Positions 1 through 64,000 of a DNA stretch of 64,000 nt are shown one piece after another. The translations under genes were made by a program, and so were the position numbers. The DNA is taken from assembly GCA_020091685.1 (NCBI GenBank), contig CM034605.1:6991019-7055018 (forward strand), given 5' to 3'. This DNA is from Lutjanus erythropterus (Eukaryota; Chordata; Actinopteri; Lutjaniformes; Lutjanidae). Under the pieces are notes generated by a model, which searched no databases, was not told the DNA's origin, and saw only the letters and a program-made list of their open reading frames with translations. The stretch's first letter is position 1. Every line of letters starts with the position of its first letter.

Positions 1-3000
1 GGTCAACATTTTTATTTTGCTTCAGTTGCAGAGGTAAACACAACAGAGCATGTATGATCGCACAAAGAAATGATTCGTATTGACGTAAAATGCTTAAATT
101 TGCAAGAATTTAGAGACAAAGGATGCAGATTTGTGGGGTTCAAATAAAAAATTAAACGTGCAAGTACAAAAATCTAGATGTACAATAAAATATATTTAGA
201 AATACAAGAGACGTTTTCTGGGTTAATTTCTAGTCTTTTCCAAAGGCGGTGGATCTTAAGTGCATTAGTCCACCAAACACCTGCCAATATCCTGGTTTGT
301 TCCCATGGAAAACATCTGCATCCCACAGCATCACTTCCAGGATCATCGGATTCACAATAAAATTAGGATGCAAATACAGCTTCAACATTTACCTCTTAGA
401 TTAATCAGTTGTTCTATTTGCATATTTCTGTAATTGCTACTCAGCATGAGCAGCGCCCTGATTTATAACTTACAGACTATGGAAAAGGCTTTGAAAATCT
501 TGAATCGACGCAGAATGTGAATAGTGAGGCTCAGTTTTACACCTGATCTGGAAATGTGAAAGATGGAACTATTTCTTCCATGTGTCTATTTTTGAATCAG
601 GCCTAAGCATACCAGCGGACTCAAAGCAAACAAGGAAGAACACTGTCTGGTATTAAAAATAGTTTTTGCGCAGTGACGAGCGACTTTTTGAGGACAGACA
701 ATAATCAGCCTTTCACTTTGGAGCATGGGGGAGAGGGAAAAGAGAAAATGAGAAGGCTGTTGTTGCATAGCTCTATCAAGGAAGAAGGACTTTGTTATCT
801 GTGAATGGGGCTTCTTTTTTGACCAGAATAGATATAGCACGAATTTTAATTCGTTTTTCTTTCAGAGACAACAATGCTTTATTTGAAAGCTCCATACAAT
901 TTGGGTTTGAGAGATCCTTTCTCCTTGTCCGAGCCCAGCTGCCCATATGGGATACAACGTGTGCAGCAAAGATCACAATGGCACCGTGACAGGCAGGACA
1001 AAAGCCTGCTGATGCGTCTCCTGACTCTGAACAGCACCAAGAAACTCTGTCAGTCAGCTCTCTATCTATCCACACTGTCTGCATCAACCCACTCCGCTGT
1101 TCGTTAACATGCACGCCTCAACATCCAGCAAAACCAGGCCTGGCCTTTGTCTCTCTGTGTTGTGTTGTGTGTACTGTATTATGCAATGATGGAGTCACAA
1201 AACTGCCTCATCAGAGAGGCAAAACTGCATGGACACACCAAAGTCCACATTTGTCTTCCAGTTGAGGTTTTAATAATGCTTTTCTTTAAGACTAATTCGT
1301 TTTTAAACATTTTATTTTAAAGGTACGACAAGGATTTTAGCTGATAATGAAACAGCCTCAATTTACTATTGATGCCTCTTATTACCCACGTTAATAAATG
1401 AGACAATCTGCAAGAATATTGGGTATTTATATAGTTATTCTTAATGCCTATACACCGGGTCTGGATTTTCCTTGAAATCAGATGAAAAAGTCCATGCTTA
1501 CATTTTCAAGGCAAAGTTACAGTGAGTAGTACCACAGCCATTAAAAGTAACAGGAGAGATTTTACGTCCAGATAAATATATTTTTGACGTTATATTTTGT
1601 GGTTGTGGCAATGAAAACACTACGGGTTTTGTCCACAGGTTCGCCCAAAATCAACAACATATGAAATTTCTGTAGCTGCTTTTTAAAGAAGTCAGAATGT
1701 CAGCCATAGTTCACTAAAAATCCAATCACAGACAGCCAGTCATTTATTATCACCGCCTTTTGCAGTTTAATTTATAATTAACGTCTCATATCATACCCTC
1801 CTCACATCTATTCTCATATAACTGAGCTTATAAGCGATTACAGCACGCTACAAGCATCGATAAAGGCATAAAAACGAAAACTGTAACCAACTCTGCTGAT
1901 TTATTTGACCTACAAGCCAACCGGTGGTGAAACACAAACCTTTCTGTTTAGGACAACAGTCTGTGTCGCCCACAAAAGCAGCAGAGTCTTTGAGACTAAT
2001 TCCTGTGCAATTAGCAAATCTGCCCAATTTAGCTGTTTGTTCAGTGATGATAGCGACCTCTAACATCTGCTGTGAGATTCACAAACAAAAGCACAGATTT
2101 TTCTACTAGGTTATCATATTTACCCAAGATATTGACTGAGTCTGATAATCCGCAGTGCGCTGCGGATCACTGAGAGCCATTTGTGTTTGTTTTTGGTTCC
2201 ACCTAAAGAACACAGTGACTAACAGGGCATTTATATATTTTAATGCGAATATCATCACCGACACGTTATATGACTATTGCAATAGCTTATTAGGCGGTTA
2301 AAGCCCCTCTGGGCCGTAAGCGTATTTTAGTTGACCGTTTGGCCGTGGAAACAAAGAAGGCTTGTGACTCATTGATTATTCCTGCTTCTATTTGCAGTTT
2401 AAGGCTTAACAAGATAACAAAACATTTATTGCATTAAACGTTTTTTCTCCCACACAGTCTAATACTTTACACCCAATTCCTGGGAGTGGTGTGGGGATGT
2501 TGACAAAAAGGAGAGCTTTTGACTCAAAAGCTTCTTATGTAGAGAAGCCCTTATATTAAGTGAGTGGATTTTAGTCCCATTTCACAAGTGACTTTAGGCT
2601 TTATTAGTGAGGTGTCGGACTGAGAAAATATTCTGGATTAAATTTGCTTAGAAAAGAAAGGAGGCGCTGAAGATTTATTCCCAGAATCAAGCTCCATTCT
2701 GTGTCACAATATAGTGTTTTGGCTCTTCCATTATGACGTTTAGCGATGTCTTTTCAAATAAATCGAATAGACACTTATATAAACCAACCATCGTTTCAGA
2801 AACACAGCCTTTTATTTTAAAATCCTTATAAAAAATGATTTTTATCCACCATCACCGCGCGGCTGCACTGTTATTCACAAATATGATCTGACTGCTTTGC
2901 CAAAAATCCCTCCCTCATTTTCTCTTTTTAAAATTTGTAAATATATATAGCATAGGCCGATTCCAGCTTTACGCTCCAGAAAGTTCTCGATGCCACAAAT

Positions 3001-3393
3001 ATTTACAAGAAATAAACCAAAGGAAAATAGCTGAAAAGTTGCCGTTTTTATTCATGGCCATAAATATTTTTTTTTTTTCGGTCCATAAAAGAAGCAAGAA
3101 ATTAAAATTTCTATAATTATAAAGTGGTTCGTACGTGCTGATAATAACACGAAGGGACAAAAGAAAAAGAGAGAGAGTGAAAACATCTCTACAACCAACA
3201 CACAACAACATACTTTTACAAAAAATTTCACAAGAAGAGCATTGACATTCTTAATAAAAATCTATAAGGGAGAGGTTTGGACCCAGTTCTCTTAACTTAA
3301 AACATGTGTAAACAATGGCGCACACATGAGTTCTGAATAAAATGGTAGTATATATATGAGCAAGCTGCAAAATGAAAAGTCTTTGTTTTGTGT
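1..3393. other. flank downstream of nkx2.2, no gene seen
   Basis: No coding exon, RNA gene or clear mobile element was recognised here. The stretch is AT-rich and mostly unique in appearance. The part next to nkx2.2 (about 2700-3393) is T-rich and on the minus strand could be its long 3' UTR: several TTTATT words (AATAAA on the minus strand), for example at 3394-3399, could serve as poly(A) signals. A small perfect palindromic hairpin lies at 2148-2167 (8-bp arms, 4-base loop). The nkx2.4 gene that neighbours NKX2-2 in other vertebrates is not present in this window. Confidence 0.5.
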
Positions 3394-3480
3394 TTTATTT
3401 TTTCTTTCTTTCTTTGGCTTTAGGTGAAACTCTAATCGTGCTTCCGCAAGTCAAGCCTAAGTCTCTATAATTTTCTTCTC

Positions 3481-4014
3481 TCACCAAGTCCACTGTTGCG
3501 TTTGCACCAAGTGATGTGCTGGAACTGTATGCAAGCCGCGGCGCTGTATTGCGCGTTATACTGCATGTGTTGGAGTGATCACTATAAGCCGAGAAGGGAT
3601 CCTGGCCTGAAAAAGTGGCCACAAGTCCTGAGCTTTAAGAGGTGACAAGGCTTTCCATCCCTGACTAAGACGGCACGGCCACCTCGCCTGCTGGGAGAAG
3701 AGATGGGTCACTTCCATACCGGCCCAAGCCTCTTCATCTTATACCGGTGGTTCTGGAACCAGATCTTCACCTGGGTCGGGGTGAGGCGGATCAGGCTGCT
3801 GTGGTGCCCTCTCCGGGCGGACAGGTACCTCTGCTGCCTGAAGCGGCGCTCCAGCTCGTAGGTCTGCGCCTCTGGAAAACAACAATCTCCTTTCCGCTTC
3901 TTGCCGGAGTCGCTGCTGCCGCTGCTGGAAGTTTCCTTGTCGTTGTCCGGCGATTCATCGTCCACGGACGGCTCCGGGACTTGGCCGAGTCCCAGAGCTG
4001 GCGGATAGGCCGTG
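3481..4014 (-). other. nkx2.2: nkx2.2 exon 2 coding part with homeodomain
   Basis: Begins near the HGLSASS block at 4014 and ends at TGA 3483-3481. The frame changes go: HGLSASS; DSAKS (one frame over); PEPSV to GKKRK; RRLLFS (3888-3874, shifted); [18 protein letters not shown] (restored); PER (3816-3808, shifted); SLIRLTPTQ to HRYKMKR (restored); GMEVTH (shifted); VLVRDGKPCH (3671-3642); KAQDL (3636-3622); ATF and PFSAYS; HMQYNAQYS; LVQTQQWTW. Read literally, the homeodomain frame ends at a TGA at 3710-3708. No AG dinucleotide stands immediately before the HGLSASS codons, so the exact acceptor is uncertain. Confidence 0.75.
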
Positions 4015-4675
4015 TTCGCGGCAAGAAACGGGAGAAACACTGTCAAAATGTTAAGTGTTGTAAAGTTCTCAGGACATTTATCACAAAATCAATCCACATA
4101 ATCATCAATCAAAAGTTTTGGAATATAATATAAAAGAACCTGTTAATGATTTAGCACTTGTGAAAACAGCAGATATTTACAAGATATTTGACATTTTTGG
4201 TGCAGATAATAAAAACAAGAATATCTGTTATTTGAACTCTTTTTTTGTAATTTTGAAGTGAAAGTACCTAATAATATCTCCAGCCTAAATCTGCACAAGC
4301 AGAGCGAGTCAGTGAAGTGCCGTTTAAAGCATCATTGTCTGCTTGCAACCCCACAGAATGCAGCCTTATTTTTCACACCGTGCTTACACTCTGAATAACT
4401 TACAGCCCTGCGTGTTTATCCGCGTTGCTTTATCGATCACATTCTACAATGCAAAGTGCGTGGAGCCCAAAACACTACATGCACTGTTGAGCAAACGCCT
4501 TCAAGACAGAGCTGCACGGTGCATAAAGATGAATGCTGCACGCCACCCAAGGGCACCGTTATAAGGGTGGAATAGGAGGCTTATGCCATCAATTATGGCT
4601 AATGTAACCGCATAGCCTGAAATTATCACAAGTCGTTATCAGCAATATCAAGAAGGATCTTTAGACTCTACTTAC

Positions 4676-4934
4676 ATGAATATTAATACTGTCCGTAGTA
4701 GCAAGCCATCGTGTGTAAGGATTGTCACTACTGTCATAAAGGGTTCTTTAAAGGCAGATTTTGGAACGTTTTCTAGAGGACTTTGCACCAAACCCAGCGT
4801 TTTTTGTCGTGGGATGTCTCCGATCCCTTCCGTGTCTTCCTCCGCTCCGGTGATAGATCCTCTTCGTCATTTGTGTCAGGAAGGTCCAAAATGTCCTTTA
4901 CAGAAAAGCCCGTCTTTGTGTTGGTCAACGACAT
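4676..4934 (-). other. nkx2.2: nkx2.2 exon 1 coding part
   Basis: Runs from the ATG at 4934 to the donor GTAAGT (GT at 4675-4674). One frame carries MSLTNTKTG through NDEE; a second carries GSITG and later LVQSPLENV (4791-4765); LPLKNP (4757-4742) is back in the first; YDSSDNPYTRW onward (4738-4685) is in the third. The expected residues between DSI and the exon end are shortened, consistent with a missing base plus a small deletion. If read literally, translation stops at a TAG about 60 codons after the start, before the homeodomain. Confidence 0.8.
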
Positions 4935-5021
4935 ATTCTGGTGGGGAATATGCAGGAAAAAGCAGTTGCAGCACCAGCTTCGACAATCCGCTGTTTTGAA
5001 ACACAAAAAGAAAAGAAAAAA

Positions 5022-5050
5022 GGGAAGAAGAAGAAGAAGAAGAAGAAGCA
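5022..5050. repeat. (GAA)n microsatellite in the nkx2.2 5' UTR side
   Basis: An uninterrupted run of about eight AAG/GAA units lies about 90 bases upstream of the nkx2.2 ATG, so on the minus strand it is a TTC pyrimidine tract that is probably inside the 5' UTR. Confidence 0.8.
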
Positions 5051-5277
5051 GAGGCGTGATGTTTCAGGAAAATGAGTAAGAAGAGCCGCTCTACGCTGAA
5101 GTACAGTCAAAGCAGCCACAGCCACTGGATAACCATTCTGCCTAAGCAAGTAGGTAGCAGGGATCTGTGTGTCTGTAAGTCCAGGAAGAATGCCAAAGTG
5201 GCTGAAGTGCTATGTGTGGCTCATGATTAATGCACTGGGTTGGCAGAGGAAATAAGCCATTACCTTGTCCGATCAGT

Positions 5278-5287
5278 CCATATAAGG
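5278..5287. promoter_or_regulatory. CArG-box match upstream of nkx2.2
   Basis: CCATATAAGG fits the CC(A/T)6GG serum-response-factor consensus on both strands and sits about 345 bases upstream of the nkx2.2 start. It also contains a TATA-like core. A match this short is only suggestive. Confidence 0.25.
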
Positions 5288-5300
5288 TTGGTCTCAACAC

Positions 5301-6605
5301 ATGAACCTGCAGTGAAAAGCATTAAAAACGCGAAAGGTTGGCCACGTGTGTGGGTCTAGGAGTCAAGTGGATGAAGACAGTGTTTGCAGATGTGAAATTG
5401 TGGGTTTTGGGGAGATCCGAGCCTCTACCATTATGCTCAGAGCATGATGAGTGGTTTCACGTGTCAATTAATTACAAAGACGGGAGAATTTACAACTTTA
5501 TTTACATACAAAGAACCTCCAAGTAGCTTTATACTCACAATACTTAAAAAGCCCGTTTTAACAAATTGCTCCAGCTGAATCTTTTCAGTCTTTTTTAAAA
5601 TTATATCACAAATATATCGATATGACAAATAAACCACATTTTTGGGGTTCGGTGCAAGTTATTCTTTATTTTTAGCGATGTGAACCAGGAGAAGAGCGGC
5701 TATTGTTCAAATATTCAGATAATTTATGTAAACCTTTTGTGTCAATATTTTTGCCAGGGCTTAAGGACAAGAGGCTGTGTTGAAACTGAAGCAGGACTGT
5801 GTTTGTTTGAAAACGCTAAGCAAGTATTTAAGACATTAGGCCTATCCAAATGTGATGATATCGTGACTAGAACAATAACAATACACGTAATAATAATAAT
5901 ACAATAATACTATTAATAATTAAAAATATTTATAATTTAATATACAAAATAACGTGTTTAATATCGATCTCAACAGACTTGTAATAATAAAAACACAGGC
6001 TTGAATCATTTTTTCTTAGCTTATGTACACATTATTTCTGCATACTTTTACAATGCAGTTACTGTTATAAATTAAAAATTTTGTTTGCATTTTTTCCTCA
6101 ATAAATCTCTCAGTTTCATCTTGCAGCACATCCTAATAGTTTTTCTGCTTGTGTGGTTTCCCTCAAAGTGCTCCATCTTGCTTTTTTTCTGTGGAGCTCT
6201 GAGTATCATTTGTTGTTACTTTATTTTCCTCCTTCAAGACTTTCCCCTTCGTTCTCCTCCTCTGCCTCCCATCCAGTATGTGATGTGGTGACAATGTTGC
6301 ACGTTTTAGCAAGTCCTCGGCGCACCTGGTGGTCGGACCTGGCAAACACAAATACAAACCGATTGCTGTTGCAGACAATGGGGAAATGTAGACAAATGTC
6401 CGGCTCCTGTTGGAAGCTTTTGTCCGACCGCAGTTTTTGCAATTTATTTCAGGGGCGAAATAGATGATTGACGCCCCGCGCACAATGCTTTCTAACTGTT
6501 TGGAATAAATCTGAGGTTGTTCCTATTGTCATGGCATTCAACTGTTTTCAATGGATCATTCTTCATTCAATTCCTGATCCTTCCACAATATTAAGGAAAG
6601 TCCTT
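5301..6605. other. unique upstream DNA of nkx2.2, no gene seen
   Basis: AT-rich sequence without a recognisable exon. The 5880-5990 part is a low-complexity AATAAT-rich stretch. Short open frames on both strands overlap each other and show no family signature. Position directly upstream of nkx2.2 makes it a reasonable place for proximal regulatory DNA, but no specific site can be claimed. Confidence 0.4.
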
Positions 6606-6612
6606 CATCTTG

Positions 6613-6664
6613 TACACACACATACACACACACACATGCACGCACACACGCACACACATACACA
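6613..6664. repeat. (CA)n microsatellite, imperfect
   Basis: Alternating CA units interrupted by TACA, TGCA and CGCA variants. Confidence 0.9.
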
Positions 6665-7788
6665 GTAGTTCTGGGAAGGAAAGGAAAGGCAGGAACTATT
6701 GTGTCTTTAGTTTCTTTGTAGTTACACAGATTGTTGAATTAAATTGATTGAAATGATTGTAGCATATTTATAATTTTATAATTATAGATTATTAATATTA
6801 TTATAATGTAGTAGCCCCATTGTTTTTTATCATTATTAGCTATATATTGGTGGTGTTTGTTTAATTATATTAAATATTAGATAAAACATAAATATCAGTA
6901 CTGAAAAAATAAAATTTGATAATAAAATAATTAGCAATAGTATCATTATATAATTTACTGTGACGTCTTTGTGCCACAGTTTCTAAGGTTTCTGCACCTG
7001 ACACAACACAGGCCTGAGGTAAATATTTCACCAGCCTGGCAGAATTAATCACAACATCCCACAAAGGCTCCATTGAGCTGAACGATATGGACAACTGAGC
7101 TGCGCCTGAGCCTCCTATAAGGGAGAGAGAGGTTACTGACCTGATCCACTGTAATGCAGCACTGCTAAATCCGACATGTGAAGGGACATCAGCCCGCTTG
7201 CATGCAGCAGACACCCAGAGAGCTTACGCACACAAGCAGCACGGAGGAATGGCCCAGCTGCAGCCCCCTATGCATCTCATCAGGAAACTCACTTGGCCCA
7301 TGTGACATTATTTCACTGAGACTTTATTTAGTGCCTCAAAAGTGCGTGAGCCAAATTGTGTTGTTAGAGCACCGCAGGCTTATCGCCCCGTGTCATTTCT
7401 GCTGTGCTTTGCTGTGTGTGGCACAGTGACAAGAGGGAAGTCACAGTAGGGTTTTGTGACGGTGCCTGGACTGGGAGCGCACTGGCCAGACTGTGCATGG
7501 CCAGTTGCTGGGGATGTACTATTTGATCAATTGAGCCGTGGTTTCGGCAAGAAGAGGTAAATGTGCACAGGCTATGGGACGTATCACTTGGAGAGCCTAT
7601 CGCTCTGTGTTTACCTGTTTACTTTCACAGGTAGCCAAACAGGCCAGCCGCCTTTCACTCTGACAGGGGCCATGCAGACATGGGACGAGTTCACGGGACC
7701 AGCACCGAAAATATTCACAGTCCATTAAATCTGGTCAGGATGCTTTCAGGTTGCAATTATGTACAATTATGCGAAATGAATTTGATGT
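6665..7788. other. unique DNA, no gene seen
   Basis: No exon or mobile element was recognised. The 6720-6960 part is very AT-rich; 6990-7720 is more balanced and could contain regulatory sequence, but there is nothing diagnostic. Confidence 0.4.
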
Positions 7789-7789
7789 T

Positions 7790-7880
7790 AAAAAAAAAAA
7801 AAAAAAGTTTTTGCCCCAGATTTCGAGACTTTTTTTTTACAGAGCAATACACATAATAATAATAATTATTATTCTATTAA

Positions 7881-7915
<35 letters not shown>

Positions 7916-7935
7916 CATTATTATTATTATTATTA
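7790..7935. repeat. poly(A) and (ATT)n simple repeats
   Basis: An A-run of about 17 bases at about 7790-7806 is followed by an ATT triplet array at about 7877-7934, separated by AT-rich sequence with AATAAT units. Confidence 0.9.
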
Positions 7936-8459
7936 GAGTCGTTTCCATTGTTTTCGTCATTTTAAGCTCTTCATTGTGCTGTTTTTGTAATTATCAAGTC
8001 GTAAAAATTAACTAGCCTGTTTAAACAAACTTAAAAAGGCAAATATGTTTTGACCCCAACGGTTTTTCCTTTTCCGTGGTTAAATCATCTCAATCCTCAG
8101 TTAGGAGTGTGTATGTCAGAAATGTGTGTGAGTGTGTCGGGGTGTTAAAGCAGAGAGATGTAGTAAAGAAGGGCCTCTGAGCTGCAGATGTCAGATTTAA
8201 AGGACAATATGCCAAGTGCAGGCTGCTGCTTCCCATCACCCGCTTATATTAGAGTTCAGCTGACACTAAATCTCCACATCTGACACTAAAACGATACACT
8301 GTAATAGTATTTCTCTGTTATGACTTTTTGTGTGTGTAAAACTGTACAGCACACAGCACATGCTAACCTTTATGTGATCATTGCTGCTATAATTATGCTA
8401 TCACCAGTTTCACCAGTGCTCCCATTTTTAATATTATAAGCAACAGAGCTGACTGGCTC

Positions 8460-9200
8460 ATTATTAAAGCTCGTTACATTTTTCTGATCCCCGCTTTGCA
8501 ATCAAACGTACAGCAGAATGGACTCATCCAAACAATTAATTTTTCGGATGAACCCCAAAAACCGGGCCCGTCTGATTAATTATAATTCCTCCTAAAATTC
8601 ATGCCCATGATTGTTCCCAAATAAGTGAAGAAAGAGCTTTTTATATTCTTGATTAAATAAATCTTCGATTGAATGCACAAATAAGAATGCCGCAGGAGAA
8701 TCCATAATAATGTTGATCATTCCCTCCTTTAATCGCTGAATTTCAGCGTGTTTGATACCTCAGGCGGGAGTTAGTCTTTGATAAAGGTAACCCCGCCTGC
8801 CTCAGGGTGTCCGTGATAAATGTACAGAGTGACAAGACCGATTTCTCCTCTATGATTAAAAGCCTATATATAATATGCAGGTAAAGCGGGTCCGGTTTAT
8901 TTATTATGGGGGCTAAGCCATGGCCTGGGAGACTTGGCTTCAGGGTAGAAATCATTTTGGAGCCCGTTTGGATTTTTTTCCCAGAAAATCCAGCCACCTT
9001 TCCTCCCGGCCAAAAGTCTTTATTCGTCTCCTTTCTCTAATGATTAAACATGTCACGGCGAGATTATAGCAGTGCACGCCCATGCCCTGAGGAGATGTCA
9101 TTTGTTAAACCACCAGTTTATTTGTAACGGTGAATTTCATGCCACGCTGTGCCATTCCGCTCAATCTTTTCCATGTAAGACGAATTGCTAAAAGGGGTTT
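8460..9200. promoter_or_regulatory. candidate conserved non-coding element
   Basis: Repeat-free, balanced-composition block without a plausible exon. It carries many homeodomain-type TAAT/ATTA cores (for example around 8575-8590 and 9037-9050) and contrasts with the AT-rich, low-complexity DNA on either side. The nkx2.2-pax1 interval is known in vertebrates for regulatory content, so an enhancer is a fair guess. The call rests on texture only, not on alignment. Confidence 0.3.
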
Positions 9201-9725
9201 ATTATTTTTTAATCACTTCATTTCAGCATCGCACTGACACTGGCAGGAGGGAGGAGAGATGGCTCTGAGACTTCTTCAGATAAATCAAAAGAACAACTAT
9301 TATTTGGAACATTTGGATGAATACATAAAAAAACAAATAAAAAATAAATAAATCATCCTCTCCAGGAGAACCAGATCTGCACTGCTCTACATGGCACAAG
9401 TACAGACAACTTGTCCTCCTTGTTAGGGCAGCCTGTGTGAGTGCAATAACATGAACAGCTGTTGACATCTGTAGAGCTCTAGCGGTCTCTACCGGCACAT
9501 TTAAGAAACAACAGGGGTGTCTTATTGTTTGCACTCAATTAGACAACTATAATAGCCAATAATGTTTCAAATATAGGCAGAAATCAGACACATTTGATGG
9601 TATTTAAGGAATATTTGCTTGTCTTCATCCATGTTCATCCTACATTTAGACACAGAGTTGTTCTTGAGTAAAATAAGGTATGGCTGGTAACTTTGTGAGT
9701 AAGGTCTTGTATGTGTCTATAATAT

Positions 9726-10091
9726 GTTATTTTTTTATAGAGTTGTAACAGTTATTCAGTTATTCAACAGTCCATCCAAAGAAAATTAATCACCAACTTT
9801 TTGATGCCATTACTCATTTCAGTATTTTTCAACAAAATGTCAAACATTAGCTTGTTTCAGCTTCTAAATGTCAGGATTTGCTGCTTTTCTTCTTTATGAT
9901 AGTAAATTAAGATCTTTAGGTTTTAGTTTCTTTGTTGACAAAGAAGCCATTCAAAGAGTCACTTTAGTGTGGGAAATTGTGATGAGCATTTTTCACATTT
10001 TATGGCATTTATAGACTAAACATTAATCAATTAATCCTGAAACCAAATTGCTGATTAATTGATAATGAAAATAACTTAGTTGCAGCCCTAT
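9726..10091. mobile_element. dispersed teleost repeat with ATTAATC-rich ends
   Basis: The block has the layout of a very common fish interspersed repeat: a start rich in TTAATCA words, a middle reading like AAATGTCAGGATTTGCTGCTTTTC and GGGAAATTGTGATGAGCATTTTTCA (recognised by eye), and an end with repeated TTAAT/ATTAA followed by GTTGCAGCCCT. It is non-coding and diverged. The class is uncertain, probably a non-autonomous DNA element. A second, more degraded piece is near 40135-40325. Confidence 0.6.
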
Positions 10092-14890
<4,799 letters not shown>

Positions 14891-14894
14891 AATA

Positions 14895-15360
14895 GTTTTT
14901 TTACATAGCACTTTTCAAAAACAGTTACAAAGTGCTGTACAATAAAAAGTGGAATGTATTTAAAACAAAAGCAAGTTAGCTAAAAGATATAAAAACTAAA
15001 CACATTATCAACACAATTAGAGAAAAAAAAGTGGGCTTTTAAAAGTGATTTAAAGATAGGACGGAGTTTGCTGCCCTGATATCCTCAGGCAGGTCGTTCC
15101 ACATTCTCAGAGCTCTAATTGTAAAGCCTCCATCATGTTTATGTTCAAAACTTGATCTTGGAACAATCTGCACGGAGAACTCCAACAGTGTTGGAGGAGT
15201 TCCGGCGCTCTGTTCATTACTATTAGAGCTGTTCCAGTGCATGAAGCCAACTTTGGTATCTGAGCTTCTGCATATGCTTCCACATATGCTTTTGCATTGT
15301 ACAGTCCATAAAGCAAGTGCAGTAGACTTCTTTCAGCTGGCTAACTACCAGTTTAGTCCT
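14895..15360 (-). mobile_element. degenerate dispersed teleost repeat
   Basis: The stretch matches by eye a widespread fish interspersed sequence with words such as CTCAGGCAGGTCGTTCCA (15086-15103) and AAGTGCAGTAGACTTCTTTC (15313-15332). On the minus strand a 67-codon open frame ending near 15039 reads RALRMWNDLPEDIRAANS, similar in flavour to the C-terminal tail of L2/Rex-type retrotransposon proteins. No complete protein remains. The class is uncertain. Confidence 0.5.
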
Positions 15361-15692
15361 CCGTTAATTTGATCAGAGATAAAACGATTTTATCGTATGA
15401 CTCTTTCAGACTTTCCTAATGTGACTGGACTGAATAGATCAAATCCTGATACTAAAATTACTAACTTTTCACTGGGTTGTGGTTGGTTCATCCACTGTTT
15501 TACAGCTACTTGTTTCACTTTTTAAAAAAAAAATCTATTTGAGTCATAAAACATCATGTGATGCTGACATTACATGGGTTACCCACTACATCAAACTGAC
15601 TTCAAAGCGTGGCACTCTTCCTGGTGGCTTGTTGGGAAGTGACGTTTGAAGGATCTTTGAAATACTTCCCCTGCATCAACCTGGGGCTTTAC

Positions 15693-16018
15693 AGGACCAG
15701 AGTGTCGCATCACCTTCCCCTTCCAAGTTTGTAGGAGAACCTACGATGGGTGTGAAAATATCTAGAGCCAGTGTTTGGTTTGTTGGTTCTGGGTTACTGT
15801 AGAAACATGGTGGTGCAACATGTTGGACTTCATGGAAGAGGACCCACACCATCTGTAGATACAAACAAATTCATTCTGAGGTAAGGAAAAACACAAGATT
15901 CTTATTTTCAAATTATTATTCACTAAAGAAAACAGACTTGTGAATAATGACTATTATATTCAATTGTTGCCATATTATGCCAATACATTTCCATAAATCT
16001 TACAGACCACACATTTAA
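15693..16018 (-). mobile_element. TTAA-type MITE, copy 1 (minus orientation)
   Basis: Reverse-oriented member of a small non-coding family found six times in the window. The left end reads AGGACCAG and the right end TTACAGACCACACATTTAA, the diverged inverted partner. The interior contains CTAGAGCCAGTGTTTGGTTTG and TACTGTAGAAACATGG blocks shared (in the other orientation) with the copy at 33.5 kb. Confidence 0.65.
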
Positions 16019-16019
16019 A

Positions 16020-16530
16020 ACCAACAAGAAATAATTAATAAGTTGTTATAACACATTAGATGAAAAAGGCCAACACTGACTGGTTGCTTGCTAAATAGTG
16101 AGCCCACATTTATCTGTTCTGTTACTGTCTCATTGCTGACAGGTATAAATACTCACACACAGTATTTATACCTTTCAGCTTCATCAAATATATGTCAATA
16201 TGTTACTCGCATTTAACCACCATCAGCATATCTCAATAGTAAAAAAAAAGTTTTTAGCATTAAGGTACCAAATTACCAGATTCACACACACTATGACTTT
16301 TATGCTTTACAATTAAGCCTTCTTTGCCAGTTATAGATGTTAGTAACATAGTACTACTAAGTGGGCCAAATAGTGAGTCCATCCAGATGTATGAAATCTT
16401 TATTATAACGTGTTTATAATTGTTTATTAATGATTTATAACATGTTCATTGACCTAATTAATAATATAGTTATAAACCAATTACGAGTCATTTATAAGGG
16501 TAGTCTAATTGTAAAGTGGTACTGAGAATG
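16020..16530 (+). mobile_element. dispersed repeat R2, copy A
   Basis: Words such as GGTTGCTTGCTAAATAGTGAGCCCACATTTATCTGT (about 16080-16120) and GGTATAAATAC with CAGCTTCATCA are found again, inverted, at 61545-61765. The AT-rich tail 16380-16520 with TAATTGTAAAGTGGTACTGAG also has relatives near 61380-61430 and 62030-62070. Non-coding; class unknown. Confidence 0.55.
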
Positions 16531-19500
16531 CAGTTATGGTTTACAGAGTGAGTCATGAGTCTACAGTGAGTCATGTGAAGAGACACCGCTGGTACGGTAT
16601 ACTGGTAAGGTATAGGATGCAGAATTTGTCCTAATAAGAGTTTAATAAGCTAACCTGCCTGAAAAAAGAAAGTAACTGCTGCACTTCAGTTGAGGACGTA
16701 CAGCAATAATGTCTACTAAAGATACATACATTTTTGCAGGGAATAATTTAAACAGGACACATATTGAAAACCAGGGCTTCATTTCCAAAAACAAAAAGAC
16801 TATATAGAATATGCAGGATTTGTTAGTAGCTGTTTACAAATTCAAAATACAAATGCTTTAGGTTGGTAAAGCTTCCTGATCACAGCAAAATAATTAAAAA
16901 ATAAGGATATATATGCAGAGGACAGGGTCTCTTCCATTAGGTCATAAGTGATCATTGGGAGGCGTTATTTTAAATGAGTAAATGAGACATTTTTTTTGTT
17001 TGTTTGTTTTGAAAATCCTGCACAGTATGTCTTTATGTAAAGCACTCTGACCTGCTTTTGCATGCTATGGTAGTATACAAATATATTTTAAATCAAACTG
17101 AGCAGAACTGACAGTACAAGAGCAGATTACATTGCAATAGATGAGAATATGCTTTTTAAAATACAAATTTATATTAAAGAACTAATTATTTGCAAAACAT
17201 CCTCATATACACAGATTAAATTAGACTTCATTTTTCAAAGAGGGAGATTTGTTTTCACAGTCCATTCAATACAGAAAAGCAAGGATATAACATATGAAAC
17301 ACAGCAACATACAGGTGAAGGCAAAACATAGAATCACCATAAATTCATCCATATATGTAGCACACAACATGTCAGTGGGGCACTTTATTTAATGCTGCAA
17401 TGGCAGAGTGGACAAAAATCCTGCTAAAGTGAGCTCTCTTTCATTTTAAAGTCCTATATCTCCATCCAGATGGCATATTTACTCAGCCTCAAAAGCTGTG
17501 TCTCTTGAAAACTACATCTCAGTTCACAGAAAGGAGATTATTAGATCATACTTACTCATTAATGAAAGTGAGTATCCCACAAAATGTTCTAATTAAACTA
17601 AGATTAAATATCGTAGGGCATTAGGGTAGTTTAGGCAGCATTTGGACCAAATGTGTCATGATGATAAACAATTTCTGTAAGATGGTGAGTTATGGCTACA
17701 TTAAGTGTTACGGTCATACTGAACAAACCACTGCTCTTTGAATTTCCTTGGTTAAGTTGTCTTTGTGCTACTTTAAAACACACTGTGAATGTTGTTTTTT
17801 TCACCACTATCATTTCATTTTTAAATATTTTGCCTCATAAACCAGACTTTAAGTATTTGAGTCTTACAGCACACAAGAAATTTACAGCAACAACAGCAGG
17901 AGAACATTTTTTCGGCTTCAAAACTCACTAAAATCAGTAATTACATAAACACTGAACAACCTTTACACACTGAAGGCTAATTTTTGCTATGAGGTGAGTG
18001 TGTAGTTGTCTGTAACACAGTGTATGAGTGAGTGCATGTTTAGGGCTGCATGAGTTTCTGTGTGTGTGTGTCTGTCTGTCTGCACGTGTGCAAAGAAAGT
18101 CCCTATTGGAGTACAGTGAACATCCCATCAGGATATGTAACCTAAACAGCACAATGGAGAGAAACAGAAGGGCTTAGGGGCATGAAACACTCACCTTGAA
18201 CCAGGCTGCTCCTTGCAGACACAAGGATTACCCATCTGCACATTTTTGAAGCCTTTTGATTAACAATGTGTCCAAAATGAAAGCCGAAAAGGAGAAAACA
18301 CAATTTAGTAATTTCAATGGCTGTCTGCAGATGGGTTGCCAACATATTTGGATAATTAACAGGTAGATATTTTCTTTATACTGGGCCCACGATGGCAATT
18401 AACATGTTTTGTGGAGAGGTGAAAACTTTTTTCGAGGCAGTGAAGATGGATGGAAAATGCATTAGAGGAGGTCACGGAAATGGGCTTCTATTCTTTTCGC
18501 TAAAAGGATGCTTTTATAAGGTGATAGCAATTGAGGAATAAAACCCCAAGGGCAAATAAATGATAAAGAACTCATCTTTAATTGGCAATCTTTTTGGTTC
18601 ATATGAATACCACTCCAAATTTCCAATCCACATTTCCATTGACTGCATGGCAAGTCTCTCTTGAACCAGAATTATGAAAGGCAAAAGGAGCTACAATGAC
18701 GACCAAAAAGGACAACTCCATCACTCAGCAAGCCAAAGGTTTACAAATTGCCCACTCTCTGTTCACCATGATACTATGCAATTCAATGAGAACAGTCATT
18801 GCCTGAAAATAGTTTAAAAGATACATAGTGCAGTTTTAGAGAAACCTTCATTTGGGAAACTGAATGAATGTCCTGCTGCATATTTGAATAAAATTGATTT
18901 GAAACATGAATAAGTGTATCCATCTAAAAAGGTGATGATGTAGTTGAAAATCCAAAAATTCACGATGTGATAACCTTCAAACTCTTGTCAGTATGAGTTT
19001 CAACTGAATTGCCATGGATGCTTTTTTAGAATTTTACTTATTAGCTCAATTTGTCTGTGCACTAACAGTTTGTTTATGCAGCAAATGTGGTGATGTTTGT
19101 GTGTAAGCCATGGCCAAGGCCCTCACCCCTGTAAAACCTCTCTCTGCTGCCACCTAATGGCAGGAGTGAGTGTTAATTCTGAGCTCTGGAGCCCAGCTGA
19201 GGAAAAGTGTGCACCAACACATCCTCCCTCTCTCAGGTAATTATGTCTTTTATCTAGGAGACACATACAGCTACTTTAACATTGGATATCCAGCCGTCCT
19301 AATGGGCCATTATTCAAATAAATGGGGGAAACACTGTGGGGTTGGTGACCCCCTCCGTGCGACAGGGCCCTCCATCCAGGCACACCTGCTGAGACAAGGT
19401 AACGTTTATCACTGACACCTTCGCAGGACAGAAACAAAATGGCAGGCGGGGTCAGCAGTAAGGAGCACACCGGGCTTGTCATATTGCAAACATATCCATT

Positions 19501-20337
19501 TGGTACGGCTCTACTCTTGTGGTTGCCAGGCTACTGCCTAATATATGGTGACTGAGTGTGCGTCAGGAAAACAGAAGTAAGATGTTGACTTTGAGATAAG
19601 TACCTCTTCAAATTAAACAGCACCATCACATTGCATTCAAAATAACATTTCCAAAGGTCAACTTTAAATGGTCCCCATTTGGCGAAAAAAAAAATCCCTG
19701 TGTTCTTCAACTCACTAAATCGTCGAATTTGCATACCAGTTATGTTAGTTAGTGGCATTTAATTATTTATGTTTTAATTACACAGAATGAAGGGGATAAT
19801 ATCACTGTACGGTAGTTTTGTGGTGTGTGTGCCCCTGTCATCTGAACACTCGGATGTCTCCTTATTAAAGTACACAAAAAAGATAATTACGTCCGGCTCT
19901 GTCTAAACATTGCCATGGTGCTGCACTAGAAAATCATCGCTGAATTGGACACAGGAGAGGGTTAGACCTCTTATGATTAATGTGCTTGGTCACACACACT
20001 CATGATTGGTAAAGGCATGTCAACTCCCTCTTTCTCCCCTGCCCTCCTCCAGAGTCAAGGGTCGGCAAAATTGTTTTGATGGCACTGATTGTCACATCAA
20101 GCCGACTTATCATGCAGTGAGCTCACCTATGGACTCCAGAGAGCTGAGCCTGCAGCTGAGGAAGACACACCCACTTCCCCAGAAAACACATATTCCCATG
20201 AGTGCATCGATTGGGAATCAACAAAGGCACAGACTGCAGAGTTTCTCAAAGTCCAGCAAGTCAGTCATAAGGTGACCAGATTTCTGAAATGAAAACTCGG
20301 GACATTTCCAGTTTGGTGGTCAATATATCACCAAAAT
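16531..20337. other. mostly unique DNA, no gene seen
   Basis: No exon recognised. A short (GT)n/(CTGT)n stretch is at 18058-18082. The 19080-20270 part has balanced composition, little low complexity, and an octamer ATTTGCAT at 19727-19734; it could be regulatory. Short open frames on both strands overlap and do not resemble known proteins. Confidence 0.4.
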
Positions 20338-20377
20338 GTCCTATAATCAAATATATATAACATCAATATAATATATA

Positions 20378-20473
20378 ATCAAAATACATGAAACCAGAAT
20401 TATCTCCTTTTTTATTTTATAGATAATACTATGAAATAAAAAAGGAGATAATTCTGGTTTCATGTATTTTGAT
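20378..20473. repeat. perfect 40-bp inverted repeat (hairpin)
   Basis: Arms 20378-20417 and 20434-20473 are exact reverse complements over 40 bases with a 16-base spacer. Within the spacer ATAG and CTAT can pair too, leaving a loop of about six bases. This would fold into a long near-perfect stem as RNA or a cruciform as DNA. Zero mismatches implies recent origin: a young MITE-like foldback, a small-RNA hairpin, or an assembly foldback artefact. Confidence 0.95.
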
Positions 20474-20479
20474 CATGGT

Positions 20480-21160
20480 AACTGTTGTACTGTAATAAAA
20501 CATGGTGCAGGCCGACTGATAAAACTGGATAGGCTTATTAAGTAAGTAACTTTGTAAAGAGTGTCAGAGAATCATACTTTACCGCGAGTGAAGCCAAGTT
20601 AAACTACAAGAGTGCACTCAGTAGGGTGCAGATTCCTGACAGGCAACAGATGGTGAAGCACCTACTGCATTGCTCCAGCACCTGCCAGATGCAACCAGCA
20701 GATTTGTAAAGGTCTGCCAACATTAGCATGATCCACACATAAACTGTCCCCAACTGAAACAAGATTTCAAATTGAAGCAGTTATTTATCACTTGTGGCCC
20801 CCAACAGAGTGAGAAGTCAGCTGTCCATGTTTGTCAAAAACAAAGCAGTCAAATAGAATTGCTGCCTCGCAGTTATATGTCTCCACAAACCAGTCAAGTT
20901 GAAGTTTACATCCGTCTGTCTAGACTCATATAATGTCTGTAGACTTTGAAGGAATTTTATATGGAACTTGCCACAATCTTGACCTGCAACTTTGAAGGAG
21001 TTTAATAAAAGGTATTAAGTGCATTCTTGGCAAAACGGAAGTTACCACTATACATGTGTAATTCCACTGAATAATAAGTCAGAAATATGCTGTCTTCACT
21101 GAGAGGAGTAGAGAGGAGTACTGAGGACTGATAGAGAGCTAAACATTATGATGACACAGT
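20480..21160. other. no gene seen
   Basis: Unremarkable AT-rich sequence with no exon, RNA gene or repeat family recognised. Confidence 0.4.
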
Positions 21161-21640
21161 GAAGTTGACCTTTGACCTTTTGGATAAAAGCTTTCATCAT
21201 CTCATCATTTTATCCTACCAGATATTTGTGTTTAAGTTTCTCATAATTAGTGTATGAATTCTTGAGATTTGGTCAAAAATGCATTTAGTGAGGTCACTGT
21301 GACCTTTGACAACCAAAATCTAATCAGTTCATGCTTGAGTCCAAGGGGATGCTTGTTCCAGAAAAAGAAATGAAGAAATTTCATCAAAGTGTTCCTGAGA
21401 TAGCGCCTTCATTAAACCAAGACAGACAGGAGTTAACACTGACCTTGACCTTTGTCCTTTGACCACCAAAATCTAACCAATTAATCTCTGAGTCCGAATG
21501 GTCATGTCTTGCAAATGGTCATTTGTGTCAAGTTCGAAGAAATTCCTTAACAGCATTATTCAGATATTGTGTTCACAAGAATGGTTTTTCAAGGTTTTTC
21601 ACAAATCGTGAATCACAGAGGTCCTTCAGCATACAGTCGT
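21160..21640. repeat. dispersed/tandem repeat with TGACCTTTGACC units
   Basis: Two or more diverged units of about 152 bases share GACCTTTGAC(C/A)ACCAAAATCTAA, a TTGAGTCC word and a following GAAGAAAT(T/C) block (units near 21300 and 21455, with a partial one from 21160). This is a common fish repeat type. It brings in direct-repeat nuclear-receptor half-sites such as TGACCTTTGACCT at 21166-21178. Confidence 0.65.
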
Positions 21641-23446
21641 GCATGTGCACAAAAACAGGCTGATCGCTCCACTTGTATTCGAGATTAGCTGTGGACAACC
21701 TCGAGGTTCAGTGACCACCACTGCACAGACACACACACACAAACTACAATGGGTCAAGACAATATATTCATACAAGACAGAGAAGACTGACAACATAAAA
21801 TACTTTGGTTGATTCTCATTGCTTGCCTCATGTTTGCATTTTATCTGAAAAACATTGTTTGAAAAAAATAAATTGTCAGGTTCTGTATTTATATCTTTAC
21901 GTTTCCTACTCCACCTCCTCCAGTCTTCTTCCTATCCAGCCTTCCTCCTCCCCATCCCTCCAGCATACTTGGCTTGAAAAGGTGTTTGTGGTGATGTTGT
22001 GGATTCACTTGACACTTGTTAAACTAAAACTAGTGCATGCAAGTAGTTTGTAGAAGAAGAAGAGTGATATGACACTGGTATAACGAGCAGCCTGAAAACA
22101 AGCACAATGCAACTGATACATCAAATGATAGATTTTGCTGCCTCATCTTACTTAAATGAAAATTACTATTGTTATTTCACCATGCAGCTCTTTTCTAATC
22201 CACAGTTAAAAAAAAAAAACAGGGACATTTCTGGATGCACCGATCCTGTTTCTGATGTGACTTATTTCCCTTACTTCTGTTATTATATGGTAACATTAAA
22301 GGAGCAATATGAAACAATTACATGTCCATAAATGAGCAATGCAGTCCAAATAGTGACCTATAAAACAGGCTGAAATCCAATTTAATATGCCGATTGGGTC
22401 TATCAGTCACTACATGACATTCCCTGATTTGTCACACCATGTTACTTACTGACGCTGTGAGGTTGCTGTCACTTGATTGCTTCAGTTTTGTGCTCATTTA
22501 TTTGGTTCTAATGCACTTTAAAAGTTCATGTCTCTGGATGTCAAATTCTAATTGATCTTCAATTTTAGTCTTAGACTTTTAGTCTGTGCCTCAAATACCC
22601 CACACTGGACTTTACAGTCAGCCGAGTCAACAGTCACATCAGCCAGTGAACATTTGTGTTATATGTGACATTACTATTGCTGGTGTTGTACAAATAAAAA
22701 TGTTTCCTACATTCTGTGGTGACATATTAATATGGATGAAGATAATTCCTGAAATGGAGTGTGTCTGCACAGAGATCATTTTTGTTTTAAAATGTTGCTT
22801 TAAAAGAAAAACATAGTAGTGTGGATGGTAGCCTTAACTGTTACAAACATCTACTCCTTCTAGAAGATTATTGATGATTTCTTCCAACTCATATGCAGAC
22901 ACTAACTAGCTTGAACATTTTGCATTAATTTGAACTCATTCATCTGAAATGACACAAGTTACGGGTTGGAATAGAAATTTCAAAGGGTGCCTTGGCTATA
23001 GCGTTGTCAGACAAGCGAGTATTTCAACTTAGCATATTTTCTCTGATGACATATCATGGTCATTTCATGATTTATTATAGTAAATATATTAGAGGTTTCT
23101 CCTTAAACTACTGGAGAGTGTTGTTCTTGTGTTGAGTTCAGGCATTAATTTTACACCAGAGAAATGCCTATCAGCTCCTAACTATGCTTGAATGTATTTT
23201 TACCATACTGACATTGAACTTGAATGTATGTTCCTTAAAGTAATACTTCGGTTGATTAAATGTCATCCTGTTATCACGAATCGTTTTAGACCTTTGACCT
23301 CAAATAAAAATCAGATGCGGCCCTTTGAGTAATAAGTTTGAGAACCCCTGACATACAAGGTTCTAGACAGATAAAAATCCTACATACATAGATAAATATG
23401 CTGCTATATGAGTATGTAACTGAGATCCGTAGACACACACATATAC
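21641..23446. other. no gene seen
   Basis: AT-rich, mostly unique. A stretch near 22290-22440 beginning TTAAAGGAGCAATATG resembles the end of another fish repeat but is too short to assign. No exon recognised. Confidence 0.35.
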
Positions 23447-23447
23447 A

Positions 23448-23481
<34 letters not shown>
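23447..23481. repeat. (TATC)n microsatellite
   Basis: About eight perfect tetranucleotide units flanked by CA-rich sequence. Confidence 0.95.
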
Positions 23482-24424
23482 CATACACACATATACATAT
23501 GTAGGGTCAGTGAAGGGACGAAAGAAAGCCATGGGTCTACATTTTCAAGGCTTGTTCCCACCATCTCTTCCACGAAACACCCATCACCTGGAAAAGCCTT
23601 GCTGAATAGAGCTGCTGATGTCATTGGAGAGATGGTATTGATTGACCAAGGGGCAGCAAAGGCCAATGCAATTAAGAGACAAGAAAACATACAGCGTTAA
23701 AGACTGTGTAAATAAAGGGACTCTGCAGTAGGGCCAGACAAAGGCCAGTCCAGGGCCCATTCAGGAGCTCCTTGTTCACCGTTGGCCTGGGGTCTTCTCC
23801 AAGGATTGAGGGTCTGGGTGGGAGGCCTGGGGGTGGTGGTGAAGAAGAGAGAAGCAGTGTGTGGGTGTCCGGAGGGATAAGGGCAGAGGGTGTTGCTAGG
23901 CTGTCTCTGAGAGGTCGGCAAGAGCTAAGCCCTGCCTGTGTCCGGAACTATCAGGTGATCACGGATGATCTGCATCTCAAGGAGGGGGCTGTTGAGTGGA
24001 AGAAGCTGTATTTTTATAGGCTTCTGCCTGGTTTGCTTTGCTGTCCTTATTACTCACTTCCTTCCGTTTTTGTTCTATCCGAGTACGTGCACTGTAGCGT
24101 GAATGATTTCTATAGCAAATTACATAGATACATTCATTTTGAATTAAATGCATTTGTGAGTCAGTAATTTCCCTCTGTATTTTAACAATCTAAACTATCT
24201 GCAGATACGTAACTATAATGGTTGTGTTTCTAAACTGTTTACACTGCAAACACTTGAGATATACATTGTATGACAGGTTCTCTGAACTTTCTAGTACACT
24301 TGCAGGTTTGAACACACCTATTACAAATGATAGTTTCAGAAACATAGGTCCAAAGAGAATGGCTGCCTACTGTTACCCTATGCAGTAGAGATGTTAAAAA
24401 TGTTTCATCAGGCTACAATAATAT
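23482..24424. other. unique DNA, no gene seen
   Basis: Comparatively GC-rich around 23700-23960 with open frames on both strands over the same bases (131 and 74 codons), the sign of composition rather than coding. No family match recognised. Confidence 0.35.
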
Positions 24425-24870
24425 AAAGCTACGTTTCCACCCAAAGTATCTGGAACTTTTAGTCCTGGGACCTACTTTTCCAGGAACTAAAAGGAAACAC
24501 ACTGAGACCATCCAAAGGTTCTTAGTCCCTGGGGAAACACAACTTATATGTCTCCCAACTTTATCCACAATAAACAGGTAAACCTGTGACAAATAATGTC
24601 ACAGCAAGGATATTATGGCCAACATTAATCAGGGAGTCAAAAATCAACAAGACTAAGCTCATGATAACAGCTCTGTGAGGCTGTAATTAGGTACAGTGAT
24701 GTTTCGAAGTTAATGCTAACATCAGCACTCTAACATGTAAACAATGACCAAGCTAACACGCTAATGTCTAACAGGTATAATGATTACCATGGTCACCACT
24801 AAAGGTTTGCATGCTAGCATACCAACATCACTGGAGCCATGCTGCTAGCATTGCTTGCAAAGACATTACC
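24425..24870. mobile_element. fragments of dispersed teleost repeats
   Basis: 24425-24545 is a pseudo-palindromic block built from CTACGTTTCCACC, CTGGAACTTTTAGTCC and CCAGGAACTAAAAGG words. 24690-24860 carries the GCTAAC/GCTAGC/TGCTAACAT word series typical of a very common fish interspersed repeat. Both are diverged and non-coding; class not assigned. Confidence 0.5.
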
Positions 24871-27800
24871 TGGGGTAAATCAATCTTATCACTTGATAAC
24901 ATTAAATGCCAATAGGAACATTTGATGTTAAAGGGGGAATTTGGCACTTTCCAGGCGGATGTCCAGTCAGTGTTGATGGTAAATGACATCAATTGAAGCA
25001 ATAAATATCTCAGTGCATACTATGGTGAGAGAGAGACGAGTTCTCTTGCTGCAAAATTTGTTGACATCGGAGGTATGGAAGAACTACAGGTTATTTCAGC
25101 TTATATTTCTAGTCTCCACCTCTGTGTAGCCAGAGAGCATGCTAGATGAGCATTTTTGTCAACTAACGCTCTATTTTAGCCAACAAAGCAATAGCTATAG
25201 GCCAGGGTCATGATACATAGCAACATGGCTGTGGTCATCAGAAGCTTGCATGCAATGCATTCTGGTACATAGGGACGGCTCTGTGAGGAGGAGAACTCAG
25301 CTTTCTCAGTCAATCGAACGCACAGAGGAATTATTGCTTTAGCTGACAATTTACCATCACATCATTAAAAGTGGCAAATTTTCTCTTTAAATGAGCTTTA
25401 TGACTGTATGAACAAAAATCAACCAGAACCTGTAAGAAATTTATGATTTTGAACCCACTGCCTCGCATCAATATGGACACATATGCCAAAGCTATTAGTA
25501 TTGTCCTAAATGGTCCTTTATATAATATTCATTTGTGGGTGCGTGGTCTGTGTCAATCTGTGTCAGTGTCAAAGGCAGTGCTCGCATAGACACAACAGAC
25601 TGCTCAACCCCTCGGATCCCCTGTTTGATCCGGCTCTTCTTCTGGCAACAAGCAGAGCTGGGGGGTCACCTATTCTGATGTGCTTGCTCTGCCCCCTCTG
25701 TGTCTGCATTCAGATAAAAACAATGGCCTCTACTTCATCTGTCTCCCAGGTGTCAGCACGAACATGATCCTGGGATAATTTACCTCGCTCCTCATTTCTT
25801 GTTCATCAAATGAGGGCCAGTGTCTGCCTGTCCTTAGTCTCATTTACATTTTCTCATTTGCACTGCACTTTTATTATTCAAATTCGTATGTTGTCTGGAA
25901 AAATGGACGGCCCGAATGGATGGCTGATGTTGTCGCTCTCTCGGTGTGCATCACCCTGAGCAACAAAGAGGCGACGGGTAGCATTTGACGGCCTGTACAT
26001 GTATCATAAGCCACCTGAGGATGGAGGCGGCCATTGTTTCCTCTTAGCTGCAGGTAAGAAATTGTGGATTCTTTGTGCAATTGTGTTGCCTTTACAATGT
26101 CTGGATATATCACATTTACAGTACTTCACACAACAAATAAACAGCATGGCTATGACCTTCTTTTTGATAGCAATAACACAAAACAAGTTGTTGAACCATT
26201 TTCCAGAAAAGAGCCAGTTTAATCAGAGGAGTATTGTCATAATGTATAGAAAGTGTGGTGGACATGTTATCTGGTAAATTCAATGTCCTATCTCAGTGAA
26301 AAGAGCCCTACACATTCCCTGGGCCAGTACCTGTGTATAGACTCTAGTCCTTGACCATGATTTTAAAGAGTTCACCACTTGACCATGGTTTTTCACTATA
26401 TTCAACAACAGTGAATGCACATTGGTCCTTTCCCCTTGAACGATATGTACATACTGCATGTTTCTGCTGCTGCACGTCAAGGATGCTGCAACAGGAACAA
26501 ATCAACCATATTCATTTGTGGGAATCATTTTTTTCCTGCATGATGAGACTTATATTGATACACTCCGCTGGTAATTTAGCTTTGGTGTATCCGTCGTTGT
26601 TATGGGCTCATAGTCCAGCATGAACGATGCTGTGATTCCCTTCAGAGAGGTAATATATGCCCTGGAAGGAATCATATACTTGCACTAAATCAAGCAAGTT
26701 ACAGACAGCGGAATGCACTGAGTGAAACTGAGGACTTGATAGGTCCAATCTAAAGAGATGGGGAGCGATTAGATTGGGTGAGGGTGGGTGCCTGGAGACA
26801 TGGGGGGGGCAATATTCCCAGACGTCTTTCTACAATAAATATATTTTTAATTTGTGCTCTTTTATTAACCAGCAAAATCACTTCAAAATGAATAGCACAT
26901 TATTAAGTCTTCTAGTGGCTCTTACTGTTCTTTATCATGAGTTTGTATCACTGTGCAATTCATCTCCAGCCAGTCTTCACACTAAATATGTTTTATATGA
27001 GCCTTCATTTATCATGGCCTGTCAGCTCTTAACTGTATCATTATTCAGTCTAGAGTTATAAATTGGAATCATTAAACGGTTTTTCATATAATCTGATGCA
27101 ATAACTGCTCCCCCTTTATTGGCTTGTGAAAAGAAAATAGTAAATACAATTGTCTGTCAAGATCTCTGGAGATAGCCGTCTCTCTCAGGCTGAAATGAAA
27201 TTAGGCCAGCCGAGGAGACAGGATCAATGTCAGCAGATTTGTTCGACTTTCATCGTGGAGGGGACGGGGTTGAGCGGATGAAGGATGGAGAGAAAAGGAA
27301 GCTGACACCGCTGAACCCGATGAGGAATGTGGGCTTAGCTGTCAATATTTTTTTCATACAGTGTCACATCAATCAGAGGTGTCTTTTCAACTTCTCAGTG
27401 CAGCTTGGCGCAGACATTCGTAATGGAGATATTACATTCCCTGAACTCAGCTAAATGTGTGCTCTCTGTATCCTTTTTTTCCTCTAGCATCAGAGACGTT
27501 TTCATGGAGGTGGAGTGATTAACGATGACAATGCGGGGTCAGATTTTTCATCACTTGAATCTTATTCTAATCAGTGGAGGACCTTGGCAGCATGAACCGT
27601 CTCTGTGACTGCTACATACCAAATTGTAAAAAGTAGTTAAGCTCAAATGTTGCAAAATCTAAAAGCTTTAGAAATTAAACAGAATTTTCTTTACAAATTA
27701 CATGAAATATATAAATGAATGAAATGAAACAGGTGGAAACGACCAAAATACAAAGGAATAGACTATAGCAGTTTAGCTCTTGAGAATAGATGCCTGATGT

Positions 27801-29056
27801 TTTGAGTCATTGTTTTCTCCTTCCTCATCCCATAAAGAGATGCTGATAAAAGGTGTTAAACCCACTCTAATAATCATGGGTAAAGACTGCCACCCTCTGG
27901 CAGCCTCACAGACTAACCTATTATGTTACACCTACATTATGATGTGTTTAAATTTTAAAGAAATCTGAACAGATTTTTATTACATATTTTGGGAGAATTG
28001 CACAAAATTATTTAAATGATATGGATATTCTTATGAATGAATTAAATAATTCACCAGTGAAAGACAAAACATATTATGGAGGGTTCTTACTTTTACAGAA
28101 GAAATGTACTTCTTTTTCTATGAGTCAATGCTGCCATCTACTGGATGATGCACTGAAATGCTGGCGTGTAATTTGAGATGACACCTCTGAAGAACCTGAG
28201 CAGCGCTCAACTTCTGCAATCTGCTCTGAATCTCAACAGCAAGGCACTGTGAAAAATAAAACGACGAGTCTTGTGCAGCTTATTGAAAATTTCTTTTTCC
28301 AACATGCTGTAACACTCTTTGCTTGGTTGGTAGTGTTCTCTGATCCCTCTGGTCAGTGAGTTATGAGCAGGTTCCAGTTTGTCCTTGAATAATCTTCTTT
28401 TAATCAACACAAACATGCACTGGTGGATTAAGGTGGTCATGGGCCACTCGGCTACTCTTTGTGCGAGGCCCTCCCTAGTCATCATGCTTTGGCGGACAAA
28501 AAAATAATGTAATAATAATTGAGACAGCCTTTACTATAAAGAGCATTGCTATAAAGGCATTCACAGTGCATCTGCAAGCTGGTAACAGCTTTTAGCTTTC
28601 TATTTGAAAACTAAATTGACATTATGAACCAGGTTACATGATGTGCCCAGCAGCTGATTGATTAGATGTGGCCGACATCTACAGTAAGCTTAATTTTTAA
28701 AATATTTTTATGGACCAATAGGGCTTATGTTTCTCTTTTCTTCTTTGATTTTAAGTAAATTTAAATAATTCTAAAAATACTCTGGCCAATCTCTGGCCCT
28801 TGCACACATGGCACACAAGGCTGCAGCTTGCCAGTGTGTGCATTAATTTTCCCCTGCTAACACGGCAAGGCAGTATACTCAATTTCACTCTCTCAAGGTT
28901 CACAGCAGGGTCTTTACTCTACTGTTACTGTTACATATGGCACTCTACTTCTGCTAAACTCAAACCCGTCCCTATTAAACAATGACAGGGAGGATCTAAT
29001 ATTAACCACTTAGGCAAGGAGGCATGAAAAAGCAACTTAAATATGACATGTAAATT
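24871..29056. other. mostly unique DNA, no gene seen
   Basis: No exon or mobile element recognised. Balanced, repeat-free parts at about 25500-26100 and 26600-27560 could be regulatory, by texture alone. Scattered short open frames (up to about 95 codons) show no family signature and overlap frames on the other strand. Confidence 0.35.
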
Positions 29057-29370
29057 CATTCATCATTCATAACTCCTTATCCTTGAAGGGTTTCAGGGTG
29101 CTGCACCCTATCCCAAATGACATTGGGCAAGTGGCAGGGTGCACAGGTTGCCAGTTCGTCGCAGAGCTGACACATAAAGACAAATAAACACTCACACTCA
29201 AACTCACTCCCATGCAATTTAGAGTCACCAATTTACTCATTAACTTGCATGTCTCTGGACTGTGGGACAAAAAAAATGGAGCCCCCAGAGAGAACCCACA
29301 CAGATACAAGGAGAACAAACAAACTCTGCGTGTGCCCCAGAGCCCTCTTGCTGTGAGACAACAGTGGTAA
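29057..29370 (-). mobile_element. LINE-type 3' end, copy A
   Basis: Related along its length to the element at 32106-32392 (shared GGGCAA(G/T)..GGCAGGGTGCAC, TTTAGAGTCACCAATTTA-like and CATGTCTCTGGACTG blocks). Read on the minus strand, it ends in an ATGA-type short tail at about 29057-29072. More diverged than copy B; no clear target-site duplication was found. Confidence 0.6.
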
Positions 29371-30325
29371 CCGCTAATTTAAAAGTAAACTTAATTCTGC
29401 AAATCCACAATAATGCTGTGGAATTACAGTATTCTTACTAAAATGTATATTATTTACCTCAGTACAGTGTAGAGCTCAATAAGCAGCACAAATCAGCCAA
29501 GTAACTTTACTGAAATAACACAAAAATGTAATGTGTACAATAATGCAATCATTCACTGAGACACATCCTCTGCTCTCCCAATAAAAGAGCAATGTACTGT
29601 TTGTGCTGACTGCATCACCACTGAGATATGCATCAAAAAGAGTAAAGCAGTGTTCCCCAAACCTTCTACAGTCCTGTGCCCCTTCATAGATTCAACATCC
29701 AGCTACATACCCCTCACACACTCCAACTCTTGTATGATTTTCATGTTTGTAAGCCCCCTTCACACATACACACATATTCAACCTATATATAAAATTCAGC
29801 TGAAACTGCAGGTTAATGAGGATGTGCTTGTGAGGACACACATAACTCTGTTTGACTGAATTTGAGAGTCTGAGTCTTAAATCAACAACATGTTATTTCC
29901 ACACACAATCTGTGCAGGTATTTTGCAAATCACTGATTTTTTTGTGCACCACTAGATCATTTCATGTATTAGGGGATGCAAAGATTGGTTGAATTAAAAT
30001 TAAATTTCAATAACAAATTTCTTCCTTTCAGACTAAAAGTTCTCTGATTATCTGCTGTGTGGGAGACAAACTTGCACTTGCATCTGTGAGTCAGCATCAG
30101 GAGTAAATAAAAAAAAAAAATCACTTTCTCTTGAGAGTGGATGATCAAGTGAGCAACATCCACTTTAGGCCAGATGATGGCGTGTTTGTACCAGGTAGTG
30201 CAGATGTATGAACGTGAAGCAGAGTTGAGTGCAAAGGCTGAAATTAACAGAAAGCTAACAGACCTGACTAGTACAACCAAGATGACCATGCGCAGCCATT
30301 CATCGCTGATATGGAGCTTGTTTAT
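29371..30325. other. no gene seen
   Basis: AT-rich, unique-looking; an A-run at 30108-30120. Nothing recognised. Confidence 0.35.
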
Positions 30326-30899
30326 GTAACACCCGTCCCATGTAGCTATATTATATTATGTGTCCTGAACTGCGTAATAGTACTATGGGCAGGGCCTGGG
30401 TTCTGTTTCAAATTTATTGGCGCTATTTCTTGTATTTGTAAGCTATTTGGATTTTTTACAACTTTTGTTCTATTATTATGAAATAAAAATAGCGGCAGTG
30501 CCTCCAATAAGATTTAAGAAACACAATAAAACTATGTCTCTAATTAAGTTCTTTTCCTGGTATGTTAATTCAATTTACATCAACCTTTTGTAAATGGCTT
30601 TTACCAAACAACCCAAATGCAGTATATAAGATGAATTACACCAGAAGTATAGTTAAAATACAAAATCCCAACTTTGGGTATTTATTGACAAAAGGTGAAA
30701 AACTGAAATGAAATAAGATGAATTTGATTCACTTATAAAAATAAAATTCACCAAATATTAACAAACACAAAATAACTATCAGGTCACCTTATTACTTCAG
30801 GTATCTTTTAAATCTTTCTTTTGTTAACCTTCTTATTGGACTCTAACATCACCAATGCTTATCAATTTTAACACACAAACAATCACCAAGTCACTGTGG

Positions 30900-31690
30900 G
30901 CCCACACTCACACACACTCAAACCCAAAAGGAAAAAAATACAATGTTGCAGGCCCGACGCGCTGGGGAGCGTTGAGGCCTAAAAACTGTATTGGCCGCTT
31001 CACTTGTAAATACAAGCAATAAAATAAAAGGTACGTGCAATTTCAGTACTCACGAATCCATTGGAATATGCAGTGATGTAGATGAGGGTAATGGACGACT
31101 GACGGAGCACAGACGAAAACACAGCTTAGCAGTCCAGAGACGAAAACACAGCAACGACAGTCCACGGTGGCACACCAGCAGCGGCAGGGAAAAGCAGCTC
31201 CCTAACAGTGGTCCGAAAGAGTCTTCCTCTCTCTCACAGTCCAAATGTCCATCTCCTGAATCAAATAAATAGGCTAAACCACAAGTCCATCCACTATTTC
31301 ATGTCGCTATAGCAATAGCTTGTTTTATCCTACTGCTTCAAATGCAAAGCTAACAGTACGACAGCAAAGCTAGAAGCTATTATGCTAAATGCTAGCGGCA
31401 AATAGCGCTAAGCAATACAATGCATTATTACACCATAACATTTAGTCACAGTACAGAAAACAATACACAAGCTCATATTTACCTCCTGTGCAGCACACAA
31501 GTCCAAAACCATAGAATAACTGGTCGTCAACCCCGAAGTCTTAAACGTTATGCCTCTCGTACACGCCAATGTTTACTCCACCATGACAAACTAGCTTCTC
31601 CTTCCTTCCGAAACCTCGGACCTGCGGGTTACGGCTAAGCCCCACCCCTTTACCTGACACTGGACTTTGGTTGGCTGTTTGTTTCCGGAC
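30900..31690. other. CpG-containing block of unknown nature
   Basis: Composition changes to CpG-bearing, less AT-rich sequence between AT-rich flanks. It includes a short direct repeat (GACGAAAACACAGC at about 31111 and 31140) and GCTAGC/GCTAAC words. Open frames exist on both strands but none is recognisable. It could be the body of an interspersed element or a promoter-like region. It abuts the poly(T) of the retroposed segment at 31698. Confidence 0.3.
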
Positions 31691-31697
31691 ATAGCAA

Positions 31698-32090
31698 TTT
31701 TTTTTTTTTTTTTTAATTATAATCTTTATTGTGCATTATGCAAACATAACAGCAGTGGTATGAGAAATTATTATTTAGGACATAACAATGAAAAGAAAGA
31801 AAAGCAATGATTGACATATATGCTGCGAACCAAGTTAGACTGTAAGGCTAACAAACAAACAAACTATGCTCATTTGCATGAAATATAAACATTGAACTTT
31901 TTTTTACCACAATTTTAACTTATTTTAACCATTTATACCAACATCTTTTTAACACATATTTATACATTTTAATCTGCTTTTTTAAATACATATTTACGCA
32001 TTTTAACTTGCTTTTTCAAACATATTTTGCCTGGCTTAATTTTTAAAATATTAACATTCTGATGTCTAAATGAATTTTAGCCAGGGCTAC
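31698..32090 (-). mobile_element. retroposed 3' end with poly(A) (minus strand)
   Basis: A T-run of about 17 at 31698-31714 is, on the minus strand, a poly(A) tract preceded some 9-15 bases upstream by AATAAAG. That order (transcript body, AATAAA, poly(A)) is the footprint of a reverse-transcribed, reinserted RNA, either a LINE 3' end or a processed transcript. The upstream body (to about 32090) is AT-rich and non-coding, like a 3' UTR; the parent is not recognised. Confidence 0.45.
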
Positions 32091-32407
32091 ATTTAGATCA
32101 ATTTTCCATCCATCCATTTTCTGTAACCGCTTATTCCTGAAGGGTCGCAGGGGGCTGGAGCCTCTCCCAGCTGACACTGGGCGAGAGGCAGGGTGCACCC
32201 TGGACAAGTCACCAGTTCATCACAGGTCTGATACATAGAGACAGACAACCACTCACACTCACATTCACACCTATGGGCAATTTAGAATTACCAATTAACC
32301 TAGCATGCATGTCTTTGGACTGCGGGAGGAAGCCGGAGAACCCGAAGAGAACCTATGCAGACACGAGGAGAACATGCAAACTCTGCACAGAAATTTAGAT
32401 CAATTTT
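32091..32407 (-). mobile_element. LINE-type 3' end, copy B, with target-site duplication
   Basis: Insert 32106-32392 is flanked by a perfect 15-base direct repeat ATTTAGATCAATTTT (32091-32105 and 32393-32407). On the minus strand the insert ends in an ATGGATGG short tandem tail, and contains CCTCCCGCAGTCCAAAGACATG and CCAGGGTGCACCCTGCCTCTC type blocks familiar from a widespread fish LINE tail. At about 287 bases it is a 5'-truncated, relatively young insertion. Confidence 0.75.
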
Positions 32408-33474
32408 AGCAAATGAAAAAGAAAATGCATGCAAAAAAGGGTTTTAGTTTGTTGCTGAAGTGACAAGTAAAGATTTCTGATCATCTAAAGATAATCATCA
32501 GGTCTTTCAGTGATTAACACTGGTAAAAGAAGATTTTTTTTCAAGGAGTGTTCAAGTCCAAGTTTATTTAAAAAATTCCATTGTTTGCAAAATGTCCAGG
32601 ACTCCAGACTATTTATTTACCACTACTGGCCCATATTTCCACCTGCATGTTGAAGGTGTTTATATGTAAACTCCCCCAAAAGAGGGGCAGTTCACTCAAA
32701 GGTCTCTGTTCAGTCAATCTGGCAATAAAGCACGGTCATGCTCTCTTTCCCCTCTCTTTGCCCCCATCTCTCTCTCTCAGTCCCTGTCTTTCAGAATACT
32801 TCAACATCTATCTGAGTGTGCCGCGTGAATGAGCTGGAACGTTCTGGAAAATGACCACAAATTGCTCAGGGTTCTCTGCATAGGAAGAACGAGTTAATAC
32901 ATTTGTAGCAATGTTTTACTACAGAAGCATAACAAATACATAACTACTGCTCAAGGGTGGGGTAAATGATTCTAGAGAAAGCAAATTGATTGTTAAGTCA
33001 TATGCACAGGTAGTCAAATATTGATTCTCTGGGTTAGGTTGAGCCATCATCCCAAAACATTGGTATTTGATTACCTGGAAATGAGACTGAACAATCAACT
33101 ATCTTTCTCAGAATTGTTTACCCCACCTTTAAACACACAATATGTAATTTCTGCCACAAGGGGTCTCTCAACCAAAACAATGACAAAAGATGGACTGTGA
33201 GGAGACGGTGAAATCATGGGAGCAGTTATCTTCTTTGTTAAACAGTCATCATTGTTGATGAAAATCTATTGTACAAAATGCAATCATATAACAGATAAGG
33301 TAATGTACTTGAGTTTTTTTTCCACATCACATTTAGTCATATTCAACTTTCTTTCTAACTCTCTGATGTATCTGGGAGTTACAGTAACTAGTGACAAAAT
33401 GAAACGGACTGTTACCATTAATAAAATATTGGATTTTTCTGGGTTTGAACATTGTCAGAAACATTTGGGATAAG
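32408..33474. other. no gene seen
   Basis: AT-rich. The part from 33125 (ACACAATATGTAATTTCTGCCACAAGG) looks like another fish dispersed repeat of unknown class. No exon recognised. Confidence 0.35.
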
Positions 33475-33807
33475 AAGCACACAACTTAACAACATCGATT
33501 TGCAGAACATGTCAGAAAACAAATATATTATTCATAAGTTTGTTTTCTTAGTGTATCATCTCCTAAAGATAATATTCATTGTGTTTTTGTTACCTTCCAT
33601 GAAGGCTACCATGTTGCATCACCATGTTTCTACACTAGCCCAGAACAGACAAACCAAACACTGGCTCTAAATAAGGCCTTAAAGTTTTTTGGTAGTGTTC
33701 ACCGTATGTTCCCCTACACACTTGGAAGGGGAGAGTGAGGCAGGTTGGTTGCAATTTGAAACCTCACCACCAGATGCCACTAAATCCTACACACTGGTCC
33801 TTTTAAG
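33475..33807 (+). mobile_element. TTAA-type MITE, copy 2
   Basis: Shares CTACACTAGCCCAGAACAGACAAACC, a GGCTCTAAATAAGG block and the terminal TAAATCCTACACACTGGTCC with the family. The left end is worn and its exact start is uncertain; the right end falls at about 33805. Confidence 0.6.
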
Positions 33808-34270
33808 AATCAAAATAGCAAATCTGAAGTATCATATGATGAGTTGGGGCTCTCATGTTACTGGAAAAGGGCCAATTTCTTGTTTTCTGTAAACTCCACA
33901 GGTCAAGGAGTAGGTTCAACCATGAACAAGTAGGAGTCTTTCACTGGTAATAGTTTAGACAAAAGAATTTCTGAGAGACAGCAGCTCTGGAGTCAGAAAA
34001 CATTTTGGTTAAGTTTAATCCAAATAGGCGGACCTAAAGCAAATTTTATAGCACACGAGCTATCCAAAGAAGGGTCTCTGTTCAAAATGACAAATATGTC
34101 TAGCACTGATTTTTAGTTTTCCAAATCTTTAAATTCTTAAATTGGCAGTCCCGAAGATTTTAATGTAAATAAATGTCTGTTAAGTTACTAGCTACTGCAG
34201 AACGAGGTACACAATGGTAATAGCTCACTGATGAAAGTACTGTAAAATATTTTTGTATATTTTCAGGCTT

Positions 34271-34620
34271 TCCAGTGGACAAAACAAAATAAAGTGCTCT
34301 CTAAAGGCCCTTCCAGTGAACAAAATGTTTTAAAGTGAGCTCTAAAGTGTCCCTTTAAAAAAATGATGCTTTTTATGCCTTTATTTGATATGACAGGAAA
34401 TGGGGAGAGAGAGTTGGGGAATGACATACAGCAAAGGGACGTAGGCGGGAGTTGAGCCCTGCAGTACATGGGGCAAATTCTCTACCAACTGAGCCACCAT
34501 GCCACCAAAAGTGCCCTTTAAGTGGACAAACATTGTAAAGTGGCCTCTGGGGGTGCCACTCTAGTGGACAAAACATGGCAAAATAACCCTCTGGACTGTC
34601 CTCTCATTGGAGAAAGCATA
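34271..34620. repeat. minisatellite of about 41-44 bp units, split by a SINE
   Basis: Units beginning CCAGTGGACAAAAC recur near 34271, 34312, 34520, 34559 and 34603 with a shared AAAGTG..CTCT(A/G)AA..CCCTT body. The array is interrupted at 34359-34507 by the SINE described separately. Confidence 0.7.
34359..34507 (-). mobile_element. tRNA-derived SINE
   Basis: On the minus strand it begins with a tRNA-like head: A-box-like TGGCTCAGTTGG (34496-34485) and B-box-like GGCTCAACTCC (34458-34448) at roughly normal spacing. The body then runs to an AAATAAAGGCAT tail and an A/T-rich end. It is flanked by near-identical direct repeats (AAAGTGTCCCTTTAA at 34344-34358 and AAAGTGCCCTTTAA at 34508-34521), though these also match the minisatellite unit. 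It cannot be a functional tRNA: the acceptor and anticodon arms do not fold properly. Confidence 0.65.
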
Positions 34621-36212
34621 ACACAATTAAACAAGGACTTGGAATGGTTTCACTAACGATTTTCTCCATGCTGATGCCCCACCATGTACAGGTGATGCCT
34701 TTTTGATTTTTGATTTTTTTGCCCCTGCCCTTCAGACAGGCTGAGTCTGCCACTGCCACCAGTAACTACAAGTTTCCTCAAATCGGCCAGGAATGAAATC
34801 TTCGACATTGCTATTTAGGCTTGCAAGGTTAGCTAGATTACTAGCTCAGCTACACAGCTTCTCTTGTTTAAATTTACAAGGCCAGATAGGGTAAGCTGGA
34901 TAATTTATAATGCATTGTCAGTTAGTAGAGATTATTAAAACATTATCAAAATATGAGCTACTTAATTGCTTACTCATTGAAAACTTTAGTATTACTTACA
35001 GTACACTCCCAGAAAAATGTGATTCACGGGCTTCATCTCTTGAAGCTTAATTCAATCAGCGACCTTATTTCTTCAGTGCATGTCTGCCTTCATTTTGTAA
35101 GTAATTTTCTCAAGAGAAAAATGTGGACCTGAGCCTAAGTCTCCACAATGCTTAGAGATGATGACATGATCAACCGACTGCGTGTTCTTAGTCACCCGTG
35201 ACCCACGCCTCCTCAGACAGGCTGATTCTGCAAACATGTCATCACTTTGCACCATCTTGTCGATGCTATCACTGCTATCTGCATTCTCCCTGAGAACTTG
35301 ATATGAACCAGAGTGCCATGAAGTGAAGAAACAAGTGGCGGGAATGTTGGTAAGTTTTGTCAAGTTGAAGACAATAAAGGGCACAGTTGAAAGGGCTTTG
35401 GGGTTTTATTGCTGGTCCCACCTTCACAGTGTACAGCCACCCAATAAAAATTATAAGCCACTGTGTTTAAAGGTGCCCCACCTCTGTAAAGTCAGTAAAG
35501 TCTGTAAATACATGATGGAATCATCATGTACTTAATCTTTGACAGTAATTTTCCACTTTTAAACTAAAATAATCATAAATAAAATTGTGCAACAACATTG
35601 TCAGAATAGAAACATGCCCAAAAGACATTTATCCTTTCATTGGTCCTCAATTCAACTGGAAAAAGTGACGCCTTTCTTTCCCTGATGTGTATGCAGAGAA
35701 AAGAAAACTATTAAAGGTAGCCCATCAAACCTGTCCTCCAGGACTTGCTTGCACTTGTCTGTGCTCAAGTTTAGAAAAAGAAAGAAAGAGGGCAAAGAAT
35801 GGCTCAGAATGAATCATCTGAAGACAAGGAGACAGTGACAAATCCATTTTTAGCTTTAACTCAAACATTTTAGCTCCAGAATGCTAATAACGTCTCGCTT
35901 GGTTTAGTCAAACGGTCTCTGAAGAGTGAGTATCACTTTCAGAGGGTTCCCTCTCTGTTGACAGGTCACAGCCCTGCTGAAGAAATTCCACTGACACCGA
36001 CTTAACTCCCCCAGCATTAACACTTCATACACTGTAGTGTAAAGTTATGATACAGGAGCTGAAGGTGGATTATGTGCACTCCAAAAATCAAGACCAGATG
36101 GTCATAGAATCTTTGAATATGAATCATATTTTCAGCTACGATGAGACACCTGGCAGCAAACACTCATTTTTTGTGTGTGAGTGTAAATGTGTTTAAAAGT
36201 CACTGTTGATTA
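34621..36212. other. no gene seen
   Basis: AT-rich unique-looking sequence. Nothing recognised. Confidence 0.4.
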
Positions 36213-36457
36213 TAGGTCCAGTGTGTAAGATTTATTGGCAGAATATGGTGGAAATGGAGTATAATATTCATTATAGTATTTTTTCATAAGTTTATATTCA
36301 CCTGAAAGTAAGACTCATTGTGTTTTATTACCTTAGAGTTACCAGTTTAACAACCACCATAGTTTCCTATACATTTGGAAGGAGAGGTGAGGCGAAGTGT
36401 TTGCAATCTGCAAGCCTATCATTAGATGGCACTAAATCCTACCTCCTGGTCCTTTAA
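36213..36457 (+). mobile_element. TTAA-type MITE, copy 3
   Basis: Starts AGGTCCAGTGTGTAAGATTT and ends with CTGGTCCTTTAA. The interior is shortened relative to copies 4 and 6. Confidence 0.7.
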
Positions 36458-37954
36458 TATGTTTTGCTTCTTGGAAAGGTGAAAATTCCTTCCTAGTATG
36501 AAAGAGTTAAATTTTGAAGGTGACAAATTGAAGGAAAAACTTGTGTAAATGAGTGAAAATAACACAGAAATTTATCACATGCATCACATGCTCCAACAAT
36601 CATCAGTCAACAGAATAACAAAATACAACATAAGAGAGCATCTAAATGTAAATTACACAACAATAGTAAAAGAAACACAACTAATGTAGATGCTTTCATA
36701 CATGCAGGTCACCAAATGGTTTGATTAGTATAAAAATGTAAATCATATGCTATGGTCTTCACAGTCACCACATCTTGACCTGACTGAACACCTTTGGTAA
36801 CTTTCTAAAGAATAGTTTTCACCCTTCCATTAGAGTTTCATACACTTTATGGATTTATGCCAAGCAACACTGATGCTATTCAGGCAGCTCATGAATAGGT
36901 ATTTCCTTGAAGTCATGTATGTTGAAAATGTAATATTTACCCTGCTAGTTTTGTGCTATGACTCATTTGTAGTTATTGCCTACTTAGAAAGGCAGGTCAT
37001 TTGGGGCTAAACTGTACAAGGGCATTGTGGACTCATCTCTTTTGTCCCTACCTGGTTCTTACTTTAAAATGATAGCAAGAGGGCCAAATAGGAAAATCAC
37101 AGTGGGTTTGTAAGGAACACAGAATACTTCATACAAAAATGTCATTTAACTCTTACAGTACAATGTTAACAGATATTTTCCCCCAGGCCTTCAGAAAACT
37201 GTCCGAAAACAAGCCATGATTTGACTTGTGGTACCTCTTCTTCTTGTTTTTTTTTTCTTCACAGCAACGCCTAATTGCACAATAAACATACTGGTTTATT
37301 ACTTGTTGTGACTGGAAAAGAAAATAAATACTTAAAAGTCTTTTTGCTCTGGAATTAGCTTTTGCAGCCAACAATAGCACATAGGTGCTTCAAAAAAGAC
37401 ATAATCACTACCATATTGGTATAGATCATACAGTCTGTGGATCAGATGTTTCAAAGTAGCTCAGGAATATATACCTTTGTATTTATTATACCACACACAT
37501 AACAGCCTAATTTGTAGGCACCTTAAGAGGGCTGTATCTGGCACATGGGCCACTAGCTGAATAGGCCTCCATTAAAGGAAAAGTATCATAGTCTAGTTAC
37601 ATATTTGTCAACAAAGTGCATGAAAAAACAAAAACTAATGGTGAATTGATATTATGCGTGTACCCAAAGCCCGATGCAGCTTACTCATCCGCACCATGGA
37701 GCTCCAAATAAAAACACATCAGTGAGTCACAACATCACATTGGCAAACCTGTCTCCTAGAAATTACGTTTGTATATTACTAAATTGTAATTACGTTGTGG
37801 TGACGATCTAATTCCTGCCTGGATTATGTTCACAGACATTTCTTTGAAACAATGCATTTATGCTGGCTTCACAAGAAGGCACTTGGGGTGGATGATGGGC
37901 ATACAAAGTACAGGAATATAGCACCACAGTCCTGAGTTCATGTCCAGACACGGC
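36458..37954. other. no gene seen
   Basis: AT-rich; no repeat family or exon recognised. Confidence 0.4.
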
Positions 37955-38175
37955 AACATAAGTGTTTAGGTTAAGATGAGGAAATATTATAATTTTGGGT
38001 AGGTTTAGACAACAAAAGCACTTTGGTAAGGGTTAGAAGAAGATTATTACTTTGCATGCTTTGAGGCAACAAAGACACTCCTGTTAAGGTAAGGAAATAT
38101 TGTGATTTTTGGATAGATTTGAGGCAACAAAATCACTTTGGTTAAGATTAGGGAAAGATCGTCATTTCAGTAATA
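37955..38175. repeat. tandem repeat, about 58-bp units, 3-4 copies
   Basis: Diverged units share (A/G)GGCAACAAA(A/G)(T/G)CACT..GGTTAAGGTTAGG(A/G)AA words, with AACAAA anchors at about 38011, 38068 and 38126. Confidence 0.75.
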
Positions 38176-40134
38176 AAGGAAATCCTATGAACCACAGAAT
38201 AATACTGTGTCATTGTGAGTGGTTAGTGTATTGGAAGGTTGCCTATTTTGGTGGAAAACAAATGAAATATGGTGTCAGTGAACATTTTACTGATACATTC
38301 AGTATTAACATTTATGCAACTTGCCAGGAATGTTTACTGACAACACTTACTCATGATGTTAATAGAAAAGGCATTGCGGTTTGCATTATGTTTCTCTCAA
38401 AATGCATTTTATTGTTGCAAATTGGTTGTATACAGATGCAATTCCAAGCAGATGGGACTGGCAAGGGGTGACCTGTTCCTTTATTACCATGAACATGGCC
38501 ACTGTAGTTTATTTTCAGTCATTGTGTTCTCACTGTAGATACTTGAGCACCAAATATACATTAATTCATGGCAGAAAATAGTCCTTAATAAATGCATTAT
38601 TTACTTCTGTTTGATAAAACCTACAGTGGCCACTTGGTTTAGGACATTACTGAGCTTTTTTATGGGCCTTTAAAAAAAGGTTTGCATCTTAAGTATTAAA
38701 CAATGAACCTGGGGCAGAGAGTCGCAGGCTTTTATGTTAGGAAAATAGTGTTAACTTATCTTTTCCTATCTTCAGCTGATTGATTTCTCAAGATTTTCTA
38801 ATCAAATTACTTAATCAACCCATTTCCATCAGAAATGCAAAGCTTAAGCTAAGGCATGATGTCACTAATCTGGCTAGCCAAAAACAAATACAAACACTCC
38901 GCCGATTAGAGAAGACAGAATGCATGTATTATCATCATTATAGCAATCACCATCATTACAATGACAAAGAACAGGAATTCCTAGCTTTTCAGTCCACAAC
39001 TGGCTCCATCCTCCTATCCTTGGGTAAGTATCCTGCGCACTATGTCATGGGGAAATCCTTGCCATGTTTTTGAGTGAAGGAGGCTCTAAGCCAGGATCGC
39101 TGCTCACTGCCAAGGAAAGACTCAGCCCTCTGATCCTGTGAAGTGTGCCGCACTTTTCCTATTTGATGTTGTAATTGTGTCTCTGTCTTGGACAGGAGGT
39201 CTGGGACATGTTTTTCTGTAGGAGAAAACTCTCGAGTGTGAGTGGAGTTCCATCTCTGTAGATGTTTTGGAGATGTGGCAACAGGTTGTGGTCTGCAGCA
39301 TATGGGCTCACTTTAAAACCTCCACAAAAGCTTCTCCTTCGAGGTAATTGTAGCATGAATTAGAGCAGGGAGGCTTTGATTTATCAACACAGTTGTTGAC
39401 AACAAGTTTCCAACCCCTCAGACTTTCCATTGACAAATCTGCTGTGATAACCTGAACCTGTTATAACACTAAACAGCATAAAATGACATATGATTCATCA
39501 TCTTGGACAAATTGTCTTTGGGGTAATGAGTTAATTAAAGGACAGTTGTAGCAAGGTGGTGGCAGAATAACTTCCTCATGTTGCATGTTCAGCTCTGAAC
39601 GTCTAATTACTCCGGATGAAGGTAAGCTCTCCTTGACATCTAATAACACTATGAGTCTTCTATAGGAAGCTCATTGAGACCTTTGAACAAACCTATAATT
39701 AGCTGTAATATGGGTGTACACAATTCAAATATGATTACATCAGCACTGACATTGAGAAACTGTGGCTTGTTATTTTACATTTTCCAAAGCTGTTCCAACA
39801 AATAACATCATCACACATGGACTCCACCACATAAAATACACCATCATTATTATAACTGGTGTCAAAAATATATGACATCAATCAGGCCCTCACTTGTAAC
39901 TTTAACCACAAATAATTAGGAGTGCAACAACAAACTGTTTATACTTTCACACGCCCAGCTGGCTACAGTCCTCTGAGATTATATCATTTGAAATATTGTT
40001 CGATTGGTTGTAAAATAAACACAGCATGAAAATGAATAAATGATACATTTGCCAAAAATCAGTCAAAAATCCAAATATCCAAGTGTCCCTCAACTTATGA
40101 TTCAGTACATTCCTATTAGAACTTGTGATGAAGC
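38176..40134. other. no gene seen
   Basis: Mostly unique. 39000-39650 has balanced composition and may be regulatory by texture. Short open frames (up to 120 codons near 38109) have no recognisable relatives and overlap other frames. Confidence 0.35.
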
Positions 40135-40325
40135 AATTTGTTGATTAATCAATTACAGTGGTCCAACACAAAACAGCTTTTTTACATTACTGTAAATTGA
40201 GTATCTTTGTGCTTTAGACTTTTGTACCCTTGGCCTTGTACACATTTTCTGTTGGATTTCTTGTTTCTGACATTTGACTGAGTGAATGATTAATCAATTC
40301 ATTGAAAAAATAATCTGATTAATAA
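40135..40325. mobile_element. degraded relative of the 9.7-kb repeat
   Basis: Has the ATTAATCAATTA start, a middle of similar spacing and a GATTAATCAATTCATTG end, but the interior is heavily diverged. Weak assignment. Confidence 0.3.
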
Positions 40326-40462
40326 TAAATAATGACTTTAATTACTTGCAATATTAATTAAACAAAGCAAAATATGAATATGGATTTGTGGATCAGAAAC
40401 ATTAACCATCTTACAGCCTTTAAAGGGAGACACCACTGGACTATACCAGGTAAGTAAAGTAG

Positions 40463-40771
40463 TTAAAGGTCCAGTATGTAATACTTACAGGGACTGATTG
40501 GTAGAATATAGTAGAAATGGAATATGATGATCACCTGAAAATAAAAATAGTGTTTCTTTACCTTAGAATGAGCCAGAGGGCACAGGCACTTTTCTACAGT
40601 AGCCCAGAATGGACAAACCAAAAACTGACTCTAGATAAGGACTTTTTTGTGTGTGAGTTTCATTTCTACTTTAGCTTCTCTTACATGCTAGGAAGGGGAA
40701 GATGAGGTGAAGTGTTGCAATCTGCAAGCTCACTGCTAGATGATACTAAAACCTACACACTGGTCCTTTAA
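40463..40771 (+). mobile_element. TTAA-type MITE, copy 4
   Basis: TTAA at 40463-40466 is followed by AGGTCCAGTATGTAA; the right end CACACTGGTCCT runs into TTAA at 40768-40771. It has terminal inverted repeats of about 15-20 bases and a TTAA duplication. No coding capacity. One of the best-preserved copies. Confidence 0.8.
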
Positions 40772-42544
40772 AACGAGCTCCACAACAGTACAGCAGTAAC
40801 TATGCTGCTTGCAGTTTGGTACATCAGTATTAACAATCGATTTGCTTGTTTGAAAATGCACCAGAACGATGGTTGATTGTGGAGTCTCATTCACAAGTCA
40901 TCCAGCAGAGACGCTTTGGTTTGATGAAGCGTTCAACAAAATGATGAAGAAATATGAAAATTCAGGCAGATGGGAGAGTCTCTGCAGAAACAGACACCAG
41001 CACACACTTCTAATAAGTCACAAGTGATGATAGAGAGGGATTACTGTTCTATGAGTCTATACATTGGTTTTTAGAAAAATCCTGCCAAGTATACTTTCAA
41101 GTAAGATTTTTCATGCAGGACTGGAGTATTTTTACAGTGCTGTATGTGTACTTCTACTTTAGTAAATTATCTTACATGAGTATAATACTTATTAAACCAC
41201 TGTAAATAAAGTTTCATACAGTCATTGCCATACAAAAAAAAAAGAAAATCATTATCATGAAGTGGTTGAAACTGTGTTTTTATTTTATTTCCAGCTCCAT
41301 CTTTTAATTTTTATCCCACACAGTGCTGTATTGTCATGTGCTCCAGTTCACCCGTATTTCACCGTTATTTCACTTCCACTCATATCAACTTCCTTCTATA
41401 TTTCCAGTCATTATACTAAACGCAGTAAGAATAACAATGCAAACAACAGGCAGTAAAAGTCGATTTACATACAGTAGTAACATATTTTCACACACTTGCT
41501 CATTATTGTAAACCCAGTGACTGCCAGATTAGGCAGTGCATTCATTCAGGAAGGGGCATGCTGAGGAAAATGGGGGAGCTATGAGGGGCTTTTTCTTGGC
41601 CAGCAAGTCCAGGCTTGGTTGCAGGCCTGTCTGTCCCTACTCAGCGCAAACATGTCAGACATTTCACCACCAGTATGAGTGAGCTAAGGTCCCCCATTCC
41701 TTTGCTGTAGGTTGAAGTGATCTCCACCTCACACATTACTGTAAGCCTGGATTGTGCTCAACACGGTTAATTTGTTTAATGCTCCTAATTAGCTTTTTAA
41801 AAGGCATACACCTACTCTTTCTAAATATGGAAAGCTGATGAGAGACATGAAAGATTCCTGAAATATCTACAATCTAAAACACACATGTACATATTTAAAG
41901 CTGAAAGGCAATGTGTCCAGATGTGACCAAAAAATAATCATGTGGGCTGAGTTTTCTGACATTGGCCGACGCAGGCTCAACTGCTCGCCTAACCAGAGTC
42001 TGGAGTCAGTTTTCACGTTTACACTCTTGAATCCGGACCTGCACAGTGCAGCACTACAATTCACGGAGGAGAGACGTCCACTTGATTAATCCACGGGTGT
42101 CGGGACAAACAAGTCTCCATTATGCAGACACTGGACTCGAGTTGTGCAGCTTTCAACAGAGCACCACCATGACAGACGACCACAAGCAGGAATACATATG
42201 CATTTCAGGAAGTCAGCAGCACAGCTCTCTTATGAGCAACGTGAAAGTGCGGCTCTGGCTGGAATATACTGAGAACACCCAAAACAAACCCACTTCCCGG
42301 CCCAACTGGCATCCACACAAGGGTAGAAATAAGGGAATGTATTTATGAGCATCTGGCTGTGGTTCAGTGAGGTCAGTGCACTGATAGAGTACAAGGATAG
42401 ATCCCAGCACTCTACATATATTGCAGAAGAAGAAGAGCTTACGTGACTTGGAGATCATGTGGTTTTCTGCCTCATTAGTACATCCATGCACATAGATTTT
42501 AGCTTTGTTTAAGGGGAAATATGTAATATATTTAGTGTGCTAAA
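40772..42544. other. no gene seen
   Basis: AT-rich to 41520, then more balanced (41520-42490). A 100-codon open frame at 42046-42348 overlaps a 92-codon frame on the other strand; neither is recognisable. Confidence 0.35.
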
Positions 42545-43445
42545 TCATCAAATGACCATGTTTTGTCTTCAGAGATTAGGGAAACATACTAACCTGAAAT
42601 TCCAGCTTCTCTGACAACAGTGCTACAGCCAATGTGTTTTCCTTTGAAATTTCCATTCCAGACAGGAACAATAGTTTTTGTTAATGCTTTTCACATTTAT
42701 TAGAATTAAAATAAATGCTGAATGTTTGCCACAAGATGAAGAAGAGTCACAAGACGTCAGTAATGATCTTTTAGCAAGAGTAGATGTTTATAACAGTAAA
42801 ATTGAGCAATATATAAATGGAGTCTGACAGACAGTGAGTCAGGCAGTCACTGAACTCCAACCATAGATCGTATATTAAATAGGTATTCAACATTTAACAT
42901 TTAATATACCGTCTATGGCTCCAAATTACTATTTGTACTGCAGTGCTCATTTTTGAACACTACATTTACTGTAATATAAAGATCATGATATGCCATTGGA
43001 GATTAAGGAAACATGCTAAATTAAAATACTCGCTTCTCTGACAACAACACTACAGCCGTGGTATTCTCCTATAAAATGTCTATTCTGGACTGGAATAACT
43101 GTTTTAGTTTGCCTATTTCATGTTAATTATTATTTCATGTGAAATGAAAAGTAAATATAGAGTTTTGAGTAACTTAAAATTTCATCATGGGTGTAATGTC
43201 TGTCGCATGACTTTTGCTGTGTGAGTGATGTCACTTCTGTCATATGATATACGTAACAGTTATTTTAACCTAAACCACGATCTTTTCTTAAACCTAACCA
43301 AGAAGTTTTATAGTGGTCCTGCAGCCTGTCTGCACTTCCCCAAAGTCCATAGATCGAATATTAAATAAGGATTCCAGCTTTTTAATATACCGTTTATGGC
43401 TCCAAGTTGCTATTTGGACAGCAGTGCTCATTTCTCAATGCTAGT
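42545..43445. repeat. diverged local duplication (about 420-480 bp) with paired hairpins
   Basis: Two direct copies, about 42545-42965 and 42973-43445. Shared anchors: CTTCTCTGACAACA followed by CTACAGCC; CCATAGATCG..ATATTAAAT; and TATGGCTCCAA..TGCTATTTG followed by CAGTGCTCATTT. Each copy contains its own imperfect inverted repeat of about 20 bases (42861-42880 with 42899-42918; 43348-43367 with 43380-43399). The second copy is about 55 bases longer between anchors. Confidence 0.7.
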
Positions 43446-43604
43446 CTGCTGCATATTTGTCCTTTAAATACAGTATAATTGGTTGCATTGTAAATATGAA
43501 AGTCTTTGTGTAAAAGCAGCTTCACATTATCTAGTTTGCATGTGTTTTGTCCCAGAGGTAAGAAATAAAATCCAGTATGGCTAACAGCCCCCTTGTCCTG
43601 TGCA

Positions 43605-43620
43605 TGCACACACACACGCA

Positions 43621-43661
<41 letters not shown>

Positions 43662-43671
43662 GCACACACAA
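43605..43671. repeat. (CA)n microsatellite
   Basis: About 30 dinucleotide units with GCA interruptions near each end. Confidence 0.95.
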
Positions 43672-43689
43672 AGACAGTGATTCTGATTC

Positions 43690-44520
43690 TCCTGTGTTGT
43701 GACATCAATATTCAATCTGTCTTTGGGATTTCTTTGTCAGGACAGCACGATTATGCTGGTAACATTGACTGATATTGAGCTTGGCTTTTGGAAGAAGACA
43801 CACGGTTTTCATAAGCCCATTAATCTTAAAAGGAGCAACTGTCAGAAAACATACAGCACCCCTATCCCTGACATAAAAAAGACCCGTCCAAGGCCTTGAT
43901 TTCTGGTTTGGCGGAAAACGATATCACACTGCCTCCGATAGAAGGCCTTGAATGTCCCTTTGCAGACTTTTCCACTACGGATCTGGCATTCTTAAGCTTA
44001 GGAGTGGAGGATTATACCCCAACTGCGATTCATGACACACGACTGGATTTACAGCTCAAAGAGGGTCATTTGAGGCTTGTTATTATTACAGGTGTCTCAA
44101 AGATTTATCCATGTGTGGAGACTAATTTGAGGCTCAGTAAGATATACTATGAGAGACAAATGAAAAAGCTAAAGTCAGAAGTTTATCATTAACATTACAG
44201 AAGGATTGTGGATTGAAAATACAAGGTTACGGTCAATTCCCACATGTGACCTGATGTTTTCGACTCCATGGGCTGATTTCCAAGTAGGGCAGGCATGAAT
44301 CAGCAGCAGCCGTGGATGGAGTCTGAAGTGCTCCAAAAGTAATTAAGGTTCCTCCTCTTAATTGACAACAGATCCAGCCCAGCAAAGTTCTACCGCCAAA
44401 CAACAACCGAGCATGGGAGTATAAAAAGGTGCATGTAATAATGCTTTGAAAAGCTTTCAGGCTGAACAGCCTGGATCGACTGCAAGCAGGAGTGTTAATT
44501 ATGTACAAATGAGTAGTTAT
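43690..44520. promoter_or_regulatory. candidate conserved non-coding element or unrecognised small coding region
   Basis: Repeat-free, balanced sequence right after a CA repeat. It holds two overlapping plus-strand open frames (43699-43899, 66 codons; 43896-44192, 98 codons, starting MISGLAENDITLPPIEG) of unremarkable composition with no family match. Downstream are several TAATTAA cores. I favour a regulatory element over a gene because there is no homology signal, no clear promoter and no splice structure. Confidence 0.3.
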
Positions 44521-44861
44521 GCAGCCCTGTCAGAGAGTAAACACTGGTAAAATACGTTTTTTCAATATTTTATGAGGTTTATGTGTGTCAGTCCCCACTG
44601 CAGGTGTTCCAATCTGTTTTCATCACAACAGTACGTTTATCCTTGCACAAAGTTGGTTTACAATACATGCAAATAAAAAATAACATGCTTTTTTTGGTTG
44701 TTTTTCTTCTTCAACATGCAGGACTGTTCTGCTTATGGCCATAGAGGGAGCTCTAATCACAAGGAATATATACAGTCTCATGTCTTGTGTACCATTACTA
44801 TTATGTCATTCTTTTGGCTAGAAATGTATTTTAATCTGTGCCAAAAATTGATAGACAAAAT

Positions 44862-45058
44862 TTAAAGGTCCAGTGTGTAATATGTATGTGGGTTTATTAG
44901 CAGAATATGGCAGATGGAATATAATAATATTAATAATAAATATAAATAATAATACAATTTGTCCTCCCACATGTTTGGATGGGGAGAGTGAGATGAGGTG
45001 TTTGCAATCTGCAAGCTCACCATTACATGCCACTAAATCCTACACACTGGTCCTTTAA
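44862..45058 (+). mobile_element. TTAA-type MITE, copy 5 (short)
   Basis: TTAA (44862-44865) plus AGGTCCAGTGTGTAATATG at the left; TACACACTGGTCCT plus TTAA (45055-45058) at the right. The central third is missing and is replaced by an AATAAT-rich patch. Confidence 0.8.
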
Positions 45059-45379
45059 GGACCATGGAAATAGTCATAAACACAGGAAAGAAAACAGTAC
45101 AGATCAGACTTGATCTATGGGTCCCCATATTGTTTTCTCACTTGCCTCTGAGGGCTTCCTTAGAACCTGAATAAACAATAAAGGAAATATCATTAAAAGA
45201 TTTCTAAAGAAAATGAATCTACAAATGCATTTCAGAACAAAAAATACATATAATCGCAAAATGTGCTGTAAGCTCATCATCAACATTTCAGATGAATTGG
45301 AAATAATTCAGCCTGGAATCTATAAATCAGACACCATATTACATTTTTCCTTTGAAGATTTATTTATGTGAAGTAAAAT

Positions 45380-45690
45380 ACCATCATTTTTCATTTCATT
45401 GTGCATCACCTTTTCTTCACTTGATCTTAATCGAGATTGTGATCATGAATTAAAGCCTTGTCTGATAAAGAGGTCACACCTTGGATCTTTATTATGCTGA
45501 CTCCACTCTGATAGCAGATGCTTAACATGTGTGTACTTATCACTCATACTTATGAGTTTGTTATCTTTTCCAGAGAGATCATCATCTTCCTGAATTTATG
45601 GTTACTGCCTCCCTTTAGAAGTCATACTTTTATCTTAATTAAGTGCATCATGATAAGTGCAGCCTCTTTTAAAGATCACTGCTGAGCATT
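45380..45690. promoter_or_regulatory. candidate conserved non-coding element
   Basis: Repeat-free interval between two MITEs, rich in TTAATTAA, GATAAG and TCAAG-like words, with no coherent frame. Texture-based guess only. Confidence 0.2.
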
Positions 45691-45740
45691 AAACTACAAT
45701 GTTCAAGAAGAAACAATCTACTGAAAATGCCTACCTTTCT

Positions 45741-46047
45741 TCAAGGACCAGTGTGTAAGATTTACAGGAATCTTTTAGCAGAATAATGCAGAAATGAAAT
45801 ACAATATTAATAAGTAATCACTTGAAAATAAGAACTGGTTTATTTTCATTACCTTAGAATGAATCATTTACAAACAACAGACAAACCAAAATCTGGCTCT
45901 AGACAGGACAGGCTTTTTGTGCAAGTTTGCAGCCACAATAAGTTGCAACATGCATGGAAGGGGAGGGTGAGGCAAGTGGATTTCAGTTGATTGCAATGTA
46001 CAACCTCATCACTAGATGCCACTAACACCTGCACAGTGGTCCTTTAG
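45741..46047 (+). mobile_element. TTAA-type MITE, copy 6
   Basis: Left end TCAAGGACCAGTGTGTAAG and right end CAGTGGTCCTTTAG are slightly mutated forms of the family ends. The interior has CACTTGAAAATAAGAAC, ACCTTAGAATGA and CACTAGATGCCACTAA blocks. Confidence 0.7.
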
Positions 46048-47430
46048 CACTTACTTTCTAACACTTCAAAATACATTCTGCACTTGGTATGCTTAAACTT
46101 AATCTGGCAGAAATAATGAAATAATATGAACACGATTTCCAGTTTCAAGGGTCACCTTCTTGTTTCTGCAGACAAAGAAGAGGTGCAAGATACATCTGAA
46201 ATGATGATATTAGTGCTTTTTCTCTTCAAAAATGCCATCTTAACATGTTTTAAAAGTAATTTGTTGCATTTCATTTGTCATTCATTTTGAATGAGGCATG
46301 AAATTAAACTCTTAGATGCATCATTCATGTTACAACGATCAGCAGGAGTAAGTATTACAGCTATGAACAGTTGGTCACCGACATTCCTACTATAATGAGG
46401 CATGTTTATTCTGTTATTTTTTTTTGTACAATATATCGTTTTTTTCCAGTCCTTTGGTAATTGTTAAAAATGGGGAAGCCTGAATGACGGCTTGTATGCT
46501 TGACTGACTGCTACTAGCCCTTTGTGGCAGTTTGCATTTAAAAAAGTGAAGTTTTTAGCGTGTTTTCCAAACAAACACGAAGTATGTGCGTGGAATACCA
46601 CCACAATTTATAATTTCGGGTCAGAGGTCAATCTGTGAACACTAACACTCGTGTCTGTTCACATTTTGTGATGACAGTTCTTTGAATCACTGCAGGACAG
46701 AGGGAAAAAAGGCCTTTTGTGTTTTCTACTTTAAATGAAAACCAGATTGGTCCCCAACACACAACAAAGTTGTCATGAATTCCCACGGACAGACAAACTG
46801 AAACCACCTATTTCTGATGGAGCAGATTTTGTTAGGTGGTGTGAGTAAATAACAGCAAAAATGACTGGTTAAGCAGAACTAATTGAAACATCTTGGTGGC
46901 ATTAAAATTATATTGTCTTTGAAATGTGATAAGTGCAAGTAGAATTAAAGGTGTTTCTAAAAAGTAAACATACTAACAAATACCTCTTGCATCCCCACAG
47001 ATTTAGCAGGGGAAATTTCTTGTCTGCTTCTCTCCACAAACAGCTGAAGCACATGAATAATCCTCAGGCATCTCCCTTAATGGAACAATTAGAAGTACGT
47101 TCAGAACATGAAGACACATGAGACGTGTTTAGTGAAGGTCACAAGCAATTACCCAGCCTGGTAAAAGCTGGCATGTCTCACATGGCACCGCTGCACGCCC
47201 TCATTAGGCGTGTTCTGCAGCTCAGAGTGGGTCTTGTGGCTATAAAAGAACTGAGCTTGCTGCCTTCCAAGCCTCCTTTTAGCAGAACCTCACCAGCAGG
47301 AGCACAAAGAAACTACACATCACCACCTCTGGATCAGATAGGAGTGGACAAACCTTTTTTTGTAGAGGAGGGGGGGGCTACTACTTGACCAAGGCATCGG
47401 TGTGTTTCTTTACAGGTTGGGCTTGGTTGG
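46048..47430. other. no gene seen
   Basis: AT-rich to about 46700, then mixed. The 47000-47390 part is less AT-rich with a G-run of 7 at about 47371, and holds an 87-codon open frame without relatives. Confidence 0.35.
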
Positions 47431-48470
47431 CTTTCAACAGGATAAACATTGATTCCTCCTCATTCCTAATAATGAGCAACAAGGGCTTATTACCTTTTAG
47501 ACTAAATGTGAAACTTTCGGTTTAATGTACAGGTTTTAATGTTGCACTGTAAAAATAAACTACTAAAAGTTAGTGTCCAGGCTGCTTTATAATTTTAAGT
47601 TGACTGAATTTGAAAAAACATGTTGACGTAATTTTGTAATGATACAAAATAAATAAACTTTTCTAGTCGCATAAATTTGATATTAATCAGTTGTACTTTA
47701 GGAAACATGTTCAATAAGCTGCAAATATTGAGATATTAAGTTGAATAAACTCATATTTATGAGTTCTCGAGTGTTTTGAAAATAAATACTAGAAATTTTA
47801 AGTTTAATTAACTTTCAACAGGATAAACATTGATTTTCCCTGCTGGCTAATAATGAGGGCATATTACCATTCAGACTTCATGTAAAACTTTAGGTTCAGT
47901 GTATTGGTTTTAACATTACACTGTAAAAATATACTATCTGTTTTAATTAAAAAAGTTAGTGCCTGTGCTGCCGTAAAACTTTAAGTTGTCTGAATTTGGA
48001 AAAACAAGTTGAGGTAATTTTGTAATGATTCAAAATAAATTTAGCTAGTCAACCAAACTTGATATTAAGTAAGTTATACCTGGGAAAAACATGTTCCATA
48101 AACAAAGATATTAAGTTGAGCCAACAACTTGTCAGTCACACTGATGCATATCACAGAAAAATTTGATTTCCTCTTACATTTTCAACAACAATGACTAATC
48201 TTGAACTGCATCCTCGAACTTTAATCAAAAACAAAGTGCATGCTGGGAAGTCTGTTAAAATACTGATCGTGTTTCCTTAGAAACTTCATTTATTGAGTTG
48301 ATTGATCTCTGTAAAGTACATTCATTCAACTTATCATTCAAGTTAAAAGGCTTGAAATTAGATGAACTCATGTTTATAAGGTCCGAGGTGTTCTGAAAAT
48401 AAATTTTAGAACTGTTAGGTTTAATGAACTTAAAATAAAATGTATTTATGTTAAGTTAATGAGAAACGAT
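47431..48470. repeat. tandem duplication, about 381-bp period, with AAGTTGA-rich body
   Basis: The block beginning CTTTCAACAGGATAAACATTGATT occurs at 47431 and again at 47812. Inside each are CACTGTAAAAATA.ACTA, TTTTAAGTTG(A/T)CTGAATTTG and GTAATTTTGTAATGAT, in order. A third partial unit (about 48290-48470) repeats the GATGAACTCATGTTTATAAGG..GTTTTGAAAATAAAT part. The AAGTTGA/TTAACTT words and the ACTGTAAAAA end resemble a common fish non-autonomous repeat; a similar texture recurs near 62570-62980. Confidence 0.7.
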
Positions 48471-48479
48471 CAGTTGATT

Positions 48480-51400
48480 CCACTAAATATCTCTATGATT
48501 TTTAAAAAATTATTATTATTTTTACATTTTTTTTGTTTACAGATCTTTTCAAATAGGTGAGGGTCAGAGTATCTGCTGCACATCCTCACTTCTTACATTT
48601 GTTTGCTCCAGAACAAACACCATATAAGCAGCCGCTATAGCAAATGCATATATTTTAGTTTTTGCCTACACTGCTTGGGTCTTAGTGGAAATTTGTGGGA
48701 CAGGAGGTTTTCTCGGACACACTTTGTTTTAAAGCCTCATGTTGCTCCTGGTGAGCTAGAGACACATTGCACATGCAGAATCTGGACCCTGTCTAATAAT
48801 TTCCATACTGAGCACTGAGATCACTAAACTCACAAACACTAAATCAAAACCGTAGGCACAAGAAAGGCTCTTCAATAAAACACTACGGTTCATCCAGTTG
48901 TGGAAAGAAAATTGAAACCATGTCAAAAAATATAAACAGATTGTGCTTTTGCTGGGATGGGAAAGAGACATTTCTCTGAACATGTTTATTGTGTTTACCT
49001 GATGGAAGATGAGAAGCTGATGTTCAAAATGCTGCACACTATCAGTACTAATTGAAACTTGATGCATCACAGCTACTAGTTATTTTGCAAATATTTCCCA
49101 GTCCAAGAAGCCAGTGGTAGGCCTTGGTTGTATTAAGTCTGCACACACACTGTACACACACATATACACACATGAATGCACTCAGGTGGCCTTTATTGAT
49201 TTCAGCTCTTTTAACATTTACAAAGCACTTTACAAAGCAACATCAGTGTAATTGCATCTGAACAATTACTGAAATAATGAATTCCAGACTCATCAGCGTA
49301 CACTCACATTAGCAGCCTCATTTGAGACAGTGAAAAATGTAACTTTAAATTCGCCTTAAGACTTTCAAGACAAAGCACACTCGAGGAAGTGAATCCTTTG
49401 AAGACACCTTAAACCAACATCAATATTTACAGACGGGGGTCGGTGCACCTTGCGGGCGTCAGGTGTCGATCGGATGAGTTCACTTGTGTCTGATCTGAAA
49501 GCGATTGAGCGAATGTCAGACTTTGAAGACTCGGCGTCTGTTTGTGAGAAATTAATTATTTTGTGCTCACAGCTGGACAAACAATATAAAACAGCATTAA
49601 ACCATTTTAAAAGAAAACTAATATATTTAAGAAGGATGATGCAACCTGGCCTAAACGAAACACAAACGACGTTAAGCAAAGAATAATTTCTGGACGTCAG
49701 TAAAAGAAAGTGTCTGAACAGCAGCTTATTTATTCAATAATTTTTAAATGTGAATGTAATATTTTAAATAATACAGCATTGTTCTAAAAAATCACACCTC
49801 GTGGACATTAAACATAATGCATAATTATGAATTAACCCCATTCGGAACACAATCTCATCAAAAGTACTGCAGTAGAGAAAAAGTAATCGATAATAAAATA
49901 AAAGTCTCAGTGATAATATTTAAAAAAAAAAAAATAATGCGAATAAAAAAAGTGTGTGAATATAAACTAGTCTGTGATCATCATCAAGCAGACCACCAAA
50001 ATAAATATTAATATTATCGGGAAATTAATCATTTCATTCCCACTCCCAGCCTTAAAATAGTCTTCCATTAGTTCCATATTATGCTGCAATGAGCACAACA
50101 CTTCAGTTCATAAGGGTCACGAGATGTCGTTGGAAGATAAAAACGTAGAAAGACGTGTGTTAAGTTTGTGTTTGGTTTGAACACCCCTGAAAAAAACGGC
50201 AGGGTTAAATTAAAAAACCACATTGTCCAGTAATGTCAACGTCAGTCAGTGGTGTAGGCCCACATACAAATAATTATTACACCAGAAATTTAAAATTGAA
50301 ATGTTAAGGATTGCGCATTAAGCATTTGTGTTTACATGGCAGTGTTTATGTGGGCATAATGTTGTATGAATAAACTCTAAATTATGGAAAATGAGGGGAG
50401 CCGTTCAATATTGTTTTTGTTTAGTCACACATGACAAACCCAAACAGACGGCTGCAAAGACGCACACTTGATGAATGTGCAAAATGCATAACTGCACTAA
50501 CGGGAGAGATGTTCACAAAACACGTGGGTTATTTCATTTTACGATTTTATTATGACGATTCAACGCATTTACTTTAAAATATAGAATAAAATAAAACACA
50601 TTTTAGAGAAAACCATGTAGCAAAATACCTCAATATTCCAGTATAGCCTAATAAAACCAGACCACCGGCGTCGTCGTGGTTTTAATATTTTGTATGGATC
50701 TCTGCTGTTTACCTAACCTACATAGCCTGAATTTACACTGCAGAAAATCCATCTGCTATCGCTCACATTTTAGACTTTCACAACTTCAAAACAATCGCAA
50801 TAACAGAAATGTTGAATTTCTCAGTCACAAGCCAATGACTTTTCAATCATTGCCAAACAATTCTTATTCAATCAACCGTGCTCAGGACAACGACCGGAAT
50901 AAATAAAGTGAGAAAAAAACCAAACGACCACGAAGTGATAATAATTAGACTAAATTTCACTGGTTAAATATATAGACTGTATTCACTGTTGCAGATAATG
51001 CATCTTCATATTCTAATATCCCAAAGACTATTTTAGGTCAAAAATGGAATGGAATTACATTTAATCAGAAAACGTTTATAGCCCGGAGATAAAATGCATA
51101 CATTAATACGGCAAAAAAAAAAAAGATGTCGAGGAAAACATTCATATTTTAAAATTATAGATTAATATTGCAGGAGCAATTCACGACAAGTAATATAATT
51201 CTAGTTTTGAGTTAATAAAGCAGATTTCTTCCGGGAAAAGGTACACAAATTATACATATTTACGTAAAATAACGCGTCCTCTCTTTTTGATGTCAAATTT
51301 AAATTAGAATTAAATTTGTTTTCGTTTGTTTTCTATTGAAACGTTAAGAAAAGAGTTTACCTACCGCGAAAACAGTGCACGTGTAAAGCAGTGAGACAGT

Positions 51401-53320
51401 GTGGTGATAAAACCGTGCAATTCCTACATTGTCCAGATGAGGGGAGTCCTGCCAGCCGAGCAATGAAGAAAAGACAGACAGAGACAGAGAGAAAGAGAGA
51501 GTGGGAGACAGTCACACAGACAGAAAGAGACTGGAACATTTTAAATACCAGTTATTAAAAACAACAATGTAGCCTAATGAACCTACTTCAGCCACAGATT
51601 CTCATGAAACATGCGCGAAAATAGCAAATATAGGATGTAAATTCACTTGATATCCAGACAAACTGAATGTCCAAAAAAAAAAAAAAAAAATGTCCATCAC
51701 TAGTATCAAACATTGAGGCGATCTTCTGCAGCACCCAGACTCTGCTCCCGTGACCCAACCTGATGCTTTCCATGTGTCCGGCTGCATGCTCCCAGATCTG
51801 GACGGCGAAGTGGCCATGAGGAGACAGACAAGCAGAGGGGCGGCGGTGGTGGTGTTGGTGGAGGAGAGGTGGGTGGATAAGGACACTGCACCTTGTTACC
51901 ATTGGGTCGACTGTTAAGTTTTACAAGTAACGTTTTGCGAGCGTATAAACGATACCTTCTAAACTTGCACAGGAAACTCCGAAAACATGCTGTGATAATG
52001 TACGTCTCTGGCATCCAGTCGATATCCCCATAGTCTGGGAGCGCTGCGATCTACAGAGGTATCGATTACATGAGCCCCTTCACATGTTTGATGCTCTAAC
52101 ACTGGCTTATAAAAAAGAGTCAGGCTGCGAGTGTGTGCGAGTCTCCCCTGATGGTCAAATGACTCGATTCTGAGGGATGATGTCCAACACTGCTCGCGTA
52201 TATGGTCAATGAACCAATCTGCAGAATAATATATTTTAAAGCGGAAATTTAGAATATTATTTTATTAAAGTAGTCAGACACGGAAAAAGCAAATACTGAC
52301 TTTGTAATGTTAACATGTAAACAACTGGAATTTAGTTAAATCAGCCTAAAATAAATATGCAGGTTTTTATAGTTCTGATTTGAAATAAGGAATTGAATAA
52401 ATGCATAGCTGTGAGTTCAGGCAACACATGAAATTAAATTTCAAAAGAAACACGTTCATTAGACAACTTTGAACTAAAAAATTAAAATAAGTTCTGTCAT
52501 CTCACGTTTTTAAGGCAGTGGGGAACTTATGCATTTAAGTTAAACCTGTTCAAAAAGATTCACAGTGTAGAGGTTCTCCAACTTCTTCAAGAACCCACAC
52601 AAGTATACCATGGACCCCCAAATCTTAACAAACAAGAAAGTATGTATTATTATTATTTTGGGGTTTGCAGATAATAAATAATTAATAGTCAATCAACGAT
52701 CAAACCATGAGCACCATAACAGTCAATCAAAACAGTTAGCCTCATTTCTTCCTTAGTTGTTCCAACTTTTAAGAAAATATGATAAAATGTAAAATATTCT
52801 ATTCCTCCTTTTGCTGATGACCCCCTATAACTACTTAAGAACCCACTTTTTTTTTTTAAAAAAAGATTGAATTTACACCTTTTATCATGATATTTACTAA
52901 ACTGCTTAGGGGTGGATTACCAATTGTGCCAATGGAGAGTAAACGCCCAATTAAAAACATAATTTTTAAGCATCCCAACCAGCATAATTATCAGATGAAC
53001 ACAATTTTTTTAAATGACCAATTGGTGCAATATAATGTTATGTACACCTTGTTTTATAATTCATATCAAACTGACACAACTCCCCGTGAGGCAAAAAAAC
53101 CCAACTAAAAATATCTCACCAATGTCTATATCAGCTGTTTAAAAAAGTGGTTGAACTTTTTTATTAAAGCTGAAAACACTGGTAACCAGTACAGGAAGGG
53201 TTTATCCTTCACTGTCACATTTCCTACGATGTATTAGTCTTTACCAGTCCTTACCATGTTGGATGAAATGCTTCCCTTTCTGCCACTTCCCTCCTATGCA
53301 AAATATTGAAGGAGGCTGCA
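48480..53320. other. pax1 upstream region, no recognised gene
   Basis: No mobile element recognised apart from A-runs (about 51673-51690 and others) and a GA-rich patch at 51470-51535. The part 49290-49690 contains a 78-codon plus-strand open frame (49450-49686) rich in charged and helical residues. 50000-52200 is AT-rich with scattered CpG. Given its position, this is likely to hold pax1 cis-regulatory DNA. Confidence 0.4.
49450..49686 (+). other. unrecognised 78-codon open frame
   Basis: Starts MRASGVDRMSSLVSDLKAI and is rich in Leu, Lys, Glu, Ser and Asp, with a predicted-helical, soluble character (for example CEKLIILCSQLDKQYKTALN). No family recognised. An open frame on the other strand (49365-49679) covers the same bases, which weakens the case. 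No promoter, splice site or poly(A) signal ties it to a transcript. Probably chance or part of a regulatory block. Confidence 0.15.
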
Positions 53321-53344
53321 CGGCTCCAACCGGATGGGGTTTGC

Positions 53345-53410
53345 ATTGGCTGACAGCGTTTCCATCGCGGGACGACCAATGAAACCGAAGCAGAGGGTCG
53401 GCCGTATAAC
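53345..53410 (+). promoter_or_regulatory. pax1: putative pax1 core promoter elements
   Basis: An inverted CCAAT box (ATTGG, 53345-53349) and a forward CCAAT box (53376-53380) stand just upstream of a weak TATA-like TATAAC at 53405-53410. Local CpG content rises from about 53310. A start site near 53435 would give a 5' UTR of about 280 bases before the pax1 ATG. Positions fit, but each motif alone is common. Confidence 0.35.
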
Positions 53411-53494
53411 AGCGAAGATTGACGTGGAGGACGCGTCAAATTAATTCCAGCAAACTCCGGACTCCCCAGGATCACTCCAATTTGCTTTTATCGG

Positions 53495-53719
53495 ATGAAG
53501 ATCACTTTGGTGCCATTGTACCTTGCAGTCACTCGCTTTCCAAAAAAAGAAGAAGGGGGCGCGCTGCATTCGGAGGAGATTTTTAAGAGGTCTCTCTTCC
53601 CTGTTCTGGGGCTCATTCCTCCCGGTTCCCCCTTCCTTCTCCTGCCTTCGCTCGGACGCGTTCAGCCATTTGAAGGGGCACCTATATTTCCCAGCATCTC
53701 AACACATACAGGCAAATGG
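53495..53719 (+). other. pax1: upstream open frame over pax1 exon 1, possible alternative N-terminus
   Basis: A frame starting MKITLVPLYLAVTRF runs for exactly 75 codons to the last base of exon 1. With the acceptor used for the MEQTYGEV form it is out of frame and stops a few codons into exon 2. If instead the AG two bases further on (54356-54357) is the acceptor, it joins in frame to [11 protein letters not shown]. Human PAX1 has a long form whose N-terminus begins MKFTL, so a long fish isoform is conceivable. Otherwise it is an upstream frame overlapping the main start. Confidence 0.4.
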
Positions 53720-56700
53720 GTAAGTCTGCGTTACCATGTGCACGCTTCAGAGGCAGGGGCCGACAACGCTTGCGTAAAGGAAGAAATAAGCGTTTGTTTT
53801 ACAGATAATGTACAAATGCAGAGTGTCTCTTGGCGACAGCTTGTCAAACTTTATTGCAGTGCGGATTTTTCCAGCTCTATTAAGCAGGCCTTGTTGTCTA
53901 TTTAAAGCTTTAAATCTTAAATGCAACCACACCAGCAATTATTCCATGAAAAGTGTGTCTTTGGAGAACTCTCGAGTGTCAAATCCTCAAGCTCGCCATT
54001 TTTAATGTTGTTTTTTTTTTTGTTGTTGTGTACGCAGTATGGTGGAGGATAAACCAAACCAAACGATTTACACACTCCGTAAAGTCGCAGAATGGCGATT
54101 ATTACCTACAGTTTGCCAGTCTGTGTAGGTTGACACATGTTAAACAACTGTGGAACGTCAATTTATGGTGCAATTTACAGGATATTGCGCTACACTGATG
54201 TAGGCTGAACTTGGCTGAAGTTGTCTCTTAATAATGAATAAAAAATATATATGAAATTGTATTTTGTGGCATTATAATGGCAACATAGTGATATTATATC
54301 TTATTCACTATGTGTCAAAAATTCTTATGTGACTTGTACTTCTATTCTCCCGCAGAGCAAACCTATGGTGAGGTGAACCAGTTAGGCGGCGTGTTCGTCA
54401 ATGGGCGACCCTTGCCCAATGCCATCCGATTAAGAATAGTGGAGCTGGCTCAGCTCGGGATCAGACCCTGCGACATAAGCCGGCAACTCCGAGTCTCTCA
54501 TGGTTGCGTGAGCAAGATTCTAGCGAGGTACAACGAGACGGGCTCCATCTTACCCGGTGCCATCGGTGGGAGCAAACCGCGGGTCACGACGCCTAACGTG
54601 GTGAAAAATATCAGGGAATACAAACAAAGCGACCCCGGGATCTTTGCCTGGGAGATCCGGGACAGGCTTTTGGCAGATGGAGTTTGTGACAAGTACAATG
54701 TCCCGTCGGTCAGCTCGATCAGCAGGATTTTACGCAACAAGATTGGAAATCTGTCCCAGCCCAACCAGTATGAGAGCAGTAAGCAAGCCTCGGCACAGGC
54801 CGGGCTCTCCTATAACCCCATATACCCCTATTCCTACCCCAACACCATGTCGCCCACTGGCACTAAAATGGGCAGCCCTCCTGGAGTACCGGTGACGGCG
54901 GGACATATGAGCATATCCAGGGCCTGGCCTTCTGCACACACCGTCAGCAACATCCTCGGTATACGAGCCTTCATGGATCCTGCAGGTGAGGAAAACACAA
55001 CACTCTTACAGGCCTCTGCGGCTCTGTGCTGTGCATGTGCGCCTTCAGCTCTCTCTGTTCTCAAATAAGACTTTAATAAACCAGTGCAGCTGGTTATTAT
55101 TGTGCTGCCCTGCATGATGGATCGCCATATTGCGCCGTACAACCTGTTCTGGCAGCAGGCAGGACAATGTGTCCATTAGAAGTTGTACAGGCCTCCGTTT
55201 CAGCATTCAGCCAGAAAGCAGTAAGTCGACTCTCAATGGGCCTTTTCATGGGATGATGCATTTGCAAACACTTTGCTCACCTGCTATATCCCCCTAATCC
55301 TTCAAGTAGTCATTACAGGCATTTTTTGTCTCCTTTAGTCAGTGTTTTCATCCAGTGTTAAGTTGTCTGGTCCCGTGTGTTTTTTGTGCCACAAGGGCCA
55401 ACATAATAATAATAAAAAAAAAAACAAATAAAAAAAAAAAAAAAACACATGTAAAAAATAATGTAAAGTTACATATTTTAAAATTATTTTTTCTGAGTGA
55501 AATAGCTCGATGCTGTAAATCTGCGTATACGAGAATATTGCTTCTTTTAGACACACATTTGTGTAAACTTAACATTTGATAAAAAGCAAAACTGTATTAG
55601 TATAGTATACCTAAACAATGTAAAAATAAATTGTTAAACAAGAAAAGAGTATTCACAATTTTCTGTTGTTGTTTCCTTAAAATTTAATCGTTTTTTGTAT
55701 TTTGATTTATTTCTTTAAGATTTAATTGAAATCAGGGCCTGTTTTTATAATACATGCAAACAGTCACACACTTTAATAATAATTATAATAATACTGATAT
55801 ATAATTCTAGATTTGTTCAATTAATCCTAACTTCGTAACCATATTAGATAGGCCTGCTATTTTGAAAATGAAATATATCTTATAGCCCAGACAGGGCTGT
55901 GCGTAAAGCATTTTAAATATGTCTAAAATTTATATTAGTAATTATGAAGCTAAATAGGACTGCATTGTTTTAGCAATGTTACACATCTTTGACGTGAAGC
56001 TATGTTTTTAAATCAGCCATTGCTGGGACTGATGGATATCCACCAAAAATGGAGGAGTGGAGTAGCGTCAACAGAGCAGCCTTCCCCGCGGCTCACGCAG
56101 TCAACGGGATCGACAAATCAGCCATTGACGCCGACATAAAATACGCACAGGTAAAAAATATTTATATGTATATATTTACGTATATTTATCTGTACAGCCT
56201 GCAACGTTTCTACATCAGCTCAGAACAAGCGTGACTCTGTCACGCCATTTTCTTTTCTTTTTAGGAAACGGTCCAAATGTTTAGTGCCAAAATGGGCAGA
56301 GGCCTTTGGTAAATTATTGCTCTGGCTCCAAAGGCCTGTGGCACAGTTGTGAAAAGTTTCCATATCAGAAACCCTCAAACAAAGTCACATAAGGCCACAG
56401 AACTCTGCTTGATAAGATTTTACCCCTGAGACTGAGGAGTTTTATTAGCCAACTGTTGATTAAATGTTTACTTCTGAGATGACAGAGGAAACTCTAATTA
56501 GTCCTATTTATGGTAAACTAAATTACAGTGAATTTCATGTTTTCCTCAATTTGCTTCTCTTCTTCTAAACCACTCACACACCGTCTTCGAGCCCCACTGG
56601 TGTAGGCTACATGATGCCACTGTCACTTACAATTACAAGTACAGCGCGTTTGGAGTTGTCTTTTGGGCTTATTTTGTCCATGTCTTCTTATCTGCCCGCC

Positions 56701-56988
56701 TGCAGCCCTCCTCCACACTGTCCAGTTATGTTTCGTGCGCTTATTCCCCAACCAACCAGTACGGGGTGTACAGCGGGCCAGCGGGCGGCTACGTGGCCCC
56801 GGGCCACCACCACTGGCAGCCGCAGAGCCCGGCCCTGTCCCACCCGGGCAGCGGGATGAGCATGCACGCAGGGGAGATCCACTCACCGATGACCTTCAAA
56901 CATCAGGCCCGAGAAGGTACAGAGCATAAAGACAGTACCACGATTTAATGTGACAACTGGTGCAGATGTGTGGTTGAACATAACTTTA

Positions 56989-57032
<44 letters not shown>

Positions 57033-57603
57033 TGTATTATTATCTCTGAGATACATTTTCTTTCTTTCTTTCTATTTATTTTATTTTTATTTTTAATTAT
57101 TGAGTTTCTGCGTCATATCAATTTGTATGCGCATAGGACTGTACAGTCCAGCTTCCTTCCCCGTTTCCTTCTCACACACACATATTTTCTCAATAAGCAA
57201 TGACCGCAACGAGTGTTAACATTTACCAAATCCCAAATGAAGAGCAATTATATGTTAATTATTAAACATTACCCTCCCACACTGGATCAATCAGGCCTGC
57301 CATGCGTTCTGAGGACCTTTTACGCACATAAATAGGACAAAAAACGAAATAGAAACAGCTAGTTATTGTGTGTTTTTGCAGGTCAGATCTGCTCTAATTT
57401 GTAGGTGAAATAACTGAAATTAAATGCATTAATCTCGACATGTAAATTCAACGTTGAAGTTACACGCACAGGCCAACCGTGTTTCTTCTATGTGTCCCGC
57501 AGGAGACAGAAAACCGCCCAGTCCCCTGAGCAAGCAGCAGCAGCAACATGAAGACTTGAACAGCGTGCATGGACCCAGCAGTCTCCTTACCTCATCATCA
57601 TAA
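53716..57603 (+). CDS. pax1: Pax1 paired-box transcription factor, five exons
   Basis: Nuclear DNA-binding regulator; family members pattern sclerotome and pharyngeal pouch endoderm. Exons: 53716-53719, 54356-54985, 56017-56150, 56706-56916, 57503-57603, all with GT/AG borders and matching phases, 359 residues. The start ATG-G gives ME joined to [11 protein letters not shown], the classic Pax1/9 beginning; the same frame has a TGA 51 bases upstream. The paired domain covers about residues 5-131 ([53 protein letters not shown]). The octapeptide HTVSNILG is at about 196-203. There is no homeodomain, as expected for Pax1/9. Exon 3 carries [14 protein letters not shown], exon 4 the Gly/His/Pro-rich [13 protein letters not shown] region and [10 protein letters not shown], and exon 5 ends SSLLTSSS. 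No frame error. Pax1 rather than Pax9 is chosen from the exon 3-5 blocks and the nkx2.2 neighbour; a/b paralogue undecided. Confidence 0.93.
54354..54357 (+). promoter_or_regulatory. pax1: tandem AGAG splice acceptor of pax1 exon 2
   Basis: The acceptor reads CGCAGAG then CAAACC. Cutting after the first AG gives the ATG-G-AG-CAA reading (short start); cutting after the second moves the junction by two bases and fuses the 75-codon upstream frame to the paired domain. Confidence 0.45.
56988..57030. repeat. (ATT)n microsatellite in pax1 intron 4
   Basis: About 14 perfect ATT units shortly after the exon 4 donor. Confidence 0.95.
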
Positions 57604-58130
57604 CCGGGACTTATACCACCTTAATTACCAGATCCATTTATATGAACTCATTTCAACAAACTCCAACAGTAAGTCTGAACACTAACGGCTTGTTTCAGCT
57701 TACAGTCAAACACAGGCCTGTTCACATTATGGAAACAGTATAGCTTTATCTGCCCTCGTGGCCATTTGAATGTAAGCTTGCATGGATGTATTGGTGTTTC
57801 CCCTCATTGGTTGATAGATTTTTTTTCTTCATTGATTTTTTTCATGTGAAATTCTCTTATGGAGGCTGCAGGATTTTTCCAAAAGCTACATTTTGTCAGT
57901 CCAGTCTGTCATTGATGTTTTATTATAAAACCAAAGGGCTCTTCTGTAATCCGCCATATTAGACTACATGATCTGAATTTGTGGTCATGATCTCGATTCT
58001 ACAGTGACTCAGCGATGTGAACAAAGAGATAAATTGTCTAAATGTAAAATATTTGCCAAAGCTTTAATTATATATTTTTATAATTTCATTGTAAATATTC
58101 AAAAATAAAGGCTTTCTTAAATGCCACAAG
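57604..58130 (+). other. pax1: pax1 3' UTR
   Basis: Non-coding sequence from the TAA to just past a canonical AATAAA at 58104-58109; cleavage would be expected within about 10-30 bases of it. Confidence 0.6.
58104..58109 (+). terminator. pax1: poly(A) signal of pax1
   Basis: AATAAA about 500 bases after the stop codon, the first canonical signal downstream on the plus strand, in an AU-rich context. Confidence 0.65.
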
Positions 58131-61100
58131 TTGTCGTAGCTTACATTATTCCATGAAAGTGTGTTGTTTAGTTCAAGAAGGCCTGATTAGTGGAAATTCA
58201 GTGTTGACGAAGGCGCTGATATCAGGAAATTGAAGTTTTCTGTTAGGTCGAGGTTTTCAGTTTTTGTACAGAACAGCCAAGGCCTCATTTCCAAAACCAC
58301 CCAGTCTGATTTCTCTTTTCTTTACGCGGTTGATAATCTGGAATTTACAGCTTCTGTGACTCCAAGAAGTGACTTTCTTTGTATACCACTTATTTAGGCT
58401 ATTTCACCTCTAACTGGAGGTGACACAAAGATTATGTTCGACATAACATGTCGGTAGCTGACAGTGACAGTGAGGATATAAATTGCATAAAAATGCATTA
58501 TAATTAATCTTATAATAAGTGAATGATCAAAGATGTTTTGCATGGCATTTGATCATAATGTAGGGGAATTGGAATATACTGAGTAATTACACCACTTACT
58601 GTCTTGGGAAAAGTAATTTCGTTACTCATCACTTCCACGGAAGTGTCCACAGGCTGGGCGCCTCTGCTGATGCTATCTGAGCTGTAACTGATACCTGCCA
58701 TGATTGCAATCAGAGATGCGATCATGCACGTTAATGAACGGTGTGTACAGGAGGGCAGCTGACAGTCCGAATCCACCCACATGCAGCCGCAGGGATGTGA
58801 TGTTTCCCCGTATACAAATTAAAACGAGAAGTTTTTCTTTCTTTTTTCCCACAGAGGCCTACAGGCTCTGCTCAGATTATCTCTACACTGTATTCATGTA
58901 GCCTGTTTACTCTAAAAGTGTAAACGTCTCCTCACAACTTTCCTTAACAGATTAACTGTGCGTTGCTGAATATCAGTGGGACCAGACAGGTTTTCTGATC
59001 TTACCTTTTTGGATAATTTCTATGATCAGGCTGTTGCTTTTCGTGGTGGTCAACTGTGACTCTGTTGTAGTCTGTGTTACGATGCCTCCTGTACAATATT
59101 ATTATGCATAATTAATCATTTTGTATGATATAGAGATATTTTCACATACAGTATTACAGCATTATTGCTATAGTATTTTTTCGTCTTTTGTGAGAAATTT
59201 TGTACCTTCGGAGGGCGACGTCCTGTCTACGTCTTATGTGGCCTTCAGTTTGCATGACATGATGCGTTTGCGTCTTGTCTACAATGTTATCCAAAAAGCT
59301 TTCGTTTTATCGTGTAGACTAAATAGTTCGTTTGTCAAAGTTATAGGCCTTGTTTTTGGAGTTTTAGACCTACTTCCAACAAATCAGCACCTTTACTAAT
59401 TTCCTAATTAACATCAGCAGCCCAAAAATATAAAATTACATAACAAATCAATAAGTCTGGTTTATCATAAATGTACATTTTAAAAATACGTTTTTATTAA
59501 TCAACTCTTTTGAGAACCAAAATTCCCTTGAAAGAAAATGTAATTTGAAAAATTAATATTTTAATAATTTCAATATTTGTTATAGTAGTTTATGTATTTG
59601 TTCAGGCAGATTTAACTCCTTTTCAGGTGTTGTCAGGAATCCACATCCAGCAAACAGGCTACCTCCCCTCTGTTGTGACTTGATGCAGGTCGATGAGGTC
59701 AGGGGATTTGTGTGCTGCACACTTGGTTTGGTGTCTGGCCCAGTGTAGTTTGGTCAAGTAAGACTGACCATTTCAGCAGTGAGAATATAATCAGGGAAGT
59801 AAAAGTATTTTATGATGGTATGTTTATGCCCTGTGAAGTCAGAATCATATGCTATACAGGACAGTGTTCGTCCTTTTTTGGTGACAGCGGGACTTAATGA
59901 CTTATACATCCTAAAAAACTCTGTTTTGTAGTACCAAAGGCACCTTTTATATATTTTGTGTTTGTCTGGTTTTCCACTGAGCTCAGATGTGGTTCATGAT
60001 GTGAGATTATTGATTGTATCTGTTTATTGTAAATACTGATGATCAGCCAAATCACCTTGATTTGAGTCTAAAAACAGGTGCTGGTCAACTGAATGATCTT
60101 AAAAGTGTTAGCCCACTGCAGTATTCACCAACTGAAGCTACCATATAGTCATCAAAGTGTCCCTGAGACTGGAGGGAGAATAAGTTTAAGCCCTGTGTTT
60201 ATCATAAAAACGATATATCATATAGATAATGTATGAATAATACATTTCACATGGTGCTATATTGACAAATCTTAATTCTGGCAATTCTATCACTGGAAAA
60301 TTATCGCACTCCCTGACTTTGTGGATTTGCAGATATAAATTTGAACTCCCTTTTCTAAATTCTGGCAACAGAAGACAGTTGAAAACTCAAGCTGAACCAC
60401 CCTAGAACCACGAAATGTTGTCAATGAACTGGCGTAACAGCATTATTTCAATATATATATATATAAATCAATAATAACAACATGATTTTTGTAGTCCTAA
60501 AATGTAAATGTGAATTATAATGCATTTTACCTCCTGCCATGTCCCCATGCAAGCATGTGTTACATTGGTCAGCAATATTTGTTCACTCTTGATTGCTATA
60601 GAAAATTGTTGAGGGTTCTCAAAAAGGATCACAAAGGACAGCAAGTAATTTACACACAGGGTGTCCTAATCTCATAAACAAGCTCCCAAACACAAAGCAC
60701 AGAGGTGTCACACTGATCGGTTTTAATTGCCAGTATTTAGGATACACCGTGGAATTTGGGTGCCCTCCGAGCTCTATTTTGCAGTCGCTGATCCCTTTCC
60801 CTTTTTGCAGCGAAAAATCCCATGTGACTCAGTATATCCAAACATTAAGATGGCCTATGAGTACACACGCTCCCTGACTGGAGTCGTTCTGTTTTCCCGG
60901 ATACCACTTGGGGTTCAGAAAACACTCCTTCATGGTGGCGGGGTTACTTCCTGCGGGACCTATGGTCATCAATCAGGACCGCTAGTGATACCCCCCACTG
61001 CGTCCTCTGCAGACCCTCTGTGCTGGAAAGCAGCAGGTGGGCTGGTTTGAGATGGTTGTTTCCTATTTATACAGAGCACACAGACATAATATTTCTTTAA

Positions 61101-61544
61101 ATTTTAGTGTGTATACTTTGAGATAGATGACAACATGGTAGTGAGGCCTCTTTTTTCATCCCATAACCTTATATTTAGGAAATAGATTTTTTGGATACCA
61201 CTATGCAATAAAACTACCTTATAAATTACTTTTAAATGGTCTATAATTATGACACTAATTAGGATGTAAACACTATACAGCATTAATAAACAATTAGAAA
61301 CAATTTCACAGTTTTCATATATTGATGTGGGCCAGTCTCCGCTTACTACTAATTAATATTATGAATAATTTACTAACATTTATAATTAGCAAAAGGGATC
61401 CATAATTGTAAAGTGTAAAATGGTGCATGCTGAAAATGTTAAGATTATATTGCAAAAGAATACAATATTGCCAAAGCTTCAGTGTATCAATCTGATAATT
61501 TGATATGTTAATTTCATGCCAAACAACAACAATCTTTTTGACTA
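58131..61544. other. downstream flank of pax1, no gene seen
   Basis: No exon recognised. 58540-58890 and 60700-61060 are less AT-rich and could be regulatory. The latter contains a 107-codon open frame starting MPVFRIHRGIWVPSELYF without relatives. A short (TA)n is at about 60453-60466. Confidence 0.4.
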
Positions 61545-62070
61545 TTACTATATGCTGACAGTGATTAAATGCTAGTCATTTATTAACAAATATGTGATGA
61601 AGCTGACAGGTATAAATGCTGCTGATGGAGAGAACAAACTAAGCAATGTGATCTGAGGGTTAACATTACAGATAAATGTGGGCTCACTATTTAGGAAGCA
61701 AGCAACCGGTCACTGTTGCCCTTTTTATCTAATGTGTTGTAACAGCTTATTAATAATGATTTATGTAAGAAATAATGTACAGTGAGCAGGTCATTATTGT
61801 AAAATAAAGCCTGACAGGACCCCAACACAGCTTCTTACCTAAAAAATCAATAAAATGACGCAAAATATCCAGAGTGTATGATCAGAACTACGTCCAACTG
61901 TTCTTCATAACATCGGTCTGTTCTATAGAAGTAACAGATCTTAGACTACCATAACTGACCAATTAGAATCAAGTATTTCAAAAGATGTGTGATGAAAAGT
62001 GTTCACATCCTAATCAATAACCTAATTACAATTTACAAATCAAGTAGTTTTATTGAAAAGTGGTACCAGA
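61545..62070 (-). mobile_element. dispersed repeat R2, copy B (inverted)
   Basis: The reverse complement of 61545-61765 aligns by eye with 16020-16245: GGTTGCTTGCT(TCC)TAAATAGTGAGCC, CCACATTTATCTGT and TATACCTGTCAGCTTCATCA blocks in the same order. The AT-rich part beyond 61765 and up to 62070 (AAAGTGGTACCAGA) resembles the tail of copy A but in rearranged order. Confidence 0.55.
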
Positions 62071-64000
62071 TTTTGTGTATTTTGAATATTGTTCAGTGTC
62101 GACACTAATGACTAATGACTAATGACACTAATGTCATTTCACAAAGTAAAAGTCCTGTATGATTTATATCTAAAACGATTTCAGTGAAATAGTTGATTTT
62201 CACTGTAAAATTATTTGCCAACATTTTTTTGTTTATATATTCTGGTATCCCGTGTTGTGGATGTATATCTATGCAAAATTATTTTATCTGTATTGCAAAA
62301 TATAATTTTACATTTTAAAGTATCCTCATCTATTAAATATGACTTAAACCAGTGCCTGCTGGTAGGTAAAGGAGGGAAATTAAGACTTTTTGCACTGTAA
62401 CATACCAAACTTAGCTTCTTTCATGATGCAAATCTATTTTTGTGGATTATAACAACTTGAATTTATATCCAATTTCCTTAACCTGCTATTTTTATTTCAG
62501 TTTGTCAGTAAAGTTTCTCTTACTACTGTACATGTGACACCATGACCACGTCTTGTCAAACTAATGTATTAAGGTGGTCTACCTGAATTGGTTAAATTTA
62601 GTTTTCATAAATTCACTGATCAAAACCAACTATAATTAAGTTACCTTGAGTCATGGTAATATTATAAATATTATATTCATAATATTTAACAAATTAAAAT
62701 AACACACTAAGGTTACTAAAACTGCCTTTCCTGAAACCATACAATTAACTTAAGGAGCAGCATTTACTAAGGTTTACCAAAAACTGAGTTGGAATATTGG
62801 AAAGTTTTATGTTGACTTGCCTTAAAGTTAGACTGTATCAGTGGAAACAGTTACAATCAGTTTATTAAGTACATCTGATTTAGAGCAAGAACTTGTTAAC
62901 TTGATTTGAAAAAAAAAAAAACAGTTGAAGTATTCTTTTTTAAGTTGAACCAACAGTTCTCTTTATTCAGTGTACTGATACACAAGTGTGCAGATGCCCT
63001 GACTTCAGCCTTCAGACGTTCACTTCTCTGATCTCCAGGCTCTCGAGAGTGTTACCTCTGCAGCTTAAAGTTGAAAGGACTCTCAAATGCCACAAGCTTA
63101 AACAGATACTTGGAGAGATGGATAAGAGACTTGGTCTCCTTGATCCTAATGGATATGATATTAAGTACTATTAATAATCCAAGCAGCAGCGACATGGTGA
63201 CAGAGATTCCTTAAAAAGCTAGAACTGGCGCTCCTATCTTCAACTGCAACAATTCATCAGTGTCTGCCATGTGTACAGGAGGGATTGAGTGTTCTTTAAA
63301 GACCAAAGTTCAGTTTATGTATTGGACACTTTGCCGGATCTGATTTAAGACATTTTACATTATCTGTACTTTTTGCTGTTGAGGGGGGAAAATACCCCAG
63401 GCTGGCCAGGAGTTACTCACTCACACTTTTTTCTGCTTTTGCATGACTCAAAGTCAACAAGAGAGCATCTCAGGACAGGCGACATGGCAGACCAGACAGG
63501 TCTTGGAAAAAGCAAAAAGAAAGAGACATGAGAAACCTTTTAAAAAGAGAGTGGCAAGTTGGCAAAGTGTCAGATTATGAAAAAGAACGCTGCTGTCAGG
63601 GGTTCCCATGTCTGATATTTCAAATGAATTGACTCGCTATGGAAACAGGGTGCATGCAAACATGTGCTACGTTGAAACATGTGCTCGCCACGGGTCTTTG
63701 ACTAGTAGGATATCAGTTTTAGACAAGTCAGTGATGAACAAAGTCATTAATTATGATTGCAGTCATATCTGCCAGCCCATTGTTTACACTGGGTGACAGA
63801 ATTTGATGCATTCAGAGAACAAGTGATTCATTTTAAGATAAAACAAGGGAACTAAACAGGCTCAAAGATCATGCTTTATTTTACAGTGCACTAATAAGCC
63901 ATAAGAAGCTGTATTTTGTAACAAATTAGACAAAAACTAGAAATAATATGTTCTCTAATAGACACAACTATATCATAATTAGCACCTTGCTGTGCACTAT
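62071..64000. other. no gene seen
   Basis: 62090-62130 has a short ACTAATG tandem repeat. 62570-62980 has AAGTTGA/TTAACTT texture like the 47-48 kb repeat. 62986-63180 holds a 62-codon plus-strand frame ending KQILGEMDKRLGLLDPNG with no recognised family. The rest is unique-looking. Confidence 0.35.

Follow-up and report, generated by a model that had tools for sequence, protein, structure and literature searches.

The frame-broken nkx2.2 gene of Lutjanus erythropterus very probably reflects an assembly artefact at an error-rich contig end beside a gap

The window analysed here is a stretch of 64,000 nucleotides from the assembly of Lutjanus erythropterus (C15:6991019-7055018, C15 being CM034605.1; genome 937.6 Mb, 444 contigs). 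It carries near its left end, on the minus strand, a gene with exon 1 at ~4934-4676 and exon 2 at ~4039-3481, of which the start codon occupies 4934-4932 and the stop codon 3483-3481. The intron begins with a GTAAGT donor at ~4675 and closes with an AG acceptor directly before ~4039, both splice sites having been judged by eye. The gene has the characteristic start, the NK2 homeodomain, the QQWTW end and the neighbours nkx2.4 and pax1, and on these motifs, names and neighbourhood we take it to be nkx2.2. The nkx2.4-like gene, presumably correctly so labelled, lies at C15:6953639-6955187 on the same strand as nkx2.2 and about 40 kb away, counting the run of N described below. The features first needed are:

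3481..4039, minus strand: nkx2.2 exon 2, homeodomain to stop codon; 8 explicit frame breaks plus compensated ones
4676..4934, minus strand: nkx2.2 exon 1; 6 frame breaks; one match in the genome search
54292..55068, plus strand: pax1 paired-box exon, used as a control; open frame

Both exons of nkx2.2 are legible block by block, but never in a single frame. A frame-aware alignment gave 14 explicit frame changes, with compensated ones in addition, so the frame-scattering described in the initial annotation is real; its count of at least three switches in exon 1 was too low, whereas its twelve for exon 2 were about right. In exon 1, 78 residues agreed with the reference and 1 differed, with 6 frameshift steps; in exon 2, 160 agreed and 16 differed, with 8 frameshift steps, while 5 residues were missing and 1 codon was inserted. 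Most of the differing residues in exon 2 are clustered in short runs (EREHLAS, RRVAVPV, QAGIP and TPQF) that look like compensated indel pairs, and for this reason the true indel count is probably higher than 14. The reference used for this alignment was a composite, built partly from the expected sequence of the family. Its first ~45 exon 2 residues were taken from the window itself, so that breaks there would escape, and its last 52 residues came from the second version of the sequence introduced below; the aligned stretch also started one base inside the start codon, which accounts for an M scored as missing. Comparison with a solved homologue, the VND homeodomain (1qry), shows the homeodomain breaks independently: the longest open reading frame of the coding strand over exon 2 covers the homeodomain, with the N-terminal arm and the PEREHLA segment broken.

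Neighbouring and related genes served as controls. The paired box of pax1 reads in a single open frame and covers the Pfam PAX model (125 positions) from position 3 to 125; its alignment to a C14 paired box spans 376 bases and contains 82 mismatches and no gaps. The contrast that had been drawn with pax1, as a gene free of frame switches, thus holds for the paired-box exon, to which our control applies. Both exons of the nkx2.4-like gene are also open. Pairwise homeobox alignments were of little use as a gap control, since at this divergence the aligner also places gaps between several intact genes; the open frames of the other NK2 genes are the better control.

The surroundings of the window proved informative. 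Window position 1 is the first base after a run of exactly 5,000 N (C15:6986019-6991018), the sole N in the joined stretch of 114 kb that we examined. The window's first 3,632 bases recur in a second version as the 3,713 bases directly left of this run, and the match between the two versions stops exactly at both edges of the run. Because the overlap terminates in this way, we infer an assembly gap here; the geometry, as read from the sequence, is that of two overlapping contig ends, unmerged and set end to end. The corresponding features are:

Window 1..3632, equal to C15:6982306-6986018, no strand: DNA assembled twice; dovetail overlap of two contig ends
3481..3632, minus strand: part of exon 2 common to both contigs; copies differ by 8 indels and 4 substitutions; translations compared
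1317..1682, no strand: dispersed repeat inside the overlap, used as an independent arbiter of the copies; many genomic matches; 22 differing columns
~9769..10099, no strand: second dispersed repeat; excess deletions in the window copy

How the two versions of the overlap differ was assessed in three alignments. By blastn they share 93.1% identity, with 128 gap openings (177 gap bases) and 81 mismatches, and an alignment with low gap cost gave 146 indels and 45 substitutions, whereas with MAFFT there were 157 substitutions to 93 indel runs. The claimed excess of indels over substitutions is therefore present in the first two alignments and absent from the third, the split depending on gap cost. 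In the low-gap-cost alignment, 157 bases, in 98 events, are absent from the right copy and 76, in 48 events, from the left, and transitions make up 32 of the 45 substitutions. Deletions together with transitions would fit nanopore data. Single bases are missing from the right copy at 61 sites, 23 of which lie outside any run, and the error is therefore not purely one of homopolymers. Long homopolymer runs make up a smaller share of window 1-3632 than of the left copy, but we give this no weight, as other stretches differ in composition.

Where both copies cover coding sequence, the left one reads correctly. It encodes 52 residues up to QQWTW and the stop codon in a single frame, whereas the window copy of this part has stops in two frames, and its third frame, although uninterrupted, yields a different sequence and does not meet the stop codon. 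The disabling changes of the window copy are absent from the left copy over the shared coding part (window 3481-3632), and there the gene does not qualify as a pseudogene. The dispersed repeat at 1317-1682 allowed a comparison of the copies outside the gene. Judged against 6 other genomic copies of this repeat, 17 of the 22 differing columns favour the left version, 4 favour the right and 1 is a tie; without a ragged end block of 10 columns, the left version is favoured in 9 of 12 columns and the right in 3. Relative to the repeat consensus, the left copy has 11 indel runs and the right copy 14, compared to 2-7 in the six other copies, the left copy being better than the right yet not flawless. 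The two copies thus differ in consensus quality, by reading frame (left in frame, right not) as well as by the repeat. This left/right comparison of the gene covers 3481-3632, exon 1 and the homeobox existing in one copy only, and for these we extend the artefact reading because they are located in the same contig end.

The poor quality may reach well into the right contig. Noise persists in exon 1, at 4.7-4.9 kb. The window copy of the second dispersed repeat, located at 9.8 kb, shows 16 deletion runs relative to the family consensus, compared to 1-7 in nine other copies, and 17 indel runs in total compared to 5-12. In a repeat at 48.2 kb there are 5 deletion runs, and indel runs total 6, where eleven others have 0-5 and 0-6; this places it at the top of the others' ranges, so that it may not be clean. 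These figures are suggestive only, but low quality may extend ~10 kb into the contig and be less by 48 kb. A microsatellite at 11573-11672 consists of (TA)n followed directly by (TG)n, 61 and 40 bases long, each a 100% match; being free of mismatches, it argues mildly against heavy noise at 11.6 kb. The repeat families at 1317-1682 and ~9769-10099 each have many genomic matches, mostly at ~71-80% identity among the best 40 candidates scored.

Genome searches with exon 1, exon 2 and the C-terminus, in which only the best candidates were scored, found no other nkx2.2. Exon 1 had one match, the window's own, and the C-terminus had one, the left copy. With exon 2 there were 15 matches, eight of which were identified: the window, the left copy and six other genes of the NK2 type, whose homeoboxes are open. 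Going by their C-termini, we take these six to be nkx2.1, nkx2.4, nkx2.9 and another NK2 gene. An nkx2.2 paralogue from the teleost genome duplication had been considered as the source of a pseudogene, and was set aside on finding that the six matches read are other NK2-type genes. A search with window 1-5000, in which the best 40 of 3,392 candidates were scored, was filled by the dispersed repeat and left unlisted the NK2 homeoboxes of the exon 2 search, and counts as weak evidence. A second nkx2.2 is likely absent from the genome, as judged from these searches.

We consider it very probable that the frame-shattering of nkx2.2 is an assembly artefact at an error-rich contig end beside a gap. 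An intact, apparently single nkx2.2 would straddle the break between two contigs, both of which would enter the gene and overlap by ~3.7 kb. The start of the right contig, where the window begins, would bear many small errors, as from a thin or unpolished long-read consensus, and these errors would have prevented the assembler from merging the contigs. The scaffolder would then have set them end to end with a spacer of 5,000 N, so that the overlap became a false tandem duplicate and the reading frame of the gene looks shattered. In this account the sequencing technology, low read coverage, the cause of the non-merging and the intactness of the biological gene are points that we infer. Of the explanations offered by the initial annotation, poorly polished local sequence gains strong support, as the window starts at the edge of the N run and the other edge carries an in-frame second version, while a young, indel-driven pseudogene or an editing oddity finds no support, the sole other assembled version reading normally where it is present.

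The same arrangement could be read as a real tandem duplication, in which the left copy is functional, the right copy is a decayed pseudogene and unsequenced DNA lies between them. One scaffold indeed carries this 3.7 kb twice, the two versions being 93% identical, and the left one is in frame where it covers nkx2.2 while the right one is out of frame. However, the N run bounds the match precisely on either side, as it would for overlapping contig ends, whereas a duplication would be expected to have ends independent of the run. The left copy also stops within exon 2 and exon 1 is found only on the right, so that together they make up one gene, although the N run could conceal another exon 1. 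The excess of indels over substitutions, seen in two of the three alignments (blastn and low gap cost, with MAFFT giving the opposite), also speaks against a duplication, and we regard this reading as very improbable. We give equally little credence to its more specific form, in which a broken, indel-riddled nkx2.2 stands beside a functional tandem copy hidden partly in the N run, after a recent duplication and rapid indel-driven decay.

Two copies flanking a gap would likewise result if two divergent haplotypes had been assembled in succession (a heterotype duplication), one allele then carrying genuine frameshifts. The divergence of ~7%, with many indels of 1-3 bases, tells against this, being far beyond usual allelic variation; at least 14 frameshifts in one allele of a developmental gene would moreover be unlikely, and the repeat copies mostly favour the left version. 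The work on false gene gains (PMC9516828) attributes most false duplications to the heterotype class, but at this locus we hold the explanation to be even less probable than a tandem duplication. That the single nkx2.2 of this fish is truly broken, or is rescued by recoding or RNA editing, would agree with the failure of the genome searches to find another nkx2.2; the left contig, however, holds the same gene end without any frameshift, and we consider this the least probable reading, with a chance close to negligible.

With an assembly artefact as the preferred explanation, the main value of the case is one of caution. Automatic annotation could report a truncated or lost nkx2.2 together with a spurious extra gene end, although the gene is probably intact, and the warning that it would wrongly be called absent or truncated is a reasonable one. 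The pattern can be screened for before gene loss is claimed, as frameshifts in the first kb after an N run combined with a match beyond the run, and dispersed repeats such as those at 1317-1682 and ~9769-10099 can be used as internal gauges of quality.

Comparable errors have been described in other assemblies. The Vertebrate Genomes Project report describes homotype duplications near contig boundaries, which are about as long as the reads and differ in consensus quality (PMC8081667). The nkx2.2 case agrees with a false duplication of this homotype kind, located where two contigs meet and with one end unpolished: the same DNA is present twice, at contig ends flanking a gap, with copies unequal in quality. 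The suffix of one contig matches the prefix of the next across the N run, itself taken to be a gap, and an overlap of 3.7 kb could fit a length about that of the reads; our judgement was drawn from the assembled sequences. The same report gives an example of frameshift errors left by an unpolished consensus, TLK1 in the primary assembly of Anna's hummingbird (PMC8081667). There, as here, unpolished errors break the frame of a conserved gene, but the better copy of TLK1 is described as an alternate haplotig, whereas for nkx2.2 it is the neighbouring contig, at its overlapping end, that supplies the better copy, and only for part of the gene. For false gene gains through duplication errors, PMC9516828 uses a scaffolded gap between the duplicated pair as a criterion and names sequencing error as a source. 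The nkx2.2 locus resembles such cases in having a duplicated pair parted by a scaffolded gap and sequencing error as the likely source; unlike the gains described there, however, it would probably lead an annotator to see a lost gene more than a gained one.
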